From assembly GCA_022447825.1 (NCBI GenBank), contig JAKUTY010000003.1:1-64000 (forward strand): a DNA stretch of 64,000 nucleotides, written 5' to 3'. The notes beneath the pieces were generated by a model. It had not been told where the DNA came from, searched no databases, and was given only the letters and a program-made list of their open reading frames with translations. This stretch comes from SAR202 cluster bacterium (lineage in GTDB: Bacteria; Chloroflexota; Dehalococcoidia; Lucifugimonadales; UBA826). Numbering within the stretch: the first letter of the stretch is position 1; the number at the start of each line of letters is the position of its first letter. The translations under genes and the position numbers were made by a program. Of the stretch, positions 1 to 64,000 are shown in pieces.

Positions 1-296
1 AATAAAATCTGTCCACCCTTCATCCATGAAAAACGAGTAATACCAGTTGATAATTGTCTAAGTCTTTGTCTTCTCATTTGTTCATCAAAACTTTCAATTT
101 TAGATGAAGACAAGTCATCTAAAATTTTTATTTCTTGAAAATTTTGTAAATCAATAACATAAAGAGACATTTTAGAATCTGAATTAGATGATTTCAGGTA
201 TCCTAAAAATAAATTATCAGGACTAAACTGAAATGAATTTGGAAGACTCATACCCGGATAAGGGAATTTTGCAATTTCCTCAATACTAAAAGACAT
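1..296 (-). CDS. S9-family prolyl oligopeptidase/dipeptidyl peptidase IV-like protein, N-terminal fragment running off the window edge
   Basis: Minus-strand open frame from ATG at 296 reads MSFSIEEIAKFPYPGMSLPNSFQFSPDNLFLGYLKSSNSDSKMSLYVIDL...FDEQMRRQRLRQLSTGITRFSW; beta-propeller style and 'RRQRLRQ' segment resemble DPP4 N-terminal domains. Confidence 0.55.
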   Translation of the reverse strand, partial: MSFSIEEIAKFPYPGMSLPNSFQFSPDNLFLGYLKSSNSDSKMSLYVIDLQNFQEIKILDDLSSSKIESFDEQMRRQRLRQLSTGITRFSWMKGGQIL

Positions 297-301
297 AAAA
301 A

Positions 302-1144
302 TTAATTCAAATTTTTATTGATCTGCAAGATTTCATTCAAACTACCTGACCTAAATCCATCCAGATCAACTGTGACATATGAATATCCGATTTCTTTAAA
401 ATGAGCAGAAACTTCTGACTTTAAAGGTTCTTCAATTAAATCTCGAATTCTATCTTTATCTGCCTCGATCCTAGCTATAGTATCGTGATGTCTTACTCGA
501 ATTTGCTTAAATCCTTTAGATCTTAAAAAATGCTCCGCACTAGCAATTCTAGTTAACGCTTCCACAGTCACCATAGTTCCATATGGAATTCTAGAAGATA
601 AACATGCCTGAGCTGGCTTATCCCATGTTGGTAATTCCATATTTTTAGAAAGTTGCCGAATATCATCTTTGGTCATATTCGCTTCTACTAAAGGGCTTCT
701 AACACCATATTGTTTTGCAGCTTCAATTCCAGGCCTATAATCACCCAAATCATCTGCATTAGTACCATTAGTTACAAATTTATAGCCTTCTTCTTCAGCA
801 TATTTGATCAAATGAGTGTAAAGCTCATCTTTACAAAAAAAGCATCTGTCGGGATTGTTAGCTTGATAATCAGGTCGATCAATCTCATTAGTCTCTATCA
901 CTCTAAAGTTCACATTTAAATTTTCAGCAAACTCTACTGCATCTTCTAATTCAGAGGGCGCTAAACTTGGTGATTTTGCAATCACTGAAAGAGCGTTCTT
1001 TCCCAACACTTGATGAGAAAAAGCGGCCAAAAATGTACTGTCTACTCCACCTGAGTAAGCAACGATCAAACTCCCCATTTCAGAAATGATTTCTGAAAGA
1101 TGTCTTTCTTTCTGTTTTAATGTGATTTCTTTCGATTGAACCAT
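302..1144 (-). CDS. larE: ATP-dependent sacrificial sulfur transferase LarE
   Basis: PP-loop SGGVDST, CFFCK, and PAQACLSSRIPYGT motifs typical of LarE. Confidence 0.88.
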   Translation of the reverse strand: MVQSKEITLKQKERHLSEIISEMGSLIVAYSGGVDSTFLAAFSHQVLGKNALSVIAKSPSLAPSELEDAVEFAENLNVNFRVIETNEIDRPDYQANNPDRCFFCKDELYTHLIKYAEEEGYKFVTNGTNADDLGDYRPGIEAAKQYGVRSPLVEANMTKDDIRQLSKNMELPTWDKPAQACLSSRIPYGTMVTVEALTRIASAEHFLRSKGFKQIRVRHHDTIARIEADKDRIRDLIEEPLKSEVSAHFKEIGYSYVTVDLDGFRSGSLNEILQINKNLN

Positions 1145-1149
1145 AAGTG

Positions 1150-2022
1150 TTACTCTCCCATCATCTCTGAAACAATAGCTTTCATTTGATCACTATAAAA
1201 TTCATATGAACGATTCTGGTATTTTAATATTCTTTGTGATTCTTCAGTATCAAACCAGTCATTCCATCCTGTCGATTCTCTATATTGAGCCATTTCTATA
1301 GGTGCTCCCATAAATTTAAAGAAATCTTCTACATAACCTTTACCTTGCAATCTCCATGAATTCCCGCCAGCAATGTTAAATATTTTACCTACAGCATCCT
1401 TGGTGTTAACAGCAGCCACTAAAGCATCTGCAACATCATCTCTGTGAACCATCTCAACTCTTTGTTCAGCAGTGAATGGCCATGGAGTAGGAGGCTCTAA
1501 AAATGCAGGAACAGCAATACTAGCTATTCTCAAAATGACATAATTTACTTTAGAATCAATTAAAATTTTTTCCCCGTGAATTTTACTGTCAGCATAAATA
1601 TCTATAGCATTTTGTGGGTGCATAATAGTTACAGGACTTTCAACACTAGAAGTATCTCCATATGTGCTAATTGAAGAAGTAAAAACCATAATTGCTTCTG
1701 GTGAGACTTTTTTAATGGCATCAACAATGTTCTGTGTGCCTTGAACATTGACAGAAAATGTCCTACTTCTATCCTTTTCACTATTAGGCGGCAGAATTGC
1801 TGCAAGATGGAGAACACCATGAACCCCATCAATTGCTTCAAGAACAGCATTTGAATCTGTTACATCACCTTTAACAATTTCAACATTTTCCAAAGTTTCT
1901 AAATCTGTAAAATCCATAAACGGGAGATCAAATACTCGCACAGATTGCCCTTCAGCTAACAACATGTTTGTTAACTGTTTGCCGACACTACCTGCACCAC
2001 CAGTGATCAAAATAGGTTTCAT
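1150..2022 (-). CDS. NAD-dependent epimerase/dehydratase family protein
   Basis: N-terminal ITGGAGSVGKQL Rossmann motif, YADSKIHGEK (YxxxK) catalytic motif. Confidence 0.88.
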   Translation of the reverse strand: MKPILITGGAGSVGKQLTNMLLAEGQSVRVFDLPFMDFTDLETLENVEIVKGDVTDSNAVLEAIDGVHGVLHLAAILPPNSEKDRSRTFSVNVQGTQNIVDAIKKVSPEAIMVFTSSISTYGDTSSVESPVTIMHPQNAIDIYADSKIHGEKILIDSKVNYVILRIASIAVPAFLEPPTPWPFTAEQRVEMVHRDDVADALVAAVNTKDAVGKIFNIAGGNSWRLQGKGYVEDFFKFMGAPIEMAQYRESTGWNDWFDTEESQRILKYQNRSYEFYSDQMKAIVSEMMGE

Positions 2023-2342
2023 TATGTTAATGTAGTCCCTTTCATTCCTGCTTTTTCTATAACTGTTTGTGCACTAGATATTAAAGTAGATATCTGTGTC
2101 TCAAAACTAGCCCAATCACCAGATGTTTTAGCTTCCAAAAGAGTAGCTGCCTCTCTCATAGCAGTACGAGTGGGCGGAACACTTGGCATAGTTTGAAAGA
2201 AAAAAGTATTACTAATCTCTTCAAATTTTTCAACAATTTCATCAATAGACTTAGCCCAGCTTTCATTTTGAGAAGCTAGATCTTGTGATATTTCCCTACA
2301 CGAACTGATTGTGTCTTCAAGCATTTCTTGACCTGATTGCAT
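2022..2342 (-). CDS. small protein of unknown function
   Basis: ORF with AAGGAG upstream of the internal ATG at 2342; TAATG overlap with the downstream epimerase gene supports a real coupled gene. Confidence 0.6.
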   Translation of the reverse strand: MQSGQEMLEDTISSCREISQDLASQNESWAKSIDEIVEKFEEISNTFFFQTMPSVPPTRTAMREAATLLEAKTSGDWASFETQISTLISSAQTVIEKAGMKGTTLT

Positions 2343-2365
2343 ATAACATTTCTCCTTATATCTGC

Positions 2366-2391
2366 AAAGGGCGGCCAATTGGCCGCCCTTT
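2366..2391. repeat. perfect 26-nt palindrome between co-directional genes
   Basis: AAAGGGCGGCCAATTGGCCGCCCTTT is self-complementary over its whole length. Confidence 0.9.
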
Positions 2392-2424
2392 AATATTCTA
2401 AACTAAATCCCTTTTGGAAAAGTA

Positions 2425-3831
2425 TTAATTTTCAGAAGAAGTAGGTTGTTCTACATTAACCACTTCCGAATCATCTTCATAGTGATGTTTAACTTTGTCC
2501 AAGTCAACAACATCTAATCTATTAAATCCTTTACCGTCAAATTTGTCATAAGGGAATGGTTGGAATTTTTCAAACTTAGCTCCAAACCTCTGCCTACTAG
2601 GTCTCTTATCATAAGGGAACCTAAATCTTTCAGGACTTTCAGGTTCACATTCAATCAATTCGTAATTTCGACTTCCAAGACCAATCTCGTGACCAGTATT
2701 AATACTTGTTACTTCACTTTGACTATGGAAAGTGGCAGCAGCGGCTTCAAACTTCTTATCACCAACATGATGAGCTTCCATCAATTCAGCCTTAGAACCT
2801 TTTATGCCTTCTGCTTCTCTGGCTTTATCAACACAAGCCATATCAATAGCAACTGCGTCTGTACTAGCAAATACTCCCAAATGAGGAACTATGGGAACAT
2901 CAGCATGACCGGCACAATCACATGCAGGAGAAACATCTAATGCCATATTGATATATCCAACTTTTCCACGACCAACTGCTTTTTCTACTCCTAAGCATGC
3001 ATCTGCTATAGCTGCATCAACTGCATCAAATTGAATAGGAGGAATGTCCATTAAGCCTCTTGGACCCATCACTCCAAAACAACCCAAACAGTTAGCACAT
3101 TTATCCCCATCCCATTCAAGTTCATCTTTCTCATTAATATGATAAAGATTGAAAGGACAACAATCTTCAAGAATTTCCCAATCTGGAGTATTAGCTTTAC
3201 CTTTAAAGTTTTCAGGATGGAATACACCAGCAGCACCTAATCCATAAGAAGGATGGCCTCCCATGTGTACGTTAAACTTTCCTCTTTTAGATTGAGCACC
3301 AATTCCCAAATTTTTCAATGCACCACCAATTACTCCCATGCTATGACCCTTAAAGTGAGTCAGTGCAATTAAAGCAGCAGCAGCAGCAATTGCTTGAGCA
3401 ACATAAGCTTCTTTCAAAATATATCCTTCAGGAATATCTACAACAAAGTCGCTTGGGCCAATAATTCCATCGGCACAGATGAAAGGGCAACCTAAAGTTG
3501 CAGAACTGTAACCATTTCTCTCTGCAGTTTGAAGAATATCAATTTCTGAAGATCTTGATCCCCAAGGGCTGTATGTGGAAGTAGTAGTATCACAGACAAA
3601 TGGTCTTCCACCTAATTCTTTAATTCTATCCGCCAAAGTTCTAGCATACAAAGGCCTCAAATAAGCAGAGTTATTCCATTCTCCACAATGAACCTTAATA
3701 GCTACAATATCATTAGGCTTAATCATTTCATCTAAGCCTGCAGCATCAAAAACAGTAATCATTTTTGAAGACAACGCTGTTTCAGTAGATTCTGAATGTG
3801 CGTCCATATAATAAACTTTCGATTCTGACAT
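2425..3831 (-). CDS. DUF362 domain-containing iron-sulfur protein
   Basis: DUF362-like core (IKVHCGEWNNSAYLRP...HFKGHSMGVIGGALKNLGIG) with a CANCLGCF Cys cluster; start moved to MSESKVYY, preceded by GGGGGA. Confidence 0.78.
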   Translation of the reverse strand: MSESKVYYMDAHSESTETALSSKMITVFDAAGLDEMIKPNDIVAIKVHCGEWNNSAYLRPLYARTLADRIKELGGRPFVCDTTTSTYSPWGSRSSEIDILQTAERNGYSSATLGCPFICADGIIGPSDFVVDIPEGYILKEAYVAQAIAAAAALIALTHFKGHSMGVIGGALKNLGIGAQSKRGKFNVHMGGHPSYGLGAAGVFHPENFKGKANTPDWEILEDCCPFNLYHINEKDELEWDGDKCANCLGCFGVMGPRGLMDIPPIQFDAVDAAIADACLGVEKAVGRGKVGYINMALDVSPACDCAGHADVPIVPHLGVFASTDAVAIDMACVDKAREAEGIKGSKAELMEAHHVGDKKFEAAAATFHSQSEVTSINTGHEIGLGSRNYELIECEPESPERFRFPYDKRPSRQRFGAKFEKFQPFPYDKFDGKGFNRLDVVDLDKVKHHYEDDSEVVNVEQPTSSEN

Positions 3832-3984
3832 ATTTCCCCCTAATACCTCTATAAGAGTAAATTTACTTATCGTACGTACCGGCAGATTAGCATTCCAACC
3901 TAATTGTGTCAATAATTTCACTTAATAATCAGTAAAAGATAAAATATGATTGATAAAAAATTTTACCGACTAAATGGAGCTGAT

Positions 3985-5298
3985 ATGACACTCAATAATA
4001 TTGCCTTGTTCCCACACAATACTTCTGTAAATTCATTAGGTAATTTAACTATAGACAACTTAGATATAAATGCTCTAGCAGACGAATTTGGAACTCCTCT
4101 GTATGTGTATGATGAATCTACTATCAGGTCTATTGCAAAAGAATACAAAAGTCAGTTCCAAAACTTATATCCTGATACAAAAGTAGCGTACGCATCAAAA
4201 GCTTTTATGAGTCTATCAATGGCTAAGATAGCTAAAGATGAAGGATTAAGTTTAGACGTTGTTTCAGGGGGTGAAGTATCTATAGCTGCAAAAAGTGGGT
4301 TCCCCACATCAGAGATGTATTTTCACGGCAATAATAAAACCCCCCACGAATTATCAGAAGCTATTGACTCAGGGGTAGGAACTATAGTCGTTGATGGTTT
4401 TCATGAACTAAGGCTACTAAATCAAATTGCAAAAGATAAAAATGTGATTCAAGAAATTATGCTGAGACTTTCTCCTTCAGTTGATGCCCATACTCATGGA
4501 CATACGACTACAGGAATTTTAGATGTCAAATTCGGTTTTTCAATAGAAACCGGTGAGAGTTCTCAAGCGATAGATGAAAGTTTAAACTCAAGTAATCTAG
4601 ATTTAAAAGGAATCCATTTTCATTTAGGTTCTCCAATTTTTGAATTAGAGCCGTACTCTACAGCCATAGATACTGTTTTAGATTACTTAAAACCATTTAT
4701 AGAAAAGGGGTTGAATTTACGAGAATTCAGTCCAGGAGGAGGATTTGCTATAGGTTACGTTAGTGATGAACCACCTCCTCCTATATCAGCCTATGCAGAA
4801 ACCATCACATCTATGTTGATTAACAAATGTAATGATTTAAATATACCAACCCCTACTCTAATAATTGAACCTGGACGATCAATAGTAGGTAGAGCTGGAG
4901 TAGCTATTTATACTGTTGGTGTCATTAAAGATATCCCCAATGTTCGAACTTACGTGTCTGTAGATGGAGGTATGGGAGATAATATTAGACCTGCTCTATA
5001 TGGATCAAAATACGAGGCAGTTGTTGTAAACAAAATGAATAATCAATCTAGAGAAACCATCACCTTAGCTGGGAAATACTGTGAATCTGGTGATCTACTG
5101 ATAAAAGATATTTCTTTACCACCAGTCGAATCAGGAGATAGAATCGCAATTCCAGCTTCGGGTGCCTACTGCCTTTCTATGTCAAGCACATACAATATGA
5201 ATCCAAGACCTGCCGTGGTAATGATCAATAATGGGACAGCAAGGTTAATCAGACGTAGGGAGACATATGAAGATTTAGTGTCTTTAGATCTAGTTTAA
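3985..5298 (+). CDS. lysA: diaminopimelate decarboxylase
   Basis: PLP lysine region VAYASKAF, HFHLGSP, EPGRSIVGRAG, and CESGD motifs; start at MTLNN preceded by GGAGC. Confidence 0.92.
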   Translation: MTLNNIALFPHNTSVNSLGNLTIDNLDINALADEFGTPLYVYDESTIRSIAKEYKSQFQNLYPDTKVAYASKAFMSLSMAKIAKDEGLSLDVVSGGEVSIAAKSGFPTSEMYFHGNNKTPHELSEAIDSGVGTIVVDGFHELRLLNQIAKDKNVIQEIMLRLSPSVDAHTHGHTTTGILDVKFGFSIETGESSQAIDESLNSSNLDLKGIHFHLGSPIFELEPYSTAIDTVLDYLKPFIEKGLNLREFSPGGGFAIGYVSDEPPPPISAYAETITSMLINKCNDLNIPTPTLIIEPGRSIVGRAGVAIYTVGVIKDIPNVRTYVSVDGGMGDNIRPALYGSKYEAVVVNKMNNQSRETITLAGKYCESGDLLIKDISLPPVESGDRIAIPASGAYCLSMSSTYNMNPRPAVVMINNGTARLIRRRETYEDLVSLDLV

Positions 5299-5299
5299 A

Positions 5300-5893
5300 G
5301 TGTTATTTAATCAATCACAGAAACCTTATATTGTTTACTCAATTTTACTGATCAACACATTACTATTTGGTACTACTGAAATTTTTGGAGGAAGTACTAA
5401 TTCATCAGTCTTAGTAAATTTTGGCGCCCTATATGGATTATATGTATCGGAAGGTCAATATTGGCGACTATTAACTGCAATGTTTTTGCATGCAGGCTTT
5501 TTCCACTTTGCTTTAAATTGTTTAAGCATCTTTATTATGGGCTCGTTGGCTGAATCTATATTAGGACATAAAAAATTTCTATTCATCTATATATTTTCAG
5601 GAATTACTGCTAGTTTTATTAGTCTAATTTTTTTACCTTCATATGGAGTAGCTATTGGCGCAAGTGGAGCAATTTTTGGAACTCTAGCTGCTTTAGGGGG
5701 ATATTTCTTTATTTACAGAAATAAATTAGGTGAATTTGGAAAACAAAATTTTAATGCTATTTTGATTCTGGCATTAGTAAATTTAGCATTTGGTTTTATG
5801 GGGTCTGGTGTAGATAATTGGGGACATATTGGAGGATTGATTGGTGGAATAATTGCTGCAGTTTTAGTAATCCCAAAATATACCCGCAAATGA
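5300..5893 (+). CDS. rhomboid family intramembrane serine protease
   Basis: GASGAIFG catalytic Ser motif, HAGFFHFALN and WGHIGGLIGG motifs, multiple TM segments; GTG start. Confidence 0.9.
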   Translation: MLFNQSQKPYIVYSILLINTLLFGTTEIFGGSTNSSVLVNFGALYGLYVSEGQYWRLLTAMFLHAGFFHFALNCLSIFIMGSLAESILGHKKFLFIYIFSGITASFISLIFLPSYGVAIGASGAIFGTLAALGGYFFIYRNKLGEFGKQNFNAILILALVNLAFGFMGSGVDNWGHIGGLIGGIIAAVLVIPKYTRK

Positions 5894-5941
5894 TTTGTGA
5901 ATTTGCTATGATTCTATTTCAAAATCACTCAGGAGTTTTCA

Positions 5942-7507
5942 ATGGTTTGGGAAGATGAAATTAAGGAATTAAATCATAGGCTAAATTTAGCTCAACAAAT
6001 GGGAGGCAAGGAAAATGTTGAACGTCAACATTTTTTTGGCAAACTAACAGTTAGAGAAAGAATTAAACTGCTAGTAGACTCAGACACCTTTAATGAAGCC
6101 TCTGCATTGGCTGGTGCTGCGTCATACGAAAACAACGAATTAGTTGATTTCACTCCCTATCCCAGAGTAATGGGAACTGGCAAAATTAATGGTTTTCGAG
6201 TACTAATCGATGGCGGAGATTTTACAGTGCGAGGTGGATCGGGAGAAAAAGGCACAGGCAGTCAACCCAGCCCTTTGAAATATGCGTCTCAATGGAGATT
6301 ACCTTTAGTACGATTATTAGATGCTGCTGGTGGAAGTGTACGCACTTTTGAGCAAATCGGAAGAACATACACCCCTGATGGCCCTAGTACTGAACTAGCT
6401 GTAAATTTATTAAATGAAGTACCTGTTGTTTCAGCTGTTCTAGGATCTGTAGCAGGGCTACCTGCTATTGAAGCTTGTTTGTCACATTTCACAGTAATGG
6501 TAAAAGATACTAGTCAGATTTTTGCTGGTGGACCACCTGTCGTCAAAGCTGCTTTAGGATATGAAATATCAAAAGAAGATTTGGGCGACTATAGAAGTCA
6601 AGTAATTAAAACCGGTGTAATTGACAATTTAGCAGATACTGAAGAAGAAGCATTTGAAATGATTAGAAAGTTTCTGAGTTATATGCCTTCTAGTATTTGG
6701 AAAATACCCAAACGAATAGAACCTAAGGATGACCCAAATCGGAAAGATGAAGAATTGCTTTCTATAATCCCAAAAAATGTGAAACGTAGTTACGACCCAT
6801 ACAAAATTCTCGATCATGTATTAGACAAAGATTCATTTTTTGAAATATCTCCATTTTACGGTAAGGCTAGAATTACCGGATTAGCCAGAGTCAATGGTTA
6901 CCCAATTGGAGTAATGATTAATAATCCTCGACATTTAGGTGGATCCACAGACATTGCTGCTGGAGAAAAGTCTATGAGAATAGTCAGTTTATGTGACACT
7001 TTTCATCTTCCTATAGTTTCTTTTGTAGACGAGCCCGGATTCATGGTAGGAATGGAAGCTCAAAATGCTGGAATAGTTAGAGCAGGCGCTAGGATGGTTT
7101 CTGCTTTAGCAAGAAGTCAAACTCCTTGGATCAGTTTTTACATGAAACAAGCATATGGAGTAGCAGGACAATCCCATCACAGAACAACAGGTATGTATCA
7201 TCGGTATGCATGGCCTTCAGGAAGATGGGGATCTATGCACATAGAGGGAGGTGTTTCAGCAGCTTACAAACGAGAGATTGCTGCTTCTGACGATCCTGTT
7301 GCAAAACAAAAAGAAATAGAAGCTCGTCTTAATGCTATGGCGTCACCATTCCGTACAGCTGAAGCGACTGGAGGAGCTGGAAACAACCATGGAATAGACA
7401 TAATTGATCCTAGAAATACTCGGCCATTATTATGTGATTTTGTTGAAATGGCTCAAGAAATGATTGAAACTCAAATTGGTCCTGCACCAGTACCTTATAC
7501 ACCCTAA
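5942..7507 (+). CDS. acyl-CoA carboxylase carboxyltransferase subunit (propionyl/methylcrotonyl-CoA carboxylase beta type)
   Basis: Crotonase-fold carboxyltransferase motifs: FFGKLTVRERI, GGGGS-like FTVRGGSGEKG, FVDEPGFMVGMEAQNAGIVRAGARM. Confidence 0.88.
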   Translation: MVWEDEIKELNHRLNLAQQMGGKENVERQHFFGKLTVRERIKLLVDSDTFNEASALAGAASYENNELVDFTPYPRVMGTGKINGFRVLIDGGDFTVRGGSGEKGTGSQPSPLKYASQWRLPLVRLLDAAGGSVRTFEQIGRTYTPDGPSTELAVNLLNEVPVVSAVLGSVAGLPAIEACLSHFTVMVKDTSQIFAGGPPVVKAALGYEISKEDLGDYRSQVIKTGVIDNLADTEEEAFEMIRKFLSYMPSSIWKIPKRIEPKDDPNRKDEELLSIIPKNVKRSYDPYKILDHVLDKDSFFEISPFYGKARITGLARVNGYPIGVMINNPRHLGGSTDIAAGEKSMRIVSLCDTFHLPIVSFVDEPGFMVGMEAQNAGIVRAGARMVSALARSQTPWISFYMKQAYGVAGQSHHRTTGMYHRYAWPSGRWGSMHIEGGVSAAYKREIAASDDPVAKQKEIEARLNAMASPFRTAEATGGAGNNHGIDIIDPRNTRPLLCDFVEMAQEMIETQIGPAPVPYTP

Positions 7508-7526
7508 TAAAAACAGGAGATTAAAA

Positions 7527-8513
7527 ATGGAACAAAGACAAATTGGAGATACAGACTTATTCGTTTCAGCTTTGGGATTCGGAACTTGGGAAATGGGTTC
7601 TACATATGGTGCGATTGATGTCAAAGAGGCTAGTGAGGCAGTTAATTCTGCTATAGACCATGGAATCACATTATTCGATACAGCAGAGGTATACGGCCCA
7701 TATATCTCAGAGGAACTATTGGCAAAAGCTTTGGGGCCAAAAAGAAAAGACATCGTATTAGTGACAAAAGTGGGATTTGAGTATTCCAAAGAACCTAAAG
7801 TTACTGGAAGAAACTCAAAATATGACCACATTATTGAACATGCTAACGGATGCTTAAGCAGATTAAATACCGACTTTATAGACCTATTATTAATACATTG
7901 GCCAGACCATGACACACCTTTTGAAGAAAGCATTGGAGCCTTAGAACAATTGAAAAATGATGGCAAAATCCGCCATTATGGAGTTTCAAATTTCACTCCT
8001 GAGATGATGGAGGAATGTGAAAAATATGGTCATATTGCAGCCAATCAAGTGGGATACCATATGTTTGACAGACGAATGGAGTCAGAGGTTTTACCCTTCT
8101 GTAAAGAAAACAATATTGGATTCATGGCTTATGGAACCTTAGGATTTGGATTACTTTCTGGAGCTTTCAATAAAGAAACTAGTTTCATTGAATCAGATTG
8201 GAGAAGTAGTGGCTTTGCATTTAGATTACCTTTATTCCAGCCTGAAGAATTTGAAAAAGAAATCAATGTTTCTGAAAAATTAAAAATCATTGCTAAAAAA
8301 TATGACAAATCCCTTCCTCAAATGGCAATCTCTTGGACATTAGGCCATCCAGCAGTATCTGTAGGGTTAGTAGGAGTAAGAAACGAAAAAGAACTCAAAG
8401 AAAATGTAGCTGCTGTAGATTGGAAAATCAATTCAGAAATCCGATCAGAGATAGATCAAGTTTTTGAGGAGGAAGGAGTTCCTACTCACGTTAACACTGA
8501 TCAAGCAGTTTAA
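7527..8513 (+). CDS. aldo/keto reductase
   Basis: FDTAEVYG catalytic Asp/Tyr, VTKVGF Lys, LLLIHWPD His motifs; start set to MEQRQIGD. Confidence 0.92.
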   Translation: MEQRQIGDTDLFVSALGFGTWEMGSTYGAIDVKEASEAVNSAIDHGITLFDTAEVYGPYISEELLAKALGPKRKDIVLVTKVGFEYSKEPKVTGRNSKYDHIIEHANGCLSRLNTDFIDLLLIHWPDHDTPFEESIGALEQLKNDGKIRHYGVSNFTPEMMEECEKYGHIAANQVGYHMFDRRMESEVLPFCKENNIGFMAYGTLGFGLLSGAFNKETSFIESDWRSSGFAFRLPLFQPEEFEKEINVSEKLKIIAKKYDKSLPQMAISWTLGHPAVSVGLVGVRNEKELKENVAAVDWKINSEIRSEIDQVFEEEGVPTHVNTDQAV

Positions 8514-8515
8514 TA

Positions 8516-9391
8516 ATGACGATTACAAAAGCAGTAATTCCTGTGGCAGGGTTAGGAACTAGATTTCTACCAGCGACTTTGGCTGTTTCAAAAGTAATGA
8601 TTCCTATTGTAGATCGGCCATCAATTCATTATGCAATTGAAGAGTTACATCAAGCAGGTATTACAGAAGTAATTTTCATTATTTCTCCTGATCAAAAATC
8701 AATTAAAGATTATTTTCAACCACGCCCTGATATAGAAACATTACTTCAAAATAGAGGAGAAACTGAACTTTTAAAAAATATTCGTTCAATTCAAAATTTA
8801 GTTTCAATAAATTTTGTCACACAAAAATCACCATTAGGATTAGGGCATGCCATCCTCCAGTCCAAAAAATTGATTGGAGATCAAGCATTTGCAGTGTTAT
8901 TACCTGATGACCTTATTTTTGGTAATGAATCCACAACGTCAGAAATGATAAAAATTTTTTATCAAAACCCTGGGATAATTCTTGCAGCTAAAAAAGTTAA
9001 GGATGAAATGATTTCCAAATTAGGAATTATTGATCCTTTAAATATTAATGGGAATCAAATTCATGTTAAATCTGTAATTGAAAAGCCTGATTTAGAAAAT
9101 GCCCCGTCAAATATTGCTATTATAGGTAGATATATTCTCCCCAAAGAAATTTTCGCAAAACTAGAATCGATTCAACCTGGTGCTTTAGGTGAAATTCAAC
9201 TTACAGATGCTATTGATTCATTGATGACAGAATTACCTTGCGTGGCATATCAATTCACTTCAGACCATTTTGATATTGGCACTCCTGTAGGATTAGTAAA
9301 GGCGAGCGTTTACCAATCATTAACCAGAGAACACATGAGTGAAGATGTCTCTAGTTGGATAAAAACAATTCCTTTGCTAAATGAGGATTAG
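8516..9391 (+). CDS. galU: UTP--glucose-1-phosphate uridylyltransferase
   Basis: AVIPVAGLGTRFLPATLAVSKVMIPIVDRPSI and QKSPLGLGHAIL motifs. Confidence 0.92.
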   Translation: MTITKAVIPVAGLGTRFLPATLAVSKVMIPIVDRPSIHYAIEELHQAGITEVIFIISPDQKSIKDYFQPRPDIETLLQNRGETELLKNIRSIQNLVSINFVTQKSPLGLGHAILQSKKLIGDQAFAVLLPDDLIFGNESTTSEMIKIFYQNPGIILAAKKVKDEMISKLGIIDPLNINGNQIHVKSVIEKPDLENAPSNIAIIGRYILPKEIFAKLESIQPGALGEIQLTDAIDSLMTELPCVAYQFTSDHFDIGTPVGLVKASVYQSLTREHMSEDVSSWIKTIPLLNED

Positions 9392-9393
9392 AA

Positions 9394-9504
9394 ATGACCA
9401 TTTGGAAAATTGTATTTTGGATAGTCATCACCATACTTCTTACGATACTAATTTATGGTTGGTACATCACTATAAAAGAGCTTCGAAAATGGCGCCACAA
9501 ATAA
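9394..9504 (+). CDS. small single-pass membrane protein (36 aa)
   Basis: Not in ORF track; ATG right after galU stop and GAGG-like sequence: MTIWKIVFWIVITILLTILIYGWYITIKELRKWRHK*. Confidence 0.5.
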   Translation: MTIWKIVFWIVITILLTILIYGWYITIKELRKWRHK

Positions 9505-10395
9505 TTATCTAAACCAAAACAAAACCGCAAACGTATACATTAGCCAAACAAAAATTACCGGTAAAATAAATATATCTTTCATTATTATGTCTTCTGGTTT
9601 TTCGCCTTTTCCTTTATATACAACAAGATACAAGTATCTGAACAAACCACAAAAAACAAAAACAGCAGAAAAAATCATTAAATTATTTGATGGTAAATTT
9701 TCAGCTAACAAAGTATAAGCAAAATAAAGTATAGCTATAGAAATCGAAATTATTACCAAAGTAAATTTCAATTTACCTAATTCATAATTATGTAAAGAAT
9801 CTCGGGTTTCATTGGAGTTTGATGAATTAAGTTTTTCTGAATATCTTTTTGATAACGCAATGAATAAAGCTCCCAGTGCAGTGCAGATATAAAGCCAATT
9901 AGACATAGGTATTTCAATAGCTAGTGCTCCTGATAAAACTCTAATGATAAACCCCGTAGATATTGAAAAAACATCAAGAATAAATACATTTCTAAACAGA
10001 AAAACATATCCCAGCATAATTAACAGATATGAGATCATAGCAACTAGGAAATCAATCCCAATAAAAAAGGCAACAAGAATTGCTAACAAGCCAATAATCA
10101 CTGACGAAATTCGTGCAACATTTATCGACAATTCACCTGATGCAATAGGTCTATATTTTTTTGTGGGATGATTTTGATCTAATCGAATATCTAAAGAATC
10201 ATTAAGTAAATATATAGAAGAACTAATTAAAACAAACCCTACAAAAGCATAGGAACTAGTAAAAAATATCTCCCAAAAATCGTCAACAAACCAAGATTCA
10301 TTAAATGAAAAAACCATAGGTAAAAAAATTACAAAGTTTTTAACCCATTGCTTAGGACGTGAAGATTGTAAAATTGATAACAAAACCTTAATCAT
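9505..10395 (-). CDS. UbiA-family prenyltransferase, decaprenyl-phosphate phosphoribosyltransferase-like
   Basis: SSRPKQWVKNFVIFLP and YLLNDSLDIRLDQNHPTKKYRPIASGEL motifs; polytopic. Confidence 0.85.
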   Translation of the reverse strand: MIKVLLSILQSSRPKQWVKNFVIFLPMVFSFNESWFVDDFWEIFFTSSYAFVGFVLISSSIYLLNDSLDIRLDQNHPTKKYRPIASGELSINVARISSVIIGLLAILVAFFIGIDFLVAMISYLLIMLGYVFLFRNVFILDVFSISTGFIIRVLSGALAIEIPMSNWLYICTALGALFIALSKRYSEKLNSSNSNETRDSLHNYELGKLKFTLVIISISIAILYFAYTLLAENLPSNNLMIFSAVFVFCGLFRYLYLVVYKGKGEKPEDIIMKDIFILPVIFVWLMYTFAVLFWFR

Positions 10396-10490
10396 GAATA
10401 CATACTATCTCAAGAATCATTGATATAAAACAAACCTTAAATCTGTTTTTCATAAATGTTAAAATGTCTCAAATTTAGAGAGGTAATCAA

Positions 10491-11243
10491 ATGTCTGGAC
10501 ATTCAAAATGGTCAACTATTAAACATAAAAAAGCTGCCACAGATGCTAAGCGGGGTAAATTATTTACAAAACTATCTAAAGAAATCATAGTCGCAGCAAA
10601 AATGGGGGGTGGAGATATAGAAATGAATTTCCGACTGAGGATGGCTGTACAAATTGCTAAAGATGCAAATATGCCCGCAGACAATATTGATAGAGCAATT
10701 AAAAAAGGATCCGGATCTGGAAGTGATGGGGAAGCAATGTCTGAAATAGTTTATGAAGGATACGGACCTGGAGGAATTGGAATTATGCTCCAAACGTTGA
10801 CTGATAATAAAAATCGTACTGTTGCAGATATCAGATCTACCTTATCTAAGGCAGGGGGTAATATGGCTGAATCTGGAGCAGTAGCATGGCAATTTGAGCA
10901 AAAAGGTGTACTAGTAATAAATGCAGTTCAAGATCAAGCTGAAGAATTAGCTATGATAGCAATAGATGTAGGTGCTGAAGATTTTGAAACATATGACGGG
11001 ACTCTTCACATATATTCCCCACCTACAGATTTAGAAAATATCAGAAATACATTTTCTGAACAAAATATCGATGTTTCATCAAGTGAATTATCACTAATTC
11101 CTAGCAATACGATTTTATTAGACGATAAAAAAGCTGTTCAGACACTCAAACTTCTAGAGCAACTTGAAGATCTAGATGATGTTCAGAAAGTTTTTTCTAA
11201 TGCTGATTTTTCTGAAGAAGCCATGATTAGTTTCCAGTCATAG
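10491..11243 (+). CDS. yebC: YebC/PmpR family regulatory protein
   Basis: MSGHSKWSTIKHKKAATDAKRGKLFTKL N-terminus. Confidence 0.95.
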   Translation: MSGHSKWSTIKHKKAATDAKRGKLFTKLSKEIIVAAKMGGGDIEMNFRLRMAVQIAKDANMPADNIDRAIKKGSGSGSDGEAMSEIVYEGYGPGGIGIMLQTLTDNKNRTVADIRSTLSKAGGNMAESGAVAWQFEQKGVLVINAVQDQAEELAMIAIDVGAEDFETYDGTLHIYSPPTDLENIRNTFSEQNIDVSSSELSLIPSNTILLDDKKAVQTLKLLEQLEDLDDVQKVFSNADFSEEAMISFQS

Positions 11244-11614
11244 TGTTCGTGGATTTTTTTAGTATAGAATTTGATCATATGCCACCTAAAGAACTTAGGG
11301 GCAACAGTAGAGCCTATTGGGCTCAAAAAATTGCTCCTAAAAGAGCATTCCAAGATGAAACAATTATCAAACTCAGAGAAATAAACCCAGGATTTATGGG
11401 GAAAATTAAAATACTTTATAAAGCATTTTATTCTGGTAAACCTATTGATATTGACAACCTAATCACAGGCATGAAATATGCTCAAGATTGCTTACAATTG
11501 GAGGGAGTAATAGAAGATGATACTCCTGACCATGTAATAAGTGTTTCAGTAGAATATCAGCGGGTAAAGACCATGAAAGAAGTGAAACTTATAATGGAAG
11601 TTACAAAAGTTTAG
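11243..11614 (+). CDS. RusA-like Holliday junction resolvase
   Basis: PIDIDNLITGMKYAQDCLQLEGVIEDDTPDHV matches the RusA pattern D-x-D-N...D...G.(I/W).DD; position between yebC and ruvA. Confidence 0.65.
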   Translation: MFVDFFSIEFDHMPPKELRGNSRAYWAQKIAPKRAFQDETIIKLREINPGFMGKIKILYKAFYSGKPIDIDNLITGMKYAQDCLQLEGVIEDDTPDHVISVSVEYQRVKTMKEVKLIMEVTKV

Positions 11615-11622
11615 AGGCACAA

Positions 11623-12204
11623 ATGATTTCAAAAATTTCAGGAAAAATCTATGCTAAACATACTGACCACATCGAAGTTGAAATAGGACATGGCATAACT
11701 TTGGTGGTGTACATGCCTCAATCAAACATTAATAGTTTAATTGAAGAAGATACCACTGAAGAAATTTTTACTTCTCTTCAATTACGACAAGATAGCATAA
11801 CAATTTTTGGTTTTTTGGATCCTCAAGACAGAATCACTTTTGAAATATTAATCACTATTTCAGGAGTAGGCCCTAAACTTGCTGTTGCAATATTATCTTT
11901 AATGAACTCAAGTGAAATTTTTCAAGCAATTGAAACTGAAAATTCTCATCTTATGACACAGGTACCCGGAGTAGGAAAAAGGACTGCTGATAGGATGATA
12001 TTGGAGTTAAGAGGTAAATTAGAAGCCCCACAAAACTCTGTACTTACATTTGAATCAAACAACGAAATCATCGACTCATTAACTGCCCTAGGGTACTCTA
12101 CGAATGAAGCAAAATCTGCTGCTTCTAAAATTCCAACAGGTCAAAATCTTTCATTAGAAGACAGAATACGTATAGCTTTACAAAATATTTCATTAAATGA
12201 CTAA
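11623..12204 (+). CDS. ruvA: Holliday junction branch migration protein RuvA
   Basis: ISKISGKI start, GVGPKLAVAIL and PGVGKRTADRMILELRGKL HhH motifs. Confidence 0.94.
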   Translation: MISKISGKIYAKHTDHIEVEIGHGITLVVYMPQSNINSLIEEDTTEEIFTSLQLRQDSITIFGFLDPQDRITFEILITISGVGPKLAVAILSLMNSSEIFQAIETENSHLMTQVPGVGKRTADRMILELRGKLEAPQNSVLTFESNNEIIDSLTALGYSTNEAKSAASKIPTGQNLSLEDRIRIALQNISLND

Positions 12205-12931
12205 TTACGACAATTGGGCAGAAATTTATGATGAAATATATTCAGAATATAAAGATGATTTGCATTTTTATCAAAATATATCGTCTGACTCAGAATCTAT
12301 TTTAGAAATAGGATGTGGTACGGGAAGAATTTCAATTCCATTAGCTCAATCTGGTAAAAAAGTTCATGGAATAGATATTTCTCCAAAAATGATAGAAATT
12401 GCTCAAACAAAAACGAATAACACTCTTACTAACCTTTCTTTTCAAGTAATGGATATGAGGGAATTAAATTTCAAACAACAATTTGACACAATTTTAATTC
12501 CTTTCAATGGTTTCCAATCACTTTTAAATGTCTCTGATCAAATCAAATGCTTAAAAAACATAAGGAAACTTTGCCATAAAAAAACTAAAATAATTTTTGA
12601 TGTTTTTTTCCCCGACAAAGAAATATTTGAGCAAAAAAGCTCAAATTTCTACTTAGTGTCCCAAAAAACTCAAAAATCCTTAGAAGTTTGGCACAAGACA
12701 AATTTTGATTTCTTCAATCAATTACTTCATACGGATTTACGAGTAATACAATTTCTTGATACCCAAAACCCTAAAGTTAGTTACAAATCTTTCAGCCTAA
12801 GATATTGTTATCCACAAGAATTAATCTATTTATTTGAGATCTCAGAATTGCAAATAGTTAATATGTATAGTGACTTTAACAAAACACTAGATGCAACAAA
12901 CCAACTAGTTATCGAGGCCCAAATTATTTAA
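12197..12931 (+). CDS. class I SAM-dependent methyltransferase
   Basis: [32 protein letters not shown] motif I. Confidence 0.9.
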
Positions 12932-14916
12932 TGAATAAATTTAATTTAATTTCTGATCTCAAACCTACGGGAGATCAACCCCAAGCAATTGAAAAAATTT
13001 CAGAAAAAATTTCTAATAATGTTTCTGAACAAACATTATTAGGTGTAACCGGAAGCGGAAAAACTTTTACTATGGCTGGAGTAATTGAAAAAGTGCAAAA
13101 GCCCACACTAGTTTTAGCTCACAACAAAACTTTAGCTGCTCAACTTGCTACCGAATTCAAAGAATTTTTTCCACAAAATGCTGTTGAATACTTTGTGAGC
13201 TATTATGACTATTATCAACCCGAAGCTTATGTACCTAGAACTGATACCTATATAGAAAAAGATGCCAGCATAAATGAAGACTTAGACAAACTACGACATT
13301 CCGCTACTCGTTCATTACTTACACGCAAAGACGTATTAATTGTAGCGTCGGTTTCATGCATATACGGGTTAGGAAGCCCTGAAGAATATCAAGGATTTGT
13401 TGCATCAATTGAAAAAGGAGAAACAAAAACTCGAAAATCACTAATAGAACAATTAATTAATATGCAATACGAAAGGAATGATTTCGATTTATCTAGAGGA
13501 AAATTTAGAGTTAAAGGAGATACAGTAGATATTTTCCCAGCTTATGAACAAATTTGCGTCAGAATAGAATTTTGGGGAGATCAAATTGATAGGATTTCTA
13601 CAATTGACCATTTAACCGGTGAGATTTTAGGTCAAAGAGAATTCCTTGAAATATATCCAGCTAAACATTTTGTTACACCTGAAGATAAAATTAAAATGGC
13701 TATAAAAGACATTAAAACTGAATTATCAACACACCTAAAACTTTTAAATTCAAATGGAAAATTACTAGAGGCACAAAGACTAGAATCAAGAACAAAATAT
13801 GACATTGAAATGCTTGAATTAGCTGGATACTGTTCTGGAGTAGAAAATTATTCAATGCATCTCTCTAGGCGTAACCCTGGCAGCACTCCATATACTTTAT
13901 TAGATTATTTCCCAAAAGATTTTCTTTTATTCGTAGATGAATCTCATATGACTATTCCACAAGTCCGAGGAATGTATTTCAGTGATAGATCAAGAAAAGA
14001 AACTTTAGTGGAACATGGATTCAGACTACCTTCTGCTTTAGATAATCGCCCTTTAAATTTTAATGAATTTCAAAATCGTATTCACCAGGTGGTATATGTT
14101 TCAGCCACGCCAAGCGTTTTCGAACAAGAAAGAAGTAATGAACACATTACAGAACAAATAATTAGACCAACAGGACTTATAGATCCAGTTGTTGAAGTAG
14201 TTCCGGTTGAAGGTCAAATTGATCATTTATTGGAAACTGTTTCAGAAAGAATAAAAAAAGGCGAAAGATGTTTAATCACCACTTTAACCAAAAGAATGTC
14301 AGAAGAATTATCAGATTATTTAAAAGAAAGCGGAATTAAAACACAATATTTACATTCTGAAGTCGATACTCTTGAGCGAAGTGAAATTCTTAGAGATTTA
14401 AGATTAGGAGTATACGATGTCATAGTTGGAATTAATTTATTAAGAGAAGGATTAGACTTACCTGAAGTCAGTCTTGTAGCAATATTAGATGCTGATAAAG
14501 AAGGGTATTTACGATCTTACACTGCGCTAATCCAAACAATTGGAAGAGCTGCTCGGCACATAGATGGAAAAGTCATTATGTACGCTGACAGAATTACAAA
14601 TTCAATGAAAACTGCAATAGATGAAACAAATCGTAGGAGACTTCTACAAGAATCTCATAACAAACAACACGGTATTACACCTAAAAGTATTAACAAAACT
14701 ATTAAAGATATCAATGAAAGAATAAGAAGTATTTCTTGGGTAGAACAATCTAAAACTGAAACAATTTCTAACAAGGAACTTCCAAAAGAAGAAATAACTA
14801 ATTTGATAAAAGAGCTAGAAATTCAAATGAAAAAATCATCAGAACAATTAGAATATGAAAAAGCCGCAATTATAAGAGATCAAATTATAGATTTAAGAAA
14901 AGTACTATCTGATTAA
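12931..14916 (+). CDS. uvrB: excinuclease ABC subunit UvrB
   Basis: [12 protein letters not shown] Walker [23 protein letters not shown]-terminal UVR motif. Confidence 0.97.
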
Positions 14917-14964
14917 AATACTTTTTATCAACTTACTATTTTATTAGTACATACCTTATTTAAA

Positions 14965-14993
14965 TTGACAGCCCATTTTCTCAAATATAGAAT
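14965..14993 (+). promoter_or_regulatory. candidate sigma-70-type promoter for the DUF59-mrp pair
   Basis: TTGACA (14965-14970), 17-nt spacer, TAGAAT (14988-14993). Confidence 0.6.
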
Positions 14994-15017
14994 AAAAGTA
15001 AATCATAGGAATTAAAA

Positions 15018-15332
15018 ATGACAAATTCAGCTACAGTTTCAGAAGATGAAGTCTTAGAAGCCCTAAGAGATGTATATGACCCTGAAATTCCAGTAAATAT
15101 TGTAGATTTAGGTCTTGTATATGGAGTCTCTATCACGGAGGCAGACGTAGAAGTAACAATGACATTAACTTTTGCAGGTTGTGGAATGGGACCCTACATA
15201 GCCCAACAAGCAGAATGGAGACTTGCTGAAATTGATGGAATTGAAGATATTAATGTTGACCTAGTATTTGATCCTCCATGGAATCCTGAAATGATTACAG
15301 AAGAGGGTAAACGTCTTCTAGGTCTCGATTAA
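15018..15332 (+). CDS. metal-sulfur cluster assembly factor (MIP18/DUF59, SufT/PaaD-like)
   Basis: ALRDVYDPEIPVNIVDLGLVYGV and FAGCGMGPYIAQQAE motifs. Confidence 0.88.
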   Translation: MTNSATVSEDEVLEALRDVYDPEIPVNIVDLGLVYGVSITEADVEVTMTLTFAGCGMGPYIAQQAEWRLAEIDGIEDINVDLVFDPPWNPEMITEEGKRLLGLD

Positions 15333-15337
15333 CTGAT

Positions 15338-16135
15338 ATGACACAACAAAACGCCTCACAAGCTAGAGCAAAAATTGAGGCTATGAAGCGTCAATTCGAA
15401 CAAAAAAGGCAAATCGATTCATCTCTCGGTGGTATCAAAAACAAAATTGGAGTTTATAGCGGTAAGGGTGGGGTAGGAAAAACTACTGTCGCAGTAAATT
15501 TATCTGCTGCACTTGCTAATTCAGGTCACTCTGTTGGAATACTTGACGTAGATATTGATTGTCCAAATGTTGTTAGAGCCATGAAAATATCTGAGCAACC
15601 TATGCTAGACGAAAATAAAAAAATGATCCCCGCGGAAAGATTCGGGGTAAAAGTTATGTCAATGGCATACTTTCAAGAAAATGAAGATGAGGCGACCATT
15701 TGGAGAGGCCCCATGATTCACAACGCAATCAATCAAATGTTGCAATCAACAAATTGGGGCGAATTAGATTATTTAATTGTCGACCTACCACCTGGAACTT
15801 CAGATTCACCACTAACTGTAATGCAAACACTTACTATGGATGGGTTTGTAGTAGTGACTACACCCCAAGAACTAGCAAAAATCGATGCAAAAAGATCAAT
15901 AAATATGATTAAAAAGCTACAGGTAAATGTTTTAGGAATAGTAGAAAATATGTCTGGTGGTATTTTTGGTTCAGGTGCTGGAACTGAAATTGCAAACGAA
16001 CTTAATCTTGATTTTTTGGGATCTATTAAACTCAGACAAGATTATCAAGACACATCAAAACCTGCCTCCTTATTAAATAACGAAATACTTAATGAGTATG
16101 AATCTATCATCCAAAAATCTTTAGTGAATTTATAA
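15338..16135 (+). CDS. Mrp/NBP35-family P-loop ATPase (Fe-S carrier)
   Basis: VYSGKGGVGKTTVAVNLSAALA deviant Walker A, LIVDLPPGTSD. Confidence 0.9.
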   Translation: MTQQNASQARAKIEAMKRQFEQKRQIDSSLGGIKNKIGVYSGKGGVGKTTVAVNLSAALANSGHSVGILDVDIDCPNVVRAMKISEQPMLDENKKMIPAERFGVKVMSMAYFQENEDEATIWRGPMIHNAINQMLQSTNWGELDYLIVDLPPGTSDSPLTVMQTLTMDGFVVVTTPQELAKIDAKRSINMIKKLQVNVLGIVENMSGGIFGSGAGTEIANELNLDFLGSIKLRQDYQDTSKPASLLNNEILNEYESIIQKSLVNL

Positions 16136-17710
16136 TTAAATTAATTTTGCCTTATTAATAAATTCTTGAAGTTTTTTCTCTGGCTCATCCCCTAAATGGA
16201 TAACTATAGGCTTCCTGCCTATCGAGTCAAGAATTTTGAAATCTCCCTGAATTTGAGAATTCATCAAATCATAAAATGAAAAATCTTGTGAAGGAACTGT
16301 TATGTCAAATTCTAAATCATTAGAAACAAATTGAATAAATGTGCCTATGTCAGGACCTCCCTTAAACAATTGTCCCAATGAATGTAAATAATTTGGTCCT
16401 AATGCTTGAATCACTGGTAGTTGAAATTTAAAAGAAAGAATTTCACCAAATAAATTCATCAAATTGACAATTTGAGTACTCGGATCAGCAAAATATAAAA
16501 ATCCCACATAATTATTTTTATCTAAATCCTGAAAACAATTAATCAATCCATCAAATGAAATTGTTTGTTCTAAAATATCAATTTGTTGTTTCGAATGAAT
16601 CAAGTAATTTGTTTCATTTTTTGATGATTGAACATCAGGTTGATCAAATGGATTAACTTCCATTATTGCCCCTAAGCTTGATACAACTAATTCCCATACA
16701 AACAATTGAGGAATCAAATCACTACTGTCAGAAATTGAAACATTTAAAATCTGTTGCGTAGAAGATGTAATTGTTTCAAAAGAAAATTCCGAACCCTTTT
16801 TTAATGAAAAAAGTAAATCATTTCTGTTCATATGCTGGTCATTATTATTTATAATTATAGGAATAATGCCTTTGTTGTTCTTACCTAAACTTTCTGCTAT
16901 TAATTGTTGTATCCATTCAGAAAAACCTACAAATTCTGGATCAATGCTAATTAACATCTTATTTTTACCTGTTAATAAACCTTTCAGAATAAACTGGGCA
17001 ATCTCTTCACATTGATTCAGATATTCTAATTCACTAAATTTCTCAATTTGATTTCTCAAAGAGCTAAGCAAATCATCTGAACTAACTCCACTCATCAAAG
17101 CAGGAAACATACCAAAACTAGATAAAACTGAGTATCGACCACCTATTTCTTTCATTCCATAAACAACATCAGAAAACTTTTTAGAAATTGCTATTTCTTC
17201 TAATTGAGACCCTTTGTCGGTTATCGCAATGAATGCATCTCCAGGAGAATCAAACATATTATTGATCTCCACATGATGATAAAAATATTGAAAAATCATT
17301 AATGTTTCTAAAGTAGTTCCAGATTTTGAACAAACTAAAAACATAACATCTGAATCTAGAGTAAAATCATGTAATTTTTGTAAATATCCTGGATGATAAT
17401 TTTCTACAAAACATACTTCTATTTTTTTGTCTCTGGATAAATTATCTACTAATACCTTAGCGCCTAAACTACTTCCACCCATCCCAATTACAATTAATTT
17501 ACGAAAAGGAATTAATTTATATTTTTCATATACATTTGAAAACTCCAAATAATGAATAATCAGTTTTTGAGGATCCACCCAACCTAAATATTCTTGAGAA
17601 GATATATTTAACAGATCATCAAAATACTCATAATTTTTATCTAACATCTTGGAAATTACTGAATTAATTTCAGATAATTTCTGTTTTAAGTTAGAAGAAT
17701 CAGAAACCAA
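16136..17710 (-). CDS. glucose-6-phosphate isomerase-like protein (Pgi part of tal-pgi type)
   Basis: SIS domain motifs VIGMGGSSLGAKVL, CSKSGTTLETLM, GGRYSVLSSFGMFPA; TTG start with GAGG upstream. Confidence 0.82.
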   Translation of the reverse strand: MVSDSSNLKQKLSEINSVISKMLDKNYEYFDDLLNISSQEYLGWVDPQKLIIHYLEFSNVYEKYKLIPFRKLIVIGMGGSSLGAKVLVDNLSRDKKIEVCFVENYHPGYLQKLHDFTLDSDVMFLVCSKSGTTLETLMIFQYFYHHVEINNMFDSPGDAFIAITDKGSQLEEIAISKKFSDVVYGMKEIGGRYSVLSSFGMFPALMSGVSSDDLLSSLRNQIEKFSELEYLNQCEEIAQFILKGLLTGKNKMLISIDPEFVGFSEWIQQLIAESLGKNNKGIIPIIINNNDQHMNRNDLLFSLKKGSEFSFETITSSTQQILNVSISDSSDLIPQLFVWELVVSSLGAIMEVNPFDQPDVQSSKNETNYLIHSKQQIDILEQTISFDGLINCFQDLDKNNYVGFLYFADPSTQIVNLMNLFGEILSFKFQLPVIQALGPNYLHSLGQLFKGGPDIGTFIQFVSNDLEFDITVPSQDFSFYDLMNSQIQGDFKILDSIGRKPIVIHLGDEPEKKLQEFINKAKLI

Positions 17711-17731
17711 TAAATCCTCATGAAAATTAAT

Positions 17732-18838
17732 TTAAACAAAATTTAGAGTTGATCTCTTGCTTGAAATATTTTGAATCAAATCATCAAATGAATTTTGGAA
17801 TGCGTTTAATCCATCTTGTAATAGTTGATCTGTAATCAAATCTAATGAAAGGCCTAAACGATTTAATTGGTCTAAATGTATTTTTGCATCAATTAAATCA
17901 TCTGTAATTGCCTCGTCAAATTCTCCATGATCCAAAAAAGCATTCAATGTTGGGTCAGGCATAGTATTAACAGTGTTTTGTCCTATAAGTTTCTCTACGT
18001 ACAAAACATCAGAAAAATTTGGGTTTTTAGTACTAGTGCTTGCCCATAAAGGTCTTTGAAGCGTAGCACCTTCATTAGACATTTCATAAAATTCAGAGCT
18101 AGAAAATTTGTCTACAAACAATTCATAAGCTAATTTAGCATTAGAAATTGCAGTTTTACCGTGTAAAGCTTCAGGCACTGATATATTAGAGTCGACAGCA
18201 GTATCAACTCTACTTACAAAAAACGAAGCTACTGAAGAAACATTTGAGGGAGATTTTCCTTTAGAAATCAATTTCCGTAACCCTTCTAAATATGAATCAA
18301 TTACCTGATTATAAAAATTTAAAGAAAATATCAAAGTCACGTTAACATTAATTCCTTCTGAAATCAGTTCAGTTATAGCAATCAAACCTTCTTTAGTGCC
18401 AGGAACTTTTATCATTAGATTATCTCTATTAATTTGGCTTACTAATCTTTTGGCTTCTTCAATAGTACCCTTAGAATCATTAGCTAAGTGCGGGTTAACT
18501 TCCAACGAAACAAAACCATCCGATTTATTTGAAGTTTCAAATGTTGGTTTCAACAAATCTGCAGCAGACTTAATATCTTGAACAGCTAAATTTTCATAAA
18601 TTTCTAAGTCAGACAGATCTCTAGAAATTAATTTTTTTATATCTTCATCATAAATTTCACTTGATGAAATTGCTTTTTCAAAAATACTAGGATTTGATGT
18701 AAGCCCACGCACACCTGAATCAATAATTTTTTTTAATTCACCGTTGGCAATCATTTCACGAGACAAATTATCATACCAAACAGACTGACCTAAATTATTT
18801 AATTTTACTAACCGAGTATCAGGCAAAAAAGCCTCCAT
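17732..18838 (-). CDS. tal: transaldolase
   Basis: SVWYDNLSR, GLTSNPSIFEKAI, FVSLEVNP, NLMIKVPGTKEGL, INVNVTLIFS motifs. Confidence 0.93.
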   Translation of the reverse strand: MEAFLPDTRLVKLNNLGQSVWYDNLSREMIANGELKKIIDSGVRGLTSNPSIFEKAISSSEIYDEDIKKLISRDLSDLEIYENLAVQDIKSAADLLKPTFETSNKSDGFVSLEVNPHLANDSKGTIEEAKRLVSQINRDNLMIKVPGTKEGLIAITELISEGINVNVTLIFSLNFYNQVIDSYLEGLRKLISKGKSPSNVSSVASFFVSRVDTAVDSNISVPEALHGKTAISNAKLAYELFVDKFSSSEFYEMSNEGATLQRPLWASTSTKNPNFSDVLYVEKLIGQNTVNTMPDPTLNAFLDHGEFDEAITDDLIDAKIHLDQLNRLGLSLDLITDQLLQDGLNAFQNSFDDLIQNISSKRSTLNFV

Positions 18839-18848
18839 TAACTAAAAA

Positions 18849-21800
18849 TTACATTGTCAAACGACGATACAGGACTAAAAGACGTTCAGGTAAGTCATTA
18901 ATATCATCCAAAATTTCATATCCCATATCTGAGGTCATAGTTTTTAAATAATCATGACCTGATTTATCAACAGTTAAACAAAATGAATTGATTCCTATTT
19001 TTTTAGCTTCATCTAAAGCCATTTTTGTATCATGAACTGCATATTCTTTTTCAACCCCTTCCCTACTATAACCCCTGTCTTGGGGCCTACCATCACTTAT
19101 TAAAAAAAGTATTTTTGTTCTAGCATCAATCTGATTTAATTTATGAGCCGTATGTCGGATAGCCGGACCCATTCTAGTAGCGTGCAAAGGAGCAATTCTA
19201 TCAATTCTTCTTTTTACTTTGTCAGAAAAATTTTCTTGAAGATCTTTTACAGTGTAATATTCAACATTCTCTCTACCATATCCTGAAAACCCATAAATAC
19301 CGTACACGTCACCTATAGCTTCTAAAGCATTGATCAATAAGACCATTGATTCCTTCTCTACATCAATAATTCTTTTGTAAGATCTTCGCATTTGTTGGCC
19401 TCTTCGAGTTCTGAGCCAAACCATATATTCAACTGGGTCATCAGGGGCGTCCCATTCATCTTGTCTTCCTTTTCCTTCGTCGATTGCTTCAGCTGTAGAT
19501 GCGCTAGTATCTAAAAGAAAAGCTACAGCAACATCTCGTTGAACTTTATTACGTCTCCAATAAAATTTTTCATCTGGACTAGAACCTGCTTTTATATCAA
19601 CCATGTTTTCTATGACATCATCAATATCTATATCTTCTCCATCACTCAATTTTCGTTCTTTTCTCAACATTTCTGGTACCATCATTTCAAATTGACGCCT
19701 AATTCTAGTGACTAAAGTACTATATTCATTAAGTGTTGAAGAGAAATAAGCAGGATCCCCTTCTTGCATCAATTTTTGTTTAACTATGCACCATCTTGGC
19801 TTATAGTCTTCAGCCCTAAAATCCCATTCATCATAAACAAATGTTTCAGGTTCTCCCGGTTGCAATTCTCCACCATCTTCATCAACATGAACATATTTTC
19901 CCTGATTATCATCAGGAGATTGTGGTAAGTTTGTACCAGCCTCTTTAATTAGATTGTCAGCAAACACTCCACTAGATTCCTGAATTTCACCTTGAACAGT
20001 TTGCATGTCTAACTCTGCACTATTCTCTAACAACTCTTTCAATTGATCTTGAGTCAAAGGGTCGCCTTGAGCACCACCAGATTGATCCTGTTGTTGCATT
20101 CTCATCTCATTCATCAATTGTGACAATTCTGGTTTAAAATCTCCTCTATATTCAACTTCTTGCATAGTTTCATAATCTTCTTCGCCTTCAGGTCTAAGTT
20201 CCATTTCCATACCCATCCCCATATCCATCAACATTTGTTCCATTTCATCAGGATCCTCATAATCTTCTTCATCATCAAACGATGGATCTTCCCAATCCTC
20301 TTCTGGAATATCTTCATTAGGTATACTAGCTATAATTGCATAAATTCTTATGCTAGCCTCAGCTGAATCCTCTACTAAAGACTCATGTAGTGTGACTCTC
20401 TTCATGATTTGAATAATTTGCTGAATCTCAGATTTATATTTAAGTGGGATAGAAACTCCTTCATATTGTTGTAGGCTAACTCTCAACATAAATTCTACTA
20501 TCGCCTCTCTAGCAGGCAATTCTTTAATATCAGGACGATCATCTAAAGAATCATTTTGAACTTGTAAATAAAAGGTTTTAATTCCTGGATATTCAACTAG
20601 TACTTTTGCATCTAATCTTGCACTTTCAACAACAGTAAAAATATCTAAAGATAATTGCCTGTCTTCAAACAAATTAAAAAACCTTTGCATGTCACTGATC
20701 CAGGCTTTCTCTAAATTTTGTGATGTCTCTGAGAATTCAGTTGTTGAGGAACTTTCATCCAATATTTCATTAGATTTTTTAGAATTCTCAATTGCATCTA
20801 ATTGTTTTTTTTCTAATATTGCTCTCAGATCATCAAAAAGTGCTGATTTTTTATTAAAATCAAAAATAAAACTCCCGAACTCCAAATGCGCAACTTGATG
20901 CGTAGATACAACTTTAAACCAAGCAAAATTCTCTTCTTTAGTAGGATATCTATCAACAATTGTTGGAACAAAAACAGTAGAACCTTCAGTAGTTGGAGAA
21001 TTTTTGGAAACCCATCCTATATTTTTTTCAACTAAAGCCTCAGTAGAAGAAAGCTTTATTTCAGCTCCTGCCAACCCTCTACAATACATTTCCATAACTG
21101 TCTTGATTCGATCAAATTCTATTCCAGAAGATAACATCTCTATCGTGTTTTCAGAATGAGCAGATTCAACTTTAAAGTATGCGATGCCAGCATCTGGATT
21201 ATTTTGAATTACATTAACCCCCTCTTCATACCATTTACCAAATTGAGAAGTAGTTAATTTTTCAAAAATCATTGGGGACGAATTTATGAAATCTGGCATT
21301 GCTAAAGGTTCAAATTCCAAAAGAGATTCACTCAAAGCCAAAACAACACTATGTTTTTCTTGGTCTAATTCTGCTAATGACTGTGATATTTCCAACATAG
21401 TCCCCGGAATGTTGGTACCACCATTTTTAACTAAGTTTTCTGCCAGTTGTAAAAATCTAATTCTTTCATCTGGATCAATTCTTGGTAACGCTTTTGCTCC
21501 AGAATCAAAAAAACTTTTCACTTCTCTCCATCCTGTTTCTACTAAAGCTGTAGCCAAAGACAAAAATGCATCTTTATCTTCTCCTACCAAAGGAAAAATT
21601 TGTTCTCCTAAATTCAGACATTCTAAAGCTAGATCATAAGATCTATGAGCTAATTTATCTAAAAATTGTGAGAAGGTTTGAAGTTGATTGAAAGATAGTT
21701 GTGACAATAGAATTGGACTTAAAACAAAAAACCGACACGCTAAAGTGCTAGATTTCCATGTGCCCTTATAGAGTTGATCTCCCAAGGATGCCCATTCTTC

Positions 21801-22151
21801 AATATGCCTAGATCTTAATTGACTCATAGTACCAGGACTAGATTCAAAATAGGCAGAAGCTAAAGTAGGAGATTCATTACATAACTTTTCCCCACATTCC
21901 ATCCATTTTTCAAAATAACTATACGGCATCGATTTCAGCACTGAAGGACTAACGGCAAAAAAATGTGCTGCAGATTCCCAGGATCTGACTGTTTGGGAAG
22001 CTAGAGAAATTCCCTGTTGGTACCAATCTCGAATTTGAGACTCAGATAATGCGTCAGGCATTGCAGAAAGAGAACTAATGAAATTTTTTTCAACAGACTC
22101 AGGAAATTTTTTTAACTCAGGCCATTTATCATTTATAGAATCTTCGGACAT
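18849..22151 (-). CDS. large VWA-domain protein, NorD/CbbO-like
   Basis: C-terminal VWA with MIDAS LLDTSAST and LFLISDGRPQDRGY; internal HLEFGSFIFDF segment; adjacent to CbbQ/NorQ-type ATPase gene. Confidence 0.82.
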   Translation of the reverse strand: MSEDSINDKWPELKKFPESVEKNFISSLSAMPDALSESQIRDWYQQGISLASQTVRSWESAAHFFAVSPSVLKSMPYSYFEKWMECGEKLCNESPTLASAYFESSPGTMSQLRSRHIEEWASLGDQLYKGTWKSSTLACRFFVLSPILLSQLSFNQLQTFSQFLDKLAHRSYDLALECLNLGEQIFPLVGEDKDAFLSLATALVETGWREVKSFFDSGAKALPRIDPDERIRFLQLAENLVKNGGTNIPGTMLEISQSLAELDQEKHSVVLALSESLLEFEPLAMPDFINSSPMIFEKLTTSQFGKWYEEGVNVIQNNPDAGIAYFKVESAHSENTIEMLSSGIEFDRIKTVMEMYCRGLAGAEIKLSSTEALVEKNIGWVSKNSPTTEGSTVFVPTIVDRYPTKEENFAWFKVVSTHQVAHLEFGSFIFDFNKKSALFDDLRAILEKKQLDAIENSKKSNEILDESSSTTEFSETSQNLEKAWISDMQRFFNLFEDRQLSLDIFTVVESARLDAKVLVEYPGIKTFYLQVQNDSLDDRPDIKELPAREAIVEFMLRVSLQQYEGVSIPLKYKSEIQQIIQIMKRVTLHESLVEDSAEASIRIYAIIASIPNEDIPEEDWEDPSFDDEEDYEDPDEMEQMLMDMGMGMEMELRPEGEEDYETMQEVEYRGDFKPELSQLMNEMRMQQQDQSGGAQGDPLTQDQLKELLENSAELDMQTVQGEIQESSGVFADNLIKEAGTNLPQSPDDNQGKYVHVDEDGGELQPGEPETFVYDEWDFRAEDYKPRWCIVKQKLMQEGDPAYFSSTLNEYSTLVTRIRRQFEMMVPEMLRKERKLSDGEDIDIDDVIENMVDIKAGSSPDEKFYWRRNKVQRDVAVAFLLDTSASTAEAIDEGKGRQDEWDAPDDPVEYMVWLRTRRGQQMRRSYKRIIDVEKESMVLLINALEAIGDVYGIYGFSGYGRENVEYYTVKDLQENFSDKVKRRIDRIAPLHATRMGPAIRHTAHKLNQIDARTKILFLISDGRPQDRGYSREGVEKEYAVHDTKMALDEAKKIGINSFCLTVDKSGHDYLKTMTSDMGYEILDDINDLPERLLVLYRRLTM

Positions 22152-22182
22152 TTGAATTCCTTATCAAATTTTCTGTAGAAAT

Positions 22183-23061
22183 CTATTCAAAAATGGATGC
22201 AATGATTTCAGTAATACTTTGCTGAACAGAGTGATCATCAGTTACTGCCCAATTTACAGATACTTGACAAGCCCTGCGTGGAGGAATTCCTGAAGCTATC
22301 AATTTACCTGCATATATCAATAACCGAGTACTGGCACCTTCACCTAATCCATGTTCTTTAAGGTTTCGGATTTTTTCTCCTAGCTTTGCAAGTTGGCTAG
22401 CTGTTTTTTCATCTACGCCTGCCTCATGTTGAACTATTTGAGCTTCTATTTCCAAAGGTGGGTAATCAAATTCAATAGATACAAATCTTTGCCTTGTGCT
22501 GTGTTTCAAATCTTTCAAGGCACTTTGATAACCTGGATTGTATGATAAGACCAACAAAAATCCATCAGCAGCTTCTAATAATTCACCCCGTTTTTCTACA
22601 GGTAACATTCTTCTATGGTCTGTAAGAGGGTGTATTAAAACTGTAGTATCTTTACGAGCTTCAACCACTTCATCCAAATAACAAATACCACCAGCTTTTA
22701 CTGCTCTAGTTAAAGGGCCATCAATCCATACTGTTTGATCCCCTTCTAACAAATATCTACCAACAAGGTCACTTGAAGTTAAATCTTCATGGCATGCGAT
22801 TGTTACTAAAGGAAGATTTACTGAATCGCTATCATCTGTACGTTTTGAGTTTTTTCTTAATTCAACTCCCAATTTATAAGACATATATTCTACAAATCTA
22901 GTTTTTCCACATCCAGTTGGGCCTTTAAAAATCAAAGGCAATCTTTCCCTATATGCTGCCTCAAATAGCTCAATCTCATCACCTACTGGAACATAATAAG
23001 GTTCTTCGTCTAATTGGTATTCTTCAATAATATAACTTTTGTATAAAGTCTTAGTTGTCAT
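22183..23061 (-). CDS. CbbQ/NirQ/NorQ family AAA+ (MoxR-like) ATPase
   Basis: [73 protein letters not shown]. Confidence 0.9.
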
Positions 23062-23082
23062 ATATATTCAGCTCCTAGTCAC

Positions 23083-23667
23083 TTAAAGTTTATTATTCCA
23101 AATATCTTTAACAGTTTGCTCTAATTCTGACTTAGTGCCACTGTTGTCTATTTCAACATGTGCATGCGTAATTCTTTCATCTTGAGGCATCTGAGATTTA
23201 ATTCTTGAAATTGCATCATTTCTACTAAGATTATTTCTATCTGCTAGCCTAGCAATAACTATCTCTTCTTCAGACGTAACAACCCAAATCTCATCAAAAA
23301 GATCTTGCCAATTGGCCTCAATTAGCACAGCTGCTTCTACAACAACAATAGATTCATCCGAAATAATTGAAATACGTTCTTTAATCATTTCATAAATTAA
23401 CGGATGCATTATTGAATTTAGTATATCTAAATTTGAAGGGTCAGAAAAAACTATAGGCCCGAGTTTTTTTCTATCTACAAAACCATCATCCCCTACAATT
23501 TCATTTCCAAAGGCATTAACCACTTGGTCAAAACCTTTTGTACCGGGCAAATAAGCTTCATGTCCCAAAGCATCCCCACTAATGACATGGGCACCCAAAC
23601 TTTGCAAAATCTCTGACACGAGGGACTTCCCAGTGCCAATACCTCCAGTTAAACCAACTTTAATCAT
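23083..23667 (-). CDS. coaE: dephospho-CoA kinase
   Basis: GLTGGIGTGKSLVSEIL and DALGHEAYLPGT motifs. Confidence 0.92.
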   Translation of the reverse strand: MIKVGLTGGIGTGKSLVSEILQSLGAHVISGDALGHEAYLPGTKGFDQVVNAFGNEIVGDDGFVDRKKLGPIVFSDPSNLDILNSIMHPLIYEMIKERISIISDESIVVVEAAVLIEANWQDLFDEIWVVTSEEEIVIARLADRNNLSRNDAISRIKSQMPQDERITHAHVEIDNSGTKSELEQTVKDIWNNKL

Positions 23668-23806
23668 TTTTACTTCCTGAGGAATAAGTCATCAAGACAT
23701 TCTACAGGAAGCGTTTTTAGAGGGTCAACAAGTGATTTTATATCGAGATTTGTTGTCACTTGGCATTAAGATATAATTTGGGCAATAAAAATAATGGAAA
23801 ACAAAG

Positions 23807-25165
23807 ATGAATACAATTCTAAGAAATATACCAAGTGTGTCTTCTATTATATCTGACAAGAGAATAGAAGAACTTTCTCAAGAAATTTCATCAGAAAATG
23901 TCACATATTTAGTAAGAAAACATTTAAATTCTTTAAGAAACAAAAAAAACTTATCTTCAAATGAAGCTCAAAGTGAATCAATAGTTCAAGAAGTATTAAA
24001 ATTAGCAAAATCCGAATGGCCTGAATGGCCCATTCCAGTGATTAATGGAACCGGAGTTATATTACATACTAATCTGGGTAGATCTCCATTAAGTAAATCT
24101 GCTATCGATGCATCTATCAAAGCTGCTCAAGGATATTCTAATTTAGAGTTAGACCTTGAAACAGGAAAAAGAGGGCCTCGACAAAAATCAATCAGCAATA
24201 TTCTAAATCAACTTACTGGATCTGATGACGCTTTAGTTGTCAACAACACAGCATCTGCACTTCTTTTAACCTTAACCTCTTTAGCTAATGGCGGAGAAGT
24301 CATCATTTCACGATCTCAGGCTATAGAAATTGGTGGAGGGTTTCGTATTCCAGATGTACTAATTCAAAGCGGAGCCAAACTAATAGAAGTTGGCACAACT
24401 AATAGAACTTACGTACAAGATTATGTAAACGCAATATCGGATAACACTAAGGCCATTCTTGTTATGCATGCTAGCAATTATAAAGTTATGGGTTTTACTC
24501 ACGAACCCAAAATAAGTGAGTTATCTGAAATTGCTCAAAATAACCAAATCCCATTAATTCATGATGTTGGAAGTGGGTGTATTAAGGACCCCACTAAATA
24601 CGGATTATCTCCAGAACCAAGACCTCAAGATAGTATTCAATCTGGTTCAGATATCTGTATGTTTTCAGGAGACAAGCTTTTAGGTGGCCCTCAAGCGGGC
24701 ATTATTGTGGGCAAAAAATCATATATATCTCAAATTTCAAAACACCCTTTGGCTAGGGCGATAAGGATAGATAAAATTAACTTAGCTGCACTTCACGCAA
24801 CTTTAATTCATTACATTAAAAATGAAGTAGAAGAAACTATTCCAATTTGGCAAATGATATCTACTACTCAACAATCATTACTTGAAAGAGCCCAAAACAT
24901 TTGTTCCCAAATTAACTCTGAAATCAGTATTATCAAAACATATGCAACTATTGGAGGAGGAAGTTTACCAGGTGAAAAGCTAGACTCCTACGCCATCAAA
25001 ATTGAAGGTGATACAAGTAATGAGCTAAGTTTTAAATTAAGGACTAGTAAAAACCCAATTATGTCTAGAATAGAAGATTCTAGTGTATTAATAGATTTAA
25101 TGACAATTCCTCCAGCATTAGACGAAGTTTTAATTGAAGAATTAAACAAAATTGTGACCAATTAA
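23807..25165 (+). CDS. selA: L-seryl-tRNA(Sec) selenium transferase
   Basis: INGTGVILHTNLGRSPL, YSNLELDLETGKRG, SGDKLLGGPQAGIIVGKK, RAIRIDK motifs. Confidence 0.95.
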   Translation: MNTILRNIPSVSSIISDKRIEELSQEISSENVTYLVRKHLNSLRNKKNLSSNEAQSESIVQEVLKLAKSEWPEWPIPVINGTGVILHTNLGRSPLSKSAIDASIKAAQGYSNLELDLETGKRGPRQKSISNILNQLTGSDDALVVNNTASALLLTLTSLANGGEVIISRSQAIEIGGGFRIPDVLIQSGAKLIEVGTTNRTYVQDYVNAISDNTKAILVMHASNYKVMGFTHEPKISELSEIAQNNQIPLIHDVGSGCIKDPTKYGLSPEPRPQDSIQSGSDICMFSGDKLLGGPQAGIIVGKKSYISQISKHPLARAIRIDKINLAALHATLIHYIKNEVEETIPIWQMISTTQQSLLERAQNICSQINSEISIIKTYATIGGGSLPGEKLDSYAIKIEGDTSNELSFKLRTSKNPIMSRIEDSSVLIDLMTIPPALDEVLIEELNKIVTN

Positions 25166-25182
25166 GTAATTAAAGTAGTGCG

Positions 25183-26499
25183 ATGGATTTATTTCAACAT
25201 AATGCTGAATCAGAATTAAAGCACGCTGCACCTCTAGCTGAAAGAATGAGGCCTACCAAATTCAATGATTTCATTGGTCAAAACCACATACTAGGGATTG
25301 AATCACCTCTCAGATCAACTATAGAGAACCAAAACTTACCGTCAATAATTTTATGGGGCCCTCCAGGAACGGGAAAAACTACCTTAGCTAACATATTAGC
25401 TTCCAAAATTAATGCTCATACTGACCATTTGAGTGCTGTATCTTCAGGAGTATCTGAAATCAGGCAATCAATCAATGATGCTCAAGATAGATTAGGACAT
25501 AATTTACAACGAACAATTCTTTTTATAGACGAAATCCACAGGTTCTCTAAATCTCAACAAGATGTAATTCTGCCATTTGTAGAAAACGGCACAATAACTT
25601 TGATTGGAGCTACCACTGAAAAACCTTCATTCGAGGTAATTGCCCCCCTACTTTCAAGATGCAAAGTTTTTACATTACAGGCCTTAAATGCTAAAGAGAT
25701 CTCTAGAATTCTAATCAATGCTCTTAACGATCATAAAAATGGGTTAGGAAGTAAAAAACTCACACTTTCAAATGATGCTTTAGAAATGATTTCTCTTACT
25801 TCCAATGGAGATGCGAGATGGGCCTTGAACACATTAGAACTCATTAGCTCCTATCATAATAAATCATCAGAAATCACTCTAGAATCTGCCCTAAAAGTTA
25901 TTTCAGATAAGCCCATGAAATATGACAAAAAAGGAGATTCACATTACGACACTATATCTGCTTTCATTAAATCTGTTAGAGGATCAGATCCAGACGCAGC
26001 TGTATATTGGTTAGCCCGAATGATAGAAGCAGGTGAGGATTTAAATTTTATTTGCCGACGACTGATAATCTTAGCCGCAGAGGATATTGGTTTGGCAGAT
26101 CCAAATGCAATTTCACTGGCAATGGCTGCGCAACAAGCATGTAATTTTGTAGGTATGCCAGAATCAAGAATAATTTTGTCCCAAATCAGTATTTATTTAG
26201 CATCAGCTCCAAAAAGTAATTCTGCTTATTCAGCTATAAACTTGGCACAAAATGAAGTTAAAAACTCGGGCCCAATCCCCGTTCCTTTACATTTAAGAAA
26301 TCCAGAAACAAAATTTCTTCGAGAAGAAGGATATGGATTAAATTATCAATACCCTCACAATTTTGAATCTGGATTCGTGAAAGAGAATTATTTACCTGAG
26401 GAAATTCAATCAAAAAAATTTTATTCCCCTACCAAAATTGGATTTGAATCAAAAATAATGGAAAGAATGAAAAAATTATGGGGACAAATTAATCAGTAG
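25183..26499 (+). CDS. rarA: replication-associated recombination protein A (MgsA/RarA AAA+ ATPase)
   Basis: LAERMRPTKFNDFIGQ, WGPPGTGKTTLA, FIDEIHRFSKSQQD, GATTEKPSFEV. Confidence 0.93.
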   Translation: MDLFQHNAESELKHAAPLAERMRPTKFNDFIGQNHILGIESPLRSTIENQNLPSIILWGPPGTGKTTLANILASKINAHTDHLSAVSSGVSEIRQSINDAQDRLGHNLQRTILFIDEIHRFSKSQQDVILPFVENGTITLIGATTEKPSFEVIAPLLSRCKVFTLQALNAKEISRILINALNDHKNGLGSKKLTLSNDALEMISLTSNGDARWALNTLELISSYHNKSSEITLESALKVISDKPMKYDKKGDSHYDTISAFIKSVRGSDPDAAVYWLARMIEAGEDLNFICRRLIILAAEDIGLADPNAISLAMAAQQACNFVGMPESRIILSQISIYLASAPKSNSAYSAINLAQNEVKNSGPIPVPLHLRNPETKFLREEGYGLNYQYPHNFESGFVKENYLPEEIQSKKFYSPTKIGFESKIMERMKKLWGQINQ

Positions 26500-27691
26500 A
26501 ACTAACTCCAACATTAAACATCTTACGTGCAGTCCTAATACCCTGAATAGCTACAACTGTACCTCCAGCTGCTACAGCAATTGGAGCACCTAAAAACATC
26601 GCTATAGTCCCAGTCATAAAACCAGCCATTCCGCTAAAACCCCATCCAAAAGTTTGAAAACTTAAAGCTCGCCCTCTCATGCCAGGAGAAACAGTAGTCT
26701 GCAACATGGTATTGATGGAAGTCTCGTAACAAAGACCAAATGCATAAGTCAAACCAAGTAAAATTGTAGAGATCCAAAAAATGTCGGAAGTGGAAAATAA
26801 AATCAAACCCAAACCAAATCCAGTCAATCCCACAGTTACCATTAGTCCTTTATTTTTCACTTCAGGTAGTAAAGTGATTAGTAAAGAAGTGATTGAAGCT
26901 CCCACAGCGCCTGCTGACATTAAATATCCTAAACCTATAGAATCAACCCCTAATTCGTCTCTAGCTATAATTGGCAATATTGCTTCTACAGACCATCCAA
27001 AAGTTTCTGAAGTTAACACTATAATAATCAATAATCTAACTTTTTTATTGAAAAATAAACTTTTCATTCCTTCCATCAAATCAACCAAATATGTATTCCC
27101 ATATTGAATTTCTGGTGAATAAATTCCTTTTACTCGAGAAATAATGACAGCTGAAAAAAATAAAAAGACAGCGCATGACCAAGGAGCAAAAGCAAATCCA
27201 ACTTCTTCGAGTACCCATCCTCCATAAACAGGAGCAACAATTGCCATGATAGTAATAGAAAAAAAGTTAGTAGCAGATGCTTTCAACAATTGATTTTCTT
27301 TAACTAATTCTGCAGGAATTGCTAATTTACATGTAAGCCTGAAAGAAGCTACAGAACCTGACAAAAATGCAATTAATAAAATTTGCCAAATCTGTATTGA
27401 ATCTAAATACAAAAGCGACCCAAAAACTAATGAAATAACACTTTGACAAATCAGAGCTATTACCATCACGTTACGTTTATTTAATCGATCAATAAGAGCA
27501 CCGGTAAAAGGACTAAAGAATGCTAAACCGCACCCACCTAGACCTGCTGCCATTCCCACCATTAAAGGAGAATCAGAAATAGATAGAATGACCCAACCCA
27601 TAATCATAGGACTTAAAATCAATACAGCATCATTAAGCAGAATACCAGTATAAAAAATTCTGAAATTTTTGTTACTAAAAATTTCAAACAT
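26489..27691 (-). CDS. MFS transporter
   Basis: About 12 hydrophobic segments; GALIDRLNKRNVM loop; MRGRALSFQTFGWG. Confidence 0.88.
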   Translation of the reverse strand: MFEIFSNKNFRIFYTGILLNDAVLILSPMIMGWVILSISDSPLMVGMAAGLGGCGLAFFSPFTGALIDRLNKRNVMVIALICQSVISLVFGSLLYLDSIQIWQILLIAFLSGSVASFRLTCKLAIPAELVKENQLLKASATNFFSITIMAIVAPVYGGWVLEEVGFAFAPWSCAVFLFFSAVIISRVKGIYSPEIQYGNTYLVDLMEGMKSLFFNKKVRLLIIIVLTSETFGWSVEAILPIIARDELGVDSIGLGYLMSAGAVGASITSLLITLLPEVKNKGLMVTVGLTGFGLGLILFSTSDIFWISTILLGLTYAFGLCYETSINTMLQTTVSPGMRGRALSFQTFGWGFSGMAGFMTGTIAMFLGAPIAVAAGGTVVAIQGIRTARKMFNVGVSSTD

Positions 27692-27726
27692 TTGAATTAT
27701 TGATCAATATTCTTAAACACCAATCC

Positions 27727-28752
27727 CTAACCATGTAAAACAGAACTCATCACATCTAAGGTAATGTCAATATCTGACGATTCAATTCCATAATGAGTAG
27801 CAAATCTCCATCTCGGTTTATTAGATGCTCCTTTAATATTATTTTCATTTAATGCTTTAGTTAAAATTTCACGATACTCAAAGTCAATTTCAAAAAAAAC
27901 CAAATTAGTCTCTACAGCGTCTACATCTATATTTACATGAGGAAGAGAAGATAATCCCGTGGCTAATTTATATGCATTATCATGATCCTCTGAAAGTCTA
28001 TTTACCATAGAATCTAATGCCACAATTCCAGCAGAAGCTAAAAATCCAGCTTGGCGCATACCTCCACCAAGCATTTTTCTCCATTTCCGAGCAGATGCAA
28101 TAAATTCACTATCACCACAAACCAATGATCCTACTGGACAAGCTAAACCTTTTGATAAACAAAAACTTACTGAATCTGCACCATCAACCAAGTTTTTGAT
28201 ATCAACGCCAAGTTTTACAGCAGCATTAAAAATCCTAGCTCCATCAATGTGGAATTTAAGATCGTTTTCATGAGCGATATCTGAAAACACTTTACTTTCA
28301 GCTTCATCTATTACTCTACCGCCACACATGTTTTGGGTATTTTCTAAAGCAATCATTGAAGTTTTAGGATTATGATTATCTGAAGAATCTCTAATAGCAT
28401 TTAGGACATCTTCGGTACAAATTTTTCCATCATCTTTATTTTCAACAGTGTGATAAGCAACTCCTCCTAATGCAGAAGCACCTCCTGCCTCATATTTAAA
28501 AATATGAGACTTATTTCCCACAATAATCTCATCTCCACGATTAGAATGCGCCAGAATAGATACCAAATTTCCCATTGTGCCACTAGCAACAAATAATGCT
28601 TTTTCTTTACCTAATTTGTGTGCTGCCATTTCTTCTAGAGTATTAATTGATGGATCATCTCCAAAAACATCATCTCCTATTTGGGCCTTTGATATAGCCT
28701 CTCTCATTTCAGGGGAAGGATGTGTTACCGTGTCACTACGAAAATCTATCAT
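27727..28752 (-). CDS. low-specificity L-threonine aldolase
   Basis: MIDFRSDTVTHPSPEMREAI, GDDVFGDDPSINTLEEMAA, FHIDGARIFNAAV, SFCLSKGLACPVGS motifs. Confidence 0.92.
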   Translation of the reverse strand: MIDFRSDTVTHPSPEMREAISKAQIGDDVFGDDPSINTLEEMAAHKLGKEKALFVASGTMGNLVSILAHSNRGDEIIVGNKSHIFKYEAGGASALGGVAYHTVENKDDGKICTEDVLNAIRDSSDNHNPKTSMIALENTQNMCGGRVIDEAESKVFSDIAHENDLKFHIDGARIFNAAVKLGVDIKNLVDGADSVSFCLSKGLACPVGSLVCGDSEFIASARKWRKMLGGGMRQAGFLASAGIVALDSMVNRLSEDHDNAYKLATGLSSLPHVNIDVDAVETNLVFFEIDFEYREILTKALNENNIKGASNKPRWRFATHYGIESSDIDITLDVMSSVLHG

Positions 28753-28819
28753 CGAGTTTCCTAAAAGTTCATGAATTACAATTTATTTATTCTATCAATC
28801 TAAACAATAAAAAACTATT

Positions 28820-29461
28820 ATGAAACCTATTACAAAATCCTTGTTTATCAAAACAGATTCTCATATTTTGGAGGCAGAATTTTCAAACCCTTCTGATTCC
28901 CACAAAACACCTTGTGTGATTTTGTGTGCTCCGTCCCCAAAATTTGGGGGAGATATGAATAATAACGTCATACAACAACTAAGTGATGATTTGAACAAAT
29001 TAGGAATTTCCAGTTTCAAATTTAACTACAGGGGAGTGGGGAATAGTGAGGGTGAAACTTCTAATGGTGTGGGTGAATTACAGGATACATTGAATGTCGT
29101 TGCATTTGTAGAATCACTTCAAGAAATTGACGGAAGTAGAATAGGAATTGCTGGGTACTCTTTCGGCGCATGGATGGCACTAGATGCAGTACAAGGGAAC
29201 CAAAAGGTAAAATCAATTTGTTCTATATCCTGTCCCCAAAACAAATTAGGGATGTTCAGTACAGTTGAGATCATTCAACCTAAACTATTTATTATGGGAG
29301 ACAAAGACCATGACTTCCCTTTAGGGCAGTTTAATTTTCTAACTAAAAGATTCAATAATCCTAAACAAATAGAAATAATTACTGGAGGAGATCATTTTTT
29401 TAGAGGGAAAGAAAATCTAATAGGTAAATTAAGTGCAGATTTTTTCAATAAGACTTTATAA
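28820..29461 (+). CDS. alpha/beta hydrolase
   Basis: KFNYRGVGNSEG, GIAGYSFGAWMAL nucleophile elbow, GGDHFF His region. Confidence 0.86.
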   Translation: MKPITKSLFIKTDSHILEAEFSNPSDSHKTPCVILCAPSPKFGGDMNNNVIQQLSDDLNKLGISSFKFNYRGVGNSEGETSNGVGELQDTLNVVAFVESLQEIDGSRIGIAGYSFGAWMALDAVQGNQKVKSICSISCPQNKLGMFSTVEIIQPKLFIMGDKDHDFPLGQFNFLTKRFNNPKQIEIITGGDHFFRGKENLIGKLSADFFNKTL

Positions 29462-29502
29462 TACATATCTTTAAAACTATTCAAATTCTACGGAGAAACC
29501 AA

Positions 29503-30900
29503 TTGTCAACTAACGAATACAGAACAGAAAAAGATTCAATGGGTGAATTTCAAGTTCCAAGTAACGCATATTATGGTGCTAACACTATGAGAGCTGTTTT
29601 AAATTTTCCAATTAGTGACTTGAGATTTTCAAGATCTTTTATCAATGCTATTGCAACAATTAAAAAAACTGCTGCACAAGTAAATATGGAGTTAGGATTA
29701 CTTGATTCAGATCTAGGTAACGCAATTACACAAGCCGCTCAAGAAGTTGCAGAGGGAAAGTTCGACAATCAATTTGTCGTTGATATTTTCCAAACAGGAT
29801 CTGGTACATCTACAAACATGAATACCAATGAAGTGATATCCAATCGTGCCATAGAAATTTTAGGAGGGAAACTTGGATCTAGGACCCCCGTACATCCCAA
29901 TGATCACGTGAACACTGGGCAATCATCAAATGATGTAATACCTACTGCTATTCATTTAGCAGCATTAATTTCAATTTCAAAAAATTTGATCCCGTCGTTA
30001 GAGATTCTTCTAAATTCATTGAATAACAAATCACAAGAATTTATGGCGATAGTCAAAACTGGTCGAACTCACCTACAAGATGCAACTCCCATAAGATTAG
30101 GTCAAGAATTTTTAGGCTATGCCGGCCAGATTGAAAGGGCAATTTTGCGATCTGAGAATGCTATTACAGAACTTTCTGAAGTTGCTTTAGGAGGAACTGC
30201 AGTAGGGACTGGGGTAAATACTCATCCAAAGTTTTCATCCAAAGTTTGCGAAAAACTATCTGAAGACTTACAAATCCCAATCACAGAAACAACTAACCAC
30301 TTTCAAGCTCAAAGTACGTTAGATAATATAGTTGATGCTAGTGGGTCTATGAAAACAATTGCTGTAAGTTTAATGAAAATTTCAAATGACATAAGATGGA
30401 TGGGTTCTGGACCAAGGGGAGGATTTGGAGAAATTGAACTACCTGAAGTTCAACCTGGAAGTTCAATTATGCCCGGAAAAGTTAACCCTGTAATTCCTGA
30501 GTCGGTATGCCAAGTCGCTGCCCAAGTCATTGGCAATGATATGTCTGTAGCTGTAGCAGGTCAGTCAGGTAACTTCGAAATCAATGTAATGATGCCTGTA
30601 GCCGCATATAATCTTCTTCAGTCAATTGACTTACTTGCAAATGCATCAAAAAATCTAGCTGTTCAATGTGTTGATGGACTCAAAGCAACAAATAAAGGGC
30701 CAGAAATGGTTGAAAATGGATTAGCAATAGTAACAACACTAGTTCCTCATATTGGTTATGATGCCTCTGCAGCTTTAGCCCATAAAGCTCAGGAGACAGG
30801 TGAGCCAATCAAGACAGTTGCCATCAGAGAAACAGATATACCTAAAGAAGAGTTAGACAAAATTTTAGATCCGGAATCTATGACTGAACCCTCAGAATAG
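29503..30900 (+). CDS. fumC: class II fumarate hydratase
   Basis: GSGTSTNMNTNEVISNRA and GSSIMPGKVNPVIPE signatures; TTG start after GGAG. Confidence 0.95.
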   Translation: MSTNEYRTEKDSMGEFQVPSNAYYGANTMRAVLNFPISDLRFSRSFINAIATIKKTAAQVNMELGLLDSDLGNAITQAAQEVAEGKFDNQFVVDIFQTGSGTSTNMNTNEVISNRAIEILGGKLGSRTPVHPNDHVNTGQSSNDVIPTAIHLAALISISKNLIPSLEILLNSLNNKSQEFMAIVKTGRTHLQDATPIRLGQEFLGYAGQIERAILRSENAITELSEVALGGTAVGTGVNTHPKFSSKVCEKLSEDLQIPITETTNHFQAQSTLDNIVDASGSMKTIAVSLMKISNDIRWMGSGPRGGFGEIELPEVQPGSSIMPGKVNPVIPESVCQVAAQVIGNDMSVAVAGQSGNFEINVMMPVAAYNLLQSIDLLANASKNLAVQCVDGLKATNKGPEMVENGLAIVTTLVPHIGYDASAALAHKAQETGEPIKTVAIRETDIPKEELDKILDPESMTEPSE

Positions 30901-30903
30901 AAA

Positions 30904-32112
30904 TTAAATCAATGATTTAACAAATTCTTTTTGGGCTTGAATTGACATAGCTCCATTAGTTACTATTTTCATTGTTAAAGAATTAAGTACTCTGCCTATT
31001 TCAGGACCTTCATTTACACCTAATTCTAAAATTGATTCCCCATCAATAATAGTTTCTAGATCAAATAAAATAGATTGAAAAATTTCAATTTGTAAAATTG
31101 ATTTTTCTTCAAGCAACTTTTTTGAGATTTCTAAAATGTTTTTTGGAATCATATTCAAATATTTATATAGATCTTCTTTTTGTAAATTAGTGTCCATCCG
31201 TTCAACAGTAGTAAAATCCATAATTGCTTTATGATTTTTAGTTTTTAGATCTAAACGATTTGAGAATTTTTCTCTATCTAAATAATTAAAATGAGAAGAT
31301 ATAAACACCCACCACATATTTTCATCATTAATACAAATATTTTTTATATTCTCTAAATCTTGTAATGTATTTCTATCAGCTAAATGAAATTCAAATTTTT
31401 CAAAAATCATTATCATGATTTGATGATTTAAAATATTTTCAAAATTATCTTCTTGAAAAATTGATAATATCTCGTTAGCAATTCTTTTACCGCTTAACAA
31501 ATTCACATTTTCTATAGATTTATACATATTTTCATAAGTACATTTTGAAATTTTCATATTCAATCTATTTGCATACTTAATAGCTCTAAAAATTCTTGTG
31601 GGATCATCAATAAAACTATTAGGATGCAAAATTTTGATAACACCATTTTCCAAATCTTCTAAAGAGTTAGAAACATCTATAACTTCGCCCCAAGTTTTGG
31701 AATTGAGAGAAACCGCTAACGCATTAATAGAAAAATCTCTCCTAAGAAGATCTACATCAATTTCTGTTTTTAAAAAAACTTTAGGTAATGCACCGGGGGA
31801 AAGGTATGCCTCTTTTCTAGTCATAGCTATGTCTATTTCTACATCATCAAAAACACCTTTAACCACTCCAAATTCTGACATAGAAACTATTTGAAATTGT
31901 TCTGAGTTTTTTAAAGACTCAAACATTAAATTGGGGTCACTTTCAACAGCAATATCAATATCATGAATTTTTTTGTTTAATATAATATCTCTAACTACTC
32001 CGCCCACTAAAAAGGCTTTAGCAGAATGCATCTCTGCAACGTTAGCAATAAACTTTACAGCTAAATTTTGATTTGCACTTAGCTGATTTTTAATTTTTTC
32101 ATTGATATTCAT
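30904..32112 (-). CDS. CCA-adding enzyme / poly(A) polymerase-family tRNA nucleotidyltransferase
   Basis: AFLVGGVVRDIILNKKIHDIDIAVESDP and RRDFSINALAV, RIFRAIKYANRLNMKI; ATG at 32112 used. Confidence 0.85.
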   Translation of the reverse strand: MNINEKIKNQLSANQNLAVKFIANVAEMHSAKAFLVGGVVRDIILNKKIHDIDIAVESDPNLMFESLKNSEQFQIVSMSEFGVVKGVFDDVEIDIAMTRKEAYLSPGALPKVFLKTEIDVDLLRRDFSINALAVSLNSKTWGEVIDVSNSLEDLENGVIKILHPNSFIDDPTRIFRAIKYANRLNMKISKCTYENMYKSIENVNLLSGKRIANEILSIFQEDNFENILNHQIMIMIFEKFEFHLADRNTLQDLENIKNICINDENMWWVFISSHFNYLDREKFSNRLDLKTKNHKAIMDFTTVERMDTNLQKEDLYKYLNMIPKNILEISKKLLEEKSILQIEIFQSILFDLETIIDGESILELGVNEGPEIGRVLNSLTMKIVTNGAMSIQAQKEFVKSLI

Positions 32113-32129
32113 AAGACCCACAAAGGTAT

Positions 32130-32158
32130 TTGACAAAAAAAAACAGTCATAGTAGATT
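32130..32158 (+). promoter_or_regulatory. candidate promoter upstream of SAM riboswitch
   Basis: TTGACA at 32130-32135, 17-nt spacer, TAGATT at 32153-32158. Confidence 0.5.
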
Positions 32159-32203
32159 ATAAATGCTTCGAGGCAAAAGTATTAGCAACTTAAAAACAAA
32201 ATA

Positions 32204-32287
32204 TCGTCAAGAGTGACAGGCGAGGCCCCAATCCTTAGACCCTGTCCGGCAACCTTAACCTTTAAGGTGCCTTTGGGGATTAGACGA
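32204..32287 (+). ncRNA. SAM riboswitch aptamer, S-box clan without P4 (SAM-IV or SAM-I/IV like)
   Basis: P1 TCGTC(32204-32208)/GACGA(32283-32287); P2 GACAGG(32215-32220)/CCTGTC(32241-32246); CCGGCAACC core; P3 ACCTTAA(32252-32258)/TTAAGGT(32262-32268) then GGTGCC; GGGGATT can pair with the CCCCAATCC P2 loop. Upstream of metY-metA. Confidence 0.85.
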
Positions 32288-32309
32288 GGTCTTATATGAC
32301 AAAGGGTAC

Positions 32310-32343
32310 GGCTCTATCCGTTTCCGGGAGAGCCTTTTTTTTT
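32310..32343 (+). terminator. intrinsic terminator of the riboswitch expression platform
   Basis: GGCTCT...AGAGCC with inner CCG/CGG pairs and TTTC loop, followed by nine T. Confidence 0.88.
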
Positions 32344-32373
32344 GCTAAAAAATTTATAAACTTTAAACATTAG

Positions 32374-33705
<1,332 letters not shown>

Positions 33706-33715
33706 ATTAATTTCC

Positions 33716-33757
33716 GATTCTTAAGGGTGTGATCGATGGGTCACACCCTTAAGAATC
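33716..33757. repeat. perfect 17-bp inverted repeat with 8-nt loop between metY and metA
   Basis: GATTCTTAAGGGTGTGA-TCGATGGG-TCACACCCTTAAGAATC. Confidence 0.95.
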
Positions 33758-33779
33758 AAATTTGGAGAACAATGTATTA

Positions 33780-34673
33780 ATGACATTAATTATTAGGCCT
33801 GATTATCATGGTGTCCCATTTATTGAACAAAATAAAATCAGATGGATTCCCATTGAAAAAGCAGAACGTCAAGACATTAGGCCTTTAAGAATTGGAATAC
33901 TAAATATTATGCCGCTTGGCGAACAATATGAAATGAATCTATTGAACCCTTTAGGTTTATCAATTCTACAAATAGAACCAATTTGGATCAAACTCAAATC
34001 TCATGAATATAAAACTTGGTCTCAAGGTCATATTGACGAGTTATATCAAAGTTACGAAGAGGCTACAAAACATAAGCCCTTAGATGGATTAATTGTGACA
34101 GGAGCTCCTGTGGAACACTTGGATTACGAACAAGTAAATTACTGGCCTGAATTCAAAGAATTAATATCTGAAGCTACAAAAAGTATCCCTAGCACATTGG
34201 GATTATGTTGGGGTGGATTTGCATTAGCTTATTTGTTAGGAATTCCCAAAGAAAATTTCACGAAAAAACTTTTTGGAGTTTACGAATTAGAAAACTTATC
34301 ACCTTCTAATCCAATCATAGGGGCTTTAGATGATAAGTTTTTGTGCCCTCAAAGTAGATTTGCCGGGTTGCCGGACAAAGAAATGGAAAATGCTGCCAAT
34401 CAAAACATTATAAACTTATTAGCCTATGGTAAAGAATCTGGATACACTATTTTTGAAACACCTGATCACTCTCAAGTAATGCATATTGGTCATCCAGAAT
34501 ACAATGCAGGTCGACTAGCATTAGAGGCAAAAAGAGATCAATCAAATCCAAGTGTTCCGCCAATATCTAATTTTGACTTTGAAAATCCTACAAACCAATG
34601 GAGAATGCATAGAAATACATTTTTCCAACAATGGATACATTATATTTACACATCAATCAGCTTAAATGATTAA
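33780..34673 (+). CDS. metA: homoserine O-acyltransferase, MetA/HTS family
   Basis: RQDIRPLRIGILNIMPLGEQYEMNLLNPLG, VTGAPVEHLDYEQVNYW, LGLCWGG motifs. Confidence 0.92.
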   Translation: MTLIIRPDYHGVPFIEQNKIRWIPIEKAERQDIRPLRIGILNIMPLGEQYEMNLLNPLGLSILQIEPIWIKLKSHEYKTWSQGHIDELYQSYEEATKHKPLDGLIVTGAPVEHLDYEQVNYWPEFKELISEATKSIPSTLGLCWGGFALAYLLGIPKENFTKKLFGVYELENLSPSNPIIGALDDKFLCPQSRFAGLPDKEMENAANQNIINLLAYGKESGYTIFETPDHSQVMHIGHPEYNAGRLALEAKRDQSNPSVPPISNFDFENPTNQWRMHRNTFFQQWIHYIYTSISLND

Positions 34674-35173
34674 TGACTCAAAATTTTACAAATAACTTTT
34701 GCTCAAAATGTGGCTATAAACTTTTACCAATTGATAGTTTAAATTCACAAGTCACTCATTGTAAAAAGTGCAATTTCACTATATACGCAGATCCCAAAGT
34801 TGCCGCCGTGATAATTGTTAAAAAACAAAACCAAATACTCTTAGTAAAACGATCTATTGAACCTCCCCTTGGAAAATGGAGCTTATTATCCGGATATGTT
34901 AACAGGGGAGAAAATGTTGAATCTGCAGCAATAAGAGAGGTTAAAGAAGAAGTCAATATAGATGTATCTATCACTGAATTACAAGGAGTTTATTCTGGAT
35001 TGAGTCCAGTAGTAATAATTGTATTTCATGCTATTCATACTTCAGGTGTTCTATCTGTCAGTAACGAAGTAAGTGATTTCAAATGGGTGAACAATGAAGA
35101 AATACCTAACTTACCTTTTGTATATGATAAACAAATCATTGAAGATTATTTATTAATATCAAATCGAAATTAG
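34673..35173 (+). CDS. NUDIX hydrolase with N-terminal zinc ribbon
   Basis: CSKCGY...CKKC and Nudix box GYVNRGENVESAAIREVKEEVNID. Confidence 0.88.
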   Translation: MTQNFTNNFCSKCGYKLLPIDSLNSQVTHCKKCNFTIYADPKVAAVIIVKKQNQILLVKRSIEPPLGKWSLLSGYVNRGENVESAAIREVKEEVNIDVSITELQGVYSGLSPVVIIVFHAIHTSGVLSVSNEVSDFKWVNNEEIPNLPFVYDKQIIEDYLLISNRN

Positions 35174-35526
35174 TCTTCTACCTTATCAGACCAAGATCTT
35201 TTAAATACTCCAAAATTATCTGATTTGGAATCTCCCATTGAAGTAATTCTAACCAATTCCCAACCTTTTTCTCCCATCCCATTTAATAATGTTTTATTGT
35301 ATTCACGAGATGATTCAAGAGAATCTGATTTAAGTTTTAAAACTTCATACTCCCATGTAGGAATATTTTCTCCGGGCTCAAATTCATCAATATATTCAAG
35401 TTGTTGAAGTTCTTCTTCAGTAATCTCTACCCAAGAATCAGCAGGCAACTTTGCTAGACATTCATCGCAAACCTCTGAAGGCCATAAAGTGTATCCTCCA
35501 CATTCAGGACAGAAAAAAATTTTCAT
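35170..35526 (-). CDS. hypothetical zinc-ribbon protein
   Basis: FFCPECGGYTLWPSEVCDECLAKLP four-Cys N-terminus; no family recognised. Confidence 0.6.
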   Translation of the reverse strand: MKIFFCPECGGYTLWPSEVCDECLAKLPADSWVEITEEELQQLEYIDEFEPGENIPTWEYEVLKLKSDSLESSREYNKTLLNGMGEKGWELVRITSMGDSKSDNFGVFKRSWSDKVED

Positions 35527-35594
35527 CTCTCACCTTAAATTTTTGATATAAAGTGATTATAAATCTTTATAAATTTAAAAGCATTACATACAAA

Positions 35595-37406
35595 TCATAT
35601 TGCTTCTATTGAAGCAAAATTTTTATTGTATAACTCAAAATAAAGTTGTTTCTTATCCATTAATGTTTCATGAGTCCCAATTTCTACAATTTGGCCCTCA
35701 TCCAATACAACAATCTTATCTGCTCCTCTTATTGTAGACAGCCTGTGTGCTATTACTATTGCAGTTCTTCCCTTAAGAACTTTTTTCAAAGCTTGTTGAA
35801 TTAATATCTCTGTATGACTATCAATACTAGCTGTTGCTTCATCCAAAACTAATATTTTAGGATCTGAAGCTATTGCTCTTGCAAAACTAATAAGTTGTCT
35901 CTGGCCCAAGCTAATGTTGTTACCTCTCTCTGCCAAATAAGTTTGGTACCCTTCAGGCAAATTATCTATAAATTCATGAGCACCTACTGCTTTGGCAGCC
36001 TCAACAACTTTCTCGTCAGAAACATTTTGATGATTGTATCTAATATTTTCTATAATTGTTCCAGAAAACAAATAGGGTTCCTGTAAAACCATACTCATTT
36101 GATGAACTAGTGATTCTCTAGTAACGTCAGTTATCTCAATTCCATCAACTAAAATTGATCCATTACCCGGTTGAACACCGTAAAATCTAGACAATACAGA
36201 AACAATACTAGTTTTTCCTGCTCCAGTTGGTCCCACAATGGCTACAGTTTCTCCTGAATCAATTTTTAAATTAATCCCTTTTAAGACTTCCTCCCCTTCA
36301 AAATAAGAGAATCGAATGTCTTTAAATTCTACAGAACCGTTAATCTCTGGCATTTCATATGCATTTTGTTTATCTGCAAGACCAGGAACTCTATCCATAA
36401 GATCAAAAATCCTAGACCCAGAAGCCATTGATCTTTGTAATTGAGTATATTGCATAGTTAAGTTTCGAATAGGGTCAAAAAATCTTTGAATGTACATAAT
36501 AAAGGCAACTAAAATTCCTACACCAATTTCTTGAGACTCAACCATTTGAGCACCAAATAAAATTGCTAAAACTATTGCTACTGCAGTTAATATATCTACG
36601 GCAGGTAATAATCCGGCAGCGTATCTGCCTGCAACAACATTAGACCAACGATGGGCTATGTTTTTTTCATCAAACAACTCTAAATTTCGTTTTTGACGAT
36701 TTAAACTTTGAACAACCCTAACACCTGAGAAATTCTCATTGAAGGATCCATTAACTATTGAAATTCGTCTTCTAACTTCAACAAAAGTTTTTTTAGCATA
36801 CTTTTGCCAAGTCACCATTATTACTATCAAAATAGGAATGACAACCATAGTAATCAAACCAAGCTTTAAGTTCATTATTAAAAGAGCGACAACTATACCA
36901 ATAAGACTTAATAGTTCCCCCAAGCTCATCACTACCAGTGCACTGAATTCTTGTAATTGCCCAACATCTCCCTGGACTCTTGACATTAGCCTACCCACTT
37001 CTGTGTTATCAAAATAAGACAATGACTGTTTTTGTACATGACCAAACAATCTTTTTCTTAATCCAAACAAAACACCTTGCCCAACTTTCTGCATGGCATA
37101 CTGCATAATATAATTCGATATCCAGTTGATTACTGCAACAATTACAAATACTAAGAAAAGAATGTTTAATTTTGTTAAATCTCGATTTGCAATAAATTCA
37201 TCAATTCCAAAACCAATCAACCAAGGAACAATCACTAAAGTAAATGTATAAATCAACATTGAAATTATAGAAACAATAGCTAGTTTTCTATATGGCTTGA
37301 TAAAAGGAGCCAATCTCAATATTACTCTTTGGTCATAAGCATTTCCAAAATACTCTTCATCAGCATGACCTCTAGCAGCAGAAACTCCTCCCAAGCCTAA
37401 ATTCAT
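35595..37406 (-). CDS. ABC exporter half-transporter (TMD-NBD)
   Basis: Walker A GPTGAGKTS, signature ISLGQRQL, Walker B ILVLDEATASID, IAHRLST. Confidence 0.92.
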   Translation of the reverse strand: MNLGLGGVSAARGHADEEYFGNAYDQRVILRLAPFIKPYRKLAIVSIISMLIYTFTLVIVPWLIGFGIDEFIANRDLTKLNILFLVFVIVAVINWISNYIMQYAMQKVGQGVLFGLRKRLFGHVQKQSLSYFDNTEVGRLMSRVQGDVGQLQEFSALVVMSLGELLSLIGIVVALLIMNLKLGLITMVVIPILIVIMVTWQKYAKKTFVEVRRRISIVNGSFNENFSGVRVVQSLNRQKRNLELFDEKNIAHRWSNVVAGRYAAGLLPAVDILTAVAIVLAILFGAQMVESQEIGVGILVAFIMYIQRFFDPIRNLTMQYTQLQRSMASGSRIFDLMDRVPGLADKQNAYEMPEINGSVEFKDIRFSYFEGEEVLKGINLKIDSGETVAIVGPTGAGKTSIVSVLSRFYGVQPGNGSILVDGIEITDVTRESLVHQMSMVLQEPYLFSGTIIENIRYNHQNVSDEKVVEAAKAVGAHEFIDNLPEGYQTYLAERGNNISLGQRQLISFARAIASDPKILVLDEATASIDSHTEILIQQALKKVLKGRTAIVIAHRLSTIRGADKIVVLDEGQIVEIGTHETLMDKKQLYFELYNKNFASIEAI

Positions 37407-37418
37407 TTAAATAGCTCC

Positions 37419-39206
37419 TTAACTTGTCTTAGTGTCTGCATTTAAGCTTTCCTGAGGTCTAAGTTGCAAATCATAAATCTGTTTGTATTTACCATTAAGA
37501 TTTAACAGTTCTTGATGATTACCCTGCTCTATAATTTCGCCTTCATTCATCACTAAAATTTTATCTGCAGAGTGAACTGTACTCAACCGATTAGCTATGA
37601 CAAATGTTGTTCTTCCTTCCATAACAGATTCCATAGCTTTTTTGATCTGATCTTCTGTATTTGCGTCAACGCTAGATGTTGAATCATCTAAAATCAAAAT
37701 AGGGGGGTCTAAGATTACAGCCCTAGCTATAGCCATTCTTTGTCTTTGACCCCCAGACAATGTAGACCCTCTCTCTCCAACATAAGTCTCATAACCTTCA
37801 TCTAAAGAGTCAATAAAATCATGCATTTGTGCGATTTTTGCTGCTTGAGTAATCTGATCGTATGTTGCGTCTTCTTTACCATATGAAATGTTTTCTTTTA
37901 AATCTGTTGTAAACAAAAAAAGATCCTGTTGAACCATACCAATTTGAGATCTTAAATTTTTCAATTGGAAATTTTTTATATTTTCCCCGTCTATTAATAT
38001 CTCTCCCTCAGAGGGATCATAAAACCTACACAACAGATTAACTAATGTAGTTTTTCCACTTCCCGGGCCACCAAGAAGAGCAACAATCTCTCCAGGGTTT
38101 ACGTTAATAGAAATAGAGTTAAGCGCATTAGAGTGCCCATCGTAACTGAATGAAACATCTTTGAATGTTACAGATCCATTTACTCTTTCTTTAATAATAG
38201 GATTGTTGAGTTCCTGAACATTCGACTTGTAATCCAATACACCAAACATTCTTTCTCCAGCAGATCCTGCCCGAGCATAAGAATTTACAACCCATCCTGC
38301 CATGCGAACTGGCATAGCTAAAATCTGCAAATAAAATATAAATTCTGCCAAATCACCTGGAGTAAATTCTGATCCTCCAATCACTAATCTACCTCCGTAC
38401 CAAAGTACAATTGCCATAGACAGCATAAAAGTAAACAACATGAAAGATACGCTTGAAATTCGCAAGTTTTCAGCTTCTATATATATATCAGCTACTTCTT
38501 GATTTTTTGTTTGAAATTTTTCCTGCTCATATTCTTCAGAAGCAAAGGCTTTCACAACCCTTTGCCCTGCAAAATTTTCTTGCAATATGATACTGAGTTC
38601 AGCCATTTTTTCTTGAACTTGTAACCATAATTGTCTCATTTTCAGCCTTACTTTACTTGTATAAATAGCTACAACTGGCATAAACGCGACACCAATAAGG
38701 CCCAAAATAAGGTTAGAGGAAAGCAATACGTATGCCACTATCACAAACAAAGCTATAAAATATGGAGCTCTCACAAGACCCATATTAATAAACATTCGAA
38801 TATTTTCTACATCAGTAATTGCTCTAGACATTAATGTTCCAGTATGAAACTTGTCATGAAAATCAAAACTTTGGTTTTGTACATGGTCATACAACATATT
38901 TCTCAAATCATAAGCAACATACTGGGAAATAGTCTCAGCCAAGTGAGTCTGCCAATAAGATAAAATTCCCCTCACGACACTTAAAGACATAATAATAATG
39001 ACAGCATACATCAATACTTTTTGATCAACTGGATTCCCCTCAGATAATGGAATAGCTATAGAGTCAATAGCTTCACCAAAATATTTAGGTAAAACAACAT
39101 ATGCAGCAACAGCACCGGCTGTTGATAAATAAGCAAAAAACAATTTATATTTATGTTGAAAAGCTATGTAGATTATTCTTAAAATATGTTCCATACCAAA
39201 TTCCAT
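37419..39206 (-). CDS. ABC exporter half-transporter (TMD-NBD), degenerate-site partner
   Basis: Walker A GGPGSGKTT, LSGGQRQRMAIARA, Walker B ILILDDSTSSVD, IANRLSTV. Confidence 0.92.
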   Translation of the reverse strand: MEFGMEHILRIIYIAFQHKYKLFFAYLSTAGAVAAYVVLPKYFGEAIDSIAIPLSEGNPVDQKVLMYAVIIIMSLSVVRGILSYWQTHLAETISQYVAYDLRNMLYDHVQNQSFDFHDKFHTGTLMSRAITDVENIRMFINMGLVRAPYFIALFVIVAYVLLSSNLILGLIGVAFMPVVAIYTSKVRLKMRQLWLQVQEKMAELSIILQENFAGQRVVKAFASEEYEQEKFQTKNQEVADIYIEAENLRISSVSFMLFTFMLSMAIVLWYGGRLVIGGSEFTPGDLAEFIFYLQILAMPVRMAGWVVNSYARAGSAGERMFGVLDYKSNVQELNNPIIKERVNGSVTFKDVSFSYDGHSNALNSISINVNPGEIVALLGGPGSGKTTLVNLLCRFYDPSEGEILIDGENIKNFQLKNLRSQIGMVQQDLFLFTTDLKENISYGKEDATYDQITQAAKIAQMHDFIDSLDEGYETYVGERGSTLSGGQRQRMAIARAVILDPPILILDDSTSSVDANTEDQIKKAMESVMEGRTTFVIANRLSTVHSADKILVMNEGEIIEQGNHQELLNLNGKYKQIYDLQLRPQESLNADTKTS

Positions 39207-39345
39207 GATAATTTGAGTTTATTATTAGCAACAATTCAAATTATTAACAATTTGGATTCTACTCCCTGTAGGGTATACATTTGCAAGGAGTTTGCATACA
39301 AAATTCAAGAATATTTTTTCATATATTAATTAAGGTAATCATAAA

Positions 39346-39885
39346 ATGGATCACTTATATGATTTAAAAATACGCTCTATGGAAATTAAAGATATAACTC
39401 AAGTATTAGCAATAGAAAAAGATGCATTCCCGAATTTATTTCCTTCCACAAATTTCCGTACAGAAATCAGCAGAAACATTTCCCAATGTATAGTTGCTGA
39501 AATCTCAGAGGACAGATTATTAGATCACTCTGATTTTCAATATCGTGATGGATACACAGGACAAAACGATGATGACAGATTTATAGTTGCTTACTCAGTA
39601 ACTTGGGAAATTGCGGGTGAAAACCATATCATTTCTATAGGAGTCAGGCGTCGGTATCTCAGGTTAGGAATAGGAATGAAAATGATGCGCTCAATAATTA
39701 GTGAAAGTGTTAAAAATACTAACCAATCAATAACTTTAGAAGTTAGACCATCCAATGACGCAGCTAAAATTTTGTACGAAAAATTAAACTTTCAAGTTGT
39801 TGGCAGAAGAAATAAATACTATTCAGACAATTTAGAGGATGCTTTGATCATGACACTAGATTTACAAAATCAAAATACTAATTAG
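39346..39885 (+). CDS. GNAT acetyltransferase, RimI-like
   Basis: IRSMEIKDITQVLAIEKDAFP, IGVRRRYLRLGIGMKMM, LEVRPSNDAAKILYEKLNFQVVGRRNKYY. Confidence 0.88.
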   Translation: MDHLYDLKIRSMEIKDITQVLAIEKDAFPNLFPSTNFRTEISRNISQCIVAEISEDRLLDHSDFQYRDGYTGQNDDDRFIVAYSVTWEIAGENHIISIGVRRRYLRLGIGMKMMRSIISESVKNTNQSITLEVRPSNDAAKILYEKLNFQVVGRRNKYYSDNLEDALIMTLDLQNQNTN

Positions 39886-39965
39886 TTTTACTATATACAA
39901 TCCTACATGTTACAATTCTTTGGCATTTTTATACCTAAAAACAAATATGAGGAAAGGTAAACTTT

Positions 39966-40895
39966 ATGGTTCAAGTGGTGAACGACTCAGAAGAACAAGA
40001 AGATTCTCAAAAAATCACAATGAAATCTCTTTTAGAAGCAGGAGTCCATTTTGGGCATCAAAAAAAATTTTGGAACCCCAAAATGCAAAAATATATTTTC
40101 ACTCACAGAAATGGTGTTCATATTATCGACCTACAACAAAGTATTGGTATGATTGAAGACGCCGCCAACTTTTTATCTCAAGTTGCTTTTGAGGGTAAAA
40201 AAATACTTATGGTAGGAACTAAAAAACAAGCCCAAGACGTAATAATTAATGAAGCAGAGCGTAGCTCTTCTATGTACATATCTAACCGATGGTTAGGTGG
40301 AACTTTAACTAATTTCCAGACGATCAAAAAAAGAATTGCCCATTTAATTTCTTTAGAAACTCAAAGAGAAAATGGCGACTTTGAAGTATTAACAAAAAGA
40401 GAGTCATTAAAAATAGATGAAAAAATAGATAAATTGAATCGTAACTTGGCTGGAATCAAAAATATGGAAGAAATGCCAGGGGCAATTTTTATCATTGATG
40501 TTGCTAAAGAAGAAATTGCAGTCACAGAATCTATAAAAGTAGGAATTCCTATTGTTGCTTTAGTAGATTCAGATTCCAATCCCGAATTAGTAGATTATCC
40601 CATGCCAGGAAACGATGATGCTATTAGAGCTATTCGGTTGATCACATCTAGAATGGCGGATGCGATAATCGAAGGAAGGACTCGCAGAGAATCTTCTGAC
40701 AATGATTTCGTTCAATCAATTGACTCACCAAAAAGAATGGTCACATACTCAACTTCTACTGAAGAAGAGCTAGAATTGGAAACCGAAACTCCATCTGATG
40801 AAGAAGTTCCTATAGAAGCCAAAGTTTCCTCTGATGAATCTATTGAAACAAATGAAACTGAAACTAAAGACACTGAAGAACCAGAAAAAAATTAA
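39966..40895 (+). CDS. rpsB: 30S ribosomal protein S2
   Basis: LLEAGVHFGHQKKFWNPKMQKYIFTHRNGVHIIDL. Confidence 0.96.
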   Translation: MVQVVNDSEEQEDSQKITMKSLLEAGVHFGHQKKFWNPKMQKYIFTHRNGVHIIDLQQSIGMIEDAANFLSQVAFEGKKILMVGTKKQAQDVIINEAERSSSMYISNRWLGGTLTNFQTIKKRIAHLISLETQRENGDFEVLTKRESLKIDEKIDKLNRNLAGIKNMEEMPGAIFIIDVAKEEIAVTESIKVGIPIVALVDSDSNPELVDYPMPGNDDAIRAIRLITSRMADAIIEGRTRRESSDNDFVQSIDSPKRMVTYSTSTEEELELETETPSDEEVPIEAKVSSDESIETNETETKDTEEPEKN

Positions 40896-40912
40896 TAATT
40901 ATCAGGTGCAAA

Positions 40913-41416
40913 TTGGAAATAGATACCAAAATAATAAAAGAATTACGCGAAAAAACTAGTGCTGGAATCATGGATTGTAAAAAAGCCCTTGAAGAGTCCG
41001 GCGGTGACGTTGCTCAAGCCGAATCTCTATTAAGATCGAAAGGAATTGCATCCGCTGCAAAAAAGGCTGAAAGAGATACTGACCAAGGGGTGATAGCAAC
41101 ATACATTCATAGCGGTGGAAGAATTGGATCAATGGTTGAAGTAAACTGTGAAACTGATTTTGTTGCGAGAACTGATGATTTTTCTAAACTTACTCACGAT
41201 ATAGCTATGAAAATCGCTGCAATGGCTCCAAAGTTTGTAAGTGCCCAAGATATGCCTGAAGATTCAGAAGATAAGGCTGAGGAAGTCTGTTTACTTTCAC
41301 AATCATTTATTAAAGATCCTTCAAAAAGCATCCAAGACTTAATCAATGAAACAGTTGGTAAACTAGGCGAAAATATACGTGTTAGAAGATTTGAACGATT
41401 TTCTTTAGGCGAATAA
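40913..41416 (+). CDS. tsf: translation elongation factor Ts (short form)
   Basis: IKELREKTSAGIMDCKKAL and VEVNCETDFVAR; TTG start. Confidence 0.95.
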   Translation: MEIDTKIIKELREKTSAGIMDCKKALEESGGDVAQAESLLRSKGIASAAKKAERDTDQGVIATYIHSGGRIGSMVEVNCETDFVARTDDFSKLTHDIAMKIAAMAPKFVSAQDMPEDSEDKAEEVCLLSQSFIKDPSKSIQDLINETVGKLGENIRVRRFERFSLGE

Positions 41417-41419
41417 TCT

Positions 41420-42142
41420 ATGCCATCAAATAAATTTAAAAGAATCCTCTTAAAAGTGAGTGGAGAATCTTTAAAAGGATCTAAAACTCACGGTGTAGAT
41501 CCGGATTCTTTAGACTTTATGGCAGAAGAAATAAAATCTATTACCTCAATAGGTGTAGAACTTGCAATAGTAGTGGGTGGTGGAAATATTTGGCGTGGTT
41601 CAGAAGCTGAAATTGAAGGAATGGAAAGAGCTACTGCTGACTATGCTGGAATGTTAGCTACGGTAATAAGCGCATTGGCATTACAAGATTCACTTGAAAG
41701 AAAACACAATCTAGACACTCGTACTATGAGTGCAGTGAACATACAGCAAATGGCTGAACCTTACATAAGAAGAAGAGCTATTAGACATTTGGAAAAAGGT
41801 AGAATTGTTTTATTTGCTGCTGGAACAGGAAACCCCTTTATGACTACTGATACCGGCTCTGCACTTAGGGCATTAGAAATTAGTGCAGACGCTCTACTGA
41901 TGGCAAAAAATGAAGTGGACGGTATTTATGACACAGACCCTAACAAAAATTCTGAAGCTAACAAATTTGAACAAATAACATATTTAGATGCAATCTCAAA
42001 AAGATTAAAAGTAATGGACAGTACGGCCCTATCACTATGTATGGAACATGAAATTCCAGTAATAGTTTTTGATCTATTCACAAAAGGAAATTTATTTAAA
42101 ATAGTGAATGGAGATCAAATTGGTACTCTAGTTCATTCTTAA
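41420..42142 (+). CDS. pyrH: UMP kinase
   Basis: [40 protein letters not shown]. Confidence 0.95.
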
Positions 42143-42156
42143 AAGGGAGAAAAAGC

Positions 42157-42720
42157 ATGGATGAAACCAATCAGATTTTTGAAAATACTAAACAAAGAAT
42201 GCAAAAGAGTATAGATGCTCTCGTTAAAGACCTTTCTTCAGTACGAACTGGGCGCGCATCTACTGGACTGGTTGAGAATATAAATGTTGATTATTATGGA
42301 ACTCCCACACCTATTAATCAGCTTTCATCAATCTCTATACCTGAAGCTCGATTAATCACAATACAACCTTGGGATCAAAACGCACTAATAGAGATAGAAA
42401 AGGCTTTATCTCAATCTGATCTAGGATTTAACCCAACCAATGATGGAGAAATGATTAGGATCAATGTCCCTGCTCTTACTGAAGAAAGAAGAAAAGAAAT
42501 GGTCAAATCAGTAGGAGGGATTAGCGAGAATACAAATGTATCATTGAGAAATATTCGGAGAGATAGTTTAGAGAAATTAAGAGATCTAGAAAAAGACAAA
42601 GCTATATCTCAAGATGAATCTAAAAAAGCACAGCAAGATCTTCAAAAAATCACTGACGATTTTACTAACAAAGTCGATACTCTCAAAAAAGATAAAGAAA
42701 AAGAACTTTTGCAAATTTAA
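42157..42720 (+). CDS. frr: ribosome recycling factor
   Basis: DLSSVRTGRAST and VPALTEERRKEMVK motifs. Confidence 0.95.
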   Translation: MDETNQIFENTKQRMQKSIDALVKDLSSVRTGRASTGLVENINVDYYGTPTPINQLSSISIPEARLITIQPWDQNALIEIEKALSQSDLGFNPTNDGEMIRINVPALTEERRKEMVKSVGGISENTNVSLRNIRRDSLEKLRDLEKDKAISQDESKKAQQDLQKITDDFTNKVDTLKKDKEKELLQI

Positions 42721-42748
42721 ACACATTTATAGTTATGAAAGGTATTTC

Positions 42749-43450
42749 ATGACCTCAGAAAGCATTCACCCCATATCACATATAGCCATCATCATGGACG
42801 GGAATGGAAGATGGGCATCTATCAATGGTTTATCTAGGAATAAAGGTCATGAAAAAGGGACTGAAAATATCCAGTCAATCGTACAAAGAGTTTCAGAATT
42901 AAAAATCAAATTCCTTACCATTTTTGCCTTCTCTACCGAAAACTGGAATCGACCAAAACTAGAAGTCTCAACTTTAATGAACCTATTATTTGATTCAATC
43001 AATAAACAATTGGATTATTTAATATCTGAAAATATAAGAGTTATACATTTAGGAGAAAAATCATCCCTTCCTTCTCACCTACAAAAAGCTATCTATAAAT
43101 GTGAACAGGCTACAAAAAACAACACAGGGCTAACATTAAACGTAGCATTAAATTATGGAGGAAGAACTGAAATATTAAACTCAATAATAAAAATTCTTTC
43201 TACCAACCCATCTCCTAATCAAATCACTTTCAAGAATATCGAGGAAAATTTATATACTTCTGGAATCCCAGACCCTGACCTAATAATTAGAACCGGTGGA
43301 GAAAAAAGAATTAGTAATTTTCTATTATGGCAATCTGCTTATTCAGAATATTTTTTTTCAGATCTTTTATGGCCTGATTTCACCTCGAAAGACTTAGACA
43401 ATGCAATAGATACTTATTTTTCAAGACAACGAAGATTTGGCAAAGTTTAA
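42749..43450 (+). CDS. uppS: isoprenyl transferase (undecaprenyl diphosphate synthase family)
   Basis: IAIIMDGNGRWA, FAFSTENWNRP, DLIIRTGGEKRISNFLLWQSAYSE. Confidence 0.94.
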   Translation: MTSESIHPISHIAIIMDGNGRWASINGLSRNKGHEKGTENIQSIVQRVSELKIKFLTIFAFSTENWNRPKLEVSTLMNLLFDSINKQLDYLISENIRVIHLGEKSSLPSHLQKAIYKCEQATKNNTGLTLNVALNYGGRTEILNSIIKILSTNPSPNQITFKNIEENLYTSGIPDPDLIIRTGGEKRISNFLLWQSAYSEYFFSDLLWPDFTSKDLDNAIDTYFSRQRRFGKV

Positions 43451-43464
43451 ACAAAGGACAAAGT

Positions 43465-44307
43465 ATGAAATCTAGATTGACGATTTCTGCAATAGGTATA
43501 CCAATAATTCTATCTTTTGTTTGGTATGGTGGATTACCTTTCGCAATTGCTCTTTCTGTTGTGGCCGGCTTGGGAAGTTGGGAAATATCTAGAATGGTGG
43601 TGCACAAAAATTATTATTCTAAACCTAAGTTTTGTTTTATTTTTTCATTTTCTATTATGCTAGGAATTTACTTTTTGATAAAGTCGTCTAATCACGAAAA
43701 TTTAATCGGTATTTTTCTACTATTTTTTTATGTCATTTCTATTATATGGTTATCTTCAGGGCTTCAGAAAAAACATTCTTTATTTAACATTTTTTTAGGC
43801 ATTTTTTCTCCCGTTTTTGTTGTTTCATCACTAATGGCTTTTGCATTTTTAATCTGGAATCTGCCCTCAGGAAAACAATGGATCATAATACTTTTGTTTT
43901 CTACTTGGGCGATTGATTCTGGTTCATTTATGATTGGTAAATTAATTGGAAAAACTCCATTTTTCCCCAAAGTAAGCCCTAACAAAACTTTAGAGGGAGC
44001 TTTAGGAGGGTATTTTTTCGGAATTATCACAACAATAGCAGGTATTTATTTTTTAATTCAAAATCATCAAACATTCATGATACAAAATTCAATTTATTTC
44101 CAATTATTATTAATGATATTTTTAGGAATTCTTCTTACAATTAGTAGTCAAATTGGCGATCTATTAGCTTCAACAATTAAAAGGAAAGCTAACTTCAATA
44201 ATTCAAGTGGATTGATGCAGGATCACGGTGGCGTTTTAGATAGGATAGATTCAATTGAATTGAATCTAGTCGTATTGTATTATTTTGTGACATGGATGGT
44301 CATATAA
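43465..44307 (+). CDS. cdsA: phosphatidate cytidylyltransferase
   Basis: SPNKTLEGALGG and GDLLASTIKRKANFNNSSGLMQDHGGVLDRIDS signature. Confidence 0.92.
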   Translation: MKSRLTISAIGIPIILSFVWYGGLPFAIALSVVAGLGSWEISRMVVHKNYYSKPKFCFIFSFSIMLGIYFLIKSSNHENLIGIFLLFFYVISIIWLSSGLQKKHSLFNIFLGIFSPVFVVSSLMAFAFLIWNLPSGKQWIIILLFSTWAIDSGSFMIGKLIGKTPFFPKVSPNKTLEGALGGYFFGIITTIAGIYFLIQNHQTFMIQNSIYFQLLLMIFLGILLTISSQIGDLLASTIKRKANFNNSSGLMQDHGGVLDRIDSIELNLVVLYYFVTWMVI

Positions 44308-45431
44308 AAGGCATTACAATCTTAGGTTCCACTGGATCAGTGGGCACTCAAGCTATTGAGGTAGTTAAACAATTCCCTGATAAGCTCAAAATCATTGGCT
44401 TAGCTGCAAAATCTAGCCACGCCAAACTGTTTCAGCAAATTCAAGAAATTTCACCTCTAATGGCTTCGTGGGATAAAACTCAAAATTCAAAAACTGATAT
44501 GACTCAATATCAAAACTTATATTCAGAAATCTCTGATATGTGTACTAACAACAATGTTGACATTGTGTTAACCGCCACTACTGGCATCACAGCTATTCAC
44601 CCAACAATTCAAGCTATAAAATCAGGAAAGAATATAGCCCTCGCTAACAAAGAAAGCATAATAATAGCAGGAGAGCAAATTATCTCAGAAGCTAAAAAAC
44701 ATTCTGTAGAAATATTGCCTGTAGACAGTGAACCAAATGCTATTTGGCAATGTATTCAAGGTGAAAAATCTGAAATCAACAGAGTATTTATTACATCTTC
44801 TGGGGGATCGTTAAGATCAAAAAACTTGGACACTTTAGGAAATTCAACAATAGAAGAAACTATGAAACATCCAAATTGGGCTATGGGACCAAAAATCACT
44901 GTAGATTCTGCTACTTTAATGAATAAAGTATTTGAGGTGATAGAAGCAAAATGGTTATTTGATATTCCATGGGAAAAAATAGACGTAATAGTTCATAATC
45001 AAAGTAAAATACATTCTATGGTTGAATTTGTAGATGGATCTATCAAAGCTCAAATAGGACCTTCTGATATGAAGTCACCTATACAGTACGCATTGTTATA
45101 CCCTGACAGATTTAAAAACCCATCTATTAACCAATTTAATCCTTTAGAAAATAAAAATCTTACATTTGAAGAAATTGACCCCCGCAGATACCCATGCTTT
45201 GAACTGGGAATTGAAACTGCAAAAAAAGGAAATACTTGGCCAGCTGTTCTATGCGGGGCTGACGAAGGTGCTGTTGAATTATTTCTTAGAGGTAAAATAA
45301 AATTTTCTGGAATTTTCACAATATTAAATCAAGTCATCAAAAATCATATCCCCATACAATCTCCTTCTCTGTCAGATATGATGGCGACTTTTCAAAATTC
45401 CTATACTGAAGCAATCAATTCAAAAGTGTAA
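44292..45431 (+). CDS. dxr: 1-deoxy-D-xylulose-5-phosphate reductoisomerase
   Basis: ITILGSTGSVGTQAIEV, LANKESIIIAG, PVDSEPNAIWQ motifs. Confidence 0.95.
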   Translation: MDGHIKGITILGSTGSVGTQAIEVVKQFPDKLKIIGLAAKSSHAKLFQQIQEISPLMASWDKTQNSKTDMTQYQNLYSEISDMCTNNNVDIVLTATTGITAIHPTIQAIKSGKNIALANKESIIIAGEQIISEAKKHSVEILPVDSEPNAIWQCIQGEKSEINRVFITSSGGSLRSKNLDTLGNSTIEETMKHPNWAMGPKITVDSATLMNKVFEVIEAKWLFDIPWEKIDVIVHNQSKIHSMVEFVDGSIKAQIGPSDMKSPIQYALLYPDRFKNPSINQFNPLENKNLTFEEIDPRRYPCFELGIETAKKGNTWPAVLCGADEGAVELFLRGKIKFSGIFTILNQVIKNHIPIQSPSLSDMMATFQNSYTEAINSKV

Positions 45432-45433
45432 TT

Positions 45434-46624
45434 ATGTTTTCTATACCAACTTGGCTACTTGTGATTCCAATTCTTGGATTTTTAGTACTGATTCATGAAT
45501 TAGGTCATTTTATTACTGCCAAGAAATTTGGAATAACTGTAACTGAATTCGGATTTGGATTTCCTCCTAAAATTTTCAGTATTAAAAAGGGCGAAACTGA
45601 ATATTCTATAAATTTAATTCCTTTAGGTGGTTTCGTGAGGATGGTAGGAGAAGAAGATCCAACTGACCCCAAAAGTTTTGCAAGACAGTCAGGAATTAAA
45701 AGAGGAATAGTTTTGGTAGCTGGTTCTTTTGTAAACCTAATTTTGCCTGTGATAATTTTTACAATTCTTTTAATTCTTCCTCACGACACAGTAAACGGAG
45801 ATATTGTCATTTCATCCATTGCTCCCGGTTCTCCGGCTAAATTAGCTGGGTTAAAACCTGGGGACACAATTACCTCTGTCAACAATACACAAATCAACTC
45901 TACACAAGACCTGATATCTAAAATATCTAAAAATTTAGGTAAAAATACAGAATTCACAATCAAAAGAGCGAATCAAATTGCAGGATTTTCCGGGTCTGCT
46001 GAATTCGCTAGTTTAGAATTAATCCAACTAACACCTAGGCAATCCCCTCCAAAATTAAAAGTTGTCGATACCGTTTCTGACCCTAAATCAGAAATTTCAA
46101 TCAATGATGCTCAAGTTTATATTAGCTCATTAAAACTTGGAGACGTAATGACCCAAGGAGCTATGGGAATATTAATTTCAACACAAAATCCAAAAACCAC
46201 TAAAACCTCTTTACCAATTTGGGAAGCTGTCCCATCTTCAATAAATAAAGTGTTCGAAATATTCACCTTAACTTTTAGTGGAATAAAAACCATGATTTCT
46301 AACGGAGAAAACCCTGGGTTTACCGGACCTATAGGAATTGCACAAGTAACAGGAGAAGTTGCTAAAATAGGGGTAAGGCCAATTTTCGAGCTTATAGCTC
46401 TTTTAAGTATCAGTTTAGGGATATTAAACTTACTACCTATTCCTGCGCTAGATGGTGGGCGATTACTTTTTGTAATCATAGAAAAAGTACGTAGAGGTAA
46501 AAAAATTTCTCCAGAAAAAGAAGGGCTCATACACTTAATCGGATTTGCGGTTTTAATAGGACTAGTGTTGATTATGAGTTATTTTGACATCATAAGATTA
46601 ATTTCAGGATCAAGCATACTTTAA
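45434..46624 (+). CDS. rseP: site-2 metalloprotease RseP/MmpA
   Basis: HELGHFITAKKFGI, PDZ domain SPAKLAGLKPGD, NLLPIPALDGGRLLF. Confidence 0.93.
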   Translation: MFSIPTWLLVIPILGFLVLIHELGHFITAKKFGITVTEFGFGFPPKIFSIKKGETEYSINLIPLGGFVRMVGEEDPTDPKSFARQSGIKRGIVLVAGSFVNLILPVIIFTILLILPHDTVNGDIVISSIAPGSPAKLAGLKPGDTITSVNNTQINSTQDLISKISKNLGKNTEFTIKRANQIAGFSGSAEFASLELIQLTPRQSPPKLKVVDTVSDPKSEISINDAQVYISSLKLGDVMTQGAMGILISTQNPKTTKTSLPIWEAVPSSINKVFEIFTLTFSGIKTMISNGENPGFTGPIGIAQVTGEVAKIGVRPIFELIALLSISLGILNLLPIPALDGGRLLFVIIEKVRRGKKISPEKEGLIHLIGFAVLIGLVLIMSYFDIIRLISGSSIL

Positions 46625-46625
46625 A

Positions 46626-47765
46626 ATGAATAGAAGAATTTCAAAAAAAATATTTATAGGTGATGTCCCTGTTGGCGGCGACGCTCCAATAACTGTTCAG
46701 TCAATGACAAAAACTGACACTAGAGATGTGAAATCTACTGTTAACCAAATTATCGAACTAGCCCAATCAGGGTGTGAAATTGTCCGATGTGCAGTTCCTG
46801 ATATGGAAGCTGCAAAAGCTTTACAAGAAATTAAAAAGCTGTCTCCTATACCCGTAGTTGCAGATATTCATTTCCATCACGAATTAGCATTAGAATCTTT
46901 AAAAAGTGGCGTAGATTGCTTAAGACTTAACCCTGGAAACATCAGAGATCGCACAAAAGTCACAACTGTTGTTAAAGAAGCAAAAATTAGAGAAATCCCT
47001 ATAAGGATTGGGGTGAACTTTGGTAGTTTACCTCCTGTTGGAGGAATAGGTGTTTCCAAGGGAACTTCTCGACATAATGACGGAGTAAATTTACTTTCTA
47101 AGGGATTAATAGAAAATGAATATTCTGTTGTTGACCATATGGTTCAAACTGGATTATGGGAAATAGGTATTCTAGAAGATCTAGACTTTGATTTAATCAA
47201 GATATCTCTAAAAGCATTTGATATAGACACTACCGTTGAATCATATCGAAAAATGGCTAAATTAGTCCCATACCCACTACACTTGGGAATCACAGAGTCT
47301 GGGACTGCGAAATCAGGAAGTATCAGAAGCTCCGTAGGGTGAGGAATTCTTCTTTATGAAGGAATTGGGGACACAATTAGGGTTAGCTTAAGTGATGACC
47401 CTACTGAAGAAATTTATACTGGACTTGAAATATTAAAATCTTTAGACATTCGAAAAGAAGGGGCAGTTTTAGTCGCATGCCCTAGCTGCGGAAGGGCAGA
47501 TGTAGATGTTAGAAAATTAGCGAATGAAGTAGATGATTTACTCAAAAAAACCAAAACATCCATAAAGGTTGCAGTAATGGGATGTGAAGTCAATGGGCCC
47601 GGTGAAGCAAAAGATGCGGATGTTGGAATTGCTGCTGGGGTAGGAAGAGCTATTATATTCAGAAAAGGGCAAAAATCTAAAGTTGTACCCGAATCTGATA
47701 TGCTAACAGAGTTAATGAATGAAATATCTAAAGTAGAACAAGAAAAAAATCTGCTAACTTCTTGA
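46626..47765 (+). CDS. ispG: 4-hydroxy-3-methylbut-2-enyl-diphosphate synthase with one in-frame TGA (47340-47342)
   Basis: N part ends GTAKSGSIRSSVG, then TGA, then same-frame GILLYEGIGDTIRVSLSDDPTEEIYTGLEILKSLDIR...CPSCGR...GCEVNGPGEAKDADVG; together a complete IspG. Confidence 0.88.
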
Positions 47766-47781
47766 ATCAAGGTCTCAAAAT

Positions 47782-49482
47782 ATGAAAATGTCTCAACTAT
47801 TTGGTCGCACATTACGTGACCAACCCGCAGAAGCCGATCTGATCAGCCATATATTGTTATTACAATCAGGAATGATTCATCAAGTTTCTACGGGTGTATA
47901 TAGCTATTTACCTTTAGCATGGAAATCTTTAAAAAAGATTGAAGCAATTATTAGGGAGGAAATGGATTCTGTGGGTGGGCAAGAAGTAAAACTAGGAATA
48001 TTGCAAACTAGAGACATTTGGAAACAATCAGGACGTGATGAAATTTATGGCCCAGACATGCTTCGCCTTAAAGACAGAAGAGACAGAGAACTAGCTTTAC
48101 CACCAACAAATGAAGAATTAATAACAGAAACAGTAAAAAGTTTCGTGCAAAGCTATAATGACTTGCCGTTCGTACTATATCAAATCCAAACTAAATTTCG
48201 AGATGAACCTCGTCCTAGGGGTGGATTAATTCGTGTCAGAGAATTTGACATGATGGACGCATACAGTTTTGACATAGACGATGATGGATTAGATATCAAT
48301 TATCAAGAGATAATTAAAGCATATTCTAAGGCTTTTGAAAGGTGTGGAATCAAAACTGTAATTGTTGATGCAGATAGTGGTGCTATTGGTGGAAAAGATT
48401 CTAAAGAATTCATTTTATTAGCAGAATCAGGAGAAGATACAATAATTTTATGCCCTAAATGTGATTATGCTGCCAATGATGAAAAAGCTGATTTTCAAAT
48501 ACCCAATAATAATCCTGAATCTGCTAATCCTTTAAAAACTATAGCTACTCCTAATCAAACTACAATTGAAGAAATAAGTGATTTTTTAAACATATCACCA
48601 CAAAAAACTATTAAAACGATTGCCTACATGTCAGACACAGAAATCGTTCTAGTTTCAATACGCGGAGATTTAGAAATTAATGAAGTTAAACTAAAAAACT
48701 TTCTGAAAGCTACAGAATTAGTTTTAGCAACTGATGAAGATCTACAAAAGGCTAATTTAATTAAAGGATATTTATCCCCAATTCATAAGGAAATCAAAAC
48801 TATCGTCGATAAATCAATTTTTCAAGATACTAATTACTGTGCGGGGGCAAATAAATTTGGATTTCACTATCTTAACGCGATTTTAGGTAGAGATATAATA
48901 CCTACTGCTCAAATTGACATAGCATTAGCAAAAGATGGTTTCAGATGCATAAAGTGTCCTGGAACACTAAAATCTAAACGGGGAATTGAAATTGGGCATG
49001 GATTTAAATTAGGAACAACTTATTCAACCAGTATGAATGCAAACTTTTTAAACCAAGACGGCCAACCTACCCCCATCATGATGGGATGTTACGGAATAGG
49101 GATTGGAAGAATCCTAGCTGGAAGTATCGAGCAACATGCTGATGAAAAAGGAATTGTTTTTCCTAAAAATATTGCTCCTTATCAGGCCATAATAGTTTCT
49201 TTAAATACTGACAAAGAAGAAATCCAGAAAATTTCTTTAGAAATTTATGATCACCTAAATGCAAATGGAATAGAAACCATAATTGATGATCGAAATACTT
49301 CTGCCGGTGTGAAATTCAACGATGCTGATTTATTAGGAATCCCTGTGAGAATTGTTGTAAGTTCAAGAAATATATCTAAAAATTCAGTTGAAATCAAAAC
49401 TAGAATTTCTACTGATGGAGAACTAATCCCATTAGAGTCAGTCTTACAAAAAAGTAATCAATTATTGAATGATTATTTCTAA
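47782..49482 (+). CDS. proS: prolyl-tRNA synthetase
   Basis: LLQSGMIHQVSTGVYSYLPLAWKSL, FRDEPRPRGGLIRVREFDMMDAYSF. Confidence 0.96.
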   Translation: MKMSQLFGRTLRDQPAEADLISHILLLQSGMIHQVSTGVYSYLPLAWKSLKKIEAIIREEMDSVGGQEVKLGILQTRDIWKQSGRDEIYGPDMLRLKDRRDRELALPPTNEELITETVKSFVQSYNDLPFVLYQIQTKFRDEPRPRGGLIRVREFDMMDAYSFDIDDDGLDINYQEIIKAYSKAFERCGIKTVIVDADSGAIGGKDSKEFILLAESGEDTIILCPKCDYAANDEKADFQIPNNNPESANPLKTIATPNQTTIEEISDFLNISPQKTIKTIAYMSDTEIVLVSIRGDLEINEVKLKNFLKATELVLATDEDLQKANLIKGYLSPIHKEIKTIVDKSIFQDTNYCAGANKFGFHYLNAILGRDIIPTAQIDIALAKDGFRCIKCPGTLKSKRGIEIGHGFKLGTTYSTSMNANFLNQDGQPTPIMMGCYGIGIGRILAGSIEQHADEKGIVFPKNIAPYQAIIVSLNTDKEEIQKISLEIYDHLNANGIETIIDDRNTSAGVKFNDADLLGIPVRIVVSSRNISKNSVEIKTRISTDGELIPLESVLQKSNQLLNDYF

Positions 49483-49543
49483 AGATTGATGCTACTTCTA
49501 ACACAGTGTAATATCAGCTAAATCAATTCTATATGAGGTTATA

Positions 49544-50707
49544 ATGACACTTCCTGAAAGACTAAAGTTTGGTATATTCATGGGACCTTTCCACGTTTTA
49601 GGAGATAATCCCACTTTAGCATTGGAAAGAGATTTAGAAACAATTCAATGGTTAGACTATTTAGATTTTGATGAAGCATGGGTTGGCGAGCATCACAGTG
49701 CTGGTTGGGAGACAATAGCGTCTCCTGAGGTGTTTATTGGAGTGGCTGCAGAAAGAACCAAAAACATCAAACTCGGAACAGGTGTAGCAAGTTTACCTTA
49801 TCATCACCCCTTAATGGTAACTAACAGAATGGTTCTGTTAGACCACCTAACAAGAGGAAGAGTCATGTTAGGTGTTGGACCTGGAGCATTAGTTTCAGAT
49901 GCTTACCAATTAGGAATCGATCCTAATACACAAAGACCTAGAATGGATGAATCAATCGGAATAATTAAACGACTACTTACTGAGGATGACCCTATAACCC
50001 ATGAATCTGATTGGTTCACTTTAAGAGAAGCAAGAACTCAATTAAAGCCATACACTAAACCTCATTTCCCTATTGCAGTTGCAGCATCTCAATCACCTTC
50101 GGGTATGGTAGCAGCAGGTAAACATGGACTTGGAGTTTTATCTGTCAGCGTGGTTAGAGGAGGCAGTATTGCTTCAAATTTGGGAGACTTTTGGAAAATA
50201 GCTGAAGAAACAGCTGAAGAACATAACCAAAAGGTATCCAGGAAAGATTGGAGGATTGTACTAAATGTCCATCTAGCCGATTCAAAAAAAGAAGCAATGA
50301 ATCAAATTAGAGAAAAAGCTGCTGCATATCAACTAGATTACTTCCATAAAACTGTCGGGTTCCCATTTGATTATGACGGACCACGCGATAAAATCGTTAA
50401 CTACATGGTGGATAATGGCGCTTGGTGCGTAGGCACTCCTGATGATTTAATACAAAAAATCAAAGAGCTTCAAGAACAAACTGGTGGTTTTGGTGGATTT
50501 ATGATTCAAGCTACTGAATGGGGTAACAGAGAACAAGTAAAATACAGCTATGAACTTATTTCTAGATATGTGATGCCACATTTTCAAGGTTCATTAACAA
50601 ATTTAACATCATCTCAAAAATGGGTTGAATCTCACAGAGAAGAATTACTAGACCTGAGAAACCAATCCTTAGACCAAGCGATGAAATCATTTACTTCTAA
50701 AAAATAA
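49544..50707 (+). CDS. LLM-class flavin-dependent oxidoreductase
   Basis: DFDEAWVGEHHSAGWE, LGTGVASLPYHHPLM, LDHLTRGRVMLGVGPG motifs. Confidence 0.93.
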   Translation: MTLPERLKFGIFMGPFHVLGDNPTLALERDLETIQWLDYLDFDEAWVGEHHSAGWETIASPEVFIGVAAERTKNIKLGTGVASLPYHHPLMVTNRMVLLDHLTRGRVMLGVGPGALVSDAYQLGIDPNTQRPRMDESIGIIKRLLTEDDPITHESDWFTLREARTQLKPYTKPHFPIAVAASQSPSGMVAAGKHGLGVLSVSVVRGGSIASNLGDFWKIAEETAEEHNQKVSRKDWRIVLNVHLADSKKEAMNQIREKAAAYQLDYFHKTVGFPFDYDGPRDKIVNYMVDNGAWCVGTPDDLIQKIKELQEQTGGFGGFMIQATEWGNREQVKYSYELISRYVMPHFQGSLTNLTSSQKWVESHREELLDLRNQSLDQAMKSFTSKK

Positions 50708-50722
50708 ATACTGGAGACAAAC

Positions 50723-52336
50723 ATGCCTAAAATGACAGGTGGAGAAGCATTAGCAAAATCACTTTACAGAGAAGGAGTACGAGTAATTTTCGGACTTCCA
50801 GGCGTTCAACTGTACGGCCTTCTAGACGGTCTCGCAAAAGAACCGGGAATTAGATTTATCAACACGCGGCATGAGCAAGCCACGACCTATATGGCTGATG
50901 GATTTGCTAGAGCTAGCGGAGAAATCGGTACAGCATTAGTTGTTCCTGGGCCTGGTTTACAAAATGCCAGCGCAGGCTTGGGCACTGCTTATTCTGCATC
51001 GTCTCCTGTTTTGCTAGTCTCTGGTCAAGTTGAAAGAGACCATATTAATTTGGAAAGAGGAATGTTGCATGAAATTAAAGGGCAAATGGAAACTATTAAG
51101 CCTATTACTAAACATCAACGTCTAATTTTAGACCCGACTGAAATACCTGAAGCAGTACATGAAGCTTTTGAACAATTACAAACAGGAAGACCAAGGCCTG
51201 TAGAAATAGAGATACCTCCAGAAACATTATATGAAATAGCGGAAGTCGAATTACTAGAAGCTGGAATATATGAAAGACCTTCTGCGAATCCTGAAAGCAT
51301 CACAGCAGGAGTTCAAACTATTGTGAACGCCAAAAACCCAATTATTTGGGCGGGTGGTGGAGTTATATCTTCTGAATCTTCTAAAGAACTAACAGATTTA
51401 GCAGAATATTTACAAGCACCTGTTATTACTACTGGTGAGGGTAGAGGCTCTATTTCTGATAAAAACTACCTCTCTATGGGCAGTTTCAGGTTCAAAAACG
51501 ATACATTTTTCGAAACCGAAATTAATGATTTTGATCTTGTAATCGCAGTAGGAACTAGAATGCTCAATACTGAATATTTTGAAAAACAGAAAATTTTACA
51601 AATAGATATTGATGATGAAGAAATTGGAAGAAATTACAAAAACACTCAAGGGATTCTAGGAGATGCAAAAAAAAGTTTGCAAAATCTATTAAGTGAACTT
51701 AAAAATCAAATCCCCCCAAAAAACAGTAGAAAAGATGAATTGATTTCTATGAAACAAAAACGTTTTAATCCTGACACTATTATTGAACCTCAACATTCGT
51801 ATATAGAAGCAATTCGTTCAGCACTTCCAGAAGACGGTATTCTAGTAGCTGGAATGACTCAACTAGGTTATTACAGTCGTAATAGATTTGAAGTATATGA
51901 GCCTCGGACATACATCACTTCTTCATACTACGGTAATTTAGGATATGCATTCCCAACAGCACTTGGGGCAAAAGTTGCACAACCTGACAAAGCAGTGGTA
52001 GCTATATCAGGTGACGGTGGATTCATGTTCAATGTACAAGAATTAGCTACTGCAGTCAGGCATAATATTAATGTAGTGACAGTTTTATTTAATGACAATG
52101 CTTACGGTAATGTAATGAGAGACCAAGTGAACATGTTTGATGGAAGAGAATATGGTGCACGAGTCACAAACCCTGATTTCATCAAACTTGCAGAATCTTT
52201 TGGAGTTAATGCTATTCGGGTTGAAAATGGCGCTGAAGAACTAAAAGCAGCAATAACAACAGCATTACAAATAGATCAACCTACTTTAATTGAAGTACCT
52301 GTAGGAGAAATGCCTAATCCATTCAGACATTATTAA
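50723..52336 (+). CDS. thiamine pyrophosphate-dependent enzyme, acetolactate synthase-like
   Basis: VIFGLPGVQLYGLLDGL, RHEQATTYMADGFARASG, SGDGGFMFNVQELATAVRHNINVVTVLFNDNAYG. Confidence 0.9.
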   Translation: MPKMTGGEALAKSLYREGVRVIFGLPGVQLYGLLDGLAKEPGIRFINTRHEQATTYMADGFARASGEIGTALVVPGPGLQNASAGLGTAYSASSPVLLVSGQVERDHINLERGMLHEIKGQMETIKPITKHQRLILDPTEIPEAVHEAFEQLQTGRPRPVEIEIPPETLYEIAEVELLEAGIYERPSANPESITAGVQTIVNAKNPIIWAGGGVISSESSKELTDLAEYLQAPVITTGEGRGSISDKNYLSMGSFRFKNDTFFETEINDFDLVIAVGTRMLNTEYFEKQKILQIDIDDEEIGRNYKNTQGILGDAKKSLQNLLSELKNQIPPKNSRKDELISMKQKRFNPDTIIEPQHSYIEAIRSALPEDGILVAGMTQLGYYSRNRFEVYEPRTYITSSYYGNLGYAFPTALGAKVAQPDKAVVAISGDGGFMFNVQELATAVRHNINVVTVLFNDNAYGNVMRDQVNMFDGREYGARVTNPDFIKLAESFGVNAIRVENGAEELKAAITTALQIDQPTLIEVPVGEMPNPFRHY

Positions 52337-52344
52337 ATGTTAAA

Positions 52345-53463
52345 TTATTTTTTCCAATTCATTGGAATAGATAATTCAGCCCAAATATCCTCAAACCATT
52401 CAACAACTTCGTAGTGTAAAGGAATCCCTTCTTCACTACGAAGCTTATGCTCTTCAACTTCGGGAAGGCCGGGATACATTACTCGATCATGACCCGGAGC
52501 AGGTTTACTAGTTTTTAACATTGTCAAAAATTCATCCAAGGTTTCCTTGAATTCTCCTGTGTCCATAAAAGCTTCAATATTATAAGCAGCTACATAATGC
52601 CCAAAATTTGGTCTCCCTGGATTGATGCCATATCCTCCACCAGACATGATTCCTCCTAAAATATCAACGACACACATAAAACCATATCCTTTATGAGACC
52701 CTAATTCACGAGTTCCTCCAACAGGTAAAAGATACGAAGAAGCACCACCTTCACGATCAGACAAGTCATATCCAGGAGGAGGAGGATCAACCTCATTCAT
52801 AATTGGATTACCTTGAGAGTCAGCAACCCAACCTCCTAAAAGTCGAGTTTCATTTCTTCTAGCTAACCCTAATTTATTTCCTGCTACAGCACTCATAGCA
52901 GCATCAAATACAAATGGGCCTTCTTTTAGCCCTGGTGCTGCAACTGCAATTGGGTTTGTTCCTAATAAAGGCTCAGAGCCCCATGTTGGTAGCACACTTG
53001 GAGGGCATGACGTCATACACATTCCAATCATATCTTTTTCAGCGGCTCTCAAAGCATGGTATGAAGCCATACCTAAATGTCTAGAATTATGAATTGTAAC
53101 TACACCCATTCCAACTTTTTCAGCTTTCTCTATAGCAATATCCATTGCCCTTGCTGCCATTACAATTCCTATACCTTTATCTCCATCAATATTTGCAGTA
53201 GAAGGAGTTTCTCTAGTGATTTGCCAATTGGGAGTAGGATTGATATCACCATCTCCATATCCTGTAACATATGATCGCAACATATTTGAGACCCCATGAG
53301 TCTCAACTCCTCTCATATCAGCTTTAATTAAAACATCTGCTGCTAATTCAATATCACTTTTTGACAAACCCATTTTAGAGAATATTGCCTCAACAGTTTC
53401 TCTTAAATTATTCTCTGAAACTATCACTTGGTCTTTTGGTTGCACTTTAAATTGTTCTAACAA
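52345..53463 (-). CDS. Ldh/MDH family NAD(P)-dependent oxidoreductase (malate/L-lactate dehydrogenase type)
   Basis: ADMRGVETHGVSNMLR, HNSRHLGMASYHALRA, GTNPIAVAAPG, GSHKGYGFMCVVDILGG. Confidence 0.92.
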   Translation of the reverse strand: MLEQFKVQPKDQVIVSENNLRETVEAIFSKMGLSKSDIELAADVLIKADMRGVETHGVSNMLRSYVTGYGDGDINPTPNWQITRETPSTANIDGDKGIGIVMAARAMDIAIEKAEKVGMGVVTIHNSRHLGMASYHALRAAEKDMIGMCMTSCPPSVLPTWGSEPLLGTNPIAVAAPGLKEGPFVFDAAMSAVAGNKLGLARRNETRLLGGWVADSQGNPIMNEVDPPPPGYDLSDREGGASSYLLPVGGTRELGSHKGYGFMCVVDILGGIMSGGGYGINPGRPNFGHYVAAYNIEAFMDTGEFKETLDEFLTMLKTSKPAPGHDRVMYPGLPEVEEHKLRSEEGIPLHYEVVEWFEDIWAELSIPMNWKK

Positions 53464-53587
53464 TTTTGACTCCTAGATTTTTTGGGAATTCTACGCTTTG
53501 ACAATACATGACACAAGTTCAAATAAGTAAGTATAGACTTAACATTTTTGTTAACATATACGTTAAAAACAAAAAAACTAATTATTT

Positions 53588-55159
53588 ATGATAAAAAACA
53601 CGCCCTATTGGGTTCTAATACCATCTTCCATATTAACAACAATTATAATTGCGCCTTTACTGTATCTAATATTAAAATCTATTACTGCAAATAGTGATAT
53701 TTGGGAATGGATTTTCAGGTGGCAAACATTATTAATTATTGTTAGATCACTGGCTTTAGTTGCTACTGTTTCAGTAATTTCTCTAATTATCGCCCTACCC
53801 TTATCAATTCTAACTACTAAAACAGATTTACCATTTAAATCTATTTTCACAATCTCTCATGCTCTACCATTGGTCATCCCAAGTTATGTAGGGGCTTATC
53901 TTTTCATGACCGCATTCAGTCCAAAAGGCTTATTTTACAAATTTATATCAAATTATTTTGAAATTAACTCAATCCCAAATCTTTATGGATTTTGGGGAGC
54001 CGCAATTGTTTTGTCTTTATTAAATTTCCCATATTTATTTTTAACATTAAGAGCAACATTAATTAGAATAGATCCGGAAATTGAAGAAAGTGCAAAACTG
54101 TTAGGTTTAAACGATTTTTCAATAATCTACAAAATCATTCTTCCTCAACTCAAACCAGCTATTTTTTCGGGAATTCTAATAATCAGCCTTTACACTTTAA
54201 GTGACTTTGGAGCAGTTTCATTACTTAGGTTCAAAACATTTACATGGGCAATTTTCTTAGAATATGAAACCGGAGGGTCACATTCTGCAGCTATACTTTC
54301 AGTAGGGTTATTTATTATTGCAATGAAATTGATTATCTTAGAAGCTTTAGTTAATAAAAATTTTCGGTACCATAGCATTAAGAGTGTAGGTCAAAAAAAA
54401 CCATTAATACTCAAACTCAATAAGTTTAAAATCCCTTGTATATTCTTATGTTTAATAGTTTTTACTTTTTCTTTATTAGTTCCTATATCTGTTTTAAGTT
54501 TTTGGTTAGTTAGAGGAATTTATCATGGAGAGATAGTTTCAATTGATTATTTGCCTATATTCAATTCTATTTACATCTCAATGCTAACTACAATAACCGT
54601 CATATTATTTGCAATTCCACTTTCATTTTTAACAATCAGATATAAAAGTATTTTAGGTAAAATATTAGAAAGGTTAAGTTTCATAGGCTTTGCACTACCT
54701 ACAATTTCTGTGTCATTAGGACTTGTTTATATTGGAGCAAGAATTGGATCCCCTATTTATCAGTCAACATTGATGTTGATAATAGGCTGTTTAATATTAT
54801 GCCTACCTGTTGCTCTAGGTCCGATCAAATCACGTTTATTACAAATAAATCCAAATTTAGAAGATGCAGGAAAAACTTTAGGGTTCAGTAATATTATTTC
54901 AACTTTTAGAATCACTCTCCCAATTTTGAGACCAGGATTAGTAATGTCTTCATCATTAGTATTTTTTGTTACTATGAAAGAACTTCCTGCAGTATTATTT
55001 TTATCTCCTCTAAATTTCCCCACGTTGTCTACAAGAATTTGGAGTTATACATCTGAAGCTTTTTTCGCAAAAGCGGCTGTTCCGTCACTAATTTTAATTT
55101 TTTGTTCCTCTATAATATTTGCAATATTTCTTTATAAAAGTAAATTGGATTTTTCTTAA
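53588..55159 (+). CDS. ABC transporter permease, Fe3+/FbpB-type fused permease
   Basis: Two copies of the EAA-type loop (EESAKLLGLNDFSIIYKIILPQLKPAI; EDAGKTLGFSNIISTFRITLPILRPGL) and many TM segments. Confidence 0.9.
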   Translation: MIKNTPYWVLIPSSILTTIIIAPLLYLILKSITANSDIWEWIFRWQTLLIIVRSLALVATVSVISLIIALPLSILTTKTDLPFKSIFTISHALPLVIPSYVGAYLFMTAFSPKGLFYKFISNYFEINSIPNLYGFWGAAIVLSLLNFPYLFLTLRATLIRIDPEIEESAKLLGLNDFSIIYKIILPQLKPAIFSGILIISLYTLSDFGAVSLLRFKTFTWAIFLEYETGGSHSAAILSVGLFIIAMKLIILEALVNKNFRYHSIKSVGQKKPLILKLNKFKIPCIFLCLIVFTFSLLVPISVLSFWLVRGIYHGEIVSIDYLPIFNSIYISMLTTITVILFAIPLSFLTIRYKSILGKILERLSFIGFALPTISVSLGLVYIGARIGSPIYQSTLMLIIGCLILCLPVALGPIKSRLLQINPNLEDAGKTLGFSNIISTFRITLPILRPGLVMSSSLVFFVTMKELPAVLFLSPLNFPTLSTRIWSYTSEAFFAKAAVPSLILIFCSSIIFAIFLYKSKLDFS

Positions 55160-56202
55160 TGATAAAAAAACAGACTGTTATATCCTGTAAAAACTTATCA
55201 AAATCATTTAGTTCTACACTAGCAGTTAACAATGTATCTTTAGAATTATTTGAAGGTGAAACTTTAGGTGTATTAGGGTCAAGTGGGTGTGGTAAAACGA
55301 CACTTCTAAGGCTAATAGCGGGACTTGAAACACCTGATAAAGGGGAAATACAAATTTCTAATTCTATCGTTCAAAACTCTGAAATCCACATTCCTACTCA
55401 CAAAAGAAATCTAGGAATGGTATTTCAAGACTACGCATTATTTCCTCATATGACTGTGAAACAAAATATTTTATTCGGACATCAAACTGAGAATAAAACT
55501 ACCACTTTAAAGCACTTGTTAGAACTTACCAGACTTAATGGACTTGCAGACAGATTTCCTAACGAACTTTCTGGTGGGCAACAACAACGTGTAGCACTAG
55601 CTAGAACATTAGCAACTACACCAGAATTAATTTTGATGGATGAACCCCTATCAAATTTGGATGCATCATTAAGAAAGGATGTTCGAAATGAAATAAACGA
55701 AATACTAGTATCAAGTAAAACAGCATGTATTTTTGTTACACATGATAAAGAAGAAGCCTTTACTATTTCAGACCGAGTTGCTGTGATGGATCAAGGAAAA
55801 ATAGAACAACTAGATCCTCCTGATAAAATTTATTTTTGGCCTGAATCAAAAAAAGTGGCTATTTTAGGTGGCACCTGTGAATTTATCCCTGGGGTTATTG
55901 AACAGAAAATAGTTAAGACTATTCTTGGGGATTTACCTTTAAGAAAACCTAACGAATTCGAAAACGGTACAGAAGTTTCTGTTGCAACAAGACCTACAGA
56001 TTTTGAAATCACTGTCTCTCCAAATGGAAGATGTATAGTTGTTGATAAAAAATTTACTGGAGACGAAAATATGTTTTCCATTCAACTCCCCACTGGTGAA
56101 CATTTACAATGTAAACACAAAATTCATACATCTTTATTTTCAGGCTTGAAAGTAAATCTGACTGCCAACCCCCATACAAAGTTCAATACTTTTTTACCTT
56201 AA
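55159..56202 (+). CDS. ABC transporter ATP-binding protein, FbpC/PotA-type
   Basis: LGSSGCGKTTLLRLIAGLE, LSGGQQQRVALARTLATTPELILMDEPLSNLDASLR. Confidence 0.93.
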   Translation: MIKKQTVISCKNLSKSFSSTLAVNNVSLELFEGETLGVLGSSGCGKTTLLRLIAGLETPDKGEIQISNSIVQNSEIHIPTHKRNLGMVFQDYALFPHMTVKQNILFGHQTENKTTTLKHLLELTRLNGLADRFPNELSGGQQQRVALARTLATTPELILMDEPLSNLDASLRKDVRNEINEILVSSKTACIFVTHDKEEAFTISDRVAVMDQGKIEQLDPPDKIYFWPESKKVAILGGTCEFIPGVIEQKIVKTILGDLPLRKPNEFENGTEVSVATRPTDFEITVSPNGRCIVVDKKFTGDENMFSIQLPTGEHLQCKHKIHTSLFSGLKVNLTANPHTKFNTFLP

Positions 56203-56260
56203 TTGTATATTTGTAAAGTAATTAGTATCCTAGATACACCCCAATCAAAAAATCAATCTT

Positions 56261-57736
56261 ATGAATAATAAATACGAAACAGTAATAGGACTTGAGGTAC
56301 ATTCCCAACTTTTAACTAACAGTAAAATGTTTTGTGGGTGTGGATCTGACTACCAAAAAGCTGAACCTAACTCTAGAGTTTGTCCTGTATGCATGGGAAT
56401 GCCTGGAGTTCTTCCTGTAGTCAACAGAAAAGCTGTTGAACTGATAATAAAAACAGGCTTAGCCATAGGGTGCTCAATAAATGGAGAAACTAAATTTGAC
56501 AGAAAAAATTATTCTTATCCAGATTTAATGAAAGGCTATCAAATTTCTCAATTTGATTTACCTGTAGCCATTAATGGCAATCTAAATATTTCATTGAATG
56601 GCAATGAAAAAACCATCGGAGTCACAAGGGTACATTTGGAAGAGGATGTCGCACGATTAATTCATAAAAATGAACCAAACGGAACATCTCACAGCTTGAT
56701 AGATATCAACAGAGCTGGAGTGCCTTTAATGGAAATAGTGAGCGAGCCCGACATGAGATCCCCAGAAGAGGCAAACGAATATCTAATTCAACTCCACTCA
56801 ATTGTCAGATCTATTAAAGCAAGTACAGCAAACATGGAGGAAGGAAGCTTTAGATGCGACGCTAATATAAGTATGAGGTTAAAAGGAACAACAGAGTTAG
56901 GAACAAAAGTAGAAATCAAAAATGTAAACAGTTTCAGGTCAGTTTTTAGGGCTTTACAATTTGAGCAAAACCGCCAAATCAATTTACTAGAAATAGGGGA
57001 ACAAATCATCCAAGAAACTCGCGGATGGTCTGATGAAAGTGAAAAAACTGTAAGTCAAAGAATTAAAGAATTTGCTGCAGATTATAGATATTTCCCTGAA
57101 CCTGATTTACCTCCAATAATTATTTCAAAACAGTGGGTAGACCAAATCAAATCAACTATAACTGAATTACCTGCTGAAAAAATTCAAAGATTTATCAAAT
57201 CATTTCAGTTATCTGAATACGATTCTAGTCTTTTAATATCTAACGATATAATTGCAACATTTTTTGAAGATACCGTTAATGAATGTAAAAATTTAGGGCT
57301 AAACTACGAATCATCTGCTAAAACATGTGCGAACTTATTGAATGTTGACTTGTCTAGAATATTAAATGAAAAACAACTACAAATTTCAGATTTAAATACT
57401 GATTATGGAGATTTTTCAATTCTAATCAAAATGATTAGTGAAGATACATTAAATAGTACTATGGCAAAAACTGTTTTTGAAAACATGCTACTACTAGGGA
57501 AAAGCCCTATAGAAATTGCTGACAATTTAGGCCTTACTCAAATTAGTGATACCGATTCTCTAGAACAAATTATTTCTGAAATACTGTCTCAAAACAGTCC
57601 TGCTGTACAAGATTATCTTGAAGGAAAAGAAACCGCTATACGATTTTTAATCGGACAAGTTATGAAAGAAACAAAAGGTAAAGCAAACCCTAAAATTGCT
57701 ACAGAAATTATAATCAGTCAAATTAAAAAGAGTTAA
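56261..57736 (+). CDS. gatB: Asp-tRNA(Asn)/Glu-tRNA(Gln) amidotransferase subunit B
   Basis: YETVIGLEVHSQLLTNSKMFCGC, VCPVCMGMPGVLPVVN, DINRAGVPLMEIVSEPDMRSPEEA. Confidence 0.96.
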   Translation: MNNKYETVIGLEVHSQLLTNSKMFCGCGSDYQKAEPNSRVCPVCMGMPGVLPVVNRKAVELIIKTGLAIGCSINGETKFDRKNYSYPDLMKGYQISQFDLPVAINGNLNISLNGNEKTIGVTRVHLEEDVARLIHKNEPNGTSHSLIDINRAGVPLMEIVSEPDMRSPEEANEYLIQLHSIVRSIKASTANMEEGSFRCDANISMRLKGTTELGTKVEIKNVNSFRSVFRALQFEQNRQINLLEIGEQIIQETRGWSDESEKTVSQRIKEFAADYRYFPEPDLPPIIISKQWVDQIKSTITELPAEKIQRFIKSFQLSEYDSSLLISNDIIATFFEDTVNECKNLGLNYESSAKTCANLLNVDLSRILNEKQLQISDLNTDYGDFSILIKMISEDTLNSTMAKTVFENMLLLGKSPIEIADNLGLTQISDTDSLEQIISEILSQNSPAVQDYLEGKETAIRFLIGQVMKETKGKANPKIATEIIISQIKKS

Positions 57737-57737
57737 T

Positions 57738-58670
57738 TTGAATAATATAAAAAAACCTGAAATAGTTGTAATTGGTGGGGGAACAGGCTTATCAATACTT
57801 CTAAAGGGAATAAAAACAGTATTTGACAACATTTCTGCCATCGTTGGGGTTTCAGATGACGGAGGTAGTTCTGGAATTTTACGTAAAGAATTTGGCATAT
57901 TACCCCCTGGAGACTTCAGAAATTGTTTAGTTGCACTATCAAATTCAGAAAACAATTTAATAGAGTTACTAAATTACAGATTCGAATCAAAGTCAAAATT
58001 AAATCAGCACAATTTAGGCAATCTAATTCTTTTTGCACTAGAAAATATCACACATGATTTTGAAGAATCTATATCTATTTTAGGAGAATTACTAAGCATA
58101 AAAGGTAAGATTGTACCCGCTGCCTTAAGGCCGATCGATTTAACTGCTAAACTGGAAACAGGCACTATCATTAAAGGTGAATCTAATATCAGAGTTTATG
58201 GTGAAGCAGTTAAAGAAATTAAAATATCTCCTGACAATATTAAAGCAAATCCTAATGCAGTAAAAATTATAGAAAAAGCAGATCTAATATTAGTTGGTCC
58301 TGGCAGTTTATATTCTAGTATTCTTCCAAATCTGTTAATAAAAGATATTAAAAATGCGATTTCAAATTCAAAAGCTCAGAAATATTTAATTTGTAATGTT
58401 GCCACTGAAAATGGTGAAACCAATAACTATGACTCAAATGATCATATCCAATCAATCCAAAATCATTTAAATCAAAACATTTTTGATGCCATCATAGTTA
58501 ATAACAACATAGAAAAATTTAAATCCGAAAATAATGTGAAACCAGTAACTCCTCAATATAATTCCGAACACACTCAAATCATTTACGGGGACGTAGTTGA
58601 TGAAAATAACAGAATACGGCATGACTCAAATAAACTTGCCGATTTGATTAGAAATTCTTTCAAATTTTAA
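57738..58670 (+). CDS. gluconeogenesis factor YvcK/CofD-like family protein
   Basis: VVIGGGTGLSILLKGIK, VSDDGGSSGILRKEFGILPPGDFRNCLVAL, LVGPGSLYSSILPNLL. Confidence 0.92.
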   Translation: MNNIKKPEIVVIGGGTGLSILLKGIKTVFDNISAIVGVSDDGGSSGILRKEFGILPPGDFRNCLVALSNSENNLIELLNYRFESKSKLNQHNLGNLILFALENITHDFEESISILGELLSIKGKIVPAALRPIDLTAKLETGTIIKGESNIRVYGEAVKEIKISPDNIKANPNAVKIIEKADLILVGPGSLYSSILPNLLIKDIKNAISNSKAQKYLICNVATENGETNNYDSNDHIQSIQNHLNQNIFDAIIVNNNIEKFKSENNVKPVTPQYNSEHTQIIYGDVVDENNRIRHDSNKLADLIRNSFKF

Positions 58671-58714
58671 TTACACACTATTAAATATTAAATAAAACTG
58701 TATAATTTCTTGCT

Positions 58715-58945
58715 ATGGCTACTATTATAAATATTCTAATGATTACAATTTCAGTTTTACTAATTGGAATAATACTTATCCAGGTTAGAGGGCAAGGCGG
58801 AGGGCTTTTCGGTGCTGCTGAGTCTTCCTACAGGACTAGAAGAGGAATCGAACTAATACTATTCAGATTAACTATTTTATTAGTCGTATTGTTCGTAGTA
58901 ATCTCTATCGTTAGTGCAAGCAGTTGGTTTGGGATTAACAGTTAA
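58715..58945 (+). CDS. secG: preprotein translocase subunit SecG
   Basis: Two TM segments around LIQVRGQGGGLFGAAESSYRTRRGIE. Confidence 0.85.
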   Translation: MATIINILMITISVLLIGIILIQVRGQGGGLFGAAESSYRTRRGIELILFRLTILLVVLFVVISIVSASSWFGINS

Positions 58946-60303
58946 TCAATCCAATCCCAATGCGTTTCTCCAGATGAGTCTTCTAATTTAACTCCCAAAT
59001 CAGTCAGTCGATCTCTAATTAAATCAGATGATTCAAAATCTTTTTTATTTCTCATCAGAGATCTTAAATCTATCAAAAGATCAATAAATTCATGTACATC
59101 AGAATTTTTGTCGTTTTTCTTAGAGTCCAATTTCACCCCAAGTACATTAGATAATTCCAACAATGTACTTTTTGCTTTTGTAACGTTTTTGCCATCTGTC
59201 GCCTCTCGATTGATATCTCTAGACAAATCAAATAAAACAGATAGTGCTATCGGGGTATTGAAATCATCATCCATTGCTTCAATAAAACGATCGACATATG
59301 TTTGTACATCCAATTCTTGTCCATTTTGTGATTGGACTTTAAGTGCATTTCTAAGTCTATCTAAGGCTTTTTCCTGAGAATTGACTGCTATATCACTAAA
59401 AACCAGTGGGCTTCTGTAGTGAGAACTTAAAAAAAACATTCGTAAACTATCAGGAGAAAATTTTTCCAAAGCAGATGCAATACTAAATACATTTCCTATA
59501 GATTTACTCATTTTTTCTTGCCCATACCCCAAAGTTCCATTGTGTACCCAAAAATCTGCGAAAGGAACTTTGCCTGTAGCTGATTCTGATTGAGCAATTT
59601 CATTCTCATGATGAGGAAAAACTAAGTCTAATCCTCCTCCATGTATATCAATCGAATCTCCTAAATATTTCAATGCCATTGCACTACATTCAATATGCCA
59701 CCCTGGCCTACCGTTTCCCCAAGGACTTGCCCAAAAAGGTTCGCCTTCCTTATGTTTTTTCCACAGAGCAAAATCTGCAGGGAATTCTTTATTTTCATCG
59801 ATTTCTAATCTAGCTCCAGCTAACAAATCTTGTACTTTACGATTACTCAATTTACCGTAGTCTTCATCAGAGTTCACTCTAAAATATACGTCTCCTTCGA
59901 CTTCATATGCGCATTCTTTTTCAATCAACTGAGTGATCAAATCTATGATTGCAGGAATTTCTTCTGTTGCTTTAGGATATTTTGTTGCCACTTTCACATT
60001 TAAAGTTTTTAATTCATTTAAATATTCAGCAATATTTTTATCGGCCAATTCAGACACTTCTATATTTTGAAGGTTAGCAGCTTTGATCATTTTGTCATCA
60101 ACATCCGTGAAGTTTTGAATGTAATTCACTTTAAAGCCCCTGAATTCCAAATATCTACGAATTACATCAAAGGCTATAGCTGACATTGCGTGACCTAGAT
60201 GAGCCGAATCATATGGAGTAATTCCACAAACATACATGTTTACAGTATTTTTTGTCAGATCAAAATTTTGATTTTCTCTAGAAAGTGTGTTGTAAAGTCT
60301 CAT
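58942..60303 (-). CDS. cysS: cysteinyl-tRNA synthetase
   Basis: YVCGITPYDSAHLGHAMSAIAFD, GRPGWHIECSAMA, GGGLDLVFPHHENEIAQSE, KMSKSIGN. Confidence 0.96.
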   Translation of the reverse strand: MRLYNTLSRENQNFDLTKNTVNMYVCGITPYDSAHLGHAMSAIAFDVIRRYLEFRGFKVNYIQNFTDVDDKMIKAANLQNIEVSELADKNIAEYLNELKTLNVKVATKYPKATEEIPAIIDLITQLIEKECAYEVEGDVYFRVNSDEDYGKLSNRKVQDLLAGARLEIDENKEFPADFALWKKHKEGEPFWASPWGNGRPGWHIECSAMALKYLGDSIDIHGGGLDLVFPHHENEIAQSESATGKVPFADFWVHNGTLGYGQEKMSKSIGNVFSIASALEKFSPDSLRMFFLSSHYRSPLVFSDIAVNSQEKALDRLRNALKVQSQNGQELDVQTYVDRFIEAMDDDFNTPIALSVLFDLSRDINREATDGKNVTKAKSTLLELSNVLGVKLDSKKNDKNSDVHEFIDLLIDLRSLMRNKKDFESSDLIRDRLTDLGVKLEDSSGETHWDWID

Positions 60304-60304
60304 A

Positions 60305-60778
60305 TTATTTTTGAACTGTAGCTATTGAAATCACTGATATACCTTCACCTTGACCTACCATCCCCAGGCCATCTGTTGTCGTACATTTAATATTAATTTG
60401 ATCACTCAAAACCTCCAAAGTATTAGCTATCGAATTTTCCATTTGTTTTACAAATTTCTTAAGTCGAGGTTTTTCGGCAATGATTGTAGCATCGATATTC
60501 TCAATACCCCAATTTGATTCTTTAATCATTTGATTTGTACGACTCAACAAAATCATGCTAGATATGTTTTCTAATTTTGGATCGTCCGATGGAAAATAAT
60601 CCCCAATATCACCCATAGAACATGCCCCCAAAACACTGTCAATGATGGAATGAATCAAAACATCACCATCGCTATAACCTAACAATCCAAAACTATAAGG
60701 AATAGATATTCCTCCCAAAACCAGCTCAGTATTTCGGGAAAACCTATGGACGTCGTAGCCTATTCCTGTTCTAAACAT
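60305..60778 (-). CDS. ispF: 2-C-methyl-D-erythritol 2,4-cyclodiphosphate synthase
   Basis: GIGYDVHRFS, GYSDGDVLIHSIIDSVLGA, TTDGLGMVGQGEGI. Confidence 0.94.
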   Translation of the reverse strand: MFRTGIGYDVHRFSRNTELVLGGISIPYSFGLLGYSDGDVLIHSIIDSVLGACSMGDIGDYFPSDDPKLENISSMILLSRTNQMIKESNWGIENIDATIIAEKPRLKKFVKQMENSIANTLEVLSDQINIKCTTTDGLGMVGQGEGISVISIATVQK

Positions 60779-61461
60779 TATTTATCTAATTTCATATCAT
60801 AAATTTGTTCGAAAATTTCCAAATCACTCTCATCAGTAAGTTTTATATTCATTTTATCTCCCTCAAAAACAATCACTTTTAGTCCCAAATCTACAAATAA
60901 AGTAGCGTCATCGGTCATATCAGGAATATCTTTTTGATACGCAGCATAAAATTTTTTATATAAAAAGAATTGGGGTGTTTGAACTAAAAATAGATTTTGC
61001 CTATCAAAATTTTTAATTACGATTTCATCTTCAACAAATTTAATTGTATCGCTGATAGGATAACCGGGAATTGCAGAATCACTATTCTGCAACATTTCCA
61101 ATCCTTTTTTAATCATTAAATTTGAAACAAAAGGTCTGGCCCCATCATGAATTGCAAGATAATCATAAGTATCACCTAAAAAATCTAAAGCACATTTTAC
61201 TGAATCTTGCCTTCTATCGCCCCCAAAAATTATTTCAATATCACTATCAATTTGCTGAGTGTATTGAACAATTTCATTAAAATTACCTTTGCTAGCAACA
61301 ACAACAATTTTGTCAAAAATATTGGAATCTAAAAAAGTTTTTACAGTCAAGCTAATAATATTTTGAGACGCAATTTGATGTAGCATTTTGTCACTATTGC
61401 CAAATCTTTGACTTTTACCGGCAGCCAATATAATTGCAACTTTTTTCATTGAAGTATTCAT
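60778..61461 (-). CDS. ispD: 2-C-methyl-D-erythritol 4-phosphate cytidylyltransferase
   Basis: AIILAAGKSQRFG, GGDRRQDSVKCAL, IHDGARPFVS, QTPQFF. Confidence 0.94.
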   Translation of the reverse strand: MNTSMKKVAIILAAGKSQRFGNSDKMLHQIASQNIISLTVKTFLDSNIFDKIVVVASKGNFNEIVQYTQQIDSDIEIIFGGDRRQDSVKCALDFLGDTYDYLAIHDGARPFVSNLMIKKGLEMLQNSDSAIPGYPISDTIKFVEDEIVIKNFDRQNLFLVQTPQFFLYKKFYAAYQKDIPDMTDDATLFVDLGLKVIVFEGDKMNIKLTDESDLEIFEQIYDMKLDK

Positions 61462-61534
61462 TTAATATAACTTTTCACTTGTTGAATCTAAAATGTTTCA
61501 ATACACAGTTTAAATGTTAAAATCATTGTATCCA

Positions 61535-61558
61535 AATTAAGGATTTAATTAAGGATTT
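61535..61558 (+). repeat. tandem 12-mer repeat (x2) in the 5' leader of the EVE-domain gene
   Basis: AATTAAGGATTT AATTAAGGATTT ending 3 nt before the ATG; each copy carries an AAGGA Shine-Dalgarno-like core. Confidence 0.9.
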
Positions 61559-61561
61559 TAA

Positions 61562-62086
61562 ATGTCATCAAACTATTGGATGTTTGTAGAAACATCAGAA
61601 AATGCGCAAATCACCCGCAATAAGGGGTATTCTATTTTTGGAATGAGCCCCAAATATAAAAAACGAGCTCAAAGAATGCAACCAAATGATAGAGTCTTGT
61701 TTTACGAAAGATCTAAAATGATTTGGACTGCTTCTGCAACTATTTCTTCGAAATATTTTGAAGACACATCTGAAATTTGGCCAATAGTAGAAAATCCTGA
61801 AGATTACAAAATTCGTATCAATTTAAAACCAAACTACATATTAGACGAATCAGAATCAATCAAAGGTTTACAAGTGGGAGCCTCATTAGAATATGTAAAA
61901 AAATGGGCCCCAGAAAAATGGCCATTAGCATTTTGGGATACGCTTCATCTACTTCCTCAAAGAGATTTTAAATATTTAGAAGACGAAATGAGAAGAATTA
62001 AAACAGGTATCAAAGCAGACGCTATTATTGACAGAAGTAAAAAAACAAAAAACAGAAGAAACTCAAATGAACGATCACAATCATGA
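61562..62086 (+). CDS. EVE (PUA-like) domain protein
   Basis: NYWMFVETSENAQITRNKGYSIFGMSPKYKKRAQRMQPNDRVLFYERSKMIWTASATISSKYFED fits EVE-like fold pattern. Confidence 0.75.
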   Translation: MSSNYWMFVETSENAQITRNKGYSIFGMSPKYKKRAQRMQPNDRVLFYERSKMIWTASATISSKYFEDTSEIWPIVENPEDYKIRINLKPNYILDESESIKGLQVGASLEYVKKWAPEKWPLAFWDTLHLLPQRDFKYLEDEMRRIKTGIKADAIIDRSKKTKNRRNSNERSQS

Positions 62087-63122
62087 TACTCCAAGCCTAA
62101 CATCTTTAGCATCTTGCGCTGGTTGAGCATCTAAATTAAGTCCAAAAGACCTGGAGCAAGTTTTGCTACAGTTACCAAAAGTAAGTGACCCTAGGCTATT
62201 AGTGGGATCATCCACTAGTGATGATGCTGCAATCTTCAAAATCAATGAAACTACAGCGTTGGTATCTACAGTGGATTTTTTCCCACCAATAGTAGATGAC
62301 CCATATTTGTTTGGTTCTATTTCTGCAGCAAATTCCTTAAGTGACGTTTATGCTATGGGAGGAATTCCCTTAATTGCTTTAAATATAGTCGGATTTCCTG
62401 CAGATTTGGACTTTTCCATTCTTACAGAAATACTCAAAGGTGTATCAGACAAAGCTCAAGAAGCAAACACTTTAATAGTTGGGGGGCATACAATCAATGA
62501 TGCAGAACCCAAATATGGCCTAGCAGTTACTGGAACAATTAAACCCGGACAAGAAATAACAAACGTTGGATCTAAACCCGGAGATTATTTAATTTTAACT
62601 AAACCTTTAGGAACTGGGATTATTACAACTGCAGCTAAACAAAATAAAATATCTAAAGACACATTAAATGTGGCTACAAATCTTATGTCAAAATTAAACA
62701 AAACAGCGTCAGAAATCATGATGAAAATTGGAGTTAATGCTTGCTCTGACATAACTGGATTCGGATTGCTGGGCCATTTAAAAGAAATGAGATCTGATGA
62801 CCCTATTTCTTTTGAGATCAACCTTAATAATTTGCCGATAATAGATGGAACATGGGATCTTATTCATCAAGGTATAGTACCTGGAGGCACTATGAGAAAT
62901 CTTGAAGCATTAGACAAAACCGTTAATTGGGGGAACAAAATTACCGAAGAAGAAAAGATAGTACTTTGTGATGCCCAAACTTCTGGAGGACTACTAATAT
63001 CTGTAGCTCAAGAGAAGCTTAATGAATTTATTAAAGAATGTGAAATAAAAAATCAAGATATCACAATAGTAGGAAATGTAAATAAAAAGACTTCCGAATT
63101 TCCTATTACCATTATTAAATGA
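62067..63122 (+). CDS. selD: selenide, water dikinase containing selenocysteine (TGA at 62124-62126)
   Basis: ATG at 62067 gives MNDHNHDTPSLTSLASCAG-TGA-ASKLSPKDLEQVLLQLPK in frame with the rest (DDAAIFKINETTALVSTVDFFPPIVDDPYLFGSISAANSLSDVYAMGG). TGA sits at the catalytic Cys/Sec position of SelD. Confidence 0.93.
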
Positions 63123-63129
63123 GCAAAAA

Positions 63130-64000
63130 TTGGAAAATATAGTTGTCACATTAGAAAACCAAATCAAAACAGCGTTAGATAAATTCATTGCCACTCAAAA
63201 CAAAGAACTATCTAAAAAATTTTATATAAATATTGAAAGGCCCAAAAATTCAGATCATGGCGACTTTGCTACAAATATAGCTTTTCAGGTTTCTAAAGAA
63301 TATTCAGTTTCACCAATGCAAGCAGCTGAATCAATCTCAGACTATATAGATACTAGCAATTTAATTGAAAGATTAGAAGTCACCCAACCTGGTTTTATAA
63401 ATCTAATCATCAACAAACAATGGATACAATCTCAAGTGAATCAAATCAGGGAAGCCTCTTTTACATTTGGTGATTCCAACATAGGAAAAGATTCGAAAAT
63501 CCAAGTAGAATACGTCAGTGTAAACCCAACTGGCATTTTACATATCGGACATGCTAGGGGTGCCATAATAGGAAATACAATTTCCAATGTTTTAAGCAAT
63601 AACGGCTTCAATGTTCTCGATGAATATTACCTTAATGATTCAGGTAAACAAATTGATAAATTTAACCAATCAGTAAAAATCAGATATCAACAATTATTTA
63701 ATATCAACGTAGACTTACCTGAAGACTCGTACTCAGGGGAAGACATCATAGAAATAGCAAAACAAATCAAAGATGATCATTCTGATAAATTTCTTGACCC
63801 AAATCTTGACAATGAACTTTCATCGTTAGCTCATAATTTAATTATCAGCAAAATCTCTCATTCTCTTGATCAATTAGATATACGTTTCGATAATTGGTTT
63901 AGTGAAAAAAGTTTGTTTAATGATGGGCAATTTAAAAAGTGTTTAGAAGAATTTGAAAAACAAAATCTTTTAATAAACAGAGATGGGGCAAAGTGGCTAC
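63130..64000 (+). CDS. argS: arginyl-tRNA synthetase, N-terminal part (runs off window end)
   Basis: From TTG 63130: MENIVVTLENQIKTALDKF...YINIERPKNSDHGDFATNIAFQVSK...VEYVSVNPTGILHIGHARGAIIGNT; not in ORF track. Confidence 0.92.
   Translation, partial: MENIVVTLENQIKTALDKFIATQNKELSKKFYINIERPKNSDHGDFATNIAFQVSKEYSVSPMQAAESISDYIDTSNLIERLEVTQPGFINLIINKQWIQSQVNQIREASFTFGDSNIGKDSKIQVEYVSVNPTGILHIGHARGAIIGNTISNVLSNNGFNVLDEYYLNDSGKQIDKFNQSVKIRYQQLFNINVDLPEDSYSGEDIIEIAKQIKDDHSDKFLDPNLDNELSSLAHNLIISKISHSLDQLDIRFDNWFSEKSLFNDGQFKKCLEEFEKQNLLINRDGAKWL

Follow-up and report, generated by a model that had tools for sequence, protein, structure and literature searches.

The window analyzed here, a stretch of 64,000 nucleotides, comes from a marine SAR202 bacterium (Chloroflexota). 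On its forward strand, to which the feature coordinates below refer, lie metY, encoding an O-acetylhomoserine sulfhydrylase (32383–33705; TIGR01326, 657 bits, cut-off 495), and metA, encoding a homoserine O-acyltransferase (33762–34673; 228.6 bits with NF047918 and 194.9 bits with TIGR01001, both below the family cut-offs). The leader 5' of metY-metA (32204–32343) very likely holds a SAM-clan riboswitch lacking P4 and then an intrinsic terminator, with SAM as the predicted ligand. The terminator consists of a stem-loop (32310–32334; −14.8 kcal/mol) and a T9 tract (32335–32343). A possible sigma-70-type promoter farther upstream (TTGACA-17-TAGATT, 32130–32158) agrees with the consensus at 10 of 12 positions, a weak match, as chance alone should produce one of this quality in the region.

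The aptamer opens with the 5' strand of P1 (UCGUC, 32204–32208), which pairs with the 3' strand (GACGA, 32283–32287) and has, at the positions numbered 6 and 88 in SAM-I, a G-C pair, as in the SAM-IV consensus. J1/2 (AAGAG, 32209–32213) contains, according to the Rfam alignment, the equivalent of the SAM-contacting G11, and is followed by P2 (32215–32246), made of a covarying P2a (GACAGG/CCUGUC) and P2b (GG/CC). P3 and the SAM-binding internal loop (GGCAACC...GGUGCC, 32248–32271) were recognized in both the Rfam and the homologue alignments. The stretch from P3 to P1 is without a P4 and provides the 3' strand (UUGGGG in J3/1, 32273–32278) of a first pseudoknot, PK-1, whose 5' strand is CCCCAA in L2 (32226–32231). 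Beyond P1 lies a short P5 hairpin (GUC-UUAUAU-GAC, 32289–32300), and a second pseudoknot, PK-2, joins ACCUUU in L3 (32258–32263) to AAGGGU (32302–32307). The preliminary description had already read P1, P2, P3, the CCGGCAACC/GGTGCC core, the missing P4, the GTC-TTATAT-GAC hairpin, the terminator and its nine T from this DNA, and all were found in place; it had overlooked that P5 and PK-2 belong to the aptamer, as well as a SAM-I-type kink-turn in P2, an anti-terminator competing with PK-2 and a second copy in the genome.

The P2 loop of the window opposes three nucleotides to six (CGA, 32221–32223, against UUAGAC, 32235–32240) with tandem GA, its letters giving a 3-nt bulge, then GA, with GA opposite. 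This arrangement is that of a SAM-I-type kink-turn, and would be expected to kink in three dimensions. Some of these GA letters have become UA in genus g22 and in the window genus's second copy, before a thrC paralogue, so that the kink-turn characterizes the main clade without being found in every element.

In a permissive cmscan of 401 bases, the highest Rfam score for the window element came from SAM-I/IV (RF01725; 44.9 bits, E=2.9e-6, cut-off 41.1). This stretch scored lower with SAM-IV (RF00634; 37.4 bits, 0.6 bit short of its gathering cut-off of 38) and with SAM-I (RF00162; 22.9 bits, cut-off 44.4). This comparison bears out the earlier proposal of a P4-less riboswitch of the SAM-IV or SAM-I/IV kind, as the classic SAM-I model with its P4 fell far under both others. 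The SAM-IV model passed its cut-off on two relatives at locus L047 (38.8 and 38.2 bits). Rfam's default gathering-threshold scan of the window reported nothing for the element, apparently a filter artefact, the speed filter dropping an element that scores above the cut-off. A PyrR binding-site match across the terminator (21.1 against 54 bits) was dismissed as chance. Elsewhere, in a same-order genome, an inverted repeat of 60 nt that is almost perfect (L002:347–406, minus strand) matched Rfam mir-4703 (39.4 against 88 bits); a long hairpin of this sort most likely resembles the model by chance.

Our covariance model R1, built from nine family copies and scoring the window at 130 bits, a value partly due to this construction, revealed copies in 21 of the 250 genomes of the order, spread over 12 of 97 genera. 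The window genome itself has a second copy on a different contig (33.6 bits with SAM-I/IV). Applied to samples of the class and phylum, R1 found almost nothing outside the order, and the three weak matches there (L082–L084) were classic SAM-I or canonical SAM-IV elements. A DNA pattern scan likewise identified the SAR202 cluster and related Dehalococcoidia/Chloroflexi as carriers; its matches in Omnitrophota, Riemerella and Bacteroidales were without an R1 match and were set aside as chance. Two matches at L052 and L058 (57 and 38.8 bits) were excluded from the claim on account of altered core letters, a lost PK-1 and a missing U tract. These distant relatives (1501–1612 in both loci) read CGACC and GGUGGGC in the core, have no AAGAG, PK-1 or U tract, and are either decayed copies or a variant for another ligand. 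Locus L047 holds two riboswitch copies 954 bases apart (1501–1613 and 2455–2567), each with a terminator and a paralogous unknown gene behind it.

The structure is conserved among these relatives and changes in a concerted manner, with covariation in P2, P5, PK-1 and PK-2. Paired letters filled 97% of the cells in the alignment of nine sequences, and none of 500 shuffles reached the covariation score, either with nine homologues or again with 32. Among the 32 sequences (29 distinct), both-sided changes occurred at 12 of 24 pairs, and P5 showed compensatory changes at four of four pairs across the 29 distinct relatives. The near-invariant P3 core adds little to this evidence. Permutation gave the same picture for the pseudoknots, each sequence's own L2:J3/1 pairing (PK-1) and own L3:tail pairing (PK-2) exceeding all 5000 permutations. 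Since kinship alone allows related sequences to beat shuffles, independent pair changes between clades are the stronger evidence: PK-1 appears as CCCCAA:UUGGGG in the window and elsewhere as CCCCAG:CUGGGG, CCUCAG:CUGAGG and CUGG:CCAG, and PK-2 as ACCUUU:AAGGGU in the window and elsewhere as ACUCU:AGGGU, ACCUCU:AGGGGU, AAUGU:ACAUU and UAUGUU:AACAUA, reduced to three contiguous pairs in the relative at L045. A pseudoknot with L2 had been anticipated in the preliminary description and does exist, but in the register CCCCAA with UUGGGG and not, as had been suggested, GGGGATT with AATCC; the AATCC:GGATT register is not conserved, as the second copy in the window genome illustrates (GGGAAATAAG).

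All 20 distinct main-clade elements have an intrinsic terminator immediately preceded by a hairpin of the type GGGUACGG/CCGUACUC, which recruits G letters from PK-2 together with a portion of the terminator stem. This putative anti-terminator overlaps both PK-2 and the terminator in its pairings and excludes each of them. Its mean z was −2.8 over 14 main-clade representatives; the window version (GGG.ACGG/CCGU.UCC, 32304–32325, pairing 32304–32311 with 32318–32325) ranks with the weakest of these hairpins, having 7 bp, a U.U mismatch, a z of −1.6 and a folding energy of −7.6 kcal/mol, compared with −14.8 kcal/mol in the terminator. SAM binding would stabilize PK-2, which would capture the GGG of GGGUACGG and so prevent the anti-terminator GGGUACGG/CCGUUUCC; the terminator could then form before metY, turning the operon off. 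Without SAM, the anti-terminator would form at the expense of PK-2 and keep the terminator from folding, leaving the operon to be transcribed. Off with SAM is the simplest reading and likely the way in which the switch works; control of metY-metA by the terminator, as initially proposed, fits the sequence evidence. Our analysis backs the fold at the level of secondary structure, shows that it is conserved and covaries, and also supports the mutually exclusive pairings and the gene context. Work by Trausch et al. in 2014 reportedly implicated PK-2 in the regulatory switching of SAM-I/IV; the arrangement described here would mean that PK-2 can compete directly with an anti-terminator. Genus g22 retains the terminator, and a search there for a local anti-terminator found none; the switch of this genus must therefore differ. 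Another candidate anti-terminator, made from J3/1-P1 (GGAUUAGA with UCUAUCC), was seen by eye in the window and given up for the local hairpin, the matching letters being missing in the second copy.

The genes downstream of the copies only partly share a methionine theme. Some copies lie 5' of an O-succinylhomoserine sulfhydrylase-type gene with metX, or of a methionine-aminotransferase-like gene. For several copies in other genera, the next genes have no obvious methionine link, which counts against our best explanation. Proteins without a Pfam match (e.g., MSPILRFAYDDSLWRFV... and TRWKDRIPERDKF...) are encoded directly 3' of riboswitch copies in several genera (L045, L047, L063, L039, L040, L043, L050 and L051), and these families are possibly linked to SAM or methionine. 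At L101:8149–9790, on contig C3, the second copy in the window genome is followed by a threonine-synthase (thrC) paralogue and then a MoaD/SAMP1-like protein, which has a GG close to its terminus; the better-scoring thrC of this genome is on C6. The pair may perhaps represent sulfur-carrier-dependent amino-acid synthesis under SAM control. In the sister genera g3 and g80, the regions upstream of the orthologous metY-metA operon (L094–L100) contained no SAM riboswitch; they have a Met/Cys-rich leader peptide ORF (e.g., MKPHELSQDYNIIFAHMMCCVMGSCMT and MNPHKLEQNDKVNCVHMMCVMMCCGMDCCLT) and then a terminator. This leader looks like ribosome-mediated attenuation sensing Met/Cys, and thus like a swap of regulators at one operon.

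By the anatomy readable in its letters, the element is of SAM-IV type, combining a P2 internal loop, PK-1, PK-2, P5 and a G-C pair at 6-88 with the lack of P4. SAM-IV is described as comprising P1, P2a, P2b, P3, P5, PK-1 and PK-2 (PMC6890682), and the likeness to the Rfam family extends to its P1 (consensus ggUC/GAcc, with G-C at 6-88), P2a and P2b with an internal loop, the P3 core, P5, both pseudoknots and the lack of P4. However, the P2 loop is 4 x 1 in the Rfam consensus and 3 x 6 with tandem GA in the window, and the window P5 is short in comparison. The SAM-IV P2 makes a four-nucleotide turn that differs from a kink (PMC6890682), and the canonical SAM-IV element found elsewhere in the phylum (L084) has no kink-turn. 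Because the 4 x 1 loop, a peripheral feature of the known members, is absent, we name the element SAM-IV-type and not plain SAM-IV. The leader probably functions as a SAM riboswitch and represents a lineage-specific variant, of SAM-IV type but with a kink-turn like that of SAM-I.

The top Rfam score, above its cut-off, would instead suggest a plain member of SAM-I/IV, with which the leader shares the core, P5, PK-2 and, in the Rfam consensus, the lack of P4. This assignment is unlikely: SAM-I/IV variants have been described without a P2 internal loop (PMC2864571) and PK-1 was missing from the class in a cryo-EM comparison (PMC6890682), whereas both are present and covary here; the consensus pair at P1 6-88 is A-U, as in the crystallised member, whose P4 is readable in its sequence (PMC5393176), and not the G-C of the window and SAM-IV; and relatives with a reportable SAM-clan match score best with SAM-IV. 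Somewhat less improbable, but still doubtful, is descent from a SAM-I riboswitch of this lineage by loss of P4 and secondary gain of P5 and PK-2, the likeness to SAM-IV being convergent. SAM-I (S box) has in common with the window element the core, PK-1 (L2 with J3/4), the P2 kink-turn and transcription termination, and in genomes of the same family mtnP is preceded by a classic SAM-I whose kink-turn is nearly identical (UGA x UUAGAC). Yet the low SAM-I score argues against such a descent, as do the SAM-IV-like G-C pair at 6-88 and the 12–16 bits that R1 gave to SAM-I copies, compared with 32 for a canonical Chloroflexota SAM-IV; SAM-I also differs in having P4, where the window has P5 and PK-2, and in switching through a P1-derived anti-terminator, where the window would use PK-2.

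The G-C pair could also be taken as a sign of altered ligand specificity (e.g., SAH), given that A6 and U88 are highly conserved in SAM-I (PMC3764141) and that G and C replace them in nine of nine model sequences and 27 of the 29 distinct relatives. We hold this to be very improbable, as the same pair stands in the Rfam SAM-IV consensus, the remaining core letters are kept and the downstream genes serve methionine synthesis. It is equally hard to credit that a constitutive terminator follows a merely vestigial aptamer fold: the window anti-terminator does contain a mismatch, but the outer pairs of this hairpin are kept through changed letters (CCGUUUCC versus CCGUACUC), the aptamer is conserved over 12 genera, and compensatory changes occur within the genus (L061, PK-1 UCCCAA:UUGGGA).

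A SAM-IV-type variant with a SAM-I-type kink-turn is the reading we prefer. Its kind is known and its mix of parts is new, as judged against the Rfam SAM-IV consensus and the published structure (PMC6890682). The Rfam default scan overlooks this putative methionine control in a deep-ocean lineage. The SAM-clan classes are distinguished by their peripheral parts and, to our knowledge, the common ancestry of the three classes is unsettled. As a tentative idea, to which we give less than even credence, the SAR202 element might bridge SAM-I (kink-turn and PK-1) and SAM-IV (P5/PK-2 and the P1 signature) in one RNA. If so, SAM-I and SAM-IV would share an ancestor or have swapped modules, and would not have arisen separately around one core. 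A mix of parts from two classes, kept in about a dozen genera, would make these riboswitches a natural test piece for the exchangeability of such parts.
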